A DNA stretch of 64,000 nucleotides, taken from the NCBI GenBank assembly GCA_001295935.1, contig LJHX01000164.1, positions 1-64,000 on the forward strand. Direction: 5' to 3'. Below are positions 1 to 64,000 of the stretch, piece by piece. The first letter of the stretch is position 1. Each line of letters starts with the position of its first letter. This stretch comes from an alpha proteobacterium AAP81b. GTDB taxonomy: Bacteria; Pseudomonadota; Alphaproteobacteria; Sphingomonadales; Sphingomonadaceae. The notes below the pieces were generated by a model. The model ran no database searches. It had not been told where the DNA came from and saw only the letters and a list, made by a program, of their open reading frames with translations. The position numbers and the translations under genes are program-made.

Positions 1-272
1 CCGGCGTCGGCGCGGCGGGCGGTGCCGCCACCGGCGGCGTCGTCGGCGCGCTCCGCAACGCCGGCGAGAATGACGAGGACGCGCATTTCTACGCCGAGGG
101 CGTGTCGCGCGGCGGCACGCTGGTCAGCGTCCGCACCGCCGACGGCCATGCCGCCGCGGCCGAAACGCTGCTGGCGCGGCACAACGCAGTCGATACCCGC
201 GGCCGCCACGAGGAATGGCGCGCCAGTGGCTGGTCGGGCAGCTATCTGCCCGGCGAACGCGACCGCGTCTGA
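1..272 (+). CDS. C-terminal part of a stress-protein-like (YflT-type) protein, cut by window edge
   Basis: Only the last 90 codons are visible; the reading frame starts at base 3 and ends with TGA at 270-272. The visible protein has a Gly/Ala-rich stretch followed by a compact segment containing AHFYAEGVSRGGTLVSVR and ends near EEWRASGW. From memory, this layout matches the C-terminal half of alphaproteobacterial proteins annotated as general stress or YflT-like, which carry a glycine-rich hydrophobic stretch and an alpha/beta domain of unknown biochemical role. The family assignment is inference from pattern only. The next gene starts 68 nt downstream on the same strand behind its own strong ribosome binding site. 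Confidence 0.6.
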   Translation, partial: GVGAAGGAATGGVVGALRNAGENDEDAHFYAEGVSRGGTLVSVRTADGHAAAAETLLARHNAVDTRGRHEEWRASGWSGSYLPGERDRV

Positions 273-340
273 ACCATCGGCACCTGGCTTCCCCGGGCCG
301 GCGTCGTTGACCCGGCGCCCGGCTTTGGGGAAGGAGGGCC

Positions 341-1213
341 ATGGATAGTGGCCCGACCTCGCACAGCTTCATTTCGCAGCGGCTGCGGCTGCATTATGTC
401 GATTGGGGCAACCCTGCGGCGCCGCCGCTGCTGCTGATCCATGGCGGGCGCGATCACTGCCGATCGTGGGATTGGACGGCGCGCGAGTTGCGCCGCGACT
501 GGCATGTCATCGCGCTCGATTGGCGCGGCCATGGCGACTCGGCCTGGTCGCCCGATGGCGATTACAACCTGACCACCTATCTCTATGATCTCGCGCAGCT
601 GATCCATCAGCTCAAGCTGGCGCCGGTGACGATCGTCGCGCATTCGATGGGCGGCGCGGTGGCGCTGCGTTACACCGGGCTCTACCCTGAAAATGTCGCG
701 CGGATCGTCGCCATCGAAGGGCTGGGGCCGAGCCCCAAGATGCTCGCCGAACGCCAGTCGAAGGATTTCGGCCAGCGGCTGCGCGACTGGATCGACGCCA
801 AGCGCGCCGCCGCCGCACGCAGCCCAAGGCGCTATGCGACGCTCGAGGACGCCTTCGAGCGGATGCGCCAGGAGAACAGCTATCTGACCGAGGAACAGGC
901 GCGTCACCTGACCATCCACGGCGCCAGCCGCAACGAGGATGGCAGCTGGTCGTGGAAGTTCGACAATTATTTGAACCTGCCCTGGGTCAATGAGATGCCC
1001 TATGACGATGTCGCGGCGCTGTGGGCGCGGATCAGCTGCCCGACCTTGCTGATCTATGGCGCCAACAGCTGGGCATCGAACCCGGAAAGCGACGGCCGCA
1101 TCCGGCATTTCAGCAATGCGCGCGTGGTGACCTTCGCCGATGCCGGCCATTGGCCGCATCATGACCAGTTCGAGGGCTTCATGCGCGAGGTGAAGGCGTT
1201 TCTGGCGTCCTGA
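341..1213 (+). CDS. alpha/beta hydrolase
   Basis: A 290-aa protein with the classical alpha/beta-hydrolase layout. The oxyanion-hole strand is LLIHGGRDH (about residues 31-39), the nucleophile elbow is AHSMGG with Ser102, and the likely catalytic His is H270 in DAGHWPHH. No signal peptide is visible, so it should act in the cytoplasm. The start at 341 is supported by an AGGAGG-like site directly upstream. Such proteins are esterases, haloalkane-type or C-C hydrolases; the substrate cannot be read from the sequence. The gene is followed by a palindromic repeat element rather than a simple terminator. Confidence 0.9.
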   Translation: MDSGPTSHSFISQRLRLHYVDWGNPAAPPLLLIHGGRDHCRSWDWTARELRRDWHVIALDWRGHGDSAWSPDGDYNLTTYLYDLAQLIHQLKLAPVTIVAHSMGGAVALRYTGLYPENVARIVAIEGLGPSPKMLAERQSKDFGQRLRDWIDAKRAAAARSPRRYATLEDAFERMRQENSYLTEEQARHLTIHGASRNEDGSWSWKFDNYLNLPWVNEMPYDDVAALWARISCPTLLIYGANSWASNPESDGRIRHFSNARVVTFADAGHWPHHDQFEGFMREVKAFLAS

Positions 1214-1234
1214 GGGCCGGCGGCGTCGCTTAGA

Positions 1235-1371
1235 CCCCTCTCCCGCCTGCGGGAGAGGCGACTCACCGACTTCGGCGAGCGGGTGAGGGTGTTTTTCTGC
1301 TGCGCAGATCGGGTACACCCTCACCCGGCGCGCTGGCGCGCGACTCGCCTCTCCCGCACGCGGGAGAGGGG
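1235..1371. repeat. composite palindromic repeat between hydrolase and aldo/keto reductase
   Basis: Two 27-bp arms (1235-1261 and 1345-1371) are inverted copies with a single mismatch. Each arm is itself a palindrome of the form CTCTCCCGC-NN-GCGGGAGAG. A second pair of nested arms (about 1279-1292 and 1315-1328, GGGTGAGGGTGT/ACACCCTCACCC) sits inside. It resembles the REP/BIME class of interspersed palindromes and shares the CTCCCGC...GCGGGAG core with the elements near 51.6, 57.8 and 62.7 kb. An ATG inside it opens a spurious N-terminal extension of the next gene. Confidence 0.8.
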
Positions 1372-1390
1372 CAGGCGGTGGAGACACTTC

Positions 1391-2371
1391 GTGAAGTACG
1401 TCAAACTCGGCAACACCGGCCTCAAAGTGTCGCGGCTGTGCCTCGGCTGCATGACCTATGGCGAGCCCGGCCGCGGCGCGCATGAATGGACCCTCGGCGA
1501 GGCCGAGAGCCGGCCGTTCTTCGAACAGGCGATCGCCGTCGGCATCAACTTCTTCGATACCGCCAATGTCTATTCCGACGGCACCTCGGAGGAAATCACC
1601 GGCCGCGCACTGCGCGACTTCGGGCGGCGCGACGAGCTGGTCGTCGCCACCAAGGTCCATGGCCCCTGGGGGTCGGGTCCCAACCAGGGCGGGCTGTCGC
1701 GGAAAGCGATCTTCCAGGCGATCGACGATTCGCTGCGCCGCCTCGGCATGGATTATGTCGATCTCTACCAGATCCACCGCTTCGATCCCGATACGCCGCT
1801 CGAGGAAACGCTCGAGGCGCTCCACGACGTCGTCCGCGCCGGCAAGGTCCGCTATCTCGGCGCGTCGTCGATGCACGCCTGGCAGTTCATGAAGGCGCTG
1901 GCGCTGCAGCAACGCCATGGCTGGGCGCGCTTCGTCGTCATGCAGAACCATTTGAACTTGCTCTACCGCGAGGAGGAGCGCGAAATGCTGCCGCTGTGCC
2001 GCGATCAGGGCATCGGCGTTATCCCCTGGTCACCACTGGCGCGCGGCCGTCTGACGCGCGATTGGGACGAAGCGACAACACGCTCGGGGCTCGATCACTT
2101 CGGCAACCTCATCTACCGCCGCACCGAGGACGCCGACCGCAAGGTCGCCGAGGCGGTGGCGAGCGTCGCCGCGGCACGCGGGCTGCCGCGGGCGCAGGTG
2201 GCACTCGCCTGGCTGCTGCAAGTGCCGGGGGTGACGGCGCCGATTGTCGGCGCGTCGAAGCCGGGGCATCTCGAGGATGCGGTGGCAGCGTTGGAGGTGG
2301 TGCTAACGAAGGAGGAAGTCGCGGCGCTGGAGGCGGGGTATATTCCGCATGCGGTGTCGGGGTTTCGCTAA
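1391..2371 (+). CDS. aldo/keto reductase
   Basis: A 326-aa NADPH-dependent oxidoreductase of the single-domain TIM-barrel aldo/keto reductase family. With the GTG start at 1391 the catalytic tetrad is visible: Asp56 and Tyr61 (FFDTANVYSDG), Lys88 (VATKVHG) and His129 (YQIHR). The sequence style (VKYVKLGNTGLKVSRLCLG at the N-terminus) matches the YajO/YghZ-like group that reduces aldehydes and ketones. An ATG at 1283 would give a longer protein, but that extension is encoded by the palindromic repeat. GTG 1391 has a GGTGGAG site about 8 nt upstream and matches the family's usual N-terminus, so I prefer it. Confidence 0.9.
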   Translation: MKYVKLGNTGLKVSRLCLGCMTYGEPGRGAHEWTLGEAESRPFFEQAIAVGINFFDTANVYSDGTSEEITGRALRDFGRRDELVVATKVHGPWGSGPNQGGLSRKAIFQAIDDSLRRLGMDYVDLYQIHRFDPDTPLEETLEALHDVVRAGKVRYLGASSMHAWQFMKALALQQRHGWARFVVMQNHLNLLYREEEREMLPLCRDQGIGVIPWSPLARGRLTRDWDEATTRSGLDHFGNLIYRRTEDADRKVAEAVASVAAARGLPRAQVALAWLLQVPGVTAPIVGASKPGHLEDAVAALEVVLTKEEVAALEAGYIPHAVSGFR

Positions 2372-2400
2372 GCCGGGCCGCAGCCGGCTGGGAACTCACC

Positions 2401-2471
2401 GTCACACCCGCGAAAGCGGGTGCCCATCGCCCCAAGCGCAGGAGATGGGCCCCCGCGTTCGCGAGGGTGAC
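2401..2471. repeat. imperfect palindromic repeat (CCCGCGAAAGCGGG type)
   Basis: The segment folds back on itself: the arms at 2401-2428 and 2444-2471 are inverted copies with about four mismatches, and the left arm contains the smaller hairpin ACCCGC-GAAA-GCGGGT. Elements of this kind are scattered between genes in many proteobacteria. It lies between two converging genes (aldo/keto reductase and icd). Confidence 0.7.
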
Positions 2472-2530
2472 GCTTGTGTAGTTTTACGGCCACCGCAACT
2501 GTGTGGAGCGAAGCGGCTCCAGACAAAAGC

Positions 2531-2566
2531 GGGTCAAGGGGCTCAGCCCCTTGCCGCCGGAGGCCC
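2531..2566. repeat. 36-bp repeat, inverted identical copy at 7959-7994
   Basis: These 36 bases are an exact reverse complement of 7959-7994. The core AAGGGGCT-...-AGCCCCTT forms a hairpin, and the right end GCCGCCGGAGGCCC recurs at 8136-8149. It lies 5 nt beyond the icd stop codon, so it may also shape the 3' end of that transcript. Confidence 0.85.
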
Positions 2567-2571
2567 TTTTC

Positions 2572-3789
2572 CTACCCCTTGGCGATCGCCGCATCCAGAT
2601 TGGCGCGGATCGCCTCGAAGAACTTCTCGGTCGTCATCCACGCCTGGTCGGGGCCGATCAGCAGTGCCAGGTCCTTGGTCATCGCGCCGCTTTCGACCGT
2701 TTCGATGCAGATGCGTTCGAGGGTTTCGGCGAAGCGGGTGACTTCGGGGGTGTTGTCGATCTTGCCGCGGTGCTTGAGGCCGCCGGTCCAGGCGAAGATT
2801 GAGGCGATCGGGTTGGTGCTGGTCGGCTTGCCTTCCTGGTGCATGCGGAAGTGGCGGGTGACGGTACCGTGGGCGGCTTCGGCCTCGACGGTCTTGCCGT
2901 CCGGCGTGAGCAGGATCGACGTCATCAGCCCCAAGGAGCCATAGCCCTGCGCGACCATGTCCGACTGGACGTCGCCGTCGTAGTTCTTGCACGCCCAGAT
3001 GAACTTGCCCGACCATTTCAGGGCAGAGGCGACGAGATCGTCGATCAGGCGGTGTTCATAGACGATGCCGAGCTTCTTGTACTGGCTCTTGAACTCGTTG
3101 ACGTACATTTCCTCGAACAGATCCTTGAAGCGGCCGTCGTAGCCCTTGAGGATGGTGTTCTTGGTCGAAAGATAGACCGGCCATTGCCGCTGCAGGCCGT
3201 AGTTCAGGCAGGCGCGGGCGAAATCGCGGATCGAATCGTCGAGGTTGTACATGCCCATGGCGACGCCGGCGCTGGGATAGTCGAAAACTTCATGTTCGAT
3301 GACCTGGCCGTCCTGGCCTTCCCAGCGCATCGTCAGCTTGCCGGGACCGGGCACCTTGAAATCGGTGGCGCGATACTGGTCGCCAAAGGCGTGGCGGCCG
3401 ATGACGATCGGGTCGGTCCAGCCCGGCACGAGGCGGGGGACCGACTTGATGACGATCGGCTCGCGGAAGACGACGCCGCCCAAAATGTTGCGGATGGTGC
3501 CGTTCGGCGATTTCCACATGCGCTTGAGGTCGAACTCCTTCACCCGCGCCTCGTCGGGGGTGATGGTGGCACATTTCACCCCGACGCCGAATTCGCGGAT
3601 GGCGTTGGCGGAGGCGACGGTGACCTTGTCGTCGGTCTCGTCGCGATGCTCGATGCCGAGGTCGTAGTATTTCAGCTCGACGTCGAGATAGGGCAGGATC
3701 AGCTGCTCGCGGATCCACGCCCAGATGATCCGGGTCATCTCGTCGCCATCGAGTTCGACGACGGGGTTTTCGACCTTGATCTTGGGCAT
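2572..3789 (-). CDS. icd: NADP-dependent isocitrate dehydrogenase
   Basis: A 405-aa TCA-cycle enzyme that oxidatively decarboxylates isocitrate to 2-oxoglutarate with NADP. It is the eukaryote-like homodimeric type usual in alphaproteobacteria: the N-terminus [20 protein letters not shown], the substrate loop [12 protein letters not shown] and the segments [16 protein letters not shown] and [11 protein letters not shown] are all diagnostic. Full length for the family. The frame stays open a further 38 codons upstream, but the start at 3789 has GAGGA upstream and matches the conserved N-terminus. It is monocistronic, followed by the 36-bp repeat. Confidence 0.97.
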
Positions 3790-3853
3790 GGGAATCCTCG
3801 GGGGCAGTGTGCGACTGGCTTGCGTCTGTCCTAGGGGCCGGGCGGGCGCAGGG

Positions 3854-4411
3854 TCAAGAACGCTTGCCGCCCACCGGGGGCAGGCGCGCCCCGAGCGCGG
3901 CAAGATCGGGCAGAACCTCGGTCAGCCGGGCGAGGTTCGGCGGCGCGAAGCCGGCGGCGGCGATATGATCGAGCAGCGCCTGGAAGGGCGCCCAATAGTC
4001 GCCGGGGCCGAGCAGCCAGATCGGCTTGTCGTGCAGGCCGAGCTCGCGCCAGGTCATCGATTCGAACAGCTCGTCGAGGGTGCCGATCGAGCCGGGCAGG
4101 GCGATGATCGCGTCGGCGCGGGCGTGCATCTCGGCCTTGCGGGCGTGCAGGGTCTCGACGACGAGCAGTTCGCCGATGTCGGGCTGGGCGATTTCTTCGG
4201 TCATCAGGAAGCGCGGGATGATGCCGACGACATGGCCGCCGGCTGCCGCCGCGGCGCGCGCCGCGACCCCCATCAGCCCGACGCCGCCGCCGCCATAGAC
4301 CAGGGTGACGCCGCGCGCCGCGCAAAGCGCGCCGAGCGCCGCCGCCGTTGCGGCATGGGCGGGGTCGCGGCCGGGACGCGAGCCGCAGAACAGGAGCAGG
4401 GAGGACATCAT
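3854..4411 (-). CDS. LOG-family (TIGR00730) nucleotide-binding protein
   Basis: A 185-aa Rossmann-fold protein of the LOG family (cytokinin riboside 5'-monophosphate phosphoribohydrolase-like), which hydrolyses nucleoside 5'-monophosphates to base plus ribose phosphate. Visible are the N-terminal [11 protein letters not shown] nucleotide loop, [11 protein letters not shown] and the active-site loop. That loop reads [13 protein letters not shown] instead of the usual PGGxGTxxE, so one Gly is replaced by Ser. Two adjacent ATGs (4411 and 4408) share the GAGGAAGG site just upstream, and either could be used. The gene is divergent from psd. Confidence 0.85.
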
Positions 4412-4523
4412 CCTTCCTCGCTAGTCGTTGCGGTACGGCTTGTCAGCCTGCGTCGGCGCACGGCCTTGCGTGGGTGCGCCGCCATTTGCACGCGGCGTGG
4501 TGGTCGAGTAAGCCACCCGCCTG

Positions 4524-5291
4524 ATGAGTGAGCTTCCGACCGACTTCGAGACTGTTTCCGATTCCCCGCTCGCCGTGGTGCCGGGCGAATCCGCCCGCTA
4601 CCGCTTCCCGGCGCTGCACCCCGAGGGCCGCAAGTTCGTCGGCGCCGCCGGCGCCGCGGTGCTGGTGACGGGGTTCATCCTCGAATGGGATGTCGTCGCC
4701 TGGCTGTTGTTCGGGCTGACGATCTGGATCGCCGCCTTCTTCCGCGATCCGATCCGGGTGACGCCGCTTGGCGACGACCTGATCGTCTCGCCCGCCGATG
4801 GCCTGATCAGCCTGATCACCACCGTCGAGCCGCCGCGCCAGCTCGCCGGCGAGGGCGGGCTGCCGCCGGGGCCGTGCACGCGGATCTCGGTGTTCATGAG
4901 CGTCTTCGATGTCCATGTGAACCGCTCGCCGATCGCCGGCACAATCAGCCGCATCGTCTATGTGCCCGGCAAGTTCCTGAACGCCGACCTCGACAAGGCC
5001 AGCGACGACAATGAGCGGCAGTATTTCATCGTCGAGGATGCCGCCGGCCGGCGCGTCGCCTTCACCCAGATCGCCGGGCTGGTGGCGCGGCGCATCATCC
5101 GCTTCGTCGAGCCCGGCGCGCGTGTCGATGCCGGCACGCGCATCGGGCTGATCCGCTTCGGCAGCCGTGTCGATGTCTATCTGCCCGCCGATTTCGGCCC
5201 GGCGGTCATCGTCGGCCAGCGCGCCATCGCTGGCGAGACGGTGCTGGCGCGGCGCGGTACCGTCGCGAGCCCCTGCGGCATCGCGCAATAG
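4524..5291 (+). CDS. psd: phosphatidylserine decarboxylase proenzyme, short type
   Basis: A 255-aa proenzyme that makes phosphatidylethanolamine from phosphatidylserine in the inner membrane. Hydrophobic stretches (about 40-72) precede the catalytic core. The self-cleavage triad is visible: Asp92 (SPADG), His131 (FDVHVN) and Ser214 in RFGSRVDVY. Cleavage at Gly213-Ser214 would yield the beta chain and a pyruvoyl-alpha chain. The GSRVD type site places it in the short PSD group. pssA follows 14 nt downstream, so substrate and product enzymes are co-transcribed. Confidence 0.96.
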   Translation: MSELPTDFETVSDSPLAVVPGESARYRFPALHPEGRKFVGAAGAAVLVTGFILEWDVVAWLLFGLTIWIAAFFRDPIRVTPLGDDLIVSPADGLISLITTVEPPRQLAGEGGLPPGPCTRISVFMSVFDVHVNRSPIAGTISRIVYVPGKFLNADLDKASDDNERQYFIVEDAAGRRVAFTQIAGLVARRIIRFVEPGARVDAGTRIGLIRFGSRVDVYLPADFGPAVIVGQRAIAGETVLARRGTVASPCGIAQ

Positions 5292-5305
5292 ATGACAGCA
5301 CCATA

Positions 5306-6067
5306 ATGGCAGTGCCTCGGGCCGCGATCCCGATCCGCGCGCTCATCCCCAACGCCGTTACCGTGCTGGCGCTGTGCTCGGGGCTGACCGGCGTGCGCTT
5401 CGCCATCGGCGGCGAATGGGAAAAGGCGGTGGCGGCGGTGATCGTCGCCGCGGTGCTCGACGGCATCGACGGCCGCATCGCGCGGCTCTTGAAGGGCACC
5501 AGCCGCTTCGGCGCCGAGCTCGATTCGCTTTCCGATGTCACGGCGTTCGGCGTCGCGCCGGCGCTGATCGTCTATCTCTGGTCGCTGCAGAATGTGCCGG
5601 GCTTCGGTTGGGTGCTGGCCCTGGCGCACGCCGTCAGCTGTGCCTTGCGGCTGGCGCGCTTCAACGCCGGGCTCGATACCGAAGGCGCCCCGCACAAGCG
5701 CCTCGGCTACCTCACCGGCGTCCCGGCGCCGGTGGGTGCGGCGCTCACGCTCAGCCCGTTGTTCCTGGCCTTCTGGATCGAGCCGTTGCTGCTCGGCGAG
5801 ATGGCGGCGCGCGCCGGGCTGGTCGGCGCGGTGACGCTGGGCAGCGCGGCGCTGATGGCGTCGAACCTGCCGACCTACAGCTGGGGGGCGGTACGGCTGC
5901 GCCCCGCCTGGCGGCTGCCGGCGCTTGCCGGAGTCGGGCTATACGCCGGGGCGCTGTTCTCCGCGCCATGGATGACCTTGACGCTGACGACGCTCGCCTA
6001 TGCCGCCACCATCCCGTTCTCGGTGCGCAGCTATGCCAGGCTCAAGCGTCGCGAAGCGCTTGGCTGA
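5306..6067 (+). CDS. pssA: CDP-diacylglycerol--serine O-phosphatidyltransferase
   Basis: A 253-aa multi-pass membrane enzyme that condenses CDP-diacylglycerol with serine to phosphatidylserine, the substrate of the preceding psd. The CDP-alcohol phosphatidyltransferase signature is clear: DGIDGRIAR followed by GAELDSLSD (around residues 52-73, pattern DGxxAR-x8-GxxxDxxxD). The gene lies 14 nt after psd. Its last 37 nt overlap, on the opposite strand, the end of a small membrane-protein gene. Confidence 0.95.
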   Translation: MAVPRAAIPIRALIPNAVTVLALCSGLTGVRFAIGGEWEKAVAAVIVAAVLDGIDGRIARLLKGTSRFGAELDSLSDVTAFGVAPALIVYLWSLQNVPGFGWVLALAHAVSCALRLARFNAGLDTEGAPHKRLGYLTGVPAPVGAALTLSPLFLAFWIEPLLLGEMAARAGLVGAVTLGSAALMASNLPTYSWGAVRLRPAWRLPALAGVGLYAGALFSAPWMTLTLTTLAYAATIPFSVRSYARLKRREALG

Positions 6068-6198
6068 GTGGCGGGGCGCCGCGGCACGCCGCGCAGCGCC
6101 AGGGTGAGCACGCCGAAACGCTCGCCGATCATTGCCGCGACACAGGCATAGGTTGCGGCGAAGGCGATCATGGTCAAGACTGTCAGCAGCAGGGTCAT
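6031..6198 (-). CDS. 55-aa single-pass membrane microprotein under SOS (LexA) control
   Basis: Too short for usual gene calling, but well supported. ATG at 6198 has AGGAAG six bases upstream, and TAG lies at 6031-6033. The protein starts MTLLLTVLTMIAFAATYACV and has one hydrophobic segment (about residues 3-24), then GERFGVLTLALRG and a basic, Pro/Ser-rich tail with several Arg. Upstream sits a near-consensus sigma70 promoter whose spacer carries a perfect GTTC-N7-GTTC LexA box, 31 nt before the ATG. I know no family for it. By architecture it resembles damage-induced small division inhibitors such as Caulobacter SidA, but that function is inference only. Confidence 0.7.
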   Translation of the reverse strand: MTLLLTVLTMIAFAATYACVAAMIGERFGVLTLALRGVPRRPATQPSASRRLSLA

Positions 6199-6224
6199 GG
6201 CTGGCTTCCTGTGGTTGGATCGGG

Positions 6225-6253
6225 ATAATGTTCCCGTTATGTTCTGGTGTCAA
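6225..6253 (-). promoter_or_regulatory. sigma70 promoter of the 55-aa membrane protein
   Basis: Read on the minus strand: -35 TTGACA (6248-6253, perfect consensus), a 17-bp spacer, and -10 CATTAT (6225-6230). The spacing is ideal and the element points at the 55-aa gene, leaving a leader of roughly 20-25 nt. The LexA box occupies the spacer and touches the -10, the classic position for full repression. Confidence 0.8.
6230..6244. promoter_or_regulatory. LexA box (GTTC-N7-GTTC)
   Basis: The plus strand reads GTTCCCGTTATGTTC, a perfect match to the alphaproteobacterial LexA operator GTTC-N7-GTTC. It lies within the promoter of the 55-aa gene on the minus strand. The acyl-CoA synthetase start is 86 nt away on the plus strand, so an effect on that gene is possible but less likely. 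Confidence 0.8.
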
Positions 6254-6329
6254 GCACCTTTGCCAAGCGCCATTGCATCGCCGCGGGCCCGCCGGCTAAC
6301 AAGACCGCAACAATCGCTGGGGAGCGCAC

Positions 6330-7952
6330 ATGCACGGTACCATGCAGGACTGGCCTTTGCTGGTCTGGAAGCTGATCGACCACGCCGCGCTCTACCATGG
6401 CGACCGCGAGGTGGTGGCGCTGACCTGCGAAGGCGATGAGGTCCGCAGCAACTGGAGGACGATCCGCGACCGTGCCCGGCAGGTGGCCGCCGCGTTGCGC
6501 CGGCTCGGTATCGCGCCGGGCGATCGCGTCGCGACGCTCGCCTGGAACACCCACCGTCATGTCGAAAGTTGGTACGGGATTTCGGGGATGGGCGGCGTCG
6601 CCCATACCATCAACCCGCGGCTGTTCGACGATCAGATCGTCTATATCGCCAACCACGCCGAAGACCGGGTGCTGTTCTTCGACCTGACCTTCGTGCCGCT
6701 GGTCGAGCGCCTGACACCGCGGCTGACGTCGATCGAGCATTTCGTCCTCTTGACCGACCGCGCCCATATGCCGGCGTCGTCGCTCGACCTGCTTTGTTAT
6801 GAGGAGCTGCTCGCCGCGGAAAGCGCCGACACCCCCTGGACGACGGTCGATGAAAACGCCCCGGCGGGGCTGTGCTACACCAGCGGCACCACCGGCAATC
6901 CCAAGGGCGTCCAGTACAGCCACCGCTCCAACGTCCTGCACGCCATGGCGGCGGCGGCGACCGATACCTTCGGGATGAGCGCCCAGACGGTCGTCTTTCC
7001 GGTCGTCCCGATGTACCACGCCAATGCCTGGTCGATCCCCTATGTCGCGGCGCTGACCGGCGCCAAGCTGGTGCTGGCGGGGCCGAATTTCGATCCGCCG
7101 ACGATCCAGCGGATGATCGTCGCCGAGGGTGCCGACCTGGCGCTGGCGGTGCCGACGATCTGGCTCGGGCTGCTCCAGCATCTCGAAAAGCATGGCGGCG
7201 GCCTTGGGCGGCTCAACCGTACGGCGATCGGTGGTTCGGCGGTGCCGCGCGCGCTGATCGAACAGTTCGCCGCGCATGGCGTTACCGTCCTGCAGCTTTG
7301 GGGGATGACCGAAATGTCGCCACTCGGCACCGTCGGTACGCCCTGCGCGCGGGTGGCGGCGCTGCCGCTCGATGGCCAGATCGACTATCGCACCAAGCAG
7401 GGCCGCGCGACCTTCGGGGTCGAGATGAAGATCGTCGGCGATGATGGCGGCGAGCTGCCACGCGACGGCAAGGCCTTCGGCCGGCTGCTGGTCAAGGGGC
7501 CGTGGATCGTCGGCAGCTATTTCAAGGGCGACGGCGGCCAGGTGACCGATGCCGAGGGCTGGTTCGATACCGGCGACGTCGCGACGATCGATGCGGGCGG
7601 CTATATGCAAATCGTCGACCGGTCGAAGGATGTCATCAAGTCGGGCGGCGAATGGATCAGCTCGATCGACCTCGAAAATGCCGCGGTCGGCGCGCCGGGG
7701 GTCGCCGAGGCAGCGGTGATCGGCGTGCCGCACCCGAAGTGGGACGAGCGGCCGCTGCTGCTGGTGCGCGCCAAGGACGGCGCGACGGTGACCAAGGCCG
7801 GGGTGCTCGACTATCTGTCGGACAAGATCGCAAAATGGTGGCTGCCCGACGATGTGCTGATCGTCGACGAGCTGCCGCATACCGCCACCGGCAAGCTGCT
7901 CAAGACGGCGCTGCGCGAGAAGTACAAGGATTACCGCCTGCCGACGGCGTGA
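6330..7952 (+). CDS. long- or medium-chain fatty acid--CoA ligase (AMP-forming)
   Basis: A 540-aa adenylate-forming enzyme that activates fatty acids to acyl-CoA using ATP. The P-loop [12 protein letters not shown] lies near residue 183, [11 protein letters not shown] is the A5 region, [12 protein letters not shown] carries the ribose-binding Asp, and [15 protein letters not shown] is the hinge and core A8 motif; the C-terminal catalytic Lys is in TATGKLLKT. Full length for the family. It resembles AlkK-like medium-chain ligases, so the chain-length preference is open. It stands alone between the SOS promoter region and a repeat cluster. Confidence 0.93.
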
Positions 7953-7958
7953 AGAAGA

Positions 7959-8149
7959 GGGCCTCCGGCGGCAAGGGGCTGAGCCCCTTGACCCACCTAT
8001 GTTCTGTGCCGGCATAAAATAAAAGTGGGTCCAGGGCCTCAGGCCCTGGCCGCGGGTACCCAGCCAAACAAGCGCGCGCGAAGCAGTTGCCCACCTTTGG
8101 GAACCGTCATCGCGCGCTTGTTTGGCTGGGAGCCCGCCGCCGGAGGCCC
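7959..8149. repeat. nested composite palindrome, about 190 bp
   Basis: Four layers are visible. The outer arms 7959-7972 and 8136-8149 are exact 14-bp inverted copies. The first 36 bp (7959-7994) equal the reverse complement of 2531-2566. A hairpin around 8034-8050 reads CCAGGGCCT-C-AGGCCCTGG. Inner arms 8059-8078 and 8111-8130 are perfect 20-bp inverted copies separated by 32 nt. A T-run (8150-8157) follows, which could end transcription from the acyl-CoA synthetase side. It lies between two convergent genes and encodes nothing visible. Confidence 0.75.
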
Positions 8150-8158
8150 TTTTTTTTC

Positions 8159-9229
8159 TTAAAACAACGCCAGTTGATCGCTCGGCGGGCGAAACCGGCT
8201 GCAATCGAGATCGGCGCGCGGCGCATTGAGCCCGAGTTTGGCGACTGCCTTGTCGGAGCGCTGGCGCATCAGCGCCGCATAGGGTCCCTGGGCGCGGAAG
8301 CGGTCGAAGAAGCGCGGGTCGTTATCCTTGCCGCCGCGCATTTCCTGGATGTGCGCCATCACCCGTGCGGCGCGGTCGGGATAGTGCGCGGCGAGCCAAT
8401 CGCGGAACAGCGGCGCGACTTCATGCGGCAGCCGCACCGGCATTGAGAAGGCGCCGACCGCACCGGCGTCGGCCCCCGCCGCCAGGATCGCTTCGATCTC
8501 ATGGTCGTTGATCGCCGGGATGACCGGCGACACCGAGATCCACACCGGCACGCCGGCGGCGCTGAGTGCCTTGATCGCCGCGATCCGCCGCCGCGGCGCC
8601 GGGGCGCGAGGTTCGAGGGTTCGCGCGATGTCGGGGGTCAGCGACGTCACCGACAGCATCACCGCGGCAAGACCCTTCGCCGCCATCGGCGCCAGCAGGT
8701 CGAGATCGCGCGTCACCCGGTCGGATTTGGTGGTGATCGTCACCGGATGGTCGCAGGCGCTGAGCACTTCGAGGATGCCTCGGGTGATCCGCCAGTCGCG
8801 CTCGATCGGCTGATAGGGGTCGGTATTGGTGCCGAGCGCGATCGGCCGGCATTGATAGCCCTTCTTCGCCAGCTCGCGCTTCAGCAGCGCCGGGACATCG
8901 GGCTTGGCGAACAGCTTGCTTTCAAAATCGAGCCCTGGTGACAGGCCGTGAAAACCATGTGTCGGCCGCGCGAAGCAATAGATGCAGCCATGTTCGCAGC
9001 CGCGATAGGCGTTGATCGAACGATCGAAGGGAATGTCGGGGGAGGTGTTGCGGGTGATCGCGGTCTTCGGCCGTTCGACCGTGACGGTGGTGCGCAGTGG
9101 CGGCGGGGCGCCATCGACAAGGCTTTCGGCATCGCGCCAATCGCCATCGGCCTCGGTCGCCAGCGCGTCGAAGCGCTGCGAGGCGGCGTTGAGGGTCGCG
9201 CCGCGGGCAGGGGGCAGGCGAGTCGGCAT
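8159..9229 (-). CDS. PA0069-family radical SAM protein (spore-photoproduct-lyase-like)
   Basis: About 356 aa from the ATG at 9229. The radical SAM cluster motif CEHGCIYC (CxxxCxxC) follows RSINAYRGC; the segments TNTDPYQPIERDWRITR and TITTKSDRVTRDLDLL are typical of the PA0069/Rv2578c family. These proteins are distantly related to spore photoproduct lyase; their substrate is not established. In-frame ATGs also exist at 9241, 9259 and 9322, but a LexA box covers 9254-9268, so transcription should start downstream of it. I therefore favour 9229 or 9241. Placement under LexA fits a DNA-damage role (inference). Confidence 0.85.
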   Translation of the reverse strand: MPTRLPPARGATLNAASQRFDALATEADGDWRDAESLVDGAPPPLRTTVTVERPKTAITRNTSPDIPFDRSINAYRGCEHGCIYCFARPTHGFHGLSPGLDFESKLFAKPDVPALLKRELAKKGYQCRPIALGTNTDPYQPIERDWRITRGILEVLSACDHPVTITTKSDRVTRDLDLLAPMAAKGLAAVMLSVTSLTPDIARTLEPRAPAPRRRIAAIKALSAAGVPVWISVSPVIPAINDHEIEAILAAGADAGAVGAFSMPVRLPHEVAPLFRDWLAAHYPDRAARVMAHIQEMRGGKDNDPRFFDRFRAQGPYAALMRQRSDKAVAKLGLNAPRADLDCSRFRPPSDQLALF

Positions 9230-9253
9230 CGGAAGCATCATGCCGGAATAGCG

Positions 9254-9268
9254 GAACATATAAAGAAC
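9254..9268. promoter_or_regulatory. LexA box (GAAC-N7-GAAC) between radical SAM and patatin genes
   Basis: The plus strand reads GAACATATAAAGAAC, i.e. GTTC-N7-GTTC on the minus strand. It lies 24 nt upstream of the preferred start of the radical SAM gene (minus strand) and 63 nt upstream of the divergent patatin-like lipoprotein (plus strand). The AT-rich N7 contains a plausible -10 on either strand, so LexA could repress one or both genes. I could not identify convincing -35 elements. Confidence 0.7.
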
Positions 9269-9331
9269 AAAATGCTTCGGCCGGTCATTGCGCTTGGCCA
9301 ATGGCCACCAGCACCGATACAAACCATCGCC

Positions 9332-10432
9332 ATGCGGCTCTCGCTCCTGCTCCTCCTGCTACTCGGCGCCTGCGTCAGCCGGCCGATGGCCGATCGCGAC
9401 GGCGATGCCCGGCTGGCGACCGCCGCCATTGTCGTGCCGCGCGATGCCGATGGCACGCCGCTTGCGGATGCGCCGCGCCTCAAGGCCATCGGCCGTCGCC
9501 ATGACGTCCTCGTCGTCTCGGGGGGCGGTGCCGATGGCGCCTTCGGTGCCGGCATACTCGTCGGCTGGAGCCGCGCGGGAACCCGCCCCGAGTTCGACGT
9601 CGTCACCGGCGTGTCGACGGGCGCGCTGATCGGGGTGCTGGCCTTCGCCGGGCCGCAATGGGACCCGGCGCTCGAACGCCTCTACACCGGCATCACCCGC
9701 AAGCAGGTCTATCGCAAGCGCGGACTGTTCGGGCTGCTGCAGCGCGGCGCGCTCTACGATCGCAAGCCGCTGGAACAGCTGGTGGCGTCGGTGGTCGATG
9801 CAGCGCTGCTCGACCGGATCGCCGCCGAGCATGGGCGTGGCCGCCGGCTTTACGTCGCGACCACCGATCTCGACGACGGCACGCTGACCACCTGGGACAT
9901 GGGGGCGATCGCCGCGGCGAAATCGCCGGCGCGGGTGGCGCTGTTTCGGCGCGTGCTGCTGGCATCGTCGGCGGTACCGGGGGCGTTTGCGCCGGTCTAT
10001 ATCCGCGAGCGGGCGCCGGCGCCGACGATGCATGTCGATGGCAGCGTCAAGGCGGCGTTGCTGCTGCGCGGCTTCATGGTCGACACGCCGACGGGCGACC
10101 AGCGGGTGTGGGTGATCGTCAACGGCCATCTCGCATGGCGCGGCAAGGATGCGGTCAGCGGCGCCGGGGCAGGGTCGATCGTCGGGCGTTCGGTGAGCGA
10201 ATTGCTGCGCAGCGCGACCGCGGCAAGTGTCTATAATGCCTATGTCGACAGCCGGCGGGTCGGGGCGCAGTTCCGCCTGGCGTGGCTGCCCGATGGCGAA
10301 ACCGAGCTTGGCGGTATCGACTTCGATCCGGCGGGGATGAAACGGTTGTTCGATTCGGGCGTCGCGCTGGCGGCGGCGAGCGGCTGGCGAAGCGAGCCAC
10401 CGCGGCTGGGGACGTTCGAGCGCGTCGAATAG
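9332..10432 (+). CDS. patatin-like phospholipase, lipoprotein
   Basis: A 366-aa protein with a lipoprotein signal peptide: a Leu-rich core and lipobox LLGAC (Cys14). The mature part carries the patatin fold: oxyanion loop SGGGADGAFGAG (63-74), nucleophile Ser95 in TGVSTG, and the dyad Asp236 in HVDGS. It should be a membrane-anchored acyl hydrolase acting on lipids at the cell envelope. Longer in-frame starts exist upstream, but they run antisense through the radical SAM gene and lose the signal peptide, so ATG 9332 is chosen. It shares its upstream region, with the LexA box, with the divergent radical SAM gene. Confidence 0.9.
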   Translation: MRLSLLLLLLLGACVSRPMADRDGDARLATAAIVVPRDADGTPLADAPRLKAIGRRHDVLVVSGGGADGAFGAGILVGWSRAGTRPEFDVVTGVSTGALIGVLAFAGPQWDPALERLYTGITRKQVYRKRGLFGLLQRGALYDRKPLEQLVASVVDAALLDRIAAEHGRGRRLYVATTDLDDGTLTTWDMGAIAAAKSPARVALFRRVLLASSAVPGAFAPVYIRERAPAPTMHVDGSVKAALLLRGFMVDTPTGDQRVWVIVNGHLAWRGKDAVSGAGAGSIVGRSVSELLRSATAASVYNAYVDSRRVGAQFRLAWLPDGETELGGIDFDPAGMKRLFDSGVALAAASGWRSEPPRLGTFERVE

Positions 10433-10487
10433 GGGTTGACCGCGAGGGCGTCGTGGCGAGGCTGCCCCGGCCACAGGGAGAAATGCG

Positions 10488-11528
10488 ATGCAGGTGACCG
10501 AGATCAGGGTGAAGCGCGACGCGCTCGGCGAAGCGGCGGTGGCGACTCGCGAGGTCGGCTGCGGCGACGGCGAAGTGCTGCTGCGCGTCGATCGTTTTGC
10601 GCTGACCGCCAACAATGTGACCTACGCCGCCCATGGCGTCGACATGCGCTATTGGGATTTCTTCCCGGCGTCCGAGGGCTTCGGCATCGTGCCGGTCTGG
10701 GGCTTCGCCGATGTCGTCGAAAGCCGCGTCGAGAGCGTCGCGGTAGGCGCGCGCGTCTATGGCTATTGGCCGATGGCAAGCCATGCGCTGGTCACGCCGG
10801 CCAGGGCGAGCCCGCGCGGTTTCATCGACGCGGCGGCGCACCGCGCCGGGTTGGCGCCGGTCTACAATGGCTATGAATTCGCCTCGCCTGCCTGGGGCGA
10901 CGAGACGCTGCAATGCCTGTTCCGGCCGCTCTACATTACTTCCTATGTGCTCGATCTGATGCTGCAGGACTCGCCTGTCGAAACGCTCGTGCTGACTTCG
11001 GCATCGTCGAAGACGGCGCTTGGGCTGGCGCAACTTGCCAAGGGTCGCCAGCTCGTCGTCGGGCTGACCTCGCCCGCCAATCGCGCCTTTGTCGAGGCGA
11101 CCGGCTATTATGACGTGGTGCTCGATTATGGCGATGTCGCCGGGCTGGCGGCGTTGCCGGGCACCTGCTCGCTGGTGGATTTCTCGGGCAATGGCAGCGT
11201 GCGCCACGATGTCCATGCGACCCTGGGCGAGCGGCTGGTGGAGAGCCACATCGTCGGCGACACGCATTGGGACGCGGCCAATTTGAGCACGCTGCCGGGC
11301 GTCCGCCCCAAGCCCTTCTTCGCGCCGAGCGTCATCGTCGCGCGCGTCGCCGAATGGGGCAATGACGGCTTCCAGGCGCGGCTGACAACGGCGCTCGCCG
11401 CGTTTGTCGCCTCGACGGGCTGGCTGCGGATCGAGGCGATCGCGGGCGCTGACGCGGTGGTGGCGGCATGGGCCGGGCTGGCGGCGGGGCGGATCGACCC
11501 GGCGCTGGGGATGGTGGCGCGCGTCTGA
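10488..11528 (+). CDS. DUF2855 family protein (MDR-like)
   Basis: A 346-aa protein that I recognise as DUF2855, a family resembling medium-chain dehydrogenase/reductases but without the usual zinc ligands. Supporting segments are NNVTYAAHGVDMRYWDFFP, WGFADVV, VYGYWPMASH and LTSASSKTALGLAQL, the last looking like a Rossmann nucleotide-binding turn. Biochemical activity is unknown. The start has an AGGGAG site 7 nt upstream. It converges on the secreted-protein gene at 11554. Confidence 0.8.
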   Translation: MQVTEIRVKRDALGEAAVATREVGCGDGEVLLRVDRFALTANNVTYAAHGVDMRYWDFFPASEGFGIVPVWGFADVVESRVESVAVGARVYGYWPMASHALVTPARASPRGFIDAAAHRAGLAPVYNGYEFASPAWGDETLQCLFRPLYITSYVLDLMLQDSPVETLVLTSASSKTALGLAQLAKGRQLVVGLTSPANRAFVEATGYYDVVLDYGDVAGLAALPGTCSLVDFSGNGSVRHDVHATLGERLVESHIVGDTHWDAANLSTLPGVRPKPFFAPSVIVARVAEWGNDGFQARLTTALAAFVASTGWLRIEAIAGADAVVAAWAGLAAGRIDPALGMVARV

Positions 11529-11553
11529 CCGTCACTTCCCCCGGTGGTGCCGC

Positions 11554-11907
11554 TCAGCTGAGGTTGAACGACCAGGGGTTCACCGTCACCATCCGGGTGG
11601 TGCGGGCATCGAGGTTGCGGATGACGAGGCGCTGGCCGTTGGCAAACACCACGCGCAGGTCGTAACGGCACGCGCCGGCGCCGCCCGCCGGTTCGACCAT
11701 GTCGCGCCGCGCGCCATGGCGCAGCATCGCGGTGCCGAGCAGATCGCTGTCGCCGCCGCGCCGCGACACCGCCGACATTTCGATCCTCGCGATGGTCATG
11801 CCGCTGTCGTTGACGATCGACAGATGCGGATCGCCGGCGAGCGCCGGAGCGGCAGCGCCGGTGAGGACGATGGCCAGGGCAGCGATGATCGAGACCTTGC
11901 GCGGCAT
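11554..11907 (-). CDS. small secreted protein, paralogue A of a three-member set
   Basis: A 117-aa protein with a Sec signal peptide (hydrophobic core then PALAGDP, cleavage near residue 24). The mature part, about 93 aa, shares its layout with the proteins at 14737 and 15406: IVNDSGMTIARIEMSAV, then a DLLG segment, then CRYDLRVVF and a C-terminal TVNPWSFNLS. Only one Cys remains in the mature part. I recognise the general alphaproteobacterial fold pattern but know no function. The upstream region contains the GTTAT-N6-TGTC motif also found at the two other paralogues and the neighbouring two-component operon. Confidence 0.8.
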   Translation of the reverse strand: MPRKVSIIAALAIVLTGAAAPALAGDPHLSIVNDSGMTIARIEMSAVSRRGGDSDLLGTAMLRHGARRDMVEPAGGAGACRYDLRVVFANGQRLVIRNLDARTTRMVTVNPWSFNLS

Positions 11908-11994
11908 GGGGGCTCCCGGATGACGATCGGCGCGGCGGGTGCGGCGTCATGCGCGGTTGTGGAGCGGCGGCAGCGGCGCTGCCATTTACGGTCT

Positions 11995-12007
11995 GTTATG
12001 TCTTGTC
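11995..12007 (-). promoter_or_regulatory. shared 13-bp operator-like motif, copy at paralogue A
   Basis: The plus strand reads GTTATGTCTTGTC, matching the motif GTTATT-NN-TTGTC found upstream of the operon at 14580 and in triplicate upstream of the genes at 15084 and 15753. The flanking CCATTTACGG is conserved too. It lies 88 nt before the start of paralogue A and just past the histidine kinase stop codon. Confidence 0.6.
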
Positions 12008-12017
12008 GATGGCGGCT

Positions 12018-13481
12018 TTAGCTGGCGATTCCGGCCTTGCGTGGCAGTTGCAGGGTGAAACAGGCGCCACCCAACCGTGACGGCGACACCGAAACCACGC
12101 CGAGGTTGAGTTCGGCGATGAAGCGGACGATGCCGAGGCCGAAGCCCGTGCCGGGACGCTCGACATCGACCTCGAGGCGATAGCCGTCGTTGAAAATCAT
12201 GTCGCGCTTTTCCTGGGGAATGCCGGGGCCATTGTCGGCGATCTCGATGGCGACATGGCTGTCGTTCCAACGGATATCGACCTCGACCTCGCCGCGGCCA
12301 TATTTGGCGGCGTTGGAGAGCAGGTTGGAGAGGATGATCTCGATATCGGTCTTGTTGAGGTGGATGGCGATGTCATCGGCGCCGGGCGCGCCGCTGCGGA
12401 CATTGACCTGGTAGCGGATGTTGCGGTTCTGCAGATCGAAGCGCTGCAGGTTGACGATGTCGCTGACGAATTCGACGATGCGGACTTCGCTGCGCGCCCA
12501 GGGCGTCTGCTCACCGATCGAGCCCTGCAACTGGCGATAGCGCTCGATGAGGTCGCGCATATGGGCGACGGCGCGGCGGATCGCCAGCCGATCGATGGTT
12601 TCGGCATTGGCGGCGCCAACGAGGATCTGCAGCCGGTTGTTGAGATCATGGGCGATCTTGTTGACCAGTTCGCGCGTCCGCGTGATGGCACGTTCGTGCG
12701 CGGCGATGGTGCCGTTGAGCAGTGTCTGGAGCCCGGTCAGCTCGCGCGGGTAGGTGCCGCCGATCTGGCGCGATTGGCCGTCGCGGATCAGCTCGACCTC
12801 GCCGCGCAACCGGCGCAAGGTGCCGCCGACGATGATGAAATTGGCGGCGGCGGCGAACATGCCGACAAAGACGAGGAGGCTCAGGATCACCCAGGTCAGT
12901 GCGTCGAAGCTGGCATCGGCGGCGTCGCGGATATCTTTTTGTAAATCGCTGTAACGCGAATCCTGCCAGGCAATAGTATATACCGCCTTGCGATACTGCC
13001 TATAATTTTCCGTTGTCAGAGGGCTGGTAACGCTGCAAGCCTGCAACAAGATCCCACCGGCTTCCTTGATCGGATACACTCTGTTTTCGACCATTTCGTT
13101 GTCGATCGCCGATCGGCGTTGAATATCATAATACTCCCCGGCGTTGGCATCGGCCAGGGTCGAAAACTGTAGTTTGCCGACGTTTATCGTCCATTTCGAG
13201 CCCGGCGATAGATCGGTGATCGACTTGTTGGCGTCGGCCAGATTGATACTGCGTTCCTGCCGGGCGCTGACCAGCGCGACGACATAGCTCTGCACATGTT
13301 CGGTCTCGGCGCAGAGTACCGCCTGGGCGGCGCGATCGACGAACTTCTGCTTGGCGCTGCTCGAAATGACGCCATAAAGCAGCGCCACCAGCAGCACCGG
13401 CCCCAACGCCGCCAGCAGCGTGAACAGATAGATCGAATTGCCCCAGCCGCGCAGCCGGCGTGGGGGATCAGCCGGCGGCAT
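12018..13481 (-). CDS. two-component sensor histidine kinase
   Basis: About 487 aa from the ATG at 13481. TM1 is near residues 16-38 and TM2 near 196-219, enclosing a periplasmic sensor region of about 155 aa with two Cys (57 and 149). Next comes a HAMP-like linker, then the dimerisation helix ELVNKIAHDLNNRLQ with phospho-acceptor His278, and the ATPase domain with N-box NLLSNAAKYG, DNGPGIP and GTGFGLGI. The HDLNNRLQ variant is unusual compared with HDLRTPL. The start overlaps the regulator stop by 14 nt, so the two are co-translated. ATGs at 13517 and 13547 are alternatives. Confidence 0.9.
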   Translation of the reverse strand: MPPADPPRRLRGWGNSIYLFTLLAALGPVLLVALLYGVISSSAKQKFVDRAAQAVLCAETEHVQSYVVALVSARQERSINLADANKSITDLSPGSKWTINVGKLQFSTLADANAGEYYDIQRRSAIDNEMVENRVYPIKEAGGILLQACSVTSPLTTENYRQYRKAVYTIAWQDSRYSDLQKDIRDAADASFDALTWVILSLLVFVGMFAAAANFIIVGGTLRRLRGEVELIRDGQSRQIGGTYPRELTGLQTLLNGTIAAHERAITRTRELVNKIAHDLNNRLQILVGAANAETIDRLAIRRAVAHMRDLIERYRQLQGSIGEQTPWARSEVRIVEFVSDIVNLQRFDLQNRNIRYQVNVRSGAPGADDIAIHLNKTDIEIILSNLLSNAAKYGRGEVEVDIRWNDSHVAIEIADNGPGIPQEKRDMIFNDGYRLEVDVERPGTGFGLGIVRFIAELNLGVVSVSPSRLGGACFTLQLPRKAGIAS

Positions 13482-14139
13482 AGCCGCGGCCGCCGCCGGC
13501 GGTGGTGATAGCGGCATTGCCGAGCTTGCGGCGGATGCGCTGGACATAGGTCGCCACCAGCGCGTCCTTGGGCCCCTCGCGCTCGTCAAGGGCGCGCGAG
13601 GCGAGTTCGACCGGCGTCAGCGGGTGGCCGGCGGCGAGAACGAGTTCGCGCAGGATGGCGAATTCGTCATTGCTCAGCCCCGGCGACACGCGCTTGCCGC
13701 GCAGGCGGACGGTGAAGGTCGTCGTGTCGACTTCGATATCGCCATGGGCAACGATGGCGCCGCCGGCGACGCCGCCGCGGGCGTTCGAGAAGGATCGCAC
13801 CCATTCGACGAGAATGTCGTAATCGATAATCGGCTTGCCGATATATTGGTTGGCGCCGAGGCGGATCAGCTCGCGAACCTGGTCCGACATCGTCCGCGTG
13901 GCGGTAACGACGATGATGGGAAAAGTGCGCCCGGCACCGCGCCAGCGCTTGATGACCTGCTCGCCGGAAAAGATCGGCAGCCCGGGATCGAGCAGAACGG
14001 CATGATAATCATTTTCCAGCCCAAGATCGATCGCCGTCTGGCCGTCGGCGCACGCATCGACCTCAAAGCCCTCGCTTCGCAGGCGTTCGAGGATGGGCGC
14101 CTGAACGTCGGGGTCGTCCTCGACGAGCAGGATCTTCAT
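13468..14139 (-). CDS. OmpR/PhoB-type response regulator
   Basis: A 223-aa regulator. The receiver domain shows acidic pair Glu7-Asp8/Asp9, phospho-acceptor Asp51 (AVLLDPGLP), Thr79 and Lys102 (YIGKP). The C-terminal winged helix (from about residue 125) ends in VATYVQRIRRKLGNAAITT and the GRGYA wing, typical of OmpR/PhoB DNA-binding domains, which bind direct repeats as tandem monomers. It partners the overlapping histidine kinase. I infer that the phased 20-21 bp repeats upstream of the neighbouring secreted proteins are its targets. Confidence 0.93.
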   Translation of the reverse strand: MKILLVEDDPDVQAPILERLRSEGFEVDACADGQTAIDLGLENDYHAVLLDPGLPIFSGEQVIKRWRGAGRTFPIIVVTATRTMSDQVRELIRLGANQYIGKPIIDYDILVEWVRSFSNARGGVAGGAIVAHGDIEVDTTTFTVRLRGKRVSPGLSNDEFAILRELVLAAGHPLTPVELASRALDEREGPKDALVATYVQRIRRKLGNAAITTAGGGRGYAAG

Positions 14140-14166
14140 GGCGCGCTATTCCCCCCGGAATCACCG

Positions 14167-14580
14167 TCAATAGCTTGTGCCTTGGTCGAGACGGTCCTGG
14201 CAAGGCTCATAGCGAAAGCTGAGCGGTGTCTTCTTGCTGTCCTGCGCCACCAGAATCCAGGGTTGGTCGGGCTGCGGCCGGACGCGCGTGATGATCTTGT
14301 CGCGGAGGCGGTTCTTGCCGGCATTCTGGCGAAGGCGGCTGTCGACGCGCTGCAGGCAGAGACCGAGATCGCTGCTGCATTGTTCGGCGGCATCGGCGCG
14401 GCCCTGGCGCGTGTCGCTGGCGCAAAGCGCGCCGGCCGAGGGGGCGATGCCGGCCGGGCCGCCGATGCCAAGGCCGTCATCCGAGCTGACGACCAGGAAG
14501 AACAGCAGGAACACCAGCGACGCCACGCCGCCGAGCAGCAGCAGCTGGCCGGCGACCGAATTGGGGAACGGAATCTTCAT
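14167..14580 (-). CDS. membrane-anchored periplasmic protein of the two-component operon
   Basis: A 137-aa protein of unknown family. One transmembrane segment (about 12-32) is followed by a Gly-rich stretch and a charged periplasmic part of about 95 aa with four Cys (53, 68, 75, 127) that could form two disulfides. It is the first gene of the operon, 27 nt upstream of the response regulator. Position and topology suggest an accessory or signal-delivering protein for the kinase, which is inference. The operator-like motif sits 45 nt upstream of its start. Confidence 0.75.
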   Translation of the reverse strand: MKIPFPNSVAGQLLLLGGVASLVFLLFFLVVSSDDGLGIGGPAGIAPSAGALCASDTRQGRADAAEQCSSDLGLCLQRVDSRLRQNAGKNRLRDKIITRVRPQPDQPWILVAQDSKKTPLSFRYEPCQDRLDQGTSY

Positions 14581-14624
14581 GGCGGCATTTTCCTCGCCGC
14601 GGCGCGCGACACCATCGACGACCT

Positions 14625-14637
14625 GTTATTTCTTGTC
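14625..14637 (-). promoter_or_regulatory. shared 13-bp operator-like motif, copy at two-component operon
   Basis: GTTATTTCTTGTC on the plus strand, a single copy upstream of the operon that encodes the membrane protein, regulator and kinase. It is preceded by CCATCGACGACCT, which aligns with the flank seen at the other three sites. This suggests autoregulation. Confidence 0.6.
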
Positions 14638-14660
14638 AGGCGGCGCTGCTGAAATGCCAA

Positions 14661-14687
14661 ACGGGTCCCCGCGGCGCGGGAACCCGT
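14661..14687 (-). terminator. hairpin terminator after paralogue B
   Basis: On the minus strand ACGGGTTCCCGC-GCC-GCGGGGACCCGT forms a strong stem with one mismatch, followed by TTTGGC. It lies 50 nt beyond the stop of the gene at 14737. The T-run is short, so termination efficiency is uncertain. Confidence 0.6.
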
Positions 14688-14736
14688 CGGCGATGGCGGC
14701 ATGGGGGGCGGAAGCGGCTGTGGTGGGCCGCGCCGC

Positions 14737-15084
14737 TCAGGCAAGGTTGTACGAACGGCTGTAGATGGTGACGCTGGTCGTGGCGCAGGCGTTGAAATCG
14801 CGGATTTCCATCTGACGGCCGCCGACGAAGGTGACGCGCAGATCGTAGCGGCAATTGCCGCTGCTGTACGACCCCTGCACCAGGTTGAGGTGATAGCCCG
14901 AACGCAGGACATAATCGCCGAGCAGATCGGGACCCCAGGTGCCCGAATAGACGCCCGACATCTGGACCTTGGCGACCGTCAGGCCGCTTTCGTTGACGAT
15001 GTTGACGCGCGGGTCGGCGGCGAGCGCCGGGGTGGCCAGCGCGGTGGCGGCGAGAACGGCGGCGATCTGGATCTTGGCGAACAT
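14737..15084 (-). CDS. small secreted protein, paralogue B
   Basis: A 115-aa protein with a Sec signal peptide (KIQIAAVLAATALATPALA, cleavage before ADPRVN). The mature 92 aa contain NIVNESGLTVAKVQMSGV, GTWGPDLLGDYVLRSGY, GNCRYDLRVTF and FNACATTSVTIYS; the two Cys probably pair. By eye about four fifths identical to the neighbour at 15406, so a recent tandem duplicate. Start ATG has AGGAG 8 nt upstream. Function unknown; the conserved secretion signal and shared operator point to a periplasmic or extracellular effector of the adjacent two-component system (inference). Confidence 0.85.
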   Translation of the reverse strand: MFAKIQIAAVLAATALATPALAADPRVNIVNESGLTVAKVQMSGVYSGTWGPDLLGDYVLRSGYHLNLVQGSYSSGNCRYDLRVTFVGGRQMEIRDFNACATTSVTIYSRSYNLA

Positions 15085-15184
15085 TTCGGTGCTCCTCAGG
15101 CTCTGGTCGATGGCTCGGCGCCCCGTGCGCTTCGTCCATGACTTGGTTTTATGAGGGCGGGCTGAACGCTGCCATTGACGGACT

Positions 15185-15238
15185 GTTATTCATTGTCAGG
15201 TCCCGTTATTCTTTGTTCGGCGAATGTTATTTGCTGTT
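15185..15238 (-). promoter_or_regulatory. three phased direct repeats upstream of paralogue B
   Basis: The motif GTTATT-NN-TTGTY occurs at 15185-15197, 15205-15217 and 15226-15238, spaced 20 and 21 bp, i.e. two DNA turns. The repeats start about 100 nt before the ATG of paralogue B. Such phased direct repeats are typical targets of OmpR-family regulators. Together with the terminator at 15323 they account for the 321-nt gap between the two paralogues; nothing else is seen there. Confidence 0.65.
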
Positions 15239-15322
15239 TGGCGATTTTCAGGATGCCTTTGCGATGGTGCGGCTTACGGCGCCGAGCGATTGGCTGGCCG
15301 TCGCCGGCAAACCGCCGCCATG

Positions 15323-15356
15323 AAAAAAACGGGCCCCCGTTTCGGCGGGAGCCCGT
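15323..15356 (-). terminator. intrinsic terminator after paralogue C
   Basis: On the minus strand ACGGGCTCCCGCC-GAAA-CGGGGGCCCGT forms a GC-rich stem directly followed by a seven-T run. It lies 50 nt past the stop of the gene at 15406 and separates its transcript from paralogue B. Confidence 0.85.
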
Positions 15357-15405
15357 CAGGCGGGGGAAGGCGAAGGACCTGCCGGCGGCGGCGCCGGCGC
15401 CGGCG

Positions 15406-15753
15406 TCACGCGAGGTTGAACGAGCCGCTGTGGATGGTCACATCGGTGGTGGCGCAGGCGTTGAAATCATGGATCTCGATCTGGCGGCCGCCAGCGAAGG
15501 TGACGCGGAGGCAGTAGCGGCAATTGCCGCTGCTGTGGGAGCCCTGCACCATGTTGAGGCGATAGCCCGAACGCATGACGTATTTGCCGAGCAGATCGGG
15601 GCCCCAGACTTCGGAGCCGGCGCCCGACATTTCGATGTGGGTGACAGTGAGGCCGCTGTTGTTGATGATGTTGACGCGCGGGTCGGCGGCGAGTGCCGGG
15701 GTGGCCATCGCGGTGGCGGCGAGAACGGCGGCGATCTGGATCTTGGCGAACAT
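15406..15753 (-). CDS. small secreted protein, paralogue C
   Basis: A 115-aa tandem copy of the gene at 14737 with the same signal peptide (one residue differs) and the same length. Differences cluster in NNSGLTVTHIEMSGAGSEV and in CRYCLRVTF, where an Asp of paralogue B is replaced by Cys, giving three mature Cys. The frame continues 33 codons upstream, but the ATG at 15753 with its AGGAG site matches the paralogue exactly. It also carries three phased operator-like repeats upstream. Confidence 0.85.
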   Translation of the reverse strand: MFAKIQIAAVLAATAMATPALAADPRVNIINNSGLTVTHIEMSGAGSEVWGPDLLGKYVMRSGYRLNMVQGSHSSGNCRYCLRVTFAGGRQIEIHDFNACATTDVTIHSGSFNLA

Positions 15754-15853
15754 TTCGGTGCTCCTCAGGCTCTGGTCGATGGCTCGGCGCCCCATGCGCT
15801 TTGTCCATGGCCCGGTTTTATGAGGCGGTGCTGAACGCTGCCATTGACGCATT

Positions 15854-15906
15854 GTTATTCGTTGTCAGCTTTCGTTATCCTTTGTGCGGTGCTGTTGTTT
15901 CTTGTC
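15854..15906 (-). promoter_or_regulatory. three phased direct repeats upstream of paralogue C
   Basis: Copies of the GTTATT-NN-TTGTY motif at 15854-15866, 15874-15886 and 15894-15906, spaced exactly 20 bp. The arrangement and distance to the gene (about 100 nt) repeat those of paralogue B, showing that gene and control region were duplicated together. The MHS transporter reads away on the other strand from 16049. Confidence 0.65.
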
Positions 15907-16048
15907 GGCCGCTGCAACCGGCGCGCTGCCGCCGTCGTGGCGCCACCCGCGGCCGGGGCCGTGGCGCGCGCGGGGGTTGCGCCGTGGGGGTCTTGCGCTA
16001 GACAAATCCGCAACCCTGACGCGCGACGCAGGGGGCAGGGAGGGCAAT

Positions 16049-17638
16049 TTGGGCGGAAGCTATCCCCCGGCGGCAGCGCCGGGGATCGATCCGAAGCGGG
16101 ACCGGCTGGTCATCGTTGCCTCTTCGCTCGGCACCGTCTTCGAATGGTATGATTTCTTCCTCTACGGCATCCTGGCGTCGCTGCTCGGCAAGCTGTTCTT
16201 CACCACCGGCAATCCGACCTCGGAGCTGCTGTTTTCGCTGTTCGCCTTTGCCATCGGCTTCGTTTTCCGGCCGTTGGGCGCCGTGCTGTTCGGCTATTTC
16301 GGCGATCGCATCGGGCGGAAATACACCTTTCTCGTCACCATCTCGCTGATGGGCGGGGCGACCGCGGCGATCGGCATGCTGCCGACGGCCGCCGATATCG
16401 GCATCGCCGCGCCGATCCTGATGCTGTTGCTGCGCACCATCCAGGGGCTGGCGCTCGGCGGCGAATATGGCGGCGCCGCCATCTATGTCGCCGAGCACGC
16501 GCCGCCGGGCAAACGCGGCCTGCACACCAGCTGGATCCAGGTGTCGGTGCCGGCGGGGTTCCTGCTCTGCCTGGCGGTGGTGCTGGCGGCGCGCGGCGCG
16601 ATGAGCGAAGCCGATTTCAACGCCTGGGGCTGGCGGCTGCCCTTCCTTGCCAGCCTCGTCATGCTGTCGATCTCGCTCTACATCCGGCTGAAACTCGCCG
16701 AGAGTCCGGTGTTCCAGGCGATGAAGGCGGCAGGGATGACCGCGAGCAACCCGCTGCTCGAGAGCCTGCGCCACAAGGGCAATATCGGCCGGGTGCTGAC
16801 AGCGCTGTTCGGCGTCTCGGCCGGGCTGACGGTGGTCTATTACACCAGCCAGTTCGGCACGCTCTATTTCCTGCAAGGGACCGCGCGAATTCCCGAGACG
16901 CAGGCGCTGATCTATCTCGCCGTGGGGGCGGGGATCGCCGCGCCGGCCTATGTGCTGTCGGGGTGGCTGTCGGACAAGATCGGCCGCAAGCGGCTGCTGC
17001 TGATCGGCTATGCGGTGTCGATGGTGACGCTCTTCCCGATTTTCCACCTGATGGCCGATGGCGCCAATCCGCAGCTTGCGGAGGCGATCCGGGCGCGGCC
17101 GGTGACGGTCAGCCTGCCGCCGTGCGAATACAGCGTCTTCGCCAAGCCGACGACCGAATGCGGCAAGGCCCAGGCCTGGCTGGTCAAGCGCGGCATCAGT
17201 TACCGCAAGGTCGATGGCGCGGCGCTGGGGCTGACGGTGGGGGCGGAGCGGCTCGAGGGTTTCGATAGCGACGCCTGGGGCGCGGCGGTGCTGGCGGCGG
17301 GCTATCCCGACAAGGCCGATCCGGCGAGCGTGACGCACTGGAAGGTGGTGCTCGGCGTCGCGCTGATGGTCTTCCTGTCGGCGATCACCTACGGCCAGGT
17401 GGCGGCGATCCTGGTGGAAATGTTCCCGGCGCGCATCCGCTACACCTCGCTGTCGATCCCCTATCATATCGGCACGGGCTATTTCGGCGGGTTTCTGCCG
17501 CTGATCAGCCAGTATATCGTGGTTTCAACTGGCGATGCCTTTTCGGGGCTGTGGTACACGATCGTGGTGACGGCGATGGCGTTCGTGGTCAGCGCGATCG
17601 GGCTGCGCGATACGCGGGGGATCGATATCGCGGATTAG
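16049..17638 (+). CDS. MFS transporter, metabolite:H+ symporter (MHS) family
   Basis: About 529 aa from the TTG at 16049, which has GGGAGGG 5 nt upstream. The MHS signature is visible: TVFEWYDFFLYG in TM1, FRPLGAVLFGYFGDRIGRK at the TM2-TM3 loop, and GLALGGEYGGAAIYVAEHAP in TM5. It should import a small carboxylate or osmolyte with protons; the substrate is not readable. An extra segment of roughly 80 aa, rich in charged residues with two Cys, sits between late transmembrane helices. The longer frame from ATG 15884 would start inside the operator repeats and is rejected. Confidence 0.88.
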   Translation: MGGSYPPAAAPGIDPKRDRLVIVASSLGTVFEWYDFFLYGILASLLGKLFFTTGNPTSELLFSLFAFAIGFVFRPLGAVLFGYFGDRIGRKYTFLVTISLMGGATAAIGMLPTAADIGIAAPILMLLLRTIQGLALGGEYGGAAIYVAEHAPPGKRGLHTSWIQVSVPAGFLLCLAVVLAARGAMSEADFNAWGWRLPFLASLVMLSISLYIRLKLAESPVFQAMKAAGMTASNPLLESLRHKGNIGRVLTALFGVSAGLTVVYYTSQFGTLYFLQGTARIPETQALIYLAVGAGIAAPAYVLSGWLSDKIGRKRLLLIGYAVSMVTLFPIFHLMADGANPQLAEAIRARPVTVSLPPCEYSVFAKPTTECGKAQAWLVKRGISYRKVDGAALGLTVGAERLEGFDSDAWGAAVLAAGYPDKADPASVTHWKVVLGVALMVFLSAITYGQVAAILVEMFPARIRYTSLSIPYHIGTGYFGGFLPLISQYIVVSTGDAFSGLWYTIVVTAMAFVVSAIGLRDTRGIDIAD

Positions 17639-17645
17639 GCACTAG

Positions 17646-18143
17646 TCAGGTCGCGGCGAAGGCGGGGTGATAGGCAACGGCGCCGCTGGGCGAGACCTCG
17701 CCGAAGACTAGTCGCTGAAATAACCCTGCTGGAAAATCCCCATAGGTCAGCGTGGGATCGCTGGTGAAGCCGAAGCGGCGGTAATAGCGGGGGTCGCCGA
17801 GTACGACGCAGCCTGCGGCGCCCAGGGCTTTCAGTTGCGCCAGACCTTCGGTGATCAGCGCGCTGCCAATGCCGGAACCTTGCCACGTTGGCAGCACCGA
17901 CACCGGGCCGAGGCCGAACCAGTCGCCTTCGCTCGCGGCGATAGCGACCGGGGAGAAGGCGACATGACCAACGACCGTGTCGCCCTCGCAGGCGACGAGT
18001 GAAATCGTCAGCGCGTCGGCGTCGCGAAGCGCGGCGATGATCGCCGGCTCGGTGCCGGCGCTATGGGCAACGGCGGCGAAGGCGGCGCCCGCGGTGGCGG
18101 CGATCGCGGCATGATCGGCGGGAGTTTCGGCGCGGATGTGCAT
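17646..18143 (-). CDS. GNAT family N-acetyltransferase (YhbS-like)
   Basis: A 165-aa acetyl-CoA-dependent acetyltransferase. The N-terminus MHIRAETPADHAAI begins strand beta1, the acetyl-CoA loop is LPTWQGSGIGSALI (Q/RxxGxG/A type), and VVLGDPRYYRRFGF is characteristic of YhbS-like proteins. Substrate unknown. The frame is open upstream, but the start at 18143 matches the domain boundary. It converges on the transporter with only 7 nt between stops. Confidence 0.88.
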   Translation of the reverse strand: MHIRAETPADHAAIAATAGAAFAAVAHSAGTEPAIIAALRDADALTISLVACEGDTVVGHVAFSPVAIAASEGDWFGLGPVSVLPTWQGSGIGSALITEGLAQLKALGAAGCVVLGDPRYYRRFGFTSDPTLTYGDFPAGLFQRLVFGEVSPSGAVAYHPAFAAT

Positions 18144-18303
18144 CGTTTGGCTCGCTTGGGTCGACGGCGCGATGCTGCCATGGCGCCCACGGGCCGGGAA
18201 GTCGGATGTGGCGCGCGCGTGCCGCCGGGCCTGCCCAATCCGCAAGGGTGACGGCGAGGGCGGTCCTCTGTCACGGTGCCGTCAGCAGCGGGAGATTTGC
18301 GTC

Positions 18304-19452
18304 ATGGCCGGACCACTCAGCGGCATCAGGGTCGTCGACCTGTCGCAGATCGTTTCCGGGCCGATGGCGGCGGCGATCCTCGCTGAGCAGGGCGCCGAGG
18401 TCATCAAGGTCGAAAGCCCCGGCGGCGATCCGGTGCGGGTGCTGGGCCCGCGTAAGGGCGATCTTTCGGCGATGTTCATTGCCGTCAACCGCGGCAAGCG
18501 CGGGCTGTGCATCGACCTCAAGAGCCCCGCGGGCGATGCGGCGCTGGCGGCGCTGGTCGCGCGCGCCGATGTGCTCATCGAGAACTTCCGCCCCGGCACC
18601 CTTGACCGGCTGGGCTTTCCCTATGAACGCTGCGCGGCGCTCAACCCGGCGCTGGTGTTCGCGTCGATCACCGGCTTCGGCCCCGATGGGCCGTACAGCA
18701 ACATCCGCGTCTATGATCCCGTCATCCAGGCGATCTCGGGGCTGGCGGCCAGCCAGACCGACCTCAAGGGGGCGCCGTCGCTGGTGCGCTCGCTGATCGC
18801 CGACAAGACGACGGCGTTGACCGCGGCGCAGGCGATCACCGCGGCGCTGTTCCATCGCGAGCGGACGGGGCAGGGCCAGCGGCTCGATATCGCCATGCTC
18901 GACGCGACGGTCGCCTTCAACTGGCCCGATGTCATGTACAATCACGGTTTTCTCGACGACCCGCCGGCGCCGCAGCCCGAATATGGCGATCTCGGCCGGC
19001 TCTGGGCGGCGGCCGATGGCATGACCGCGGTCGGCTTCATGCAGGGCGCCGAATTCACCGCGATGATGCGCGCCGTCGGCCTCGACGATCTTGCCGGCGA
19101 TCCACGGCTGAAGGACGTCGCCGGGCGGATGGCATTGCGCGCCGAATGGGCGCCGCGGCTTGCCGAGGCGCTGGCGGCGACGCGGCTCGACGATCTGATG
19201 ACCGCCTTCATCCGCGAAGGCGCCGTCGGCGGCCGGGTGAATTCGCGCGCCGAGGTGGTTACCGATCCCCAGGTCGTCCACAATGATTTGATCGTCGAGG
19301 TCGATCACGGCAGGCATGGCCGGGTCCGCGGCGTGCGGCCGGCGGCGCGCTTTGCCGGCACGCCGGCGCGCGTCGCCGGGCCGGCGCCGCGGCTTGGCCA
19401 GCACAACGCCGAAATCCTTGCCGAACTGGGGCTTGGCGACGAAGCCTCATGA
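18304..19452 (+). CDS. CaiB/BaiF family CoA-transferase
   Basis: A 382-aa class III CoA-transferase, which moves CoA between carboxylic acids. Typical segments are GIRVVDLSQIVSGPMAA at the start, GAEVIKVESPGGDP, LIENFRPGTLDRLGF, and the C-terminal DPQVVHNDLIVEVDH. Full length for the family. ATG 18304 is chosen because the conserved N-terminal strand begins there and AGGGAG-like bases (GCGGGAG) lie 10 nt upstream. The substrates cannot be named, and no degradation genes lie beside it. Confidence 0.9.
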   Translation: MAGPLSGIRVVDLSQIVSGPMAAAILAEQGAEVIKVESPGGDPVRVLGPRKGDLSAMFIAVNRGKRGLCIDLKSPAGDAALAALVARADVLIENFRPGTLDRLGFPYERCAALNPALVFASITGFGPDGPYSNIRVYDPVIQAISGLAASQTDLKGAPSLVRSLIADKTTALTAAQAITAALFHRERTGQGQRLDIAMLDATVAFNWPDVMYNHGFLDDPPAPQPEYGDLGRLWAAADGMTAVGFMQGAEFTAMMRAVGLDDLAGDPRLKDVAGRMALRAEWAPRLAEALAATRLDDLMTAFIREGAVGGRVNSRAEVVTDPQVVHNDLIVEVDHGRHGRVRGVRPAARFAGTPARVAGPAPRLGQHNAEILAELGLGDEAS

Positions 19453-19580
19453 AATCCGGTAGTGCCAGCGGCCTCGCTATCCCCAGAAAATTTGCGGGGG
19501 GTAACGATTTTGGCGCGGCGGCACTCTAGGCGACGCCGCCTGCGGCCGTCATAGTCAGTCTGAGGACTCCGGTCCGATGC

Positions 19581-19610
19581 ATTGATGGCGTCCGCCACCC
19601 TTCCCATATG
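19581..19610 (+). promoter_or_regulatory. candidate heat-shock (sigma32-like) promoter of lon
   Basis: A TTGATG element (19582-19587) followed after 15 nt by CCCATATG (19603-19610) resembles the sigma32 pattern with a C-rich -10. It lies about 120 nt before the lon start within a 276-nt gap that shows nothing else. lon is heat-shock controlled in many bacteria. The match is partial, so this is tentative. Confidence 0.3.
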
Positions 19611-19728
19611 CGCCGTCGAAGCAATCGGCTCGCCTGACGGGAGCCGGCGGCGAAATTGCCTGCCGGCGCCTCACGGGCCGGCGGGCGTGACAGGGCCGGC
19701 GTTCCGCGCGCCGGCCGGGAGTATCGAA

Positions 19729-22119
<2,391 letters not shown>

Positions 22120-22123
22120 ACCC

Positions 22124-22158
22124 GACGCGCCCGCGGCGCAGGTCGCCGCGGGCGCGTC
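22124..22158 (+). terminator. hairpin after lon
   Basis: Perfect 14-bp arms (22124-22137 and 22145-22158, GACGCGCCCGCGGC and its complement) with a 7-nt loop, 5 nt after the lon stop. No T-run follows directly, so it may act as an mRNA-stabilising hairpin or a weak terminator. Confidence 0.5.
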
Positions 22159-22228
22159 GACAGGCCTTTGACTCCGCCGCGCCGCACGTCACCATGGGAA
22201 TTTCCACCCATGGGGGCCGCCCGAGTCG

Positions 22229-22516
22229 ATGAACAAGCAGGAGCTGGCGACCAGCGTCGCCGAAACCACCGGCGTCGGGCGCGTTGAAACGCTGCGCATC
22301 ATCGATGCGACGCTCGAAACCATCACCCATTGCCTGGCGCGCGGCGAGGAAGTGCGGCTGGTCGGCTTCGGCAATTTCGTTGCCGGCACCCGCAAGGCGA
22401 CGACCGGGCGCAACCCGCGCACCGGCGAGCCGATGGATCTGGCGGCATCGGTGGTGCCGAAGTTCCGCGTCGGCCGGAACTTGAAGGACGCCTGTAACGG
22501 CGTTGCCGAGGCCTGA
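22229..22516 (+). CDS. hup: HU family DNA-binding protein
   Basis: A 95-aa nucleoid protein that binds and bends DNA as a dimer. The family pattern is complete: MNKQELATSVAETTGV at the N-terminus, the turn GEEVRLVGFGNF, and the DNA-embracing arm with RNPRTGEPMDL. Full length. A TTGACT box (22168-22173) 50-60 nt upstream may be its -35, and a CCATGGG/CCCATGG hairpin (22192-22213) lies just before the start, so it may have its own promoter and structured leader besides any lon read-through. Confidence 0.96.
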   Translation: MNKQELATSVAETTGVGRVETLRIIDATLETITHCLARGEEVRLVGFGNFVAGTRKATTGRNPRTGEPMDLAASVVPKFRVGRNLKDACNGVAEA

Positions 22517-22520
22517 GCGA

Positions 22521-22964
22521 TCAGAAGGGCAGGGCGGCCCGGTCGGGTTCGACCCAATCGCGGCGCGCGGCGACGCTGAACAGCGTATCCTCGTGCCAAT
22601 ATCCCAGTGGCCAATCCGATCGCCCGAGAGGCCCGGCCAGCAGCGTGGCGAGAATTTCGGACAGCGGCGCGCCGGCGCCATCGGCGAGCGCGGCGCTGGC
22701 GGCGCGGATCGAGGCCAGGGTGATCGTTTCGTGATAGCCTTCGCTGTCGCTGTTCACCCCGCCGGTCGCTTCGTTATAGGCGCGGATGATCGCCGGCAGG
22801 TCGCGTGGCCCGTCGAAGCCCTGTTGCCAGCGCAGCAGCCACAGCGCCGCGGCGAAATGCCCGGCATGGGTCCATTCGGCCTTGGGCAGGCTGCGATCAA
22901 GCAGCCCCGCGGCGATGCGGGCGATCGCGGCGTCGGAAAGACTCGGTTCGGTCATCACGGCCAT
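22521..22964 (-). CDS. conserved hypothetical protein
   Basis: About 147 aa from the ATG at 22964 (an in-frame ATG at 22955 is equally possible; ribosome sites are weak for both). An all-helical look with AEWTHAGHFAAALWLLR, IIRAYNEATGGVNSDSEGYH and ETIT. I recall this pattern (H-x-A-H plus YNE...GYHET) from an uncharacterised bacterial family, so it is very likely a real gene, but I know no function. The clustered His residues could bind a metal. It ends 4 nt from the HU stop on the opposite strand. Confidence 0.75.
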   Translation of the reverse strand: MAVMTEPSLSDAAIARIAAGLLDRSLPKAEWTHAGHFAAALWLLRWQQGFDGPRDLPAIIRAYNEATGGVNSDSEGYHETITLASIRAASAALADGAGAPLSEILATLLAGPLGRSDWPLGYWHEDTLFSVAARRDWVEPDRAALPF

Positions 22965-23072
22965 GCACCGATTGGTGCGGAGTGCCGGCGCCAGCGTCAA
23001 CTCGGTAGATCGTCCAATATGGCACTTTCCTTACCGAATCTTGTATCGTGGCGACAGCGCCCGCCGGCGCCT

Positions 23073-23101
23073 TTGACTTCCCCGGGCGCAACGTCTAACC
23101 A
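23073..23101 (+). promoter_or_regulatory. promoter of tRNA-Val
   Basis: TTGACT (23073-23078), a 17-bp spacer and TAACCA (23096-23101), with the tRNA starting 19 nt further on. The GCCTTTGACT context recurs at 22163-22173 upstream of HU. Confidence 0.55.
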
Positions 23102-23119
23102 GCCGCTCCGCTTGGCGGC

Positions 23120-23194
23120 GGGCGCGTAGCTCAGCGGTAGAGCACTCCCTTCACACGGGAGGGGTCACAGGTTCAAACCCTGTCGCGCCCACCA
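23120..23194 (+). tRNA. tRNA-Val (anticodon CAC)
   Basis: A 75-nt cloverleaf with encoded CCA. The acceptor GGGCGCG pairs with CGCGCCC, the D-arm reads GCTC...GAGC, the anticodon loop is TTCACAC (anticodon CAC, codon GUG), and the T-arm has GGTTCAAACCC. All stems are intact. Confidence 0.97.
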
Positions 23195-23300
23195 GGCGGT
23201 ACTTGCCGAGCATTCGTCCTGGCTGCCGGCCCGATATTTCTCCCAGCCTTGCGTGCCGCCGCGTCCTGCGCTTGTGAGAGGGCGACGATTGGGAGAGACG

Positions 23301-25355
23301 ATGCGCGATTTCCTGCTGCTGGCGCTGTCGCTGGCCCTGGCAACGCCGGCGCTCGCAGCCGAGGACGAGATCATCGTCACCGGGCGCGGTCTCAGCGCGC
23401 CGCCCGGCACCGCCGCCTATGGCGCCGTCGTCATCCCGCGCGACCGGCTGACCAGCGAGGCGTCGGGCCGCATCGAGAATATCCTGCGCGACGTCGCCGG
23501 CTTCCAGCAATTCCGCCGCACCGACAGCCGCGCCGCCAATCCAACGAGCCAGGGCGCCACCCTGCGGGCGCTCGGTGGCAATGCCTCGTCGCGGGCGCTG
23601 GTGCTGCTCGACGGCGTTCCCCAGGCCGATCCCTTTGCCGGCTATATCGCCTGGAGCGCACTCGCCCCCGAGCGGCTGGGCTCGGTGCGCGTCACCCGCG
23701 GCGGCGGCATCGGGCCGTTCGGCGCCGGCGCCGTGGCGGGAACGATCGAGCTCGAAAGCGCCGGTATCGACGATCTGCCGCGCCTCGCCGGCCGCGCGCT
23801 CTATGGCAGCCGCGATTCGACCGAGCTCGCCGCCGGGCTCGCCACGCGGCTGGGGCAGGGGTTCGTCACCGTCGATGGCCGCTGGGATCGCGGCGATGGC
23901 TATGTCCTCATTCCCGCCACCCAGCGCGGGCGCAGCGATGTGCCGGCGGCCTATGATGCCTGGAGCCTGGGGCTGCGCGCCGTCGTGCCGATCGGCGGCG
24001 ACGCTGAGTTGCAGGCGCGCGCGCTGGTCTTCGACGACAATCGGTTGCGCGGCCAGATCGGCGCCGACAATCGCAGCCGGGGCGGCGATGCCGCGCTGCG
24101 GCTGCTCGCGCGCGGGCGCTGGGGCGTCGATGCGCTGGTCTATCTCCAGCTCCGCGACTTCGCCTCGGGGTTTCTCGCCACCAGCGCCGACCGCAACACG
24201 ACGACGCCGAGCCTCGACCAGTTCAAGACGCCGGCCTTCGGCCTCGGCGGCAAGCTCGAACTGCGCCCGCCGACGGGGCCGGACAATGTGCTGCGCTTCG
24301 GCGCCGACGCGCGCTACGCCGACGGCCGCACCAACGAGCTGTTCCGCTTTCAGGGCAGTGCCTTCACCCGCGTCCGCCGCGCCGGCGGCAGCACGCTGAC
24401 CGCCGGGCTGTTCGTCGAGGACGACCTGACCCTCGGCCGGCTGACCCTCACCGGCGGCGCGCGCGTTGATCGCTGGGAAATCAACGACGGTCGCCTCGAT
24501 GAGCAGGACATCGGCACCGGCACCCCCGTTCAGCTTGTCGCCTATCCCGATCGCGCCGGTTGGCGGCCGAGCTTTCGCGGCGGCGCGCTGTGGAAGCTGC
24601 CCAAGGGGCTCGATCTGCGCGTCGCCGGCTATTCGGGCTTCCGGCTGCCGACGCTGAACGAGCTCTACCGGCCGTTCCGCGTCGGCGCCGACGCCACTGC
24701 CGCCAATGCGGCGCTCGACCTCGAAAAACTCACCGGCGTCGAAGGCGGGATCGACTGGCGGCCGCTGTCGACCGTCCGCCTCAGCGTCACCGGCTTTCAC
24801 AACGAGCTGGCGGGTGCCATCGGCAACGCCACGATCGGGCGCGGGCCGGGGACTTTTCCGCAGGTCGGCTTCGTCGCCGCCGGCGGGGTGTTCCGCCAGC
24901 GGGTCAATTTCGATGCTGTCACGGTCACCGGGATCGAAGTCACCGCCATGGCACAGCGTGGGGCCTGGTCGCTCTCGGCTTCCTACGCCCATAGCGATGC
25001 GCGCGTGCGGGCGAGCGGCATCGCCGCCGGGCTCGACGGGCGGCGCCCCGCACAGACCCCGCAGGATCAGGCGAGCGCGACGCTGGCGTGGCGCATCCAG
25101 CGCGCCGATGCGGCGCTGTCGCTGCGCTATGCCGGGCCGCAGAACGAGGACGACCTCGGCGAGCGCCGCTTGCCCGAGGCGCTCACCGTCGATGCCAGCG
25201 CCTCGCTGGCGGTCGGGAAACACCTCCGGCTGATCGGCCGCGCCGAGAACATCTTCGACGAGCGCGTCGTTTCGGGGATCTCGTCGGCTGGCGTCATCGA
25301 TCTCGGGCTGCCGCGGACGCTGTGGATCGGCGTCGGGTTCGCCTTGCCGCGCTGA
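23301..25355 (+). CDS. TonB-dependent outer membrane receptor
   Basis: A 684-aa outer-membrane receptor with a Sec signal peptide (DFLLLALSLALATPALAAED). The plug domain follows: DEIIVTGRG as a TonB-box-like start, RIENILRDVAGFQQFRR, NASSRALVLLDGVPQ and ERLGSVRVTRGGG; the remainder is a beta-barrel ending in TLWIGVGFALPR. The ligand (siderophore, vitamin or other) cannot be read. ATG 23301 has GGGAGAG upstream. The stop TGA is followed 2 nt later by the start of a histidine kinase, a very tight coupling that suggests the kinase controls or senses uptake. Confidence 0.93.
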   Translation: MRDFLLLALSLALATPALAAEDEIIVTGRGLSAPPGTAAYGAVVIPRDRLTSEASGRIENILRDVAGFQQFRRTDSRAANPTSQGATLRALGGNASSRALVLLDGVPQADPFAGYIAWSALAPERLGSVRVTRGGGIGPFGAGAVAGTIELESAGIDDLPRLAGRALYGSRDSTELAAGLATRLGQGFVTVDGRWDRGDGYVLIPATQRGRSDVPAAYDAWSLGLRAVVPIGGDAELQARALVFDDNRLRGQIGADNRSRGGDAALRLLARGRWGVDALVYLQLRDFASGFLATSADRNTTTPSLDQFKTPAFGLGGKLELRPPTGPDNVLRFGADARYADGRTNELFRFQGSAFTRVRRAGGSTLTAGLFVEDDLTLGRLTLTGGARVDRWEINDGRLDEQDIGTGTPVQLVAYPDRAGWRPSFRGGALWKLPKGLDLRVAGYSGFRLPTLNELYRPFRVGADATAANAALDLEKLTGVEGGIDWRPLSTVRLSVTGFHNELAGAIGNATIGRGPGTFPQVGFVAAGGVFRQRVNFDAVTVTGIEVTAMAQRGAWSLSASYAHSDARVRASGIAAGLDGRRPAQTPQDQASATLAWRIQRADAALSLRYAGPQNEDDLGERRLPEALTVDASASLAVGKHLRLIGRAENIFDERVVSGISSAGVIDLGLPRTLWIGVGFALPR

Positions 25356-25357
25356 GG

Positions 25358-26746
25358 ATGACCCCGCGACCGCATCCGTCGCCGTCATGGTGGCAGGCGA
25401 TGCGCCGATCGACGACGCTGCACTTCATCGTGCTGCACCTGGTCGCCAGCCTGGTCACCGCGGGCGGCGTGTTGCTGTTTACCTGGGCGACGACGGATCG
25501 CCTGCTTGTCACCGAGCTTCAGGATATTGTCGCCACTGATCGTGATGCGCTGGTGGCGGCGCACGCCGGTGGCGGCGCCATCGCGGTGCGGCGCCGCATG
25601 CTCGAGCGCGGCGCCGCCGGGGGGCATCGCATTTTCCTGATCGTCGATCCGGGCGAGCAGGTCGTGACCGGCAATCTTTCCGGCTGGCCGGCAGCGCTCG
25701 GCGGGCGCGAGCGCTGGCAGGTACGGCGGCTGGCGTCCGCGGCGGGCGGCACGGCGCGTGGCTATGGCATTGCCACGGCGACGCTCGGCGATGGCGGGCG
25801 ACTGCTCGTCGGGCATGACCTCGACGATCTTGAACGACTGCAACGCCAGCTCGAGGCGGCAATGGCACTCGCGGCGCTGCTGGCGGTGCCCCTTGGCATC
25901 GGCATTGCTTTTCTGCTGACGAGATTGATGAACGCGCGAATTGGCGCCATCGCCGCCGTTGCCGCGCGGGTGGCGGCGGGCGACTTGTCGCGGCGGATCG
26001 CCACCCTGGACGGGCGCGATCCTTTCGACCGCCTCGGCACGGCGCTCAACGCCATGCTGGCGCGCATCGAATTGCTGATGACCGAGCTGTGGACGCTCGC
26101 CGACTCGCTGGCGCACGACCTGCGTTCGCCGCTGGGGCGTATCCGCAGCCGTGCCGAACGCCTGCTGGCGCGCGCCGACGACGAGGAGAGCCAGCACCTG
26201 CTTGTCGATCTGCTTGCCGAAACCGAAGCGCTGCTCAAGCTGCTGTCGGCGACGCTCGAGGTCAGCCGTGCCGAGGCAGGCGTCGGCCGCGACGGCTTCG
26301 AAGCGGTCGACCTCGCGGCGCTGGCCAGCGATCTTGCCGAAGTCTATGGCCCCGCCGCCGAGGATATCGGCATGCATCTCGATCTCGACCTGCCAGGGTC
26401 GGCGGTGACCATCGCCGGCAGCCCGCAGCTGCTGGCGCAGGCGCTCGCCAACCTCATCGAGAACGCCCTGCGCTACGGCCGCGCTGGCGGCTCGATCCGA
26501 CTGGCGGTGGCGGTGGCCCCCGACCATGCGACGCTGAGCGTTGCCGACCGCGGTCCCGGCATTCCGGCCGAGCGCCGCGCCGAGGCGCTGCGCAAGTTCG
26601 GGCGGCTCGATCCGGCGCGGTCGGAAGGCGGCGTCGGGCTGGGGCTGACGCTCGTCGCCGCGGTGGCGCGGCTGCACGGCGGCGCGCTGCGGCTCGAGGA
26701 CAATGCGCCGGGCCTGCGCGCGGTGCTGATCCTGGCGCGCGGCTGA
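25358..26746 (+). CDS. orphan sensor histidine kinase coupled to TonB receptor
   Basis: A 462-aa kinase. TM1 is about 23-45, a periplasmic loop of about 120 aa follows, TM2 is about 165-188, then a HAMP domain (190-240), the dimerisation helix LADSLAHDLRSPLGR with His253, N-box NLIENALRYG, DRGPGIP and GGVGLGLT. All catalytic motifs are intact. The frame extends back into the receptor gene, but ATG 25358, 2 nt after the receptor stop (TGAGGATG), begins a normal N-terminus. No response regulator lies on either side, which is unusual for this kinase class. Confidence 0.92.
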   Translation: MTPRPHPSPSWWQAMRRSTTLHFIVLHLVASLVTAGGVLLFTWATTDRLLVTELQDIVATDRDALVAAHAGGGAIAVRRRMLERGAAGGHRIFLIVDPGEQVVTGNLSGWPAALGGRERWQVRRLASAAGGTARGYGIATATLGDGGRLLVGHDLDDLERLQRQLEAAMALAALLAVPLGIGIAFLLTRLMNARIGAIAAVAARVAAGDLSRRIATLDGRDPFDRLGTALNAMLARIELLMTELWTLADSLAHDLRSPLGRIRSRAERLLARADDEESQHLLVDLLAETEALLKLLSATLEVSRAEAGVGRDGFEAVDLAALASDLAEVYGPAAEDIGMHLDLDLPGSAVTIAGSPQLLAQALANLIENALRYGRAGGSIRLAVAVAPDHATLSVADRGPGIPAERRAEALRKFGRLDPARSEGGVGLGLTLVAAVARLHGGALRLEDNAPGLRAVLILARG

Positions 26747-26878
26747 CGTCGCAGCCGCGGCGAACGCCGTTCCAATCGCTACCGTATCGGTGAACCGTGG
26801 CTGACAATTTCGTTCATGCAACCAAAATGTCACAACGCGCATTGAAGTCGCATCCGCTCACCACAAAGGAAGTGTGAA

Positions 26879-27457
26879 ATGCGAAGCCTGATGATCCCGC
26901 TGGCCGCCTTGGCCTTTACCGCCGCCGCGCCGGCCATGGCGCAATATCGCGACAACGATCCGCGCGATCGTGCCTATGTCGACCAGAATGAATTGCGCCG
27001 GGGCCGCCAGGAAGTCCGCGAACAGCGGCGCGATTACAACGAAGCGCTGCGCAATGGGGATCGGCGCGAAATCCGTGAAGAGCGGCGCGACCTGGTTCAG
27101 GCCAACCGCGAGTTGCGCCAGGATTCGCGCGACTGGCAGCGCGGCCGTCGCTACAGCTACAATCGTCCCGATCCGCGCTACAATGGCTATTATGCCGACA
27201 ATTACTATCGTGGCGGCGGCAATTATCGCCCGTACCGCCTCGGTGCCAACGACCGCGTCTATCGCGGCCGCGACGGGCGCTATTATTGCCGGCGCAACGA
27301 CGGCACCACCGGCCTGATTATCGGCGGCCTGTCGGGCGGCGTGCTCGGCAATGTCATCGCGCCGGGCGGTTCGAAGACGCTGGGCACGATCCTCGGCGGC
27401 GGTCTCGGCGCGGTGCTTGGCAACAGCATCGATCGCAACAACGTTACCTGCCGCTAA
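26879..27457 (+). CDS. secreted glycine-zipper (2TM) protein
   Basis: A 192-aa protein with a Sec signal peptide ending in APAMAQ. The mature part has three regions: an Arg/Glu-rich helical stretch (about 32-90), a Tyr/Asn/Arg-rich stretch (PDPRYNGYYADNYY), and a C-terminal glycine zipper GLIIGGLSGGVLGNVIAPGG...GTILGGGLGAVLGNSIDR of the 2TM type, followed by a Cys. Such proteins sit in the outer membrane or periplasm; the role is not established. AAAGGAAG lies 8 nt upstream of the ATG. An intrinsic terminator follows. Confidence 0.85.
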   Translation: MRSLMIPLAALAFTAAAPAMAQYRDNDPRDRAYVDQNELRRGRQEVREQRRDYNEALRNGDRREIREERRDLVQANRELRQDSRDWQRGRRYSYNRPDPRYNGYYADNYYRGGGNYRPYRLGANDRVYRGRDGRYYCRRNDGTTGLIIGGLSGGVLGNVIAPGGSKTLGTILGGGLGAVLGNSIDRNNVTCR

Positions 27458-27478
27458 CCCTCCACGCCTGGACGAAAC

Positions 27479-27508
27479 CGCCCGGGGGCCGCCGCCCTCG
27501 GGCGTTTT
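27479..27508 (+). terminator. intrinsic terminator after glycine-zipper gene
   Basis: CGCCCG (27479-27484) pairs with CGGGCG (27499-27504), extended by inner GC pairs, and TTTT follows. It is 21 nt past the stop codon. Confidence 0.7.
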
Positions 27509-27553
27509 CATGTCGGGGCGGATTCGGGAGACGGGCTTCCGCTGGCGGGTCGT

Positions 27554-27629
27554 TGGTGGAGCAGAGGGGGATCGAACCCCTGACCTCAGCAGTGCGATTG
27601 CTGCGCTCTCCCATCTGAGCTACTGCCCC
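27554..27629 (-). tRNA. tRNA-Ala (anticodon CGC)
   Basis: A 76-nt cloverleaf on the minus strand with encoded CCA. The acceptor GGGGCAG pairs with CTGCTCC and includes the G3-U70 pair that marks alanine tRNAs. The anticodon stem CAGCA/TGCTG encloses ATCGCAC, giving anticodon CGC (codon GCG). The T-arm GGGGTTCGATCCCC is standard. Confidence 0.96.
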
Positions 27630-27722
27630 ACACGACGGAAGGCGGCCCGTATAGGGGCGGCGCCGGAGCGATGCAACGGGCTTTCGCCACCGTCACTGCG
27701 ATACCGGATCGGGCCGAAACGC

Positions 27723-27796
27723 TGGATGCCCCGCGAGGATTCGAACCTCGATTAACGGAGTCAGAGTCCGGAGTCTTACCTTTAGACGACGGGGCA
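27723..27796 (-). tRNA. tRNA-Gln (anticodon CTG)
   Basis: A 74-nt cloverleaf on the minus strand with encoded CCA. The acceptor TGCCCCG pairs with CGGGGCA, the anticodon stem CCGGA/TCCGT encloses CTCTGAC (anticodon CTG, codon CAG), and the T-arm is CGAGGTTCGAATCCTCG. All stems are intact. Confidence 0.95.
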
Positions 27797-27993
27797 ACAG
27801 CGAGCGCGGCACATATGGGTGGCACCGCCGCGTGTCAATCGTTCGAGGCCGGGCGCCGCGGGGCGGCGGTGCCGGCGGTGCGCAACATGCCTGATGACTT
27901 GGCGACGATTTGCATATGCCGCCGGCGCGCATTAGCTTCCGCTCAGGTTCCGGAGGCGATTGCCGCTGACCGGTGAGACGATTGGGACGAAAC

Positions 27994-29112
27994 ATGTCGG
28001 CATTGGCCGATTCTGACACCAGCGCCGCCGCGGCGCCCGTGTCGCTGCCGACCGACGCGCCGCTGCGCGCCGAGCCGGCGACGGCGCTGCCGGCGAGCCC
28101 CCGCGGCCGCGGTGTCATGCGCGGCTTCGGCCCGCGCCGTGGCCGTACCTATGGCGCGCTCGATCTCGGCACCAACAATTGCCGGCTGCTGATCGCCCGC
28201 CCTGGTCCCGATGGCTTCACCATCGTCGATGCCTATTCGCGCGTCGTCCGCCTCGGCGAGGGGCTGATGGAGGCCGGGCGGCTTTCGGATGCGGCGATGG
28301 ATCGCACCGTCGCCGCGCTCGCCGCCTGCGCCGAAAAGCTTGCCCGCCGCGACGTCCGGCTGACGCGCAACGTCGCTACCGAAGCCTGCCGCCGCGCCGC
28401 CAATGGCGCGCGCTTCGTCGAGCGGGTGTTCGGCGAAACCGGCATTGCGCTGGATGTCATCAGCGCCGCCGAGGAAGCGCGGCTGGCGGTGCTCGGCTGC
28501 CACATGCTGATCGATCCCGACGGCCCGCCGGCGCTGGTCTTCGATATCGGCGGCGGTTCGACCGAACTGATCCTCGTCGAGCCGGCGCCCGCGGGTGACG
28601 AGCCCGAGATTCTCGACTGGGTCAGCCTGCCCTGGGGGGTGGTCAGCCTCGCCGAGACCGAGCCGCAATGGCGCGATGTCGAGGATCGCGAGGCGGCCTA
28701 TGCGCGGATGCTGGCGCGCGTTGCCCCCGAACTCGCCGGCTTCCGGGCGCGGCTCGCGGCGCGCGGTGTCGGCGACGTCCAGTTGCTCGGCACCTCGGGG
28801 ACGATCACCACGCTCGCCTCGGTCGAGCTGGGCCTGCCTGGCTATGACCGCCGCCGCGTCGATGGCTGCACGGTAAGCGGCGCGCCGATGCTGGCGCTGT
28901 GCCGCAAGATCGCCCGCGCCAGCGTCCAGGAGCGCGCCCGCGTCGCCTGCATCGGCCCCGATCGCGCCGAGCTGATCGTCGCCGGCTGCGCCATTCTCGA
29001 CGCCATCCTGAGCGCCTGGCCGGGGGGCGATGTCCGCGTTGCCGATCGCGGCATCCGCGAGGGCATATTGCGCACGCTGATGGCGCGCGACGGCGCCTGG
29101 ATGGCGCGATGA
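27994..29112 (+). CDS. ppx: exopolyphosphatase / Ppx-GppA family phosphatase
   Basis: A 372-aa protein of the ASKHA-fold Ppx/GppA family, which cleaves terminal phosphates from polyphosphate or pppGpp. Key motifs: GALDLGTNNCRLLI (phosphate 1 loop), ATEACRRA, and FDIGGGSTELIL (phosphate 2 loop). It ends after the second ASKHA domain and lacks the C-terminal helical domain of long Ppx, the usual short form in alphaproteobacteria. The N-terminal 45 residues are low-complexity. A GTG at 27973 is an alternative start. Its stop overlaps the rlmE start (ATGA), so the two are co-translated. Confidence 0.92.
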   Translation: MSALADSDTSAAAAPVSLPTDAPLRAEPATALPASPRGRGVMRGFGPRRGRTYGALDLGTNNCRLLIARPGPDGFTIVDAYSRVVRLGEGLMEAGRLSDAAMDRTVAALAACAEKLARRDVRLTRNVATEACRRAANGARFVERVFGETGIALDVISAAEEARLAVLGCHMLIDPDGPPALVFDIGGGSTELILVEPAPAGDEPEILDWVSLPWGVVSLAETEPQWRDVEDREAAYARMLARVAPELAGFRARLAARGVGDVQLLGTSGTITTLASVELGLPGYDRRRVDGCTVSGAPMLALCRKIARASVQERARVACIGPDRAELIVAGCAILDAILSAWPGGDVRVADRGIREGILRTLMARDGAWMAR

Positions 29113-29843
29113 CGAACACGCCGGCAGGCGGCGGCGGCCCGCCGGGGGGGCGCTCGCGCGGCGGCAAGGTGCGGGTCAAGACCGCCAAGCGCCGGACGAC
29201 GAGTTCGAACCGCTGGCTCGAGCGCCAGTTGAACGACCCTTATGTCGCCGCGGCGCGCGCTGCCGGGTACCGCAGCCGGGCGGCGTTCAAGCTCAAGGAA
29301 TTGGACGCCCAGTTCGGCCTGCTCGCCGGGGTGACGCGCGTCGTCGATCTCGGCGCGGCGCCAGGGGGCTGGTGCCAGGTCGTCAAGCAGGAGCGACCCA
29401 AGGCGGCGGTGGTCGGCATCGACCTGTTGCCGGTCGATCCGATTCCGGGCGTGATCCTGTTCGAGAAGGACATTCTCGACGACGACGCCGAGGCGCTGAT
29501 CACCCAGGCGCTCGGCGGCCCTGCCGATCTCGTCATGTCCGACATGGCGGCCAATACCGTCGGCCATCAGGCGACCGACCATCTGCGCACCATGGGACTG
29601 ATCGAAGCCGGGCTCGACATGGCGACGCGGCTGCTGCGGCCGGGGGGCAATTTCGTCGCCAAGGTGCTGGCCGGTGGCGGCGATGGCACGCTGACCGCGA
29701 TGCTGCGCAAGCACTTCCAGAGCGTCAAGCACGTCAAGCCGCCGGCGAGCCGCAAGGGGTCGTCGGAATGGTATGTGGTGGCGCAGGGGTTCAAGGCGCC
29801 GGCCGTCGCGGAAGTGGCCGAGGCCGCCGCCGACGCCGGATAG
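29109..29843 (+). CDS. rlmE: 23S rRNA (uridine2552-2'-O)-methyltransferase
   Basis: A 244-aa SAM-dependent methyltransferase of the RrmJ/FtsJ family that modifies U2552 in the ribosomal A-loop. The substrate-side YRSRAAFKL, the SAM motif VVDLGAAPGGWCQV, the catalytic Asp in DLVMSDMAANTVGH, and Lys in GGNFVAKVL are all visible, as is the final KGSSEWYVVAQGFK. The basic N-terminal tail is common in alphaproteobacteria. Start and ppx stop overlap as ATGA; ppx-rlmE is a conserved alphaproteobacterial pair. Confidence 0.95.
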   Translation: MTNTPAGGGGPPGGRSRGGKVRVKTAKRRTTSSNRWLERQLNDPYVAAARAAGYRSRAAFKLKELDAQFGLLAGVTRVVDLGAAPGGWCQVVKQERPKAAVVGIDLLPVDPIPGVILFEKDILDDDAEALITQALGGPADLVMSDMAANTVGHQATDHLRTMGLIEAGLDMATRLLRPGGNFVAKVLAGGGDGTLTAMLRKHFQSVKHVKPPASRKGSSEWYVVAQGFKAPAVAEVAEAAADAG

Positions 29844-29882
29844 GGCGTTGCGCCTGGGGGATGGCGCTGGCAAACCGGCGCG

Positions 29883-31514
29883 ATGAAAACCCCCTTGCTC
29901 ACTTTGTTGGCTTTTGCCGCCGCCACGCCCGCGGCGGCGATCGATGTCGCGGCGCTCAAGGCCGATACGCAAACACTGTCGTCGGACGCTTTCGAAGGCC
30001 GCGAACCGGGGACGCCGGGGGAAGCGAAGACCGTCGCCTATCTCATCGAACGGATGAAGGCGCTCGGGCTGAGCCCGGCGGGGACGGGCGGCGGTTGGAC
30101 GCAGGACGTGCCGCTGGCGACGATCACCGCGGCGCCGACCGCCGATCTGACGGTATCAGGCGGGAAGGGCCCGCTGCGTTTCGCCTATGGCAGCGAGGTG
30201 TCGCTGTGGACCAAGCGCCAGGTGGCGACGTCGGAACTGAAGGCATCGCCGATCGTCTTCGTCGGCCATGGCATCACCGCCCCCGAACGCGGCTGGGACG
30301 ATTTCGCCGGCGTCGATGTGCGCGGCAAGACGCTGATCTTCCTCGTCAACGATCCCGACTGGCAGGCGGCGCAAGTCGGCAAGGCCGGCGGTCCCTTCGA
30401 TGGCAAGGCGATGACCTATTATGGCCGCTACATCTACAAGTTCGAGGAGGCGGCGCGGCGCGGCGCGGCGGCGGCGATCGTCATCCACGATGCCGCGGCG
30501 ATCGGCTGGCCCTGGGGGGTCGTCCAAACCAGCTTCACCGGGCCGATCATCGACATCGATACCGCCGACAAGGGCGCGGGGCGTGTCGCGGTCGAGGGCT
30601 TTCTTGCCCGTGACGCCGCCGCCCGCCTGCTGGCATCGGCCGGGCTCGATCTCGCCGCGCTTGAGAAAGCCGCCAAGGTCAAGGGCTTCAAGCCGATCGA
30701 CACCGGGCTGACGGCGTCGGCGCTCATCGCGAACGCGATCGCCCGCTCGGCGTCGAAGAATGTGCTGGGCATGGTGCGCGGCGCGCGGCGCCCGGACGAA
30801 GTCGTGCTGGTCAGCGCGCATTGGGATCACATGGGGCGCTGCACCCCCGACGCGACCGGCGATGACATCTGCAACGGCGCCGTCGACAATGCCTCGGGCA
30901 CCGCCGGGCTGCTTGCCATCGCCGGCGACATTGCCAAGGGTCCGAAGCCGGCGCGCTCGGTGGTGTTCCTCGCCGTCACCGCCGAGGAATCGGGGCTGCT
31001 CGGCTCGAAATATTATGCCGAAAGCCCGGTCTGGCCGCTGGCGCAGACTGTCGGCGGGGTCAACATGGACAGCCTCAACGTCATCGGCCGCAGCGATGGC
31101 TTCACCATCACCGGCGCCGGCAAGTCCGAGCTCGAGGACCTGGCGCTGGCGCTGGCGGCGAAGCAGGGCCGCGGCGCCGTCGCCGAGGCGCGCCCCGAAT
31201 TTGGCGGTTACTTCCGCTCGGATCACTTCAGCCTGGCGCGCGTCGGCGTGCCGATGCTGTCGGCGGGGTCGGGGGGCGAACTGATCGGCAAGCCGGCGGG
31301 GGCGTTCCGCGCCGCGGCGATGGACTATGGCGCCAGGCGTTACCACCAGCCGTCGGACCAATATGATCCCGGATGGGACTGGTCGGGGGCGGTCGCCGAT
31401 CTCGAACTCTATCGCGATCTGACGGTACAGCTTGCGACGAGCGATATCTGGCCGAACTGGCGCGCCGACGCCGAGTTCCGAGCGGTGCGCGATGCTTCGC
31501 GGGGTGCCAAATGA
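29883..31514 (+). CDS. M28 family metallopeptidase, secreted
   Basis: A 543-aa zinc aminopeptidase with a Sec signal peptide (LLTLLAFAAATPAAA). A protease-associated insert lies in the first half (around 120-230). The M28 catalytic part shows zinc ligands and acid: VSAHWDHMG (His, Asp), GAVDNASGTA (Asp), AVTAEESGLLGS (Glu-Glu), and the distal YHQPSDQYD. It should trim N-terminal residues from peptides in the periplasm. The stop overlaps the start of aguA (ATGA), an odd coupling of a secreted peptidase with polyamine genes. Confidence 0.93.
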   Translation: MKTPLLTLLAFAAATPAAAIDVAALKADTQTLSSDAFEGREPGTPGEAKTVAYLIERMKALGLSPAGTGGGWTQDVPLATITAAPTADLTVSGGKGPLRFAYGSEVSLWTKRQVATSELKASPIVFVGHGITAPERGWDDFAGVDVRGKTLIFLVNDPDWQAAQVGKAGGPFDGKAMTYYGRYIYKFEEAARRGAAAAIVIHDAAAIGWPWGVVQTSFTGPIIDIDTADKGAGRVAVEGFLARDAAARLLASAGLDLAALEKAAKVKGFKPIDTGLTASALIANAIARSASKNVLGMVRGARRPDEVVLVSAHWDHMGRCTPDATGDDICNGAVDNASGTAGLLAIAGDIAKGPKPARSVVFLAVTAEESGLLGSKYYAESPVWPLAQTVGGVNMDSLNVIGRSDGFTITGAGKSELEDLALALAAKQGRGAVAEARPEFGGYFRSDHFSLARVGVPMLSAGSGGELIGKPAGAFRAAAMDYGARRYHQPSDQYDPGWDWSGAVADLELYRDLTVQLATSDIWPNWRADAEFRAVRDASRGAK

Positions 31515-32482
31515 CCGCGCGCCAACCGCCCGAATGGGCTCGCCATGCCGCCACCTGGACGGCGTTTCCGTCCCACCCTGAACTCTGGGAAGACGATCTC
31601 GGCGCGGCGCAGGAGGAGGTCGCTGCGATGGTTCGCGCCATCGCCAAGGGCGAACGCGTCGAACTCCTCGTCGCCAACGCCGCGGCGCGCGCCGCTGCCG
31701 AGGCACTGCTCGCCGGCAGCGATGTGCGCTTCCACGATTATGGCTTCGGCGACATCTGGCTGCGCGATACGGGGCCGTTGTTCCTGGCGTCGTCGGCCGG
31801 GGCCGCGGCGGCGGGGTTCCGCTTCAACGGCTGGGGCGGCAAGTACGACCTGCCCGGCGACGATGGCGTCGCGGCGTTCGTCACCGCCGCGGCCGGCGTG
31901 CCGCTGGCGCGCCATGGCTGGGTGCTCGAAGGCGGCGCCATCGATGTCGACGGCACCGGGCTTGCCGTCACCACCGAGCAATGCCTGCTCAACCCCAACC
32001 GCAACCCGAAGATGGACCGCGCCGAGATCGAATCGCATCTGCGGCGCGATCTGGGTCTCGACCGTGTGCTTTGGCTCGGCGAGGGCTTGCTCAACGACCA
32101 TACCGACGGCCATGTCGACAATCTGGCGCGCTTCGTCGCGCCGCGCGTGCTGGCGCTGCCGGTGGCGGCGGCCGATGACCCCAATCGCGACGTCTTCGAG
32201 GATGCGCATGACCGCGCCCGCGACTTCGGCCTGCAGGTTGTCGGCATTCCCTCGCCGGGTCGCGTGCTCCGCGAAGGCGAGATCATCCCCGCCAGCCATA
32301 TGAACTTCTACATTGCCAATGCTGTCGTCATCGTGCCGCTTTATGGCGCGGCGTCGGACGAGGACGCGGTGAAGGCGATCGGCGCGCTGTTCCCGGGGCG
32401 GGATTGCATCGGCCTCAGGGCCGACCATATCCTCACCGGCGGCGGCAGTTTCCACTGCATCACCCAGCAGCAGCCCGCCTGA
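31511..32482 (+). CDS. aguA: agmatine deiminase
   Basis: A 323-aa pentein-fold enzyme (PAD_porph) that converts agmatine to N-carbamoylputrescine. Characteristic segments: PPEWARHAATWTAFPSH, FGDIWLRDTGP, HTDGHVDNLARFV with the catalytic His, and GGGSFHCITQQ with the nucleophilic Cys close to the C-terminus. The start is the ATG overlapping the M28 stop. aguB follows 10 nt later, completing the two-step route to putrescine. Confidence 0.94.
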   Translation: MTARQPPEWARHAATWTAFPSHPELWEDDLGAAQEEVAAMVRAIAKGERVELLVANAAARAAAEALLAGSDVRFHDYGFGDIWLRDTGPLFLASSAGAAAAGFRFNGWGGKYDLPGDDGVAAFVTAAAGVPLARHGWVLEGGAIDVDGTGLAVTTEQCLLNPNRNPKMDRAEIESHLRRDLGLDRVLWLGEGLLNDHTDGHVDNLARFVAPRVLALPVAAADDPNRDVFEDAHDRARDFGLQVVGIPSPGRVLREGEIIPASHMNFYIANAVVIVPLYGAASDEDAVKAIGALFPGRDCIGLRADHILTGGGSFHCITQQQPA

Positions 32483-32492
32483 GGACCCCGTC

Positions 32493-33356
32493 ATGCGACC
32501 GATCACCGTCGCCGGCTTGCAGCTGGCCTTCAGCGGCGTCCGCGACGCCGACATCGCCCACACCGCCGCCGCTGTCCGCGCCGCGGCGGCCGCGGGCGCG
32601 CAGGTGATCCTGCCGCCCGAGCTGTTCGAGGGCCATTATTTCTGTCGGCATGAGGACGAGAGCCTCTTCGCCACGGCGCTGCCGCTTGCCGAGCATCCGG
32701 CGGTCGCGGCGATGCGCGACGTGGCGCTCGAGACGAAGACCTATATCCCGACAAGCTTCTTCGAGCGCGACGGCCATCACCATTACAACAGCCTCGCCAT
32801 GATCGACGATGGCGGCAACATCATGGGGGTCTATCGCAAGAGCCACATTCCCGACGGCCCGGGCTATGAGGAGAAATTCTACTTCCGCCCGGGCAACACC
32901 GGCTTCAAGGTCTGGCCGACGCGGCACGGCGTCATCGGCGTCGGCATCTGCTGGGACCAATGGTATCCCGAGACGGCGCGCCACATGATGCTGCAGGGCG
33001 CCGAGGTGCTGATGTTCCCGACGGCGATCGGCTCGGAGCCGCATGACCCCAATCTCGACACGCGGCGGATGTGGCGTCGCGCGATGCAGGGCCATGCCGT
33101 GTCGAACGTCGTGCCGGTGGTGGCGTGCAACCGCGTCGGCGTCGAGGAGGCGGGGACGCCCCACGAGCAGGCTTTCTACGGCACCAGCTTCATCGCCGAC
33201 GAGCGCGGCGACATCCGAGCGGAGCGTGACGACCAGGAGCAGGGCGCGGTGATCGCCACCTTCGACCTCGATATCGTCGCTAAGCATCGCGCGGCGTTCG
33301 GCTTCTTCCGAGATCGCCGGCCGGAACTCTACGCGCGGCTGGCGCAGGATATCTGA
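32493..33356 (+). CDS. aguB: N-carbamoylputrescine amidase
   Basis: A 287-aa nitrilase-superfamily enzyme that hydrolyses N-carbamoylputrescine to putrescine, CO2 and ammonia. The Glu-Lys-Cys triad is visible: Glu in LPPELFEGHYF, Lys in GVYRKSHIPDG, and Cys in VGICWDQWYPE. Length and the C-terminal FGFFRDRRPELY are typical. It is the last gene of the M28-aguA-aguB operon; DUF418 converges from the other strand 17 nt later. Confidence 0.95.
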   Translation: MRPITVAGLQLAFSGVRDADIAHTAAAVRAAAAAGAQVILPPELFEGHYFCRHEDESLFATALPLAEHPAVAAMRDVALETKTYIPTSFFERDGHHHYNSLAMIDDGGNIMGVYRKSHIPDGPGYEEKFYFRPGNTGFKVWPTRHGVIGVGICWDQWYPETARHMMLQGAEVLMFPTAIGSEPHDPNLDTRRMWRRAMQGHAVSNVVPVVACNRVGVEEAGTPHEQAFYGTSFIADERGDIRAERDDQEQGAVIATFDLDIVAKHRAAFGFFRDRRPELYARLAQDI

Positions 33357-33372
33357 ACGCGGCTGCGCGGGC

Positions 33373-34659
33373 TCATGTCCGCCGAAAGGGTTGGCGCTCG
33401 GCGTAGGAGAGGCTTTTCCACAGCCATTCCAGCGGCCCGGTGACAAAGGCTTTCAGCCAGAGGTTGGCCAAGACGATCTGCACAGCGATGATGGTGCAGG
33501 CGATGCCGAACAACTGGCCGAACCCCAATTGCCCCCAAAGGCCGAGGAATGGCCCGCCGAAGAGCAGGACGCCGGCCGCCGATGCCCCCATATAGGTCGA
33601 CAGCGGCAGCTTGCCGTTGGCGACAAAGGGTTTGAGCAGCGCCCGGCCGCCATTGGTGGTCAACGCCAGGCTGACGGCGCCGACATGGCCCATAACAAGG
33701 AACATCCGGGCGAGGCTGAAGGTCACCATGCCGATATCGGGCAGCGCCTCGAAGCGCAGTTGGGCGATCGTGGCGGGGATGCGCAGCGCCAGGCCGATGC
33801 CATAGCCGGCGACAAGCAGCAGCAAATAGGTGCGGGGGCGCGCCTGCCCCTGGATGATGCCCCATTTGAACAGCGCCATGCCGATCAACATCGTGCCAAA
33901 GGCTTCGATGATATTCTCCCAATAGATGCCGACTTGCGTGAACTGGACGATCACCCACAGCGCCTGCTGATAGGGCACATAGGTCGCGATCGGACCGAGG
34001 ATCTGCGCGCCTTCGGCGGCGAGCTTGTCCGGGTCGGGTCCGCGCGCCTCCGCCTCGGCTTCCGCCCGGGCGGTGAGCGCCGCCCTCTCGCCCAGCGTCG
34101 GCGCGGCCCCGTCGGCGAGGCGGGTGCTTGCCGCGCTTGCCGCTTCGAACAGCGCTACGCGCTCGCCATATTCACTGACATTGGGCAGCTGCAGGCCGAT
34201 ATTGATGACGAGTCCCAGCGCCAGCAGGGCGCGCGGTGCCAGCCGGCGGAAGGGGAAGATCAGCAATGCCGCGGTGCCATAGCTGAACAAGATGTCGCCC
34301 GGCCACAGCAGGATGACGCCATGGGCGATGCCGAACACCATCAGCCAGATGTTGCGGCGCATGTGCAGGTCGGCGACCGCCACCGGCCCGTCGGGAGCCA
34401 TCGCGGCGCGTGCCATGATCAGCACACCGGCGCCGAACAGTAGTTCGAGCAGGCCGCGCTGCGTGCCATCGAGCAGGCGATTTACCCACCAGGCGGCCTG
34501 ATCAAGGGCCGTCCAGCTGACCCGGTTGGGATAATAATCGGGGTCGGCGAAGTCCCCCATATACTGGATATTCATGAACAAGATGAACAGGATGGCAATG
34601 CCGCGCAGCACATCGAGCTGGACGATGCGCTCGCTGCCGCCGATGCGGGCGACGGTCAT
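33373..34659 (-). CDS. DUF418 domain-containing membrane protein
   Basis: A 428-aa multi-pass inner-membrane protein. The N-terminus ERIVQLDVLRGIAILFILFMNI is the mark of the DUF418/YeiB family; the C-terminal DUF418 segment contains FGPLEWLWK-like LEWLWKSLSYAERQP. A cytoplasmic or loop region rich in charged residues interrupts the helices near the middle. Function is not established in the family; transport or acyl transfer has been suggested. The ATG overlaps the UDG stop (ATGA). Confidence 0.9.
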   Translation of the reverse strand: MTVARIGGSERIVQLDVLRGIAILFILFMNIQYMGDFADPDYYPNRVSWTALDQAAWWVNRLLDGTQRGLLELLFGAGVLIMARAAMAPDGPVAVADLHMRRNIWLMVFGIAHGVILLWPGDILFSYGTAALLIFPFRRLAPRALLALGLVINIGLQLPNVSEYGERVALFEAASAASTRLADGAAPTLGERAALTARAEAEAEARGPDPDKLAAEGAQILGPIATYVPYQQALWVIVQFTQVGIYWENIIEAFGTMLIGMALFKWGIIQGQARPRTYLLLLVAGYGIGLALRIPATIAQLRFEALPDIGMVTFSLARMFLVMGHVGAVSLALTTNGGRALLKPFVANGKLPLSTYMGASAAGVLLFGGPFLGLWGQLGFGQLFGIACTIIAVQIVLANLWLKAFVTGPLEWLWKSLSYAERQPFRRT

Positions 34660-35324
34660 TCGCGCTGCCTTTCTGCCAGTGCGGCGGTGAACACGCTCTC
34701 GAACATTTCCGCCGTCAGCCGTCCGGTATTGGTGTTGTACCGGCTGCAATGATAACTATCGATCAGCACCGGGCCGCGGTGCAGGCGGTGGACATTGCCA
34801 TGGCCGAACGGGTGTTTGGGCAGCTTGCCGCCCATCGCCTTGACCACCGACTGATGGGCAATCTGGCCGAGTGCGATGATGACTTTCAAATTGGGCAGGG
34901 TTTCGAGGCGCTCGACAAGGAACGGCCGGCAATTGTGGATTTCGGCGGGCTCGGGCTTGTTCTGCGGCGGCACGCAGCGCACGGCGTTGCTGATGAAGGC
35001 GCCCTTCAGCGTCAGGCCGTCGTCGGGGCGGGCGCCATAGACACCGTCGGAAAAGCCGAGCTTCGCCAGCGTCTCGAACAGCAGGATGCCCGCCCAGTCG
35101 CCGGTGAAGGGCCGGCCGGTGCGATTGGCGCCCTGCATGCCGGGCGCCAGGCCACAGATGGCGAGCCAGGCATCGGGGTCGCCGAAACCGGGGACCGGGG
35201 CGTTCCACCATTCGGGGTGGGCGATGCGTGTTTCGTCGCGAAAGGCGACGAGGCGCGGGCAGCGCGGGCAGTCGCGCGGCGCGTCGCCGGGCTGGAGGGC
35301 AGGGCCGGGGGTTTCTAAGCTCAT
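34656..35324 (-). CDS. uracil-DNA glycosylase, family 5 (UDGb)
   Basis: A 222-aa DNA repair glycosylase that removes deaminated bases. The family-5 motifs are clear: GLAPGMQGANRTGRPFTGD near the active site, and the C-terminal SYHCSRYNTNTGRLT. Four Cys for an iron-sulfur cluster are present (CPRCP, RCVPP and NCRPF). An ATG at 35360 would lengthen it by 12 residues but would collide with the folK start; 35324 is preferred. Divergent from folK and co-translated with DUF418. Confidence 0.9.
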   Translation of the reverse strand: MSLETPGPALQPGDAPRDCPRCPRLVAFRDETRIAHPEWWNAPVPGFGDPDAWLAICGLAPGMQGANRTGRPFTGDWAGILLFETLAKLGFSDGVYGARPDDGLTLKGAFISNAVRCVPPQNKPEPAEIHNCRPFLVERLETLPNLKVIIALGQIAHQSVVKAMGGKLPKHPFGHGNVHRLHRGPVLIDSYHCSRYNTNTGRLTAEMFESVFTAALAERQRE

Positions 35325-35347
35325 CGCGCGCGTGTAGGCGCCGGCGC

Positions 35348-35836
35348 TTGGACGAGACAATCCTTATCGCACTGGGGTCGAACCGCCGCCATGGCCGCCA
35401 TGGCGCGCCGGCGGGCGTCGTCGCGGCGGCGATCGCCGCGCTCGGGGCGCTGGGGCTGCACGTTATCGGGCAGTCGCGCGTGTGGACGACGGCGCCGATC
35501 GGCCCCGGCAGCCGGTGCTATGCCAATGCCGTCGTCGCGGTGCGCACGCCGCTGCCGCTGGCCGAGGTGCTGGCGCGGCTGCAGGCGCTCGAGCGCGATT
35601 TCGGCCGGCGGCGCGGGCAGCGCTGGGGCGACCGCGTGCTCGATCTCGATATCCTGGCGGCGGGCGCGCGCGTCGTCGCGCTGCCGGGGCTGGCGGTGCC
35701 GCATCCCGAACTGCCGCGGCGGCGCTTCGTTCTCGATCCGCTGGTCGAGGTGGCGCCCGCTTGGCGGCATCCGAAGCTCGGGCTGACGGCGCGGCAGCTG
35801 CGCGCCCGGCTCGCCCGCGTCAGACGGCCGGGGTGA
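35348..35836 (+). CDS. folK: 2-amino-4-hydroxy-6-hydroxymethyldihydropteridine pyrophosphokinase
   Basis: A 162-aa folate-biosynthesis enzyme that transfers pyrophosphate from ATP to 6-hydroxymethyldihydropterin. Family motifs: IALGSN at the start, ALERDFGRRRGQRWGDRVLDLDIL with the two metal-binding Asp, and PHPELPRRRFVLDPLVEVAP. The frame extends further upstream, but the conserved domain starts at the TTG at 35348 and the length then matches the family. The last 17 nt overlap the convergent sterol-desaturase gene. Confidence 0.92.
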   Translation: MDETILIALGSNRRHGRHGAPAGVVAAAIAALGALGLHVIGQSRVWTTAPIGPGSRCYANAVVAVRTPLPLAEVLARLQALERDFGRRRGQRWGDRVLDLDILAAGARVVALPGLAVPHPELPRRRFVLDPLVEVAPAWRHPKLGLTARQLRARLARVRRPG

Positions 35837-36662
35837 CGCGGGCGCGCCACCAGCGTGCCGCCATCTTCGCCCATTCGAGGAAAGGGAAGGTCATCAGCCG
35901 GACGAAGTCGAGATCGGGCACGCCGGCGGTCTGCGCGCCGATCGGCGCCTGCAGCCGGCGTGGCACGCGATAGGTGCCGAAGATCACATCGTAGAAGGGA
36001 AACATGTTGGCGAGGTTGGTCGTATAAGCCTGGGCGTCGTCATAATGGTGCCAGCGGTGGAAGCGCGGCGACGCCAGCAGATGGCGGAAGGGGCCATGCT
36101 CGATATCGACCTCGAGATGCACATAGATGTTGTGCAGCAGCAGGATGACGCCGACCAGCGCGCCATCCTGGTGCGGCAGGCCGAGCCAGCCGAGCATGAC
36201 GATGGCGAAGAGGCTGGTGGCGAGCGGTTCGAGCGGGTGGACGCGCCAGGTGGTGAAGCCGTTCACATGGCTGTCGCTGTGGTGGATGGCATGGATCGGC
36301 CAGCCAAGCGGGCCGTGCAGCCAGCGGTGGACGGCGTAGATGGCGCCATCGCTGGCGATCAGCGCGATGAGGATATTGGCCCAGGATGGCAGCCCTGCCC
36401 ATAGCTGCGGTGCGAGGCGCGGGATGCCGAGGCTGTGCCACAGCCCGGCGAAGGCACCGCTGACGGCATAGACCGGCGCCGCGGCGAGGCAGCCGGCGAC
36501 GAAGAACATCAGGCTGACGAGGGTGTTGCGACGCGCGCGCTGCGACATCGTGCCGAGCCGGCGCAGCGCGATGCCGCCGGCGAGCATGAAGGCGCTGGCG
36601 AAGCCCAGCCCGATCAGATTGTGCGGGCTGAGCATGCCGCGGAGGAGGGGGGCGAAATCCAT
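35820..36662 (-). CDS. sterol desaturase / fatty acid hydroxylase family protein
   Basis: A 280-aa membrane di-iron oxygenase. Several transmembrane helices surround the His clusters HRWLH (112-116), HAIHH (124-128), a further His in VHPLEP, and FHRWHH near residue 210, the usual eight-His metal site. It probably hydroxylates a lipid or carotenoid; the exact substrate is unknown. Start at 36662, where the first membrane-adjacent residues begin. Confidence 0.9.
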   Translation of the reverse strand: MDFAPLLRGMLSPHNLIGLGFASAFMLAGGIALRRLGTMSQRARRNTLVSLMFFVAGCLAAAPVYAVSGAFAGLWHSLGIPRLAPQLWAGLPSWANILIALIASDGAIYAVHRWLHGPLGWPIHAIHHSDSHVNGFTTWRVHPLEPLATSLFAIVMLGWLGLPHQDGALVGVILLLHNIYVHLEVDIEHGPFRHLLASPRFHRWHHYDDAQAYTTNLANMFPFYDVIFGTYRVPRRLQAPIGAQTAGVPDLDFVRLMTFPFLEWAKMAARWWRARVTPAV

Positions 36663-36822
36663 TGCGCTGCCGGCGCTATCACCCGGCCACGCCCTTGCCA
36701 ACAACGCCGATGCCGCGCCCTGCGACGCCTGCGCTCGCGCACGAGCGGTTGCGCGCGGCGGCGATGCGGCTTAAGTGCGCGCGCCTTGGCAGCCGCAAGG
36801 TCCGGGGACATGGCGGCGATGT

Positions 36823-36898
36823 GGGCCCATAGCTCAATCGGTAGAGCGCGCGCCTTTTAAGCGCTAGGTCGCGGGTTCGAATCCCGCTGGGCCCACCA
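36823..36898 (+). tRNA. tRNA-Lys (anticodon TTT)
   Basis: A 76-nt cloverleaf with encoded CCA. The acceptor GGGCCCA pairs with TGGGCCC, the anticodon loop is CTTTTAA (anticodon TTT), and the T-arm is GCGGGTTCGAATCCCGC. The anticodon stem has one mismatch at its outer pair (C27-U43), which is tolerable. Confidence 0.96.
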
Positions 36899-36918
36899 CC
36901 GCCGCGCTGCGGCGCGAG

Positions 36919-37632
36919 TCAGGCGCTTCGCCGCACGCGATTGCGGCCATCCTGCTTGGCGCGATACATGGCGCGATCTGCGCGGTGGATGGCATCATCG
37001 ATGCCGAGGCCGTCGCCGCCGGCAACACCGATGCTGACGGTGACCGACAGTCTGCGGCCATCGATGATGGCGATCGGCCGGGCGGCGATCGCCCGCCGCA
37101 GCTCGTCGGCCAGTCGCACTGCCGTCGACTCGTCGGACGCGGCGAGCCAGATGGCGAATTCCTCACCGCCGATGCGGCCGACCAGCGCCTCCGCTCCGGC
37201 GCCGGCGATCAGCAAGAGGCAGACATGACGCAGTGCCGCGTCACCGGCGGCATGGCCGAAGGCATCGTTGATGCCCTTGAAACTGTCGATATCGACGACG
37301 AGGAACCAGCCCGGCATCGTTTCGCGGCGTCGCGAGACATGGGTGGTGAAGGCGGCGCGGTTCCAGGCACCGGTCAATTGGTCGATGTCGACGCGCCGCC
37401 GCAATTCGATATTGGCGGCTGACAGCCGGGCATGCAGCGCCGCGATCCGTTCCGACTGCCGGACAAGCGCATAGGTGATCGGCGAGGCGATCAGCACCGG
37501 CAGCGCGCCGCCGATCACCCACCATGCCAGGGGCACCTCCAGCCCGGGGATCTGCGAGACCGCGGCCATCACCGCCAGCGTGATGCCGAGCGAGACACCG
37601 GCCGACAGTGCAACCTTGGCGAAACGGTTCAT
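36919..37632 (-). CDS. membrane-bound diguanylate cyclase (GGDEF)
   Basis: A 237-aa protein with two transmembrane helices (about 5-27 and 36-56), a short coiled linker (62-80) and a GGDEF domain. The active-site motif is GGEEF (155-159), with DIDSFKGINDAFGH holding the metal-binding Asp; it should make cyclic di-GMP. The RxxD inhibitory site expected five residues before GGEEF is absent (GAEA there), so product inhibition is probably lost. No sensor domain besides the membrane part. Stands alone next to tRNA-Lys. Confidence 0.93.
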   Translation of the reverse strand: MNRFAKVALSAGVSLGITLAVMAAVSQIPGLEVPLAWWVIGGALPVLIASPITYALVRQSERIAALHARLSAANIELRRRVDIDQLTGAWNRAAFTTHVSRRRETMPGWFLVVDIDSFKGINDAFGHAAGDAALRHVCLLLIAGAGAEALVGRIGGEEFAIWLAASDESTAVRLADELRRAIAARPIAIIDGRRLSVTVSIGVAGGDGLGIDDAIHRADRAMYRAKQDGRNRVRRSA

Positions 37633-37718
37633 CCGGCAAGTCTATCGCAACCGGCGGTGATGTCGCCTGCCAATTCGGTGCCGGTGCCGCGCCCTGCGAC
37701 GGGCGCGGTGGCGATGCC

Positions 37719-38390
37719 TCAAGCGGCGTCGTGGAAGATGATGCCGAGCGTGTGGCGGTGTCCCGACCGAATTGTGCTGACGCCGTGGCGCATGACGACG
37801 CGATAATCGCCGCGGCTGCCGGCGACGGGCCGGGTGTTGACGGCGAAGACGACGGCATCGCCCTGGCGCAGCGGCACGACTTCGGCACGCGACTGCATGC
37901 GCGGGCGCTGTTCGGTCAGCACGAACTCGCCGCCGTCGAAGTCCACGCCTGGTGCCGACAGCAGGATGGCGACCTGCAACGGGAAGACATGCTCGCCATA
38001 CAGGTCCTGGTGGAGGCAGTTATAGTCGCCCGGGCCATAGCGCAGCAGCAGCGGAGTCGGCCGCTTCTGGCCGGCGGCGTGGCAGCGCGCGAGAAACTCT
38101 GCATGGCTGCCGGGGAAGCGCACCGGGTTGCCAAGGCGTTCGTGCCAGCGGTTGGCGATTGGTGCCAACGCCTGCCATAGCGCGGCGCGCAGATCGGCGA
38201 TGTGTGGCGGCAGGGGGTAGGCGAAATAGCGATATTCGCCGCGGCCATAGCCGTGGCGCGCCATGATGACTTGCGAGCGGAAGCCGGCCCCCGAGTCGTA
38301 GAGCGCCGCCGTGGCGCGGGCGTCGTCCGGGGCGAGCAGGCCGGGCAGGATCGCCCAGCCGCGCGCATCGAGTGCGGCAGCGTCGATCAC
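37719..38390 (-). CDS. 2OG-Fe(II) oxygenase
   Basis: A 223-aa non-haem iron dioxygenase using 2-oxoglutarate. The metal ligands are His127 and Asp129 (CLHQDLYG) and His202 (VMRHGVS), with a nearby Arg/His region for 2OG; the segment FVLTEQRPRMQSRAEVVPL is conserved in this family. The substrate is not known; related proteins are called prolyl hydroxylase-like. The GTG start overlaps the acetyltransferase stop (GTGA). The longer frame upstream runs through the acetyltransferase and is not used. Confidence 0.88.
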   Translation of the reverse strand: MIDAAALDARGWAILPGLLAPDDARATAALYDSGAGFRSQVIMARHGYGRGEYRYFAYPLPPHIADLRAALWQALAPIANRWHERLGNPVRFPGSHAEFLARCHAAGQKRPTPLLLRYGPGDYNCLHQDLYGEHVFPLQVAILLSAPGVDFDGGEFVLTEQRPRMQSRAEVVPLRQGDAVVFAVNTRPVAGSRGDYRVVMRHGVSTIRSGHRHTLGIIFHDAA

Positions 38391-38881
38391 GGCAGCGGCC
38401 TTTGCATATAGACGACGTCCATCCAGCGCCCGAACTTCCAGCCGACGGCGCGCAAGCGCCCGACCTCGACAAAGCCGTGCGCCGCGTGCAGCCCGACCGA
38501 CGCCGCCTCGGCGTCGCCGATGACCGCGATCATCTGGCGGAAGTCGCAAGCCACGGCGGCATCGAGCAGCGCCGTCAGCAGGGTGCGGCCGAGCCCGCGC
38601 CCGCGCGCGTCATGGCGGATGTAGATGCTGTCCTCGGCGGTATGGGCATAGGCGGCGCGCGGCCGGATCTGCGTTGCATAGGCGTAGCCGAGGATTTCGC
38701 CGCCGTCCTCGGCGACAAGATACGGCCAGCCGGCGGCGGCAACTTCGCCGATCTTGCCGGCATGGGCGGCGGCGTCGGGGGCGACGGTGTCGAAGGTCGC
38801 GCCGCCATGGGCGACATGCCAGGCATAGATCGCGGCGATGGCGTCGGCATCGGCCGGGGTGGCGGGGCGAAGGTGGCGCAT
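38387..38881 (-). CDS. GNAT N-acetyltransferase, phosphinothricin-type
   Basis: A 164-aa acetyltransferase of the PAT/bar type. HLRPATPADADAIAAIYAWHV, FDTVAP, YAYATQIRPRAAYAHTAEDSIYI, the acetyl-CoA loop RGRGLGRTLL and the final WMDVVYMQRPL are typical. These enzymes acetylate phosphinothricin, methionine sulfoximine or related amino acids; the true substrate here is open. Co-translated with the 2OG oxygenase downstream, suggesting a two-step modification of an amino acid (inference). Confidence 0.9.
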   Translation of the reverse strand: MRHLRPATPADADAIAAIYAWHVAHGGATFDTVAPDAAAHAGKIGEVAAAGWPYLVAEDGGEILGYAYATQIRPRAAYAHTAEDSIYIRHDARGRGLGRTLLTALLDAAVACDFRQMIAVIGDAEAASVGLHAAHGFVEVGRLRAVGWKFGRWMDVVYMQRPLP

Positions 38882-39005
38882 GGCGCAACGATAGCGGCGG
38901 CGTCGCGCGATGCCAGCCGGGGGCGTGGCGACTTCCGGACGCGGCAGCGCGCCGGTTGCCGATGTCGCGGCGCTGGCCTAGCCTCTCGCTTGGGGGAGAC
39001 ACATC

Positions 39006-39785
39006 ATGCCGCTCGGCGACTATCAGCGTTCCGACTTTACCGGCGGCGGCTTTACCCGCCCGGTCTATCGGCGCGGGCAGGGCCCCGCAGTGATCGTCAT
39101 CCACGAAATTCCCGGGCTCCACCCGCTCGTCGTCGATTTCGCCGATCGCCTCGTCGCCGCCGGCATGACGCTGTTCCTGCCCAGCCTGTTCGGCACGCCT
39201 GGCAAGCCCGCCAGCAAGCTTTATGCGCTGCAGTCGATCGTCACCAACATCTGCATCCGCCGCGAGTTCAACATCTGGAAGGACGGCAAATCGAGCCCGA
39301 TCGTCGAGTGGCTGCGGGCGCTCGCCCGCTACGCCCATGCCGATTGTGGCGGGCCGGGGGTTGGCGCCGTCGGCATGTGTTTCACCGGCGGCTTCGCGCT
39401 GGCGATGATGACCGAACCCGCGGTGATCGCTCCCGTCCTGTCGCAGCCGTCGATGCCGGCGGTGGGCGGGGCGCGCGGCAGCCTCGACGCCAGCCCCGAC
39501 GAGATCGCCTGCGCGCGCCGCCGCTTCGCCGACGAGGACCTGTCCTTGCTCGGCTTGCGCTACAAATCGGACAGGCTGGTGCCCAACGCGCGCTTCGCCC
39601 GTCTGCGCGCCGAATTCGGCGACCGCTTCGAGGCGATCGAGCTCGACGATACCGACGCCCGTCCCGATACCGGCCTCGCGCCGCATTCGGTGCTGACGAT
39701 TCATCTGCCCGACAGCGGCCCGGGCAAGGCCGCCGAGACCCGGACGATTGCCTTCTTCAGCCAGCGGCTGGGGCTTGCCGCCTGA
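39006..39785 (+). CDS. dienelactone hydrolase family protein
   Basis: A 259-aa alpha/beta hydrolase with the Cys nucleophile of dienelactone hydrolases: Cys125 in GMCFTGG, the activating Glu34 in VIHEIPGL, and a C-terminal His in LAPHSVLTIH. Without a signal peptide it should be cytoplasmic. True dienelactone activity is not certain since no aromatic degradation genes are near. GGGGGAG lies 7 nt upstream of the ATG. Confidence 0.9.
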   Translation: MPLGDYQRSDFTGGGFTRPVYRRGQGPAVIVIHEIPGLHPLVVDFADRLVAAGMTLFLPSLFGTPGKPASKLYALQSIVTNICIRREFNIWKDGKSSPIVEWLRALARYAHADCGGPGVGAVGMCFTGGFALAMMTEPAVIAPVLSQPSMPAVGGARGSLDASPDEIACARRRFADEDLSLLGLRYKSDRLVPNARFARLRAEFGDRFEAIELDDTDARPDTGLAPHSVLTIHLPDSGPGKAAETRTIAFFSQRLGLAA

Positions 39786-39843
39786 CGTCTTCGCGGCGCC
39801 GCAAAGCTCGGCTAGAGCGGCAACGATACCCTGGGAGTTGAAG

Positions 39844-40281
39844 ATGCGCCGCCTGATCCTCGCCTTGCTGCTTGCCGCCGGCCCGGCGATCGCCCCGGTC
39901 GCCGCCGCCGTGCCGGCGCCGCGCAAGGATGCCCTCGTCCTCGCCAGCGGCACCCAGGTCATCGACGACAAGGTCGGCACCGGGGTGGAGGCCTTCCCCG
40001 GCAAGCTCGTCGTCGTTCACTACACCGGCTGGCTTTTCGAAAATGGCGGCAAGGGCAAGCAGTTCGATTCGTCGCGAACCCGCAACGAACCCTTCGATTT
40101 TCCGCTGGGTGCCGGCCAGGTCATTCAGGGCTGGGACGAGGGCGTCGCCGGCATGAAGGTCGGCGGCAAGCGCACGCTGATCATCCCGGCGCAGGCCGGC
40201 TATGGCGACAATGGCGCCGGCGCCGATATTCCGCCCGGCGCGACGCTGATCTTCGAGATCGAACTCATCGACGTGCGTTAA
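39844..40281 (+). CDS. FKBP-type peptidyl-prolyl cis-trans isomerase, secreted
   Basis: A 145-aa periplasmic folding helper. A Sec signal peptide (LILALLLAAGPAIAPVAAA) is followed by a single FKBP domain: VVVHYTGWLFENG, KQFDSSRTRNEPFDFPLG, VIQGWDEGVAGMKVGGKR, IPAQAGYGDNGAG and PPGATLIFEIEL. All the aromatic pocket residues expected for activity appear present. Start at 39844 gives the signal peptide directly. Confidence 0.94.
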   Translation: MRRLILALLLAAGPAIAPVAAAVPAPRKDALVLASGTQVIDDKVGTGVEAFPGKLVVVHYTGWLFENGGKGKQFDSSRTRNEPFDFPLGAGQVIQGWDEGVAGMKVGGKRTLIIPAQAGYGDNGAGADIPPGATLIFEIELIDVR

Positions 40282-40302
40282 GCCCGCCGAGGGAGGCCAG
40301 CG

Positions 40303-41427
40303 ATGGTGCGATGCGAGGGACAGGCACGCGACGCGACGACGGTGCTGGTGCTCCAGGGCGGCGGCGCGCTCGGCAGCTATCAGGCCGGCGTCTTCGAGGC
40401 GCTGACCGCCGCGGCGCTCTGCCCGCACTGGGTCGCCGGCATCTCGATCGGCGCGATCAACGCCGCGCTGATCGCCGGCAACTTGCCCGAACGCCGCGTC
40501 GCGGCCTTGCGCGAATTCTGGGATCTGGTGACGTCGGGGTTCACCCTGGCGCCGCTTGTCGGCGGCGACGCGCTGCGCGGCAGCCTGACCCAGGTCGCGG
40601 CGGCATGGTCGATGGCCAATGGCGCGCCGGGCTTCTTCAAGCCGCTGTGGCCGCCCGTGGTGCCCTGGCTTGGCGGGCCGATCGCCTGGTACGATACGGC
40701 GCCCTTACGCGACACGCTTGAACGTCTGGTCGATTGGGACCTCGTCAACAACGGCCCGATGCGGCTGTCGGTCGGCGCGGTCAACGTCACTACCGGCAAT
40801 TTCCGCTATTTCGACACCGCCAACGAAACGCTCGGCCCCGAGCATGTCATGGCATCGGGCGCGCTGCCGCCGGGGTTTCCGCCGGTCAGGATCGGCGACA
40901 GCTGGTGGTGGGACGGCGGTCTCGTCTCCAACACCCCGCTCGACTATGTCCTCGAACGCGAGCGCGATGCCGATCTGCTGATCTTCCAGGTCGATCTCTT
41001 CCCGGCGCGCGGCCGCCTGCCACAATCGATTGTCGAGGCCGAGGAACGCGCCGCGGATATCCGCTTTTCGAGTCGGACGCGCTTCAACACCGACGCCAAT
41101 GTAACCCGCAACCGCGCCCGCGCCGCCTTCCACCGCCTCGTCGACAAGCTGCCCGCCGAGTTGCGCGACAGCGACGAAGTCCGCGAACTCGCCGATATCG
41201 CCCATGAAAACCGCGTCGCCATTGCCCAGCTGATCTATCGTGACAAGGCTTGGGAAGGCTCGTCGAAGGGCTATGAGTTCAGCCGGCACACGATGCTCGA
41301 CCATTGGGCGGCGGGGCAGGAGGATGTCGTCTGCACCATTCACGACGCCGCCTGGCTGTCGCGGCCGCTGAGGCTCGGCACGGTCGTCTATGACCTCTCA
41401 CACCCCGACGGCCCGGCGATTCGATAG
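40303..41427 (+). CDS. patatin-like phospholipase with DUF3734 domain
   Basis: A 374-aa cytoplasmic patatin. The oxyanion loop is LQGGGALGSYQ (18-28), the nucleophile Ser48 lies in AGISIGA, and the Asp of the dyad is in WWDGGLVSNTP. The C-terminal 120 residues match DUF3734 (RDKAWEGSSKGYEFSR, HDAAW). Related proteins act in lipid or polyhydroxyalkanoate metabolism; the substrate here is unknown. It follows the FKBP gene by 21 nt. Confidence 0.92.
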   Translation: MVRCEGQARDATTVLVLQGGGALGSYQAGVFEALTAAALCPHWVAGISIGAINAALIAGNLPERRVAALREFWDLVTSGFTLAPLVGGDALRGSLTQVAAAWSMANGAPGFFKPLWPPVVPWLGGPIAWYDTAPLRDTLERLVDWDLVNNGPMRLSVGAVNVTTGNFRYFDTANETLGPEHVMASGALPPGFPPVRIGDSWWWDGGLVSNTPLDYVLERERDADLLIFQVDLFPARGRLPQSIVEAEERAADIRFSSRTRFNTDANVTRNRARAAFHRLVDKLPAELRDSDEVRELADIAHENRVAIAQLIYRDKAWEGSSKGYEFSRHTMLDHWAAGQEDVVCTIHDAAWLSRPLRLGTVVYDLSHPDGPAIR

Positions 41428-41525
41428 GGCTGGCGCGCCGCGCCGAATGCGTTACGCTGTCGTATCGGACAGGCGCACAAGACGCCGCCGACGGGGCGCA
41501 CAACGTCTGGCCTGGGGAGACGCCG

Positions 41526-42887
41526 ATGCCTGCTGCCGAAGACCATGTCGACCTGCCGCGCTTCATCGCCGGCGTCGAAAAGCGCAATCCGGGCCAGCCG
41601 GAATTCGTCCAGGCGGTGACCGAAGTCGCCGAGGACATCTTCGAATGGATCGGCGACAAGGTGAAATATCACGAGGCACAGATCCTGCGCCGTATCGCCG
41701 AGCCCGACCGGGTGATCTCGTTCCGCGTCTGCTGGCAGGACGACAAGGGCCATATCCGCGTCCAGCGCGGCTGGCGGGTGCAGAACAACAATTCGATCGG
41801 GCCCTACAAGGGCGGCATCCGCTTCCACCCCTCGGTCACCGAAAGCGTGCTGAAATTCCTGGCCTTCGAGCAGACCTTCAAGAACGCCCTCACCGGGCTG
41901 CCGATGGGCGGTGGCAAGGGCGGCTCGAACTTCAATCCCAAGGGCAAGAGCGCCAATGAAATCATGCGCTTCTGCCAGAGTTTCATGACCGAGCTGTATC
42001 GCCACATCGGCGCCGACGTCGACGTTCCGGCGGGCGATATCGGCGTTGGCGGCCGCGAGATCGGTTACATGTTCGGCCAGTACAAGCGCATCACCAACAA
42101 TTTTACGGGCGTGCTGACCGGCAAGGGCCTCGAATGGGGCGGCAGCCTCATTCGCACCGAGGCGACGGGCTATGGCGCGGTCTATTTTCTCCAGAACATG
42201 CTGAAGACGAAGGGCGAGGACATCGCCGGCAAGACCGCGGTGATTTCGGGATCGGGCAATGTCGCGACCCATGCCGCCGAGAAGATCGTCGCGCTCGGCG
42301 GCAAGGTGCTGACGCTGTCCGACTCCGACGGTTTCGTTCATGATCCCGATGGCATCGGCCAGGACAAGATCGACTGGGTCAAGGACCTGAAGAATGTCCG
42401 CCGCGGCCGCATCGCCGACTATGTCAAGGAATTCCCCGGCGCGACCTATCATGGCGACGGCGCTCGGCCCTGGGGCGTGCCCTGCGATCTGGCGCTGCCC
42501 TGCGCGACGCAGAACGAACTCGACGGCAAGGACGCCGAAACCTTGCTCGCCAATGGCTGCATGGCGGTTTCGGAAGGCGCCAACATGCCGACCGATCTCG
42601 ATGGCGTCCATGCCTTCAAGGCGGCGAAGATCCTCTATGCACCCGGCAAGGCGTCGAACGCCGGCGGCGTCGCCGTGTCGGGGCTCGAGATGAGCCAGAA
42701 TTCGGCGCGGATGAGCTGGAAGGAAGCCGAACTGCAGACGATGCTGCAGGACATCATGGCGGGCATCCACGAACGCTGCCTCGAATATGGTCGCGGCGCC
42801 GATGGCCATACCGATTACGTCAAGGGTGCCAACATCGCCGGCTTCAAGAAGGTCGCCGATGCCATGCTGGCTTATGGGGTGGTGTGA
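41526..42887 (+). CDS. gdhA: NADP-specific glutamate dehydrogenase
   Basis: A 453-aa enzyme that assimilates ammonia by reductive amination of 2-oxoglutarate. The segments VQRGWRVQNNNSIGPYKGGIRFHP, LTGLPMGGGKGGSNF (catalytic Lys) and VISGSGNVATHAAEK (Rossmann) are diagnostic for the hexameric bacterial NADP type, and the length matches. GGGGAGA lies upstream of the ATG. The stop overlaps the next start (TGATG). Confidence 0.97.
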   Translation: MPAAEDHVDLPRFIAGVEKRNPGQPEFVQAVTEVAEDIFEWIGDKVKYHEAQILRRIAEPDRVISFRVCWQDDKGHIRVQRGWRVQNNNSIGPYKGGIRFHPSVTESVLKFLAFEQTFKNALTGLPMGGGKGGSNFNPKGKSANEIMRFCQSFMTELYRHIGADVDVPAGDIGVGGREIGYMFGQYKRITNNFTGVLTGKGLEWGGSLIRTEATGYGAVYFLQNMLKTKGEDIAGKTAVISGSGNVATHAAEKIVALGGKVLTLSDSDGFVHDPDGIGQDKIDWVKDLKNVRRGRIADYVKEFPGATYHGDGARPWGVPCDLALPCATQNELDGKDAETLLANGCMAVSEGANMPTDLDGVHAFKAAKILYAPGKASNAGGVAVSGLEMSQNSARMSWKEAELQTMLQDIMAGIHERCLEYGRGADGHTDYVKGANIAGFKKVADAMLAYGVV

Positions 42888-43660
42888 TGGCAAGCGCAGT
42901 CAACAGCTGGTCGCGGCGCCGCTTTGAAGTCACCGATGGCGATGCGCGCCTGCGCAAGCCCGACGATCTCGGCGCGGTGCTGACCGACGCCCAGGGCGCG
43001 CCAAGGCGGATCGCCAAGGGCAGCACGGTGACGCTTGCCGAGGTGCGCGTCGTGCCGACAGGGGCCGACAGTGTCGCCACCTTCGTCCATGCCGTCGATG
43101 CCGCCGGACAGCGGCTCGGCTGGACGTCGGGCAACAATCTTGGCGGTCGGCTGGTCTCGGAAACCTTCGACGCCGTCGCGCCGCCCCCCTCGGCGAGCCG
43201 TTTCGGCGCCAACGCCGCCTGGGAGGGCGGCAGCTACCTCGGGCAGGTCACGCTGATCGCCATCATGGGGGCGCAAGCGCAGATCCGCTACATCGCCGAG
43301 TCGACCGCCGAAAATCTGCTGGCCCTGGTCGCCGCCGCGCGCGGCGATGGGGTGATGATCGGCATCAACAGCGGCTTTCGAACCTATGGCCGGCAAAAGG
43401 AGCTGTACGACGGCTTCAAGGCGGGTCGCCCCGGCTTCAACCCGGCCAACCCACCGGGGCATTCCAACCACCAGAACGGCATCGCCATCGATTTCGATGT
43501 CGGCGGCGGTGGCGGCAATGCGGCGCTCGCCTGGCTGCAGCGCCGCGCCACCGAGTTCGGCTTCCTGCGCACGGTGCGATCGGAAAACTGGCATTGGGAA
43601 TTTCGGCCCGACCGCGCCGCCGCCGCCCGCCAGCGCGGCGCCCATTCGACCTGGGGGTGA
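42887..43660 (+). CDS. M15 family D,D-/L,D-carboxypeptidase without signal peptide
   Basis: About 257 aa. The N-terminal half (to about residue 90) looks like a small beta domain (KGSTVTLAEVRVVPTG, RLGWTSGNNLGGRLV), similar to an SH3-like binding module. The C-terminal half is the M15 VanY-type catalytic domain: SGFRTYGRQKELY, the zinc motif HSNHQNGIAIDFD (SxHxxGxAxD type) and the distal WHWEF. No signal peptide or membrane helix is visible, which is odd for a peptidoglycan peptidase; endolysins and cytoplasmic recycling enzymes are alternatives. It is translationally coupled to gdhA. Confidence 0.85.
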   Translation: MASAVNSWSRRRFEVTDGDARLRKPDDLGAVLTDAQGAPRRIAKGSTVTLAEVRVVPTGADSVATFVHAVDAAGQRLGWTSGNNLGGRLVSETFDAVAPPPSASRFGANAAWEGGSYLGQVTLIAIMGAQAQIRYIAESTAENLLALVAAARGDGVMIGINSGFRTYGRQKELYDGFKAGRPGFNPANPPGHSNHQNGIAIDFDVGGGGGNAALAWLQRRATEFGFLRTVRSENWHWEFRPDRAAAARQRGAHSTWG

Positions 43661-44139
43661 CGGTGATCATCGACCGCCGCGTCTGCGCCGAAATCGACGG
43701 GCCCTTCGTGCTTTTCCTGATCGGCTTTCGCATCAACCATTTGCATCGGCCCTGGAACTGGCTGCCGGTGTTCCGCGCCATGCCGCCGATGCTGCGCGAA
43801 CTGTCGGTCAACCGTGATCTCGGCCTGCTGCACTGGCGCGGCCATTTCGGGCTGCGCGGCGCGATGATCGTCCAATATTGGCGGAGTTTCGAAGCGCTGC
43901 AGGCCTATGCGGTTGCCCGCGAGCAGTCGCATCTGCCGGCATGGAACGCCTTCAACAAGCGGGTCGGCAGCAGCGGCGAGGTCGGCATCTGGCACGAGAC
44001 CTATCGCATCGACCCCGGCCAGGCCGAGAATGTCTATGTCAACATGCCGGCCTTCGGCATGGGCGCCGCCGGCACGCTCCATGACGCGACCGGGCCGCGG
44101 GCGCGGGCGGAGGGGCGTCTCGCTGCGGCAAGGCGCTGA
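43657..44139 (+). CDS. DUF4188 / monooxygenase-like protein
   Basis: A 160-aa protein in the ferredoxin-like dimeric alpha/beta-barrel style: FVLFLIGFRINHLHRPWNW, GLLHWRGHFGLRGAMIVQYW, and the C-terminal GIWHETYRIDPGQAENVYVN with NMPAFGMG. I recognise it as DUF4188. Relatives are annotated as phenylacetaldoxime dehydratase- or monooxygenase-like, but no activity is certain. GTG start overlaps the preceding stop (GTGA). Confidence 0.82.
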   Translation: MTVIIDRRVCAEIDGPFVLFLIGFRINHLHRPWNWLPVFRAMPPMLRELSVNRDLGLLHWRGHFGLRGAMIVQYWRSFEALQAYAVAREQSHLPAWNAFNKRVGSSGEVGIWHETYRIDPGQAENVYVNMPAFGMGAAGTLHDATGPRARAEGRLAAARR

Positions 44140-44193
44140 CGGAACAGCCCGGCGTCGCCCGGCGTTGCTGCCGCGACGAAAGGCGGTGGCGAC

Positions 44194-44400
44194 ATGGCAA
44201 AGGATCTGAAACCCGGCGACAAGGTCGAATGGGAGTCCTCGGGCGGGCATTCGACGGGCGAGGTTGTCGCCAAGGTCACCGGCACCGCCAAGGTCAAGGG
44301 CCACACCGCCAAGGCGTCGCCTGACCACCCGCAGTACAAGGTCAAGGCGGAAAGCGGCGGCGAGGCGATCCATAAGCCCGAAGCGCTCAAAAAGGCATGA
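44194..44400 (+). CDS. HVA1 / TUDOR-like DUF2945 protein
   Basis: A 68-aa, Lys-rich protein of the DUF2945 (hypervirulence-associated TUDOR) family: LKPGDKVEWESSGGHSTGEV, a repeated VKG/KAS core and YKVKAESGGEAIHKPEAL. It folds as a small beta barrel. No biochemical role is established; in other genomes such genes often occur with DNA repair or stress genes (from memory). The stop overlaps the next start (ATGA). Confidence 0.88.
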   Translation: MAKDLKPGDKVEWESSGGHSTGEVVAKVTGTAKVKGHTAKASPDHPQYKVKAESGGEAIHKPEALKKA

Positions 44401-44720
44401 CCGGCTATCGCCCGCCCGAAGCCGTCGCCCGCGCGGCGGCGCGCGGTCTCGAACTGCGCGAGCAATTCGGTCGCGGCGGCACCGAGGTCGGCGTCGAGCG
44501 CGCCGAGCAGCTGCGCGACCGCCGCCCGGTCAGCGACGACGACATCACCGCGATCAGCAGCTATTTCAAACGCCACGCCGTCGATCGCGATGCCAGGGCA
44601 CATCGCTGGGGCGACGAGAGTGACCCTTCGGCAGGCTATATCGCCTGGCTGCTGTGGGGTGGCGACGCCGGCGAGCAATGGGCCGACGGCATCAGGGCCG
44701 ATACCAGGGACAAGCCATGA
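44397..44720 (+). CDS. conserved hypothetical protein, 107 aa
   Basis: A small protein with GYRPPEAVARAAARGLELRE, GGTEVGVERAEQL, ISSYFKRHAVDRDA and PSAGYIAWLLWGGDAGEQW. I have seen this pattern in phage- and bacterium-encoded small proteins but know no function. Its position between the TUDOR-like gene and the lipid kinase, with 4-nt overlaps on both sides, makes it a real member of this operon. Confidence 0.78.
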   Translation: MTGYRPPEAVARAAARGLELREQFGRGGTEVGVERAEQLRDRRPVSDDDITAISSYFKRHAVDRDARAHRWGDESDPSAGYIAWLLWGGDAGEQWADGIRADTRDKP

Positions 44721-45598
44721 CCGCGACGCCCGACGACGCGACGCCGCGGCCGCTGCGGCGGATCTGGCTTGTCGCCAACCACGCCTCCGGGTCGACGAGT
44801 GCCGAGGAAGTCGAGGCGCTGGTCGAACGCCTCGAAGGCAGCGATGTGACGATCGTCGAACGCACGCTGTTTCCCGACAATCCGCTGCCGACCCGCGACC
44901 GCCTGCGCGCCGCCGACGCCGACACGCTGATGATCATCGGCGGCGACGGCACCATCAACGCCGCCACCGACGCCGCCGCCGATTGGGATGGCCAGTGCCT
45001 GGTCATTCCGGGCGGCACGATGAACCTGTTGCCGAAAGCGCTGCACGGGCTGAATGGCCGCGAGCATATCGTCGCCGCGGCGCCGCAGGGCAGGCTGGTG
45101 CGGCTGCCGCTTGCCGAGGTCGATACCCCCGAGGGCCCGCGCCGGGCGTTGTGCGGCATCATCCTCGGCCCCGCGGCGTCCTGGGTGCACGCCCGCGAGG
45201 GACTCCGGCAGGGGCGTTTCTGGCGGGCGCTGCGCGCCGCGCGGACCGCATGGGCACGGACTTTCGGTGGCGGCGTCCGCGTCATCGGCAAGCCCGGGCG
45301 GCACCGCGCCGTGCTTGTCACCCCCGACGCCGACGGCCTCGACGTCGCCATGGTCGATGCACGCGGGCTGACCGATGCGCTGACCCTCGGCTGGCACTGG
45401 CTGACCGGCGACTGGCGCGCCGCGCAGACGGTGCACGAAGCGCGGGGGCTCGATGTCGATCTCGCCGGGCGGCGTCGGGTGCGCGCGCTGTTCGACGGTG
45501 AGCCGGCGATGCTGCCGAGCCCGGTCAAGGTCCGCCATGGCTGGACCCGGCTGCGCTTCATCGCGACGCGCGATGTCGCGCTCGAGGCGGCGACATGA
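44717..45598 (+). CDS. diacylglycerol kinase family lipid kinase
   Basis: A 293-aa protein of the DAGK catalytic family. The nucleotide-binding pattern is clear: WLVANHASGS near the N-terminus, LMIIGGDGTINAATDAA, and VIPGGTMNLLPKAL. It likely phosphorylates a membrane lipid using ATP. The C-terminal domain is beta-rich. Start and stop each overlap the neighbouring genes by 4 nt. Confidence 0.9.
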   Translation: MTATPDDATPRPLRRIWLVANHASGSTSAEEVEALVERLEGSDVTIVERTLFPDNPLPTRDRLRAADADTLMIIGGDGTINAATDAAADWDGQCLVIPGGTMNLLPKALHGLNGREHIVAAAPQGRLVRLPLAEVDTPEGPRRALCGIILGPAASWVHAREGLRQGRFWRALRAARTAWARTFGGGVRVIGKPGRHRAVLVTPDADGLDVAMVDARGLTDALTLGWHWLTGDWRAAQTVHEARGLDVDLAGRRRVRALFDGEPAMLPSPVKVRHGWTRLRFIATRDVALEAAT

Positions 45599-46326
45599 GC
45601 CTGATCTTCCACATTTCCGACGTGCATTTCGGCACCGAGGACGGCCGCGCGCTGGCCTGGTTCGCCGGCGAGGTCGCCGCCCACAAGCCCGACCTCGTGC
45701 TGATGACCGGCGACGTCACCGCTGCTGCCCGCAAGAGCGAATTCGCCGCGGCAGGAGACTGGTTCGAGTCGCTGGCGGCGCCGGTGCGGATCGAGCCCGG
45801 CAACCACGACCTGCCGGTGTTTCACCCGCTGTTGCGGCTGCTCCGGCCCTATGATCGCCTCCGCCGGCTGATCGCGCGCTTCGACCGCCCGGCGGTGCTC
45901 GCCGATGTCGCCATCGCGTCGCTGAAGACGACGGCGCGGGTGCAGTTCCGCGCCAATTGGTCACTCGGCCATATCGGCCGCGGCAGTGTCGAGCGCACGC
46001 TCGCCGAACTCGCCGCGGCGCCGGCGGGGGTCGTCAAGCTCGTCGCGGCGCACCACCCGCTCGTCGACGTCGGCACGCGCACGCCGGGATCGACGAAGGG
46101 CGGGCTCGGCGCACTGACGCGGCTCGCCGGGGTTGGCGCCGCGGCGGTGCTGACCGGGCATACCCACGACCCCTTCGATATCGAATGGGAGGTAGCGGGG
46201 CGGCCGATCCGGCTGATCGGCGCCGGCACCTTGTCGATGCGGGTGCGCGAGTCGCCAGCGTCGTATAACCGGCTTGAGATCGCCGGGCAGGCGTTGGCGT
46301 GTACCGCGGTGAAGATGGCTGTCTAG
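45595..46326 (+). CDS. metallophosphoesterase
   Basis: A 243-aa calcineurin-like phosphoesterase. The metal-binding blocks are visible: ISDVHFG (D-x-H), MTGDVT (GD), EPGNHDLP (GNHD), VAAHHPLVD (H) and TGHTHDPF (GHxH). It could hydrolyse cyclic nucleotides, UDP-diacylglucosamine-like lipids or similar; pairing with a lipid kinase hints at a lipid substrate (inference). Last gene of the run that starts at 44194. Confidence 0.92.
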
Positions 46327-46337
46327 CGGTGGGCGAC

Positions 46338-47705
46338 TCAACAGGCGACGACGTTGACCGCCAGCCCGCCCAGCGACGTCTCCTTGTACTTCTCGCCCAT
46401 GTCGGCACCCGTCCGCCGCATCGTTTCGATGACTTCGTCGAGGCTCACCCGATGCGTGCCGTCGCCGAGCCGCGACAGCCGCGCCGCCTCGATCGCCTTT
46501 ACCGCGCCGACGGCGTTGCGCTCGATGCACGGCACCTGGACAAGGCCGCCGACGGGGTCGCAGGTCAGGCCAAGGTTGTGCTCCATGCCGATCTCGGCGG
46601 CGTTCTCGATCTGGGCGTTGCTGCCGCCGAGCGCCGCGGTCAGCCCCGCCGCCGCCATCGAGCAGGCGACGCCGACCTCGCCCTGGCAGCCGACCTCGGC
46701 GCCTGAAATCGAGGCATTTTCCTTGAACAGCGAGCCAATTGCGGCCGCGGTGAGCAGAAAGCGGTCGGCGCCATCGACCGTCGCGCCGGGGGCGAAGCGC
46801 TCATAATAGCGCAGCACGGCGGGGATGATGCCGGCAGCGCCGTTGGTCGGCGCGGTGACGACGCGGCCGCCGGCGGCATTCTCCTCATTGACGGCGAGCG
46901 CCCAGAGATTGACCCAGTCGAGTACCGACAGCGGGTCGGCAAGGGCGCGCTCCTGGCGCTCGCGCAGCAGCGCCAGCACTTTCGGCGCACGGCGCACGAC
47001 GCGCAAGCCGCCGGGAAGCTCGCCGCCATTGACGCAGCCGCGATCGATGCACGCCGACATCGCGGCGCGGATGCTGGCAAGGCGGGCGCGGATTTCGGCT
47101 TCGCTGTGCTGGGTGAGTTCGTTGGCAAGCGTCAGTTCGGCGATGTCGAGGCCGGCGCGCGCGGCTTTTTCTAGCAACTCGGCGCCGCTGCTGAAGCTGA
47201 ATGGGAGATCGGAAAGGCTTGCCGGCGGGGCGTTGCGGGCGATGTCGGCCTCGCGAACGACGGCGCCGCCGCCGACCGAATAGGCGGTTTCGGCGAGCAG
47301 CACCGTGCCCGCGCCATCGAAGGCGGTGAAGACCATGCCATTGCTGTGGTGGGGGAGGCGGCGCTTCTGGTGCCAGAGCACATCGCGCGCCTCGTCGAAG
47401 GCGAGGGCATGAACGCCGGCAAGGCGCAGCCCGGCGCCGCCGCGCACGCCGTCGATCACCGCCGCCGCATGATCGGGGCACAGCGCCTCGGGGCGCTCGC
47501 CGGCGAGGCCGAGGAGGACGGCGCGATCGGTGGCATGGCCCTTGCCGGTCAGCGCCAGGCTGCCGAACAGCTCGGCGGTGACGCGCACCGGCGCCAGCGG
47601 CGCGGCGCGCGCGGCGAAATCGGCCGCGGCGGTCATCGGCCCCATGGTGTGCGACGACGACGGCCCGACGCCGATCTTGAAGAGTTCGAAGACGCTGGCG
47701 ACCAT
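46338..47705 (-). CDS. sdaA: L-serine ammonia-lyase
   Basis: A 455-aa single-chain, iron-sulfur-dependent enzyme that converts serine to pyruvate and ammonia. The N-terminal regulatory domain starts [18 protein letters not shown]; the C-terminal catalytic part has [27 protein letters not shown], which supply the Cys ligands of the 4Fe-4S cluster. Full length. It converges on the metallophosphoesterase with 11 nt between and is divergent from the amidase. Confidence 0.96.
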
Positions 47706-47790
47706 GGCGCCTTCGTGCAGCAGCGGCCGTGGCCTGCCAAGACATGATGCGGCGGTTGCCGCTTCGGGTGCGATTCCCTATCGCGGGCGG

Positions 47791-49119
47791 GTGCGCGGCG
47801 TCCTCTTCCTGTTCCTCGTCCTGCTCGCCGGACCGGCGTCGGCGGCGCGGCTGACCGGGCTGACGATGACGCCCGGCGTCATCACCATCGCCACCGACGG
47901 CCGCCCCGCGGCGGCGTCGGCCTTCGGGCTCGGTGATCCCGACCGGCTGGTCATCGATATCCCGGCGGTGCTGCCGGCGCGGCTCGAGGCGCCGGGGGCG
48001 GGCAGCGTCGCGTCGGTCCGCGCCGCGATGTTCGCGCCGGGTGTCGCCCGGCTGGTCATCACCTTGGCGGCGCCGCTCGAAATCGCAAGCCTGGAAAGCA
48101 CGCCGGGCAGCCTGGTCATCCGCCTGCGTCGCACCAGCGCCGCGGCCTTCGCCGCCAATCGCAGCCGGCGGCAGCTGCGGGTGACGGTCGCCGAGGACAG
48201 CTTCGAACTGCCGCGCGATGCCATTCCGCCAGCATCCGCCGCAGTGGTGCCGAAGCCGGCGACGCCGGGCTCAGCGCCGCCGCCGCCGGCAGGAACGCTG
48301 CCGCCGGCTACTGTAACCCCGCCTTCCGCGCCACCGACGACGCTGCCTGTGCCGCCGGCCGGCAAGCCCGGCGACGCTGCCGACACCGCCGCGCTGGCAC
48401 CGCCGCCGCGCCGCCTCCCCGGCGTCCGCCCGCGCGGCGGCGCGCTGCCGCTCGTCGTCGTCGACGCCGGCCATGGCGGCAAGGATGTCGGCGCCATCAG
48501 CATCGATGGCGGTTACGAGAAGGACGTGACCCTCGCCGTGGCGCGCGCCGTCGCCGCCGAACTGCGCCGATCGGGGCGCGTCCGCGTCAAGCTGACCCGC
48601 GACGACGATCGTTTCATCCCCTTGGGCGGCCGCGTCACCATCGCCCGCCAGGCGCGCGCCGATCTGTTCATCTCGATCCATGCCGACGCCGCGCCCAACC
48701 CCATGGCACGCGGCGCCAGCGTCTATACCCTGTCGGCGGTGGCGTCGGATGCGGTCGCGGCCCGGCTGGCGGCGCGCGAGAACAAGGCGGACATCATCGG
48801 CGGCGTCAACCTCGCGGCGATCGCGCCAGATGTCGGCGACATCATGATCGACCTCAGCCGGCGGGCAACGACCAATGTCTCGGTGGCCTTCGCCGATGTG
48901 CTCCAGGAAAGCCTCAACGACGAGGTCAACTTTCGTAGCGAGTTTCACCACTTCGCCGGTTTCGCCGTGCTCAAGGCGCCCGATGTGCCGTCGGTGCTGC
49001 TCGAAACCGGCTATGTCACCAACCGCGACGATGCGGCGCTGCTGTTCTCCGACGCCGGGCGCCGCCGCATTGCCGCCGCGATCGCCCGTGCCGTCGAGCG
49101 CCATCTGCTGGGGGACTGA
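47791..49119 (+). CDS. N-acetylmuramoyl-L-alanine amidase (AMIN + Amidase_3)
   Basis: A 442-aa periplasmic amidase that cuts the peptide from the glycan during cell separation. From GTG 47791: signal peptide (GVLFLFLVLLAGPASA), AMIN localisation domain (about 20-135), a Pro/Ala linker of about 65 residues, then the zinc amidase with VVDAGHGGKDVG, GYEKDVTLAVA (Glu), SIHADAAPNP and LLETGYVTN (catalytic Glu). The longer upstream frame is antisense to sdaA and lacks a signal peptide at its start. Followed by PBP1A, a classic peptidoglycan pair. Confidence 0.93.
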   Translation: MRGVLFLFLVLLAGPASAARLTGLTMTPGVITIATDGRPAAASAFGLGDPDRLVIDIPAVLPARLEAPGAGSVASVRAAMFAPGVARLVITLAAPLEIASLESTPGSLVIRLRRTSAAAFAANRSRRQLRVTVAEDSFELPRDAIPPASAAVVPKPATPGSAPPPPAGTLPPATVTPPSAPPTTLPVPPAGKPGDAADTAALAPPPRRLPGVRPRGGALPLVVVDAGHGGKDVGAISIDGGYEKDVTLAVARAVAAELRRSGRVRVKLTRDDDRFIPLGGRVTIARQARADLFISIHADAAPNPMARGASVYTLSAVASDAVAARLAARENKADIIGGVNLAAIAPDVGDIMIDLSRRATTNVSVAFADVLQESLNDEVNFRSEFHHFAGFAVLKAPDVPSVLLETGYVTNRDDAALLFSDAGRRRIAAAIARAVERHLLGD

Positions 49120-49152
49120 CATTCCGCCGGCGCCCCGCTATCGCTCGCCGCG

Positions 49153-51567
49153 GTGAGAGCTTTGCGCACATGGCTGACCAGGCTGCTGGTGGTGACGTCG
49201 CTGCTGCTGGCGGCGGCGGGCGGCCTGTGGTGGTGGGCGGCGAAGGACCTGCCCGACGAGGCCGAGCTGGCGCAATTTTCGTCGGCGCTGCCCTCAACGG
49301 TGCGCGACATCGACGGCAATATCGTCACCACTTTCGCGCGCGAGCGCCGCATCTATCTGGCCTATAACGAGATTCCGCCGCGGCTGGTGCAGGCCTTCAT
49401 CTCGGCCGAGGACAAGACGTTTTTCGAACATGGCGGGCTCGATTACGCCGGCATCGCCAATGCCATGCTGACCAATGTCGCCGGCTGGTTCAGCGATCGC
49501 CGCCCGGTCGGCGCGTCGACGATCACCCAGCAGGTGGCGAAAAGCCTGATCGGCAACGAGGTCTCGCTGACCCGCAAGCTCAAGGAGGCGATACTGGCGC
49601 GGCGCATCGAGCGCATCTTTACCAAGCCGCAGATCCTCGAACTCTACCTCAATCAGATCTTCCTCGGTCGCAACGCCTATGGCGTCGAGGCTGCGGCGCA
49701 GGCCTATTTCGGCAAGACGTCGAACCAGCTCGATCTCGCCCAGATGGCCTATCTCGCCATCCTGCCCAAGGCGCCGAGCACCTATTCGCCGGTCACCGCC
49801 AACGCGCGGGCGGTGGCGCGGCGCGATTATGTGCTGCGCCAGATGGTGGCCAACGGCTATATTTCCGAAAGCGACCGCGCGCTGGCGTCGGCCGAGCCGC
49901 TGGTGGCGGTGCGCCAGGTGGCGGCGCGGCCATCGCGTCCCGCCGATTACTTCATCGAGGATGTCCGCCGCACGTTGCTGGCGCGCTTCGGTGACAGCGA
50001 GGGTCGTAACAGCGTCTATGGCGGCGGGCTGTGGATCCGCACGTCGGTCGATCCCGCCCTCCAGCAGGCCGCCGAGACCGCGCTCCGCGATGGCCTGCTG
50101 CGCTACGATCGCGGCAAGCCGTGGCGCGGGCCGGTGGCGAAGATCGAGGTCGGCGACGGTTGGCCGGCGCGGCTGGCGGCGACGTCGGTGGCGATGGGCT
50201 TCGAAAGCTGGCGCAAGGCGGTGGTGCTGGCGAAAAGCGGTGCTGATTCAACGCTCGGCTTCGTCGATGGCAGCACCGGCAGCATGGCGGGCAGTGCGGC
50301 GATGCGGCCGAAACAGGGCAGCGTGCTGACCGCGGGGCAGGTGCTGCGGCCTGGCGACGTCATCGCGGTGGCGCCGCTCCCGAACGGCGGCTGGGCGCTG
50401 CGCCAGGCGCCGGCGGTATCGGGGGGCATGGTCGTCGAGGAACCCGCCACCGGCCGCGTTCTCGCCATGGTCGGCGGCTTCGATGCGCGCGCCGAGGCCT
50501 TCAACCGCGCCACCCAGGCGTTGCGCCAGCCGGGGTCGGCGTTCAAGCCGATCGTCTATGCGACCGCGATGGACAATGGCTTCACCCCGGCGTCGATCGT
50601 CGTCGACGGGCCCTATTGCGTTTTCCAGACGCGCTCGCTCGGCACCAAATGCTTCAAGAATTTCGATAATATGCGCCCCGCCGGGCCGCAGACCCTGCGC
50701 TGGGGCCTCGAACAGTCGCGCAACCTGATGACGGTGCGCATTGCCTTCAACACCGGCATGGACAAGGTCGTAGCCCAAGCGAAAGCCCTCGGCATCGGCG
50801 ACTATCCGCCCTATCTGTCGGTAGCGCTGGGCGCGGGCGAGACCACCGTCCTCAAACTGACCAATGCCTATGCGCAATTCTTCAACGCCGGCCGCAAGCT
50901 CGTTCCCTCGACGATCGAGATGGTGCAGGACCGCCAGGGCAAAGTCATCTGGCGACGCGACAACCGCGCCTGCCCGGGCTGCGCCGCCGCCGACTGGAAC
51001 GGCGAGGCGATGCCGCGCCCCGGCGGCCGGCCGGTGCAGGCGATCGACGCGCGCACCGCCTATCAGATCGTCCATCTGATGGAGGGTGTGGTGACGCGCG
51101 GTACCGGGATGGGGCTGCTGCCCTTGAACCGCCCGCTCGCCGGCAAGACCGGTACCACCAGCGGCCCCCGCGACGTCTGGTTCATCGGCGGCACCCAGGA
51201 TCTCGTGGCGGGGCTCTACCTCGGCTACGACACGCCGCGCAGCCTTGGCGGCTATGCCCAGGGCGGCACGGTGGCGGCGCCGATCTGGTTGCAGTTCGGC
51301 CAGACGGTGCTCAAGGACCGGCCGAAGCTGCCCTTCGTCATCCCTGCCGGCATCCGCATGGTGCGCATCGAGCGGCGCAGCGGCAAGCGCGTCTTCGGTC
51401 CCTGGCCGGGGCCGGAGGAGCGGCGCTCACCGGTGATCTGGGAGGCCTTCAAGCCCGAGGCCGAGCCGCGGCGCGCGCGCACCGGCGAGGGCGAGGTGCT
51501 CGGCCCGAGCGGCCGCCGGGTGCGCAGCGACGCCGAGTTCCTGCGCAACCAGGGCGGGATTTATTGA
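49153..51567 (+). CDS. mrcA: penicillin-binding protein 1A
   Basis: An 804-aa bifunctional peptidoglycan synthase. A membrane anchor (about 10-28) precedes the glycosyltransferase domain with ISAEDKTFFEHGG (catalytic Glu86) and GASTITQQVAKSL. The transpeptidase domain shows Ser462 in RQPGSAFKP (SxxK), EQSRNLMT (SxN) and GKTGTTSGPRD (KTG). An OB-type insert lies between. Start is the GTG at 49153, 33 nt after the amidase, so the two are probably co-transcribed. The C-terminal tail is basic and Pro/Arg-rich. Confidence 0.97.
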   Translation: MRALRTWLTRLLVVTSLLLAAAGGLWWWAAKDLPDEAELAQFSSALPSTVRDIDGNIVTTFARERRIYLAYNEIPPRLVQAFISAEDKTFFEHGGLDYAGIANAMLTNVAGWFSDRRPVGASTITQQVAKSLIGNEVSLTRKLKEAILARRIERIFTKPQILELYLNQIFLGRNAYGVEAAAQAYFGKTSNQLDLAQMAYLAILPKAPSTYSPVTANARAVARRDYVLRQMVANGYISESDRALASAEPLVAVRQVAARPSRPADYFIEDVRRTLLARFGDSEGRNSVYGGGLWIRTSVDPALQQAAETALRDGLLRYDRGKPWRGPVAKIEVGDGWPARLAATSVAMGFESWRKAVVLAKSGADSTLGFVDGSTGSMAGSAAMRPKQGSVLTAGQVLRPGDVIAVAPLPNGGWALRQAPAVSGGMVVEEPATGRVLAMVGGFDARAEAFNRATQALRQPGSAFKPIVYATAMDNGFTPASIVVDGPYCVFQTRSLGTKCFKNFDNMRPAGPQTLRWGLEQSRNLMTVRIAFNTGMDKVVAQAKALGIGDYPPYLSVALGAGETTVLKLTNAYAQFFNAGRKLVPSTIEMVQDRQGKVIWRRDNRACPGCAAADWNGEAMPRPGGRPVQAIDARTAYQIVHLMEGVVTRGTGMGLLPLNRPLAGKTGTTSGPRDVWFIGGTQDLVAGLYLGYDTPRSLGGYAQGGTVAAPIWLQFGQTVLKDRPKLPFVIPAGIRMVRIERRSGKRVFGPWPGPEERRSPVIWEAFKPEAEPRRARTGEGEVLGPSGRRVRSDAEFLRNQGGIY

Positions 51568-51570
51568 ACA

Positions 51571-51724
51571 CTCCCCTCCCGCTTGCGGGAGGGGTTTGGG
51601 GGAGGGAAGGGCCTGAGCGTTGATGCCAGTGGCAAGCGACACAAGCTCGCTTCGGGTGGCAAATGGCGGAAGCGGCGTCGCGGATACTTCCCACCCCCAA
51701 CCTCTCCCGCAGGCGGGAGGGGAG
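51571..51724. repeat. palindromic repeat pair downstream of mrcA
   Basis: Starts 4 nt after the mrcA stop with CTCCCCTCCCGC-TT-GCGGGAGGGG and ends with CTCTCCCGCAGGCGGGAGGGGAG, inverted relative to each other and enclosing about 110 nt without a gene. Flanking GGTTTGGGGGAGGG and CCCACCCCCAACC also pair. Same core as the elements at 57819 and 62703. Confidence 0.8.
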
Positions 51725-51725
51725 C

Positions 51726-51765
51726 AAAAAAACGGCGGCGACGCGTTCGTGAACGCGCCGCCGCC
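51726..51765 (-). terminator. intrinsic terminator facing leftward in the mrcA-prfB gap
   Basis: On the minus strand GGCGGCG-GC-GCGTTC-AC-GAACGC-GT-CGCCGCC is followed by seven T. It is a strong terminator for transcription running right to left, yet no minus-strand gene precedes it. A second hairpin GGACTCC-TTTCG-GGAGTCC (51776-51794) lies just upstream of it on that strand. Together they could be the 3' half of an unannotated small RNA. Confidence 0.7.
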
Positions 51766-51835
51766 AGGTTACGGAGGACTCCCGAAAGGAGTCCGGCGGG
51801 CAATCTGCGCCCCCGTGTAATTTTTGGCAAGCCTG

Positions 51836-51853
51836 TGTTACCGTTGCGTAACA
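51836..51853. promoter_or_regulatory. inverted repeat TGTTAC-N6-GTAACA upstream of prfB
   Basis: A perfect 6-bp dyad with a 6-bp centre, 145 nt before the prfB start, in the AT-richest part of this gap. It has the form of a dimeric regulator site. An 11-bp tandem duplication (51955-51965 and 51966-51976) lies closer to prfB. Neither can be assigned to a known regulator. Confidence 0.35.
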
Positions 51854-51997
51854 AAGAGACGGCGACGCGACCGATCAAGATAGGTCCATTTTGGCGGGCC
51901 TCTCAGCGGGGTGATCGCTTGCCAGCAGCGGCGCCGCGCCCCTAAAGAGCCCTGTCATCGACCGGTCATCGACCGGTACAGCGGAACCCCCAGCCTC

Positions 51998-53126
51998 ATG
52001 CGTGCCGAAGCCGAAAGCCATGCCCTCCAGATCAAGCAGGCGCTCGACCTGCTGAGGAGGTTTCTTTGACTGGGATCGTGCCCTCCGCCGTCTCGACGAA
52101 CTGAACGCCCGCGTCGAGGACCCGAAACTCTGGGACAACCCCAAGGCAGCGCAAGTCGTGATGACCGAACGCCGCCGCCTCGACGAGGCGATCTCGGCGA
52201 CGCGCGCCATCGAGCGCGACCTCGCCGATACGGTCGAACTCATTGAGATGGCGGAAGCCGAAGGCGATGCCGAGATGGCCGATGACGGCGTCGCGGCGCT
52301 GAAGGCGCTCGCCGACAAGGCCGAGCGCGACAAGGTCGCGGCGCTGCTGTCGGGGGAGGCAGACAACAACGACACCTATGTCGAAATCAACTCGGGCGCC
52401 GGTGGCACCGAAAGCCAGGACTGGGCGCAGATGCTGCAGCGCATGTACCAGCGCTGGGCGGAGCAGCGCGGCTACAAGGTCGAGCTGATCGATTACAACA
52501 GCGGTGAAACCGCCGGCATCAAGAATGCGACGATGCTGATCAAGGGCGCCCAGGCCTATGGCTGGGCGAAGACCGAAAGCGGTGTCCACCGCCTCGTCCG
52601 GATCAGCCCCTATGACTCGGCGGCGCGGCGACACACCAGCTTTGCCTCGGTGTGGGTCTATCCGCAGATCGACGACGATATCGATATCGACATCAAGGAA
52701 TCGGACCTGAAGATCGATACCTATCGCGCGTCCGGCGCGGGCGGTCAGCACGTCAATACGACCGATTCCGCCGTGCGCATCACCCATGTGCCGACCGGTG
52801 TCATCGTCGCCTGCCAGAACGAACGCTCGCAGCACAAGAATCGCGCGACGGCGATGAAGATGCTCAAGGCGCGGCTCTATGAGCGCGAGCTCGCCATCCG
52901 CGAGGCGGCGGCGGCCGATGTCGAGGCGTCGAAGACCGACATCGGCTGGGGCCACCAGATTCGCTCCTACGTCCTGCAACCCTATCAGCTGGTCAAGGAC
53001 ATGCGCACCGGCGTCACCTCGACGGCGCCGGGCGATGTCCTCGACGGCGATCTCGACCCCTTCATGGCGGCAGCGCTCAGCCAGCGGGTGACCGGCGAGG
53101 CTGTTGCCGTCGACGATCTCGATTGA
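51998..53126 (+). CDS. prfB: peptide chain release factor 2 (programmed +1 frameshift)
   Basis: A 375-aa RF2 that reads UAA and UGA stops. The first 23 codons (51998-52066) end in CTT followed by an in-frame TGA at 52067-52069; the ribosome slips +1 and continues GAC TGG GAT from 52068. An AGGAGG sits just before the slip site, as in the well-known E. coli autoregulation. Downstream: the peptide anticodon region with [13 protein letters not shown] and the catalytic GGQ in [15 protein letters not shown]. Full length after the shift. The coding sequence is join(51998..52066,52068..53126). Confidence 0.96.
52052..52070 (+). promoter_or_regulatory. RF2 programmed frameshift site
   Basis: The sequence AGGAGG-TTT-CTT-TGA-C comprises an internal Shine-Dalgarno-like stimulator, the CUU slippery codon and the UGA stop with a following C, the weak context recognised by RF2 itself. 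Low RF2 favours the shift and thus RF2 synthesis. Confidence 0.95.
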
Positions 53127-53374
53127 CGCGGCGCGTCAGGCGGGCAGGGCGCGCCGCCAACCACGGGCGAAGGTCCGCCCCGCTGCGTGGCGGCTTCGGC
53201 GATCGGCAGTGCCGTCAGGCAATAGGCGCATTCGGCGGTCTGGCGACCGACATGCCATTGTCCGCCGCCGCAGCCCGGACAGACATTGCCTTGGCCGGGC
53301 CGATAGGTAACGACATAGCCCCGCGCCAGCTGCGGGGCGTCCGATGGGCGTGACAGCCCCGACTTGCCACCCAT
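52985..53374 (-). CDS. small zinc-ribbon-like protein
   Basis: About 129 aa from the ATG at 53374, which has GAGGAG 8 nt upstream. The N-terminal 60 residues look like a conserved sphingomonad small protein: [20 protein letters not shown], then [19 protein letters not shown], giving a CxxC...CxxC zinc ribbon. The last 60 residues have low-complexity character, and the final 142 nt run antisense to the 3' end of prfB, so the native protein may once have been shorter. Function unknown. Earlier in-frame TTG at 53419 is a weaker start. Confidence 0.72.
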
Positions 53375-53454
53375 CGCCTGCTCCTCGCCCGGTGATACGG
53401 ACTTCCGGAAAAACGCCAAGCAGCGATCGGCGGTTCCGGTAGCGCGACGAAGCG

Positions 53455-54867
53455 TTATCGCGCCAGCGGGCGCCGACCTGCCCAGGGCGCGGCGCGCTCG
53501 ATCTGGCCGGCGAGGCTGTAGAGAAGGGCTTCCTCGCCATAGCGGCCCGTCGCCATCACGCCGATCGGCAGGCCGGTGTCGCTCATGCCGAGTGGCAGGC
53601 TCATCGCCGGCTGGCCGGTCTGGTTGGCGAGCGCGGTGAAGGGGCTGTAGCCGGTGATATGCGCCGTCCAGGTGGCGACATCGGGGGGCGACAGGTCGAT
53701 CTTGCCGAGCTCGATCGGCGGGCGGGCGAAGACCGGCGACAGGATGATGTCGAAGCCGGTGAGGAACTGCGCCATCGTCCGCGCCGCGTTCTGGAACAGC
53801 TGGTTGGCGGCGAGCAGCTGGATGCCGCTGGTCTGCTTGCCGATATAGACGAACATCGCGGTGATCGATTCGATATCGTCGCCGGCACGGTCGCGCCCGA
53901 GCGCCGCACAGCGCACGCCGACATCATGCGCGGTCGCGGCGGCGATGACGGCGACGAGCGCCTCGGCGAGCGCCGCGCCGGGTAGCGCCGGCTGGGCGAT
54001 CTCGACATGATGGCCAAGGCTTTCGAGCAGCTTTGCCGCAGCGTCGAGCGCTGCAAGGACCTGGGGGTCGACCGGCACGCCGGTCGGCGCCTCGCGCATG
54101 ACGGCAACACGCAAAGCGCCGGGATCGCGGCCCGCGGCGGCGAGGAAAGTGCCCGTAGGCGCGGGGGCCGTGTAGCGGCCGCCCGCCTCGGGGCCATGGG
54201 TCGCGTCGAGCAGCGCGGCATTGTCGCGCACCGACCAGCTGACGGCGCCGTTGATCGACAAGCCGAGCCAGCCTTCGGTGGCGTGCGGCCCCATCGGCAC
54301 GCGGCCGCGCGACGGCTTCAGCCCGAAGACGCCGCAGGCCGCGGCCGGGCAGCGGATCGAGCCGCCGCCGTCCGACGCCTGGGCGATCGGCACCACCCCC
54401 GCGGCAACGGCGCAGGCAGCGCCGCCCGACGACCCGCCGGCGCTGTGGTCGAGGCTCCAGGGATTGCGCGTCTTGCCATAGGCGCGGCTTTCGGTGGTGA
54501 CGGTCAGCCCGAATTCGGGGGTGGTGGTCTTGCCGAAAACCGTCAGCCCGGCGGCGACGAGGCGGTCGTAGAGGGTCGAATTATGGTCGGCGACGTAGCC
54601 GTTCCACAGGTTCGAGCCTTCGCCCGAGCGCTCGCCGGCGATGTGGATATGAAGATCCTTGACCAGGAAAGGCACGCCGCGGAAAGGGCCGGCGGCGGGC
54701 ACGGCGGCGCGTGCGCGGTCGTAAAGCTTCTGCGCCATGAAATTGAGCGCCGGATCGGCGGCTTCGGCGCGGGCGATGGCGGCGTCGAGAAGCTCCGCGG
54801 GTGTCACTTCGCCGCGGGCGACAAGGTCGGCCTGGCCCAGGGCGTCGAGCGTTGCAAGATCGGTCAT
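53455..54867 (-). CDS. amidase (amidase signature family)
   Basis: A 470-aa hydrolase of the amidase-signature family with a Ser-Ser-Lys triad: Lys in GVPFLVKDLHIHIAGER and the two Ser in SAGGSSGGAACAVAAG. The C-terminal FTALANQTGQPAMSLPLG is also typical. It cleaves an amide of unknown substrate, in the cytoplasm. Residues around the signature differ from GatA, and no gatB/gatC are near, so it is not the tRNA amidotransferase subunit. Confidence 0.93.
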   Translation of the reverse strand: MTDLATLDALGQADLVARGEVTPAELLDAAIARAEAADPALNFMAQKLYDRARAAVPAAGPFRGVPFLVKDLHIHIAGERSGEGSNLWNGYVADHNSTLYDRLVAAGLTVFGKTTTPEFGLTVTTESRAYGKTRNPWSLDHSAGGSSGGAACAVAAGVVPIAQASDGGGSIRCPAAACGVFGLKPSRGRVPMGPHATEGWLGLSINGAVSWSVRDNAALLDATHGPEAGGRYTAPAPTGTFLAAAGRDPGALRVAVMREAPTGVPVDPQVLAALDAAAKLLESLGHHVEIAQPALPGAALAEALVAVIAAATAHDVGVRCAALGRDRAGDDIESITAMFVYIGKQTSGIQLLAANQLFQNAARTMAQFLTGFDIILSPVFARPPIELGKIDLSPPDVATWTAHITGYSPFTALANQTGQPAMSLPLGMSDTGLPIGVMATGRYGEEALLYSLAGQIERAAPWAGRRPLAR

Positions 54868-54953
54868 GTCAGCCTCCCCGGCCGGTCTGGCGCCGGCGCT
54901 GGGGCGAGCTTAGCCGGCGATTGCGGCGGCTGCCAGCGCGGCGGGGCTTGCGC

Positions 54954-55157
54954 TCAATGTGTGCAGGCGTCCTCGATGGCGCGGCCGCGGTTGGCCAGCC
55001 AGTTCCAAAGCCCACCGTCGCCGGCTTCGACAGCAAAGTCGCGGATGGCGCGGCCGGTGTCGCGGAAAGCGCTGACGGCGGTGCCACCGCTGAGCAGGAC
55101 CGCCATGCCGCTGAAGATCAGCAGGTACAGAAGGGCGATGAAGGCCCAGAACCTCAT
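54954..55157 (-). CDS. 67-aa membrane protein coupled to the beta-lyase gene
   Basis: A small protein starting MRFWAFIALLYLLIFSGMAV with one transmembrane helix (about 3-24) and a soluble part containing FRDTGRAIRDFAVEAG and two Trp. The ATG overlaps the stop of the upstream beta-lyase gene (ATGA), and its codon use matches its neighbours, so it is likely expressed. I know no family. Confidence 0.65.
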   Translation of the reverse strand: MRFWAFIALLYLLIFSGMAVLLSGGTAVSAFRDTGRAIRDFAVEAGDGGLWNWLANRGRAIEDACTH

Positions 55158-56416
55158 GCGCCGAGCGCTGCCGCATAGCGTGCCAGCCCGGCGGCGAGGT
55201 CGGCGATCAGATCGTCGGGATCCTCGAGACCGATCGACAGGCGAATGACCGGGCCGGGGAAATCGGCGGGCCGGGCGGTGCGGCAGCCGGTGAAATCGGC
55301 GGGGATGGCGAGCGATTCGAAGCCGCCCCAGGAAAAGCCGATGCCGAAGTGGCGCAGATCGTCGAGCAGCGCCGCGGTGTCGGCGCGGCCGCCGGCGGTG
55401 AGGACGAAGGCGAACAGCCCGGTGGCACCGGTAAAGTCGCGGGTGAAGACCTCATGGCCGGGGCAGCTGGGCAGGGCGGGGTGGCGGACCTGCGCCACCA
55501 GCGGTTGCGTTTCGAGCCAGCGCGCCACCTTGATGGCGCTCGATTCATGGCGATCAAGGCGGACGGCGAGGGTGCGCAGCCCGCGCAGCGCCAGCGCGGC
55601 GTCGTCGGGCGAGACGGTCTGGCCGAGGCGGTAGGTCGTCGTCTTCAATCGCGCCCAGTGCGACTCCGCCGCGGTGACGCTGCCCATCATCAGGTCGCTG
55701 TGGCCACCGACATATTTGGTCAACGCCTGGACGCTCATGTCGCAGCCATGAGCGAGTGGCTGGAAACGCAGCGGCGTCGCCCAGGTGTTGTCCATGATGG
55801 TAGCGATGCCGCGCTCCCGAGCGATGGCGGTGATGGCGGGAACGTCCTCGACTTCGAAGGTCAGCGAGCCCGGCGATTCGATCAGGATGGCGCGGGTGTT
55901 GGCTTCGATCAGCGCGGCGATGCCGGCGCCGATGCCCGGCGGATAATAGGTCGCGGCGATGCCGAAGCGCTTGAGGAAGCCATCGGCGAACAGCCGGGTC
56001 GGGTCATAGGCGCTGTCGGCGATGAGGACATGATCGCCCGCCGCCAGCACCGACAGCAGCGCCGTGGCGATGGCGGCGACACCCGAGGGGTAGAGCTTCG
56101 TGCCGGCAGCGCCGGGTTCGAGCGCGGTCAGCGCATCCTCGAGCGCCCAGTGCGTCGGGCCGCCGCGGCGGCCGTAGAACAGCGCCGCATCGGGGGCACG
56201 CAGCGCCGCGTCGAGATCGGCGATAGAGTCGAACAGCATCGTCGAGGCGCGCCAGACCGGCGGGTTGACGATGCCTTCGGCATAGCCGTTGCGGCCGGCA
56301 TGGACGATCGTCGTCGCAACGGCGTCGCCGGCGGGCGAGACAGGCGGGGTGCGCCGGGCGCGGCTCAGACGCCGGTCACCACCGGGTTGGTCGGCGAGGC
56401 GCCCCATTCGGCCCAT
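55154..56416 (-). CDS. cystathionine beta-lyase (Cys/Met metabolism PLP enzyme)
   Basis: About 420 aa as the longest form. A PLP-dependent lyase that splits cystathionine to homocysteine, pyruvate and ammonia, the probable MetC role. The active-site Lys is in SVQALTKYVGGHSDLMMG; YGRRGGPTHWALEDALTALE and AYDPTRLF are typical. The conserved part starts near ATTIVHAGR; upstream ATGs at 56416 and 56407 lie inside the end of sseA, and the exact start is unclear. Gamma-synthase or O-acetylhomoserine sulfhydrylase activity is a less likely alternative. Confidence 0.85.
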   Translation of the reverse strand: MGRMGRLADQPGGDRRLSRARRTPPVSPAGDAVATTIVHAGRNGYAEGIVNPPVWRASTMLFDSIADLDAALRAPDAALFYGRRGGPTHWALEDALTALEPGAAGTKLYPSGVAAIATALLSVLAAGDHVLIADSAYDPTRLFADGFLKRFGIAATYYPPGIGAGIAALIEANTRAILIESPGSLTFEVEDVPAITAIARERGIATIMDNTWATPLRFQPLAHGCDMSVQALTKYVGGHSDLMMGSVTAAESHWARLKTTTYRLGQTVSPDDAALALRGLRTLAVRLDRHESSAIKVARWLETQPLVAQVRHPALPSCPGHEVFTRDFTGATGLFAFVLTAGGRADTAALLDDLRHFGIGFSWGGFESLAIPADFTGCRTARPADFPGPVIRLSIGLEDPDDLIADLAAGLARYAAALGA

Positions 56417-57204
56417 GACCCGTCATAGATCGCCGTCTTGGGGTGCCCGGCAAGGAAAGCGCCGAACGCCAGTACCGCGGCGGTGATGCCCGAGCCGCAG
56501 GTGGCGACAAGCGGCTTGCCGAGATCGATGCCGGCGGCGTCGAAGATCGCCTTGATCTCGGCGGGCGACTTCCAGGTGCCGTCGTCGTCGAACAGCGTAT
56601 CATAGGGAATGTTCTTCGATCCCGGAATGTGGCCGGGACGGATATCGGCGCGCGGCTCGGGCTCGCTGCCGGCGAAGCGCCCGGCCGAGCGCGCATCGAC
56701 GACCTGCTCGGTCTTGGTGCGGAGGTTCTCGATCATCGCGCCCATGTCGCGGACCATCGAGCGATCGGCCCAGCTGGTGAAATGGCGGTGGCGAACGATC
56801 GGCTTGCCGCTTTCGACGGCGCGGGCCTCGGCCTGCCATTTGGCGAAACCGCCATCGAGAATGGCGACTTCATGCGCGCCGAAGACGGTCAGCATCCACC
56901 AGACGCGCGCCGCGCTCTTCAGCGGCGAATTGTCATAGACGATGATTCGGCTGCCATCGCCGAGGCCGAGCGCCTGCATTCGGCTGGCGAATTTTTCGGG
57001 CGGCGGCAGCATATAGGGCAGCGACGAGCTGAGATCTGCGACTTCCTCGATGTCGAAGAACACCGCGCCGGGGATATGCGCCGCCTCGAACTCGGCGCGG
57101 GCGTTGCGGGCGTGCGCGGGCAGGAACAATGTCGCATCGATGACGCGAATATCGGTCTTGCCGAGCTCGCCGGCCAGCCATTCGGTCGTCACGAGGGGGG
57201 TCAT
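56365..57204 (-). CDS. sseA: 3-mercaptopyruvate sulfurtransferase
   Basis: A 279-aa two-domain rhodanese. The N-terminal inactive domain has VIDATLFLP and HIPGAVFFDIEEVAD; the C-terminal domain carries the catalytic Cys236 in ATCGSGIT, the loop type of mercaptopyruvate rather than thiosulfate enzymes. The ATG at 57204 has GGAGC upstream. The end overlaps the beta-lyase gene, forming a sulfur amino acid operon. Confidence 0.93.
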   Translation of the reverse strand: MTPLVTTEWLAGELGKTDIRVIDATLFLPAHARNARAEFEAAHIPGAVFFDIEEVADLSSSLPYMLPPPEKFASRMQALGLGDGSRIIVYDNSPLKSAARVWWMLTVFGAHEVAILDGGFAKWQAEARAVESGKPIVRHRHFTSWADRSMVRDMGAMIENLRTKTEQVVDARSAGRFAGSEPEPRADIRPGHIPGSKNIPYDTLFDDDGTWKSPAEIKAIFDAAGIDLGKPLVATCGSGITAAVLAFGAFLAGHPKTAIYDGSWAEWGASPTNPVVTGV

Positions 57205-57301
57205 GCAAAGCTCCGGATCGATTGCGAGGGCGACGGGATAGACCCGCGCGACGCGGCTGTCACCCGGTTGCGTGGGGCGCGGTGTGGCGGCAAGACGGGG
57301 C

Positions 57302-57763
57302 ATGACCGAAACGCCACACTCGCCCGCCCATCTCGGCCAGATTTCGGCGCTGCCGGCGTCGCCCGAAGCGGCGGTGCTCGACTATCCGCCAAACCCGCGC
57401 CCCGGCGCGCTCTATCTGGTGCGCTTCACCGCGCCTGAGTTCACCTCGCTTTGCCCGGTGACCGGCCAGCCCGATTTCGCCCATATCGTCATCGACTATG
57501 CCCCCGGCGCGACGATCGTCGAATCGAAGTCGCTGAAGCTGTTTCTCGGCAGCTTCCGCAATCACGCCGGTTTCCATGAGGATGTAACGGTGGGGATCGG
57601 CCAGCGTCTCGTCGCCGAGATGGCGCCGAAGTGGCTGCGCATAGGCGGCTATTGGTATCCGCGCGGCGGCATCCCGATCGATGTTTTCTGGCAGAGCGAC
57701 GCGCCGCCAGCGGGGCTGTGGCTGCCCGACCAGGGCGTGGCACCATATCGAGGGAGAGGCTGA
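57302..57763 (+). CDS. queF: NADPH-dependent preQ0 reductase
   Basis: A 153-aa queuosine-biosynthesis enzyme that reduces 7-cyano-7-deazaguanine (preQ0) to preQ1. Short unimodular type: Cys51 and Asp58 in [14 protein letters not shown] form the thioimide-forming active site, with the QueF motif [15 protein letters not shown] binding NADPH. The stop is immediately followed by the next start (TGAATG). queC and queE lie on the other strand 2 kb away. Confidence 0.96.
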
Positions 57764-59545
57764 ATGAAGATTCTCGCGGCGCTATTGCTGGCACTCGCGG
57801 CGCCAGGGGCGGCCCAGGCTCCCCTCCCGCCTGCGGGAGGGGCTGGGGGTGGGAATGAGACCGCCGGCGCCACCGCCACCGCCGCCGACCGCCGCCTCAA
57901 AGCCCTCTACGACGCCGACTGGCAGTGGCGCCTCCGCGAGTTCGTCCAGGTCGAGGACGGCCTGCGCACCAAGGACGGCGACCATTTCCCCGACATCTCG
58001 CCCGCCGCCTGGGCGCGCCGCGGCGCCTATTGGGCGAAACTCGTCGCCGATATCGACGCCATCCCCACCGACCAGCTCAGCCCCGAGGAGCGCATCAACG
58101 CCGCGGTGTTGCGCGAAACGTCGCGCGCCCAGGCGGCGCAGGTCAAATGGCGCACCTATGAGGCGCCATTAAATTCGGACAGTTTCTTCTGGGGCGAGGT
58201 CAAACCCTATGGCACCCTCGAAAGCGAAGCCGATTATCGCCGCTACCTTGCTCGCCTCGCCGATGTGCCGCGCTATTTCGACGCCAATCTCGCCAATATG
58301 GCGGCGGGGCTCAAGCGCGGCTTCACCCCGCCGGCGGTGACCTTGAAGGCGCGCGACGATACCATCGTGCCCTTCACCAAGGCCGGCGACGACAATCCGC
58401 TGTTCGAGCCCTTCAAGGCGATGCCCGACACCATCCCCGCCGGCACGCGCGACGCCATGCGCGCCGAGGCGCGGCGGCTGATCGACGGCACCGCGGCGCC
58501 GGCCTATGCCAGGGTGCTCGCCTATCTGCGCACGACCTATCTGCCCCGCGCCCGCACGACGATTGCCGCGAAAGACCTGCCCGATGGCGCGGCCTTCTAC
58601 CAGGACCAGATCCGCGAATACACGACGCTCGACCTGACGCCGGCGCAGATCCATGCCATCGGGCTGAAGGAGGTCGCGCGCATCGACGCCGACATGCGCG
58701 CGACCATCGCCGCGACCGGCTTCAAGGGCAGCTTCGCCGAGTTCCTCGCCTTTCTGCGCCGCGACCCGCAATTCTATGCCAAGACCCCGCGCGAGCTGCT
58801 CGGCTTCTCGGCCTATGTCATGAAGCGCATGGACGGACGGCTGAAGGACGTCTTCACCGTCCTGCCGCGCTATCGCTTCACCCTGCGGCCGGTGCCCGAC
58901 GCGATCGCGCCGATCTACACCTCGGGGCGGGGTGGCTTGCAGGCGTGCCTGATGAACACCTATGACCTGCCGTCGCGGCCGCTTTACAACCTCACCGCGC
59001 TGACCCTGCACGAATGCGTCCCCGGCCACAGCCATCAGGGGGCGATGGCATTGGAGGCCCCCGACCGTCCGAAGTTCCGCCGCGAGACCTATTTCTCCGG
59101 CTATGGCGAGGGCTGGGGGCTCTATTCGGAATGGCTCGGCACCAAGCTCGGCATGTACGAGACGCCCTATGAGGAATTCGGCCGCGAGACCTTCGAGAAT
59201 TGGCGCGCTGTCCGGCTGGTGATCGACACCGGCATGCACAGCATGGGGTGGAGCCGGCAACGCGCCATCGACTATCTTTCGGAACATACCGCGCTCGCCG
59301 CGCACGATATCGAGATCGAAGTCGATCGCTACATCAGCTGGCCCGGCCAGGCGCTCGCCTACAAGCTCGGCGAGATGAAGATGCGCGAGCTGCGGGCGAA
59401 GGCCGAGGCGGCATTGGGCGACCGCTTCGACCAGCGGCCTTTCCATGACAAATTGCTCGGCCTGGGTTCGGTGCCGCTGCCGGTGCTGGAGCGCGAGATG
59501 CTGGCGTGGATCGAGCAGGAGAAGGCCAAGTCCGCCAACAGGTAA
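57764..59545 (+). CDS. DUF885 family metallopeptidase, secreted; repeat inserted in frame
   Basis: A 593-aa protein with a Sec signal peptide (KILAALLLALAAPGAAQA) and a DUF885 body. The zinc motif HECVPGH (HExxxGH) lies in LTLHECVPGHSHQGAMALE, with the downstream YGEGWGLYSEWLG completing the site. Residues 19-32 (APLPPAGGAGGGNE) are encoded by a palindromic repeat element in frame, right at the expected signal-peptidase site. It probably cleaves peptides in the periplasm. The start touches the queF stop. Confidence 0.9.
   Translation: MKILAALLLALAAPGAAQAPLPPAGGAGGGNETAGATATAADRRLKALYDADWQWRLREFVQVEDGLRTKDGDHFPDISPAAWARRGAYWAKLVADIDAIPTDQLSPEERINAAVLRETSRAQAAQVKWRTYEAPLNSDSFFWGEVKPYGTLESEADYRRYLARLADVPRYFDANLANMAAGLKRGFTPPAVTLKARDDTIVPFTKAGDDNPLFEPFKAMPDTIPAGTRDAMRAEARRLIDGTAAPAYARVLAYLRTTYLPRARTTIAAKDLPDGAAFYQDQIREYTTLDLTPAQIHAIGLKEVARIDADMRATIAATGFKGSFAEFLAFLRRDPQFYAKTPRELLGFSAYVMKRMDGRLKDVFTVLPRYRFTLRPVPDAIAPIYTSGRGGLQACLMNTYDLPSRPLYNLTALTLHECVPGHSHQGAMALEAPDRPKFRRETYFSGYGEGWGLYSEWLGTKLGMYETPYEEFGRETFENWRAVRLVIDTGMHSMGWSRQRAIDYLSEHTALAAHDIEIEVDRYISWPGQALAYKLGEMKMRELRAKAEAALGDRFDQRPFHDKLLGLGSVPLPVLEREMLAWIEQEKAKSANR
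57819..57859. repeat. palindromic repeat element inside the DUF885 gene
   Basis: CTCCCCTCCCGC-CT-GCGGGAGGGG followed by CTGGGGGTGGGAATGAG. It matches the left part of the intergenic element at 62703 almost base for base, including the GGGGGTGGGA tail. It is read through as codons 19-32 of the peptidase without breaking the frame. Confidence 0.85.
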
Positions 59546-59554
59546 CGGTCGGGA

Positions 59555-60187
59555 TCAGGCGATCCCGATCACCTTGTGCGTCTGCAGGCTCAGTCGCCAA
59601 AGCGGATGGGTGAGGCACCAGGCAATGGCAGCGGCGGTGTTTTCCGCCTGCGCTGGGCCGTCCATCGGCTGCAGGAAGAAGTGGCGGAAGGCGAGGCTCT
59701 CGAAGCGGTCGGGCATCGCCTTGGCTTGCGGAAACACCAGCTTGAGTTCGTCGCCGGCGGTAAGTGCCAGCGGCGCGTCGGCCTTGGGGCTGACGCAGAT
59801 CCAGTCGAGGCCGGCGGGCGGGACTTGCGTGCCGTTGGTCTCGACGGCGATGCGGAAGCCGTGGGCGTGGAGCGCGGCGATCAGCGGCGGGTCGAGCTGG
59901 AGCAGGGGTTCGCCGCCGGTGCAGACGACGAGGCGGTGGTCGGCGCCCGGCCCCCAGGTCGCCGCGACCGCGCCGGCAAGCGTCTCGGCATCGGCGAACT
60001 TGCCGCCGCCGGTGCCATCGGTGCCGACGAAATCGGTGTCGCAGAAGTTGCAGACGGCGGTGGCGCGGTCGGCCTCGCGGCCGCTCCACAGGTTGCATCC
60101 CGCAAAGCGCAGGAAGACGGCGCGGCTGCCGGTCTGGGCGCCTTCGCCCTGGAGCGTCAGAAAGAGTTCCTTGACCGCGTAGGTCAC
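59555..60187 (-). CDS. queE: 7-carboxy-7-deazaguanine synthase
   Basis: A 210-aa radical SAM enzyme that contracts CPH4 to 7-carboxy-7-deazaguanine in queuosine biosynthesis. The cluster ligands are Cys31, Cys46 and Cys49, i.e. the CX14CX2C variant known from some proteobacterial QueE, following [25 protein letters not shown] and ETNGTQ are typical. The GTG start overlaps the queC stop (GTGA). Confidence 0.95.
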
Positions 60188-60852
60188 GGCAGCGCCGGGT
60201 CGGCCACACCCGCCTCGGCGAAGCCCTTGGCGCGCAGCCGGCACGAATCGCATTCGCCGCACGGCGTCCCCGCCGGCGTCGGGTCGTAGCAGCTCCAGGT
60301 CAGCTCGATCGGCGCGTCGACGGCGAGCGCGGCGCGGACGATGTCGCCCTTGGTCATCGCGGCGAGCGGCGTGTGGACGCGGAAGGCCTCGCCTTCGACG
60401 CCGGCCTTGGTGGCGAGCTCGGCGAGGCGCTCGAAGCCGGCAATGAATTCCGGCCGGCAATCGGGATAGCCCGAATAATCGAGGGCATTGACCCCGATGA
60501 ACAGGTCGCGCGCGCCGACCGCCTCGGCCCAGCCGAGCGCCACCGACAGGAAGATAGTGTTGCGCGCCGGCACATAGGTGACGGGAATGCCGGGCATCAC
60601 GCCGTCCTTGGGCACTGCGGTGTCGCTGGTCAGCGCCGAGCCGCCGAAACCGCGCAGATCGAGCGGCAGCACGATGTGGCGCTCGGCGCCAAGGCGTTCC
60701 GCCACTGCCGCGGCGCGATCGAGCTCGATGCGGTGGCGCTGGTTATAGTCGATGGTCAGCGCCAGCAGGCGATAGTCTTCCGACCGCGCCATCGCCGCGA
60801 CAGTGGTCGAGTCGAGCCCGCCCGAGAGTAGCACGACGCCCAGCCGGCTCAT
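60184..60852 (-). CDS. queC: 7-cyano-7-deazaguanine synthase
   Basis: A 222-aa ATP-dependent enzyme that turns 7-carboxy-7-deazaguanine into preQ0. The PP-loop is [10 protein letters not shown] near the N-terminus, and the structural zinc site is [18 protein letters not shown] near the C-terminus. [19 protein letters not shown] is conserved. Its ATG overlaps the hslO stop and its stop overlaps the queE start. queD is not in the window. Confidence 0.96.
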
Positions 60853-61754
60853 GCCGCGATCTTCCAGACGCGCGCGCAGAATTTGCAGTCGACGCCGATC
60901 AGCCCGTCTTCCCCGCGCATGTCGGCGCGCTCGGCCTCGGGAAAGCGCTTGAGCACCATTTCGATATGCGCCGGCGAGCAGCGGCAGCCGCGCGACGGCG
61001 TCACCCCGGGGAACAGCCGCACTTCCTCCTCATGGAACAGGCGCCACAGCAGCTCGTCGGGCGCCAGCGCCGGATCGGCGAGTTCGTCGCTGGTCACCGT
61101 TGCCGCCAGGGTGCGCATATGCTGCCAGTCGGGCGGCTCGGGGGCGCCGTCATCCTCGGCGAACAGCCGGGTGCGGCCTTCCTCGCCGCGCGGCAGATAT
61201 TGCAGCAGCAACCCGCCGGCGGTCACCGCGCCGGCCGCGTCGACCGCCATGCCGGTGCGGATCAGTGTCGGCAATTGTTCGGAGGACCGGAAATACTGCT
61301 CGATCGCTTGCGGGATGCCGGCGCCTTCCAGCGGCACGATGCCCTGATAGCGTTCCGAGGTCGCCGTCGGGTCGAGCGTCACCGCCAGGTGCCCGCTGCC
61401 GAACATCGCCGCGAGATCGCCCGCCGGCGCTTCGGGATCGCCCGCGAGATAGCCACGAAGTTGTCCGGCCTTCCAATCGGCGACAAGCAGCGTCAGGGCG
61501 CCATCGCCCTGGGCCTGCAAGGTGAGCCCGGCGTCAGCGTCGGCATCCTCGCGCAGGGTCGCGCCGAGCAGCGCCGTCACCACCAGCGCCTCGGTCAGCA
61601 CCGCGGCGAGCGGCGGCGGATAGTCGTGCGGGCCAAGAATCGCCGCCAGCGCCGCATCGAGACGGACGAAGCGCCCGCGCACATCGCGCCCCGGCACGGC
61701 GAAGCCGAGCATCGAATCGCCCGCCGGCGCCAGGCCTTCGCGAGCGGCGATCAC
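60849..61754 (-). CDS. hslO: Hsp33 redox-regulated chaperone
   Basis: About 301 aa from the GTG at 61754, which overlaps the argF stop (GTGA). Hsp33 prevents protein aggregation after oxidative stress and is switched on by disulfide formation and zinc loss. The C-terminal redox switch is complete: CRC in [10 protein letters not shown] and CKFC in [11 protein letters not shown]. The N-terminal chaperone domain has [14 protein letters not shown]. The longer upstream frame is antisense-like within argF and is not used. Confidence 0.93.
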
Positions 61755-62692
61755 AGCGCCCCCAGGCACCAGAGCAGGATCGCCTTCTGGACATGCAGGC
61801 GGTTCTCGGCCTCGTCCCACGCCGCCGACGCCGGACCGTCGAGCACTTCGTCGGTGACTTCCTCGCCGCGATGCGCCGGCAGGCAGTGCATGAACATCGC
61901 GTCCTGGCCGGCCCTGGCCATCAGCGCGGCATTGACCTGGAAGGGCAGCATCGCCGCCAGCTTCTCCTTGGCATGGTCCTGGCCCATCGACAGCCAGGTA
62001 TCGGTGACGACGACATCGGCGCAATCGACCGCGTCGTTTGCGGAGCGCACCAGGTCGATCGCGGCGCCGCGCGCGCAGGCGGTGGCGAGCACGCCATTGT
62101 CGGGATCATAGCCGTGCGGCACGCCGAGACGCAGATCGAAATTGAGCACCGACGCCGCTTCGATCAGCGAATTGGCCATGTTGTTGCCGTCGCCGAGCCA
62201 AGCCCAGCAACTGCCTTCGACGGGGCGCCGGCTGCGCTCCTCGAAGGTCATGATGTCGGCCAGCACCTGGCAGGGATGGCTGATATCGCTGAGCCCGTTG
62301 ATCACCGGCACCGGCGCCGCGTCGGCAAGCTCGATCAGCGTGGCGTGGCTGGCGGTGCGCAGCATGACGGCGTCGACGAAGCGGCCAAGGACGCGCGCCG
62401 TGTCAGCGACGGTCTCGCCGCGGCCCAATTGCATTTCGGTCGACGTCGTGACGATGGCGCTGCCGCCCAATTGCCGCATGCCCATATCGAAGCTGAAGCG
62501 CGTGCGTGTCGACGGGCGCTCGAAGATCATCGCCAGCACATGGCCGGCGAGCAGGGCGTCGGCATCGGCGCGGCCCTTGGGCCACGCGCTGCCGTCAGCA
62601 TTGCGGCGCGCCGCCTTGCGGGCGTGCGCGGCGTCGAGAATGGCGCGCAGCGCCGGTTTGCCGACCGAGGCGAAATCGATGAAATGTGGCAT
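61751..62692 (-). CDS. argF: ornithine carbamoyltransferase
   Basis: A 313-aa arginine-biosynthesis enzyme that makes citrulline from ornithine and carbamoyl phosphate. The carbamoyl phosphate loop FERPSTRTRFSFD, the SHPCQ-type SDISHPCQVLAD and the ornithine-binding HCLPAHRGEEV are all present. Full length. argD precedes it by 126 nt, separated by a palindromic repeat. Confidence 0.97.
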   Translation of the reverse strand: MPHFIDFASVGKPALRAILDAAHARKAARRNADGSAWPKGRADADALLAGHVLAMIFERPSTRTRFSFDMGMRQLGGSAIVTTSTEMQLGRGETVADTARVLGRFVDAVMLRTASHATLIELADAAPVPVINGLSDISHPCQVLADIMTFEERSRRPVEGSCWAWLGDGNNMANSLIEAASVLNFDLRLGVPHGYDPDNGVLATACARGAAIDLVRSANDAVDCADVVVTDTWLSMGQDHAKEKLAAMLPFQVNAALMARAGQDAMFMHCLPAHRGEEVTDEVLDGPASAAWDEAENRLHVQKAILLWCLGAL

Positions 62693-62702
62693 TTCATTTA
62701 CT

Positions 62703-62810
62703 CTCCCCTCCCGCTTGCGGGAGGGGCCGGGGGTGGGAGTAACGTTGCGACGGGAAGGGTTCGATGTCAGGTCAGCCCCTCCCCCGACCCCTCCCGAAAG
62801 CGGGAGGGGA
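62703..62810. repeat. palindromic repeat pair between argD and argF
   Basis: CTCCCCTCCCGC-TT-GCGGGAGGGGCCGGGGGTGGGA at the left and its inverted relative ending in CCCCTCCCGAAAGCGGGAGGGGAG at the right, with about 60 nt between. It lies within the transcribed gap between argD and argF and could form a large mRNA hairpin there. Confidence 0.8.
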
Positions 62811-62818
62811 GCAGAAGG

Positions 62819-63988
62819 TCAGGCGGCGGCGGCCGGGGCATAAGCGCGCGCGGCGGCCGAAAGTCGGTCGACGCACTCGCGGATGTGATGTTCCTCGATG
62901 ATCAGCGGCGGCAGCAGGCGGACGACATTGTCGCCGGCGGCAACCGTCAGAATGCCATGGCTGCGGGCGTGGTTGACGAAGGCGCGGCTGTCGCTCTTCA
63001 GTTTGAGGCCGAGCATTAGCCCCATGCCACGGACATGATCGAAGAGATCGTCGTGGTTGGGAATCATCTGCTCGAGCGCGGCGCGCAGGCGGGTCGACAT
63101 CTCGTTCACATGGGCGAGGAACGCCGGCTCGGTGACGACGTCGAGCACCGCTTCGCACGCCGCCATGGCGAGCGGGTTGCCGCCATAAGTGCTGCCATGG
63201 GTGCCGACGACCATGCCGGTGGCGGCGCGCTCGGTGGCGAGACAGGCGCCGACCGGGAAGCCGCCGCCGATGCCCTTGGCGATCGCCATGATGTCGGGGG
63301 TGATGCCATATTGCTCATGCGCGAACAGCGTCCCGGTGCGACCGACACCGCACTGGACCTCGTCGAGGATCAGCAGGAGGCCATGCCTGTCGGCAAGCTC
63401 GCGCAGTCCCTTAAGGAACTCCGGCGTCGCCGGGCGAATTCCGCCTTCACCCTGCACCGGCTCGACGAGAAAGGCGCCGATCGATTCGTCGATGGCGGCT
63501 TCGGCGGCGGCGAGGTCGTTGAAGGGCAGCACGCGGAACCAGTCGGGCAGCGGCTCGAAGCCCTTGCGCAGCTTCTCCTGGTCGGTGGCGCTGATCGTCG
63601 CCAGCGTGCGGCCGTGGAAGGCGTTTGAAAAGGTCAGGATGCGGTATTTGTGCGGGTTGCCCGTGGCATAGTGGTAAGCGCGCGCCGTCTTGATCGAGCA
63701 TTCCAGCGCCTCGGCACCCGAATTGGTGAAGAACACCGTATCGGCGAAGGTCAGCGCGACCAGCCGCTCGGCGAGCGACACCTGCGCCGGCGATTTGTAG
63801 AGATTCGACGTGTGCATCAAGGTCGCGGCCTGCTTCTGGATGGCGCCGACAAGATGCGGATGGCCATGGCCGAGCAGATTGACGGCGATGCCGCTGGCGA
63901 AATCGAGCCATTCGCGCCCCTCGGCGTCATAGAGATAGCAGCCATCGCCGCGCACCGGTTCGACCTCGCAGCGGCCATAAACGGGCAT
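62819..63988 (-). CDS. argD: acetylornithine aminotransferase, possibly cut by window edge
   Basis: At least 389 aa. A PLP-dependent aminotransferase of arginine (and often lysine) biosynthesis. The active-site Lys is in MAIAKGIGGGFPVGA, and LYDAEGREWLDFASGIAVNLLGH, FTNSGAEALE and LILDEVQCGVGRTG are typical. ATG 63988 is possible, but the frame stays open to the edge and reads ISPLMPVYGR, the usual continuation of ArgD N-termini, so the true start probably lies beyond the window. Confidence 0.95.
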   Translation of the reverse strand: MPVYGRCEVEPVRGDGCYLYDAEGREWLDFASGIAVNLLGHGHPHLVGAIQKQAATLMHTSNLYKSPAQVSLAERLVALTFADTVFFTNSGAEALECSIKTARAYHYATGNPHKYRILTFSNAFHGRTLATISATDQEKLRKGFEPLPDWFRVLPFNDLAAAEAAIDESIGAFLVEPVQGEGGIRPATPEFLKGLRELADRHGLLLILDEVQCGVGRTGTLFAHEQYGITPDIMAIAKGIGGGFPVGACLATERAATGMVVGTHGSTYGGNPLAMAACEAVLDVVTEPAFLAHVNEMSTRLRAALEQMIPNHDDLFDHVRGMGLMLGLKLKSDSRAFVNHARSHGILTVAAGDNVVRLLPPLIIEEHHIRECVDRLSAAARAYAPAAAA

Positions 63989-64000
63989 GAGCGGGCTGAT

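Follow-up and report, generated by a model that had tools for sequence, protein, structure and literature searches.

A predicted LexA-controlled small membrane protein gene behind pssA in most sampled genera of the sphingomonad family

The minus strand of the window, as we call the whole 64,000-nt stretch of DNA analysed here, carries an SOS small membrane-protein gene of 55 codons (6031-6198, stop included), recognized by profile matches and by purifying selection in its relatives. That this gene is real, lineage-wide and, as predicted from its sequence, encodes a LexA-controlled membrane microprotein of 55 aa is well supported. As the best single explanation of its role, to which we give a probability of roughly one in two and which draws on analogy with known systems, the protein would delay cell division. 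Sphingomonads are widespread in soil, in water and on plants, and the gene, apparently undescribed, may be the missing brake on their division while DNA is broken. It is one defined gene that keeps its place behind pssA in most of the genera sampled, open to deletion or induction in laboratory strains.

Organization of the locus

All promoter elements are read on the minus strand. A -35 element, TTGACA (6253-6248), is followed at a distance of 17 bp by a -10 element, CATTAT (6230-6225), a near-consensus arrangement that bears out the promoter claimed in an earlier note on this DNA. The same note had placed a perfect LexA box inside the spacer. A perfect match to the predicted operator, GAACATAACGGGAAC (GAAC-N7-GAAC; 6244-6230, reading GTTC-N7-GTTC on the plus strand), is indeed there, but it does not lie wholly within the spacer: it fills the spacer end and has one base in common with the -10 element. 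The ribosome-binding site AGGAAG (6210-6205) precedes the ATG at 6198, from which the frame runs to a stop ending at 6031, in agreement with the 55-codon gene and ribosome site described in the note. The convergent neighbour, pssA (5306-6067, plus strand), lies outside the SOS gene and is given here as context. Its product is a CDP-alcohol phosphatidyltransferase, phosphatidylserine synthase (Pfam PF01066, E 5.1e-22; TIGR00473, E 4.5e-26, below that model's own cut-off). The 3' ends of the two genes overlap tail to tail, in antisense, over 37 bp (6031-6067; minus strand for the small gene).

Box, promoter and open reading frame could all be products of chance in a GC-rich genome, and the frequency of the bare box is what speaks for this. 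Three boxes were found in the 64 kb for 1.02 expected, which is only mildly unusual, and the genome-wide count (60) is near that of a reversed control pattern (54). The composite pattern TTGAC-N(2-7)-GAAC-N7-GAAC has one match in the window, and 300 simulated first-order Markov windows together have one. What decides against chance is the position of the box in other genomes, described below.

The box as probable operator of SOS genes

The host genome contains lexA (TIGR00498) and recA (TIGR02012), both matched above cut-off. In this genome recA, lexA, uvrA and the genes for a UvrD/PcrA-type helicase, a Pol IV-type polymerase and a PA0069 radical-SAM protein each have a perfect GAAC-N7-GAAC box upstream; for the helicase, the polymerase and UvrA, the identities come from matches that are fragments or fall below model cut-offs. 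Two more box-adjacent genes, without an NCBIfam match, resemble imuA and mmcB by eye only. lexA was searched for in nine family genomes, and in each of them the match has a perfect box upstream at a distance of about 90 bp or less. GAAC-N7-GAAC is most likely the LexA operator of the host organism, as the genes behind it suggest, and induction of the small gene by DNA damage is predicted with high confidence.

The window holds two other matches to the box. One, GTTCTTTATATGTTC (9254-9268, minus strand), immediately precedes a PA0069-family radical SAM gene (8162-9241, minus strand; NF033668), which is likely another LexA target. The other, a GTTC-N7-GTTC match at 40076-40090, has a GC-rich spacer, falls within long open frames and is probably due to chance.

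The small gene in the genus of the host

Queried with the single protein, 12 of the 23 other genomes of the genus gave matches (13 of 98 genomes overall, the host's own included). Profile A1, with 13 members, matched all 24 genus genomes, again including the host's own, and, in a sample of 397 genomes, two from other genera. The small gene has one or more perfect boxes upstream in 26 of 26 A1 loci (24 of 24 in the genus); pssA is convergent in all 26, and an acyl-CoA synthetase gene is divergent in 25. One genus locus (L062) has the small frame shortened to 40 aa and another (L022) has a box without TTGAC before it.

In half of the genus loci (12 of 24: L016, L017, L018, L019, L020, L061 and L063-L068) two perfect boxes are found 23-25 bp apart. 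Paired boxes upstream of the small gene may allow tighter or cooperative repression.

Distribution in the family and beyond

The earlier note had made its reading depend on conservation of the frame and of the upstream box among sphingomonads. Such conservation was found. A scan with a PssA alignment yielded 469 loci, the best 80 of which (hereafter, named loci) cover Polymorphobacter, Sandarakinorhabdus, Sphingomonas, Sphingopyxis, Sphingobium, Rhizorhabdus, Allosphingosinicella, Parasphingorhabdus, Chakrabartia and unnamed relatives. Among these best 80 of 469, 78 have a perfect box in sense orientation within 420 bp behind the pssA stop. The same 420 bp contain a box in the opposite orientation in six of the 80, and the rest of the 80 loci (474,042 bp) contains four sense-orientation boxes and one opposite. 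In 76 of the 80, the box is followed by a frame of 55-82 aa with an N-terminal hydrophobic helix. In 69 of these 76 relatives a perfect TTGAC is found in the 35 nt preceding the box, and in 59 it ends 2-6 nt before the box. As to the exceptions, L102 and L140 are without a perfect sense-orientation box, L140 having a one-mismatch box plus frame; L108 and L131 have the box and no frame of this description, that of L131 being 35 aa long.

A pssA match was obtained in 146 of 149 family genomes, and from these a second set was drawn: 92 loci of other genera of the family, one genome per genus, some of them from the same strains as named loci. Here the perfect box is found in 85 of 92 loci, and box plus frame in 82. 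Four loci (L201, L221, L246 and L265) show a one-mismatch box plus frame. In three others (L206, L227 and L263) a box was found with no qualifying frame, and L222, L282 and L236 showed no box and no small gene behind pssA, the last locus having 380 bp to the contig end. The genomes that harbour L222, L236 and L282 (G046, G101 and G148, respectively; 2.1-2.6 Mb) keep lexA with its own box. Because the gene is missing despite a boxed lexA in these three, and because the box stands without a qualifying frame in the three preceding ones, the small gene seems dispensable in some lineages. At L206 (G030 contig 1, about 2543435-2544031), an in-frame TGA interrupts the pssA match.

Outside the family the box was not found at pssA. 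None of the 29 pssA loci drawn from the order's other families has it (two of them offer 60 bp or less behind pssA), nor does any of the 28 non-family loci in a class-wide sample; this sample consists of 30 loci out of 39 genomes with pssA, and the two loci that belong to the family both have the box. With the criteria relaxed to one mismatch with TTGAC nearby, 85 of the 92 family loci qualified and none of the 29 order loci or 28 class loci; when a transmembrane ORF was demanded as well, 80 of the family loci remained, again with none from the order or class.

The concentration of boxes behind pssA, set against the four sense-orientation boxes in the remaining sequence of the same loci, and the empty outgroup loci, even with one mismatch, contradict the chance reading. 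Positional conservation rules out a chance ORF and promoter, and the probability that box, promoter and ORF came together by accident is negligible. We also considered the divergent acyl-CoA synthetase gene as the one that the box serves. This was rejected, since the synthetase was found within reach in 17 of the 80 named loci, as against 78 for the box. Altogether, the gene is present in most genera sampled of the family; the earlier note, which had suggested an undescribed gene in sphingomonads, was right about its presence and the lack of a known family, and understated its scope.

Coding selection and codon choice at the pssA end

Codons 2 to 38, which lie outside the pssA overlap, were compared in 23 disjoint pairs picked by nucleotide identity. 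In all 23, pN is smaller than pS (means, 0.174 vs 0.429), a relation found in 8 and 2 of the 23 pairs when the frame is shifted; with disjoint pairs picked by protein identity it holds in 18 of 19. Where it does not overlap pssA, the small frame evolves under purifying selection.

The overlap itself, claimed in the earlier note, is kept in 73 of 76 named relatives and in 81 of 82 others; it is a conserved feature and not an accident. Such constancy is what one would expect if the antisense transcript were the useful product, SOS transcription converging on pssA and lowering phosphatidylserine synthesis, with the frame secondary. Two observations speak against it: the frame is selected where it does not overlap, and six members have no overlap with pssA at all (L072, L119, L133, L140, L246 and L283). 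We regard this explanation as very improbable. Ala is the last residue of all six of these members, preceded by another Ala in five, while in most members the C-terminal Ala and the stop codon fall inside the overlap. The idea that conservation of the small protein is a mere shadow of pssA was likewise rejected, given selection on the N-terminal part and the alanine ends of the six non-overlapping members.

Codon usage at the 3' end of pssA was assessed by anchoring on the PssA C-terminal motif. The motif could be located in 78 of the 92 family loci and in just 2 of the 28 from the outgroup, which leaves the outgroup control unusable. The PssA Arg whose codon would carry the antisense stop is encoded by AGG in 41 of 41 cases, as opposed to 2.7% of 1,064 earlier Arg codons in the same genes. 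The next PssA Arg, antisense to the penultimate Ala, is CGG in 64 of 68 (background, 32.5%). AGG at the antisense-stop position is a rare Arg codon; the end of pssA in the window (6034-6067) provides an example. From these sequence biases, codon choice at the PssA 3' end appears to serve the small gene; a conserved DNA-level element at the end of pssA is the alternative. The locus would then be an example of two antisense-overlapping protein genes in which the codon choice of one is apparently shaped by the other.

Anatomy of the protein and searches for known families

The product had been described in the earlier note as having one N-terminal transmembrane helix and a basic tail, and this matches both the charge pattern of the 76 named relatives and the single helix of an AlphaFold2 model. 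Net charge before the helix is absent in 75 of 76, and averages +6 after it. The model, calculated on A3 (the profile made from the rest of the family, 36 members), has one helix at residues 2-35 with coil after it (mean pLDDT 80, pTM 0.44, with high confidence over the first 30 residues). The C-terminal residue is Ala in 74 of 76 named relatives (Ala-Ala in 56) and in 79 of 82 members from other genera (Ala-Ala in 76); the window copy ends in SLA, not AA. Length is 70-82 aa in 59 of the 76 named relatives and ranges between 52 and 117 aa in the members from 82 other genera; family-wide, the small protein is usually of 70-95 aa, compared to 55 aa in the window.

Sequence similarity across the family is weak. 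In a 60-genome sample of the order, A3 matched 8 of 14 family genomes and missed the host's own. Its matches in these 60 genomes number nine, one of them a weak one in another family (G082, E 0.002), whose pssA locus (L194) has no box. The first 40 residues of the genus profile A1 nonetheless match those of A3 (hhalign probability 94, E 1.4e-7). It is position, operator, anatomy and this profile-profile match that suggest the unity of the family.

Scans of the window protein and ten relatives against Pfam and NCBIfam returned no family, just matches far below cut-off. They include no SulA domain (PF03846) and no LysM domain in Pfam, and no SidA- or DidA-type family in either collection. As to a link with phage lysis, the NCBIfam holin match (E 0.2) is below cut-off, and a search of 36 members against PHROGs gave single-member matches to four families (best E 0.036), an Rz-like spanin among them, too little to count as a link. 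A search for the small protein on plasmids gave nothing useful. With the predicted structure, Foldseek found no match in the PDB.

In the sequence search of the PDB the best matches were two AcrZ sequences, with non-significant E values of 0.36 and 0.61. AcrZ resembles the small protein in having a single N-terminal helix and a short tail. These matches and the similar layout, together with a fixed neighbourhood that includes psd near pssA in 80 of 80 named loci, would be in keeping with a small regulator of some other membrane complex, for example one that tunes an efflux pump as AcrZ does or that, during damage, modulates an envelope or phospholipid enzyme. However, the AcrZ match is within noise, there is no obvious reason for such a regulator to be under SOS control, and several known LexA-controlled small membrane proteins of like layout are division inhibitors. 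We consider it a minor possibility.

A different role is suggested by membrane-active peptides. DinQ is an SOS-regulated, toxic single transmembrane peptide and TisB a LexA-controlled, depolarising one, as described in parts of PMC3567139 and PMC8145889. The small protein is hydrophobic too, and carries a LexA box, so that it might act by depolarisation leading to dormancy after damage. A conserved basic tail and a C-terminal Ala past the helix do not fit such a peptide, and this role is unlikely.

Discussion

We favour a small membrane protein that would be released from LexA control upon DNA damage and delay cell division. LexA biology and the location of the box between the -35 and -10 elements argue for the first part: LexA bound to GAAC-N7-GAAC at this place would block RNA polymerase, and once damage occurs, RecA-stimulated cleavage of LexA would free the near-consensus promoter and the small protein would be made fast. 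The protein would span the inner membrane with a single N-terminal helix, its N-terminus facing outward and, according to the positive-inside rule, the arginine-rich tail in the cytoplasm. By analogy with SidA, DidA and YneA, the helix could then dock on the late divisome (FtsW/FtsI/FtsN), delaying division; no binding surface can be named, because sequence similarity across the family is weak. A search for SulA found no match in 40 family genomes (the E. coli control was positive), so another division brake is plausible. Once repair is over, the C-terminal alanine, Ala-Ala in most relatives, may act as a protease tag by which the protein is cleared. The Ala-Ala end suggests turnover by a cytoplasmic protease, with ssrA-type tags as the analogue.

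A joint reading can be put together from all these elements. It would make the protein a family-defining sphingomonad SOS checkpoint factor forming its own sequence family, with a cytoplasmic tail, an Ala-Ala destruction tag and an antisense overlap with pssA constraining both genes, that halts septation and damps phosphatidylserine synthesis. If it were true, induction would couple DNA damage to membrane growth through convergent transcription; in its entirety it is quite doubtful. The simpler reading, a LexA-controlled protein that delays division, remains the one we prefer.

Titles and abstract beginnings in PMC, among the matches listed, contained no description of a sphingomonad small membrane protein under LexA control; the small gene may already figure in an in-silico regulon compilation, in RegPrecise or in subscription papers, which lie beyond this literature search. 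Nor was a sphingomonad mechanism for pausing division during DNA repair described among the PMC matches listed. The one sphingomonad transcriptome found to include an SOS response, the anoxic RNA-seq of Sphingopyxis granuli TFA, has lexA, recA and imuAB-dnaE2 induced; the SOS part of its table lists lexA and recA along with imuA-type genes and further repair genes, and a small membrane protein is not among them (PMC6472365).

Comparison with known systems

SulA of Enterobacteria is an SOS-controlled division inhibitor, as proposed here for the small protein; it differs in being cytosolic and in belonging to PF03846, the family unmatched in the 40 genomes mentioned above. Closer in layout are proteins with one membrane helix. 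According to part of PMC13396833, YneA of Bacillus is an SOS-induced one-helix membrane protein that has a LysM domain, involves FtsW and stops late division. YneA and ChiZ join the helix to an extracellular LysM, whereas the sphingomonad protein has no LysM match in Pfam and its basic tail is predicted to be cytoplasmic. SosA of Staphylococcus, likewise an SOS-induced one-helix membrane protein that stops late division, has its C-terminus outside the cell (part of PMC6851548), unlike the tail predicted here. It is found at one chromosomal location across staphylococci, and its extreme C-terminus has been proposed as a proteolysis signal (same part of PMC6851548); the sphingomonad protein, with its fixed place behind pssA and its proposed C-terminal tag, would resemble it in both respects.

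Two comparisons can be drawn, by description only, with Caulobacter crescentus, from part of PMC4211646. DidA is a 71-aa protein with one predicted helix, induced by damage independently of the SOS response through DriD, and acting through FtsN. It has the single helix in common with the sphingomonad protein, and its ORF also overlaps another annotated frame (PMC4211646, in part); it differs in its DriD-driven, SOS-independent expression, where the sphingomonad gene has a LexA box in its promoter. SidA is a LexA-controlled inner-membrane protein that targets FtsW and stops late division. Its 29 aa compare with the 52-117 aa of the 82 other-genera members of the present family, which have a basic tail ending in Ala. 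What SidA shares with the small protein, whose helix and box are predicted from sequence, is an alphaproteobacterial origin, a LexA box and the form of a small membrane protein with one helix.
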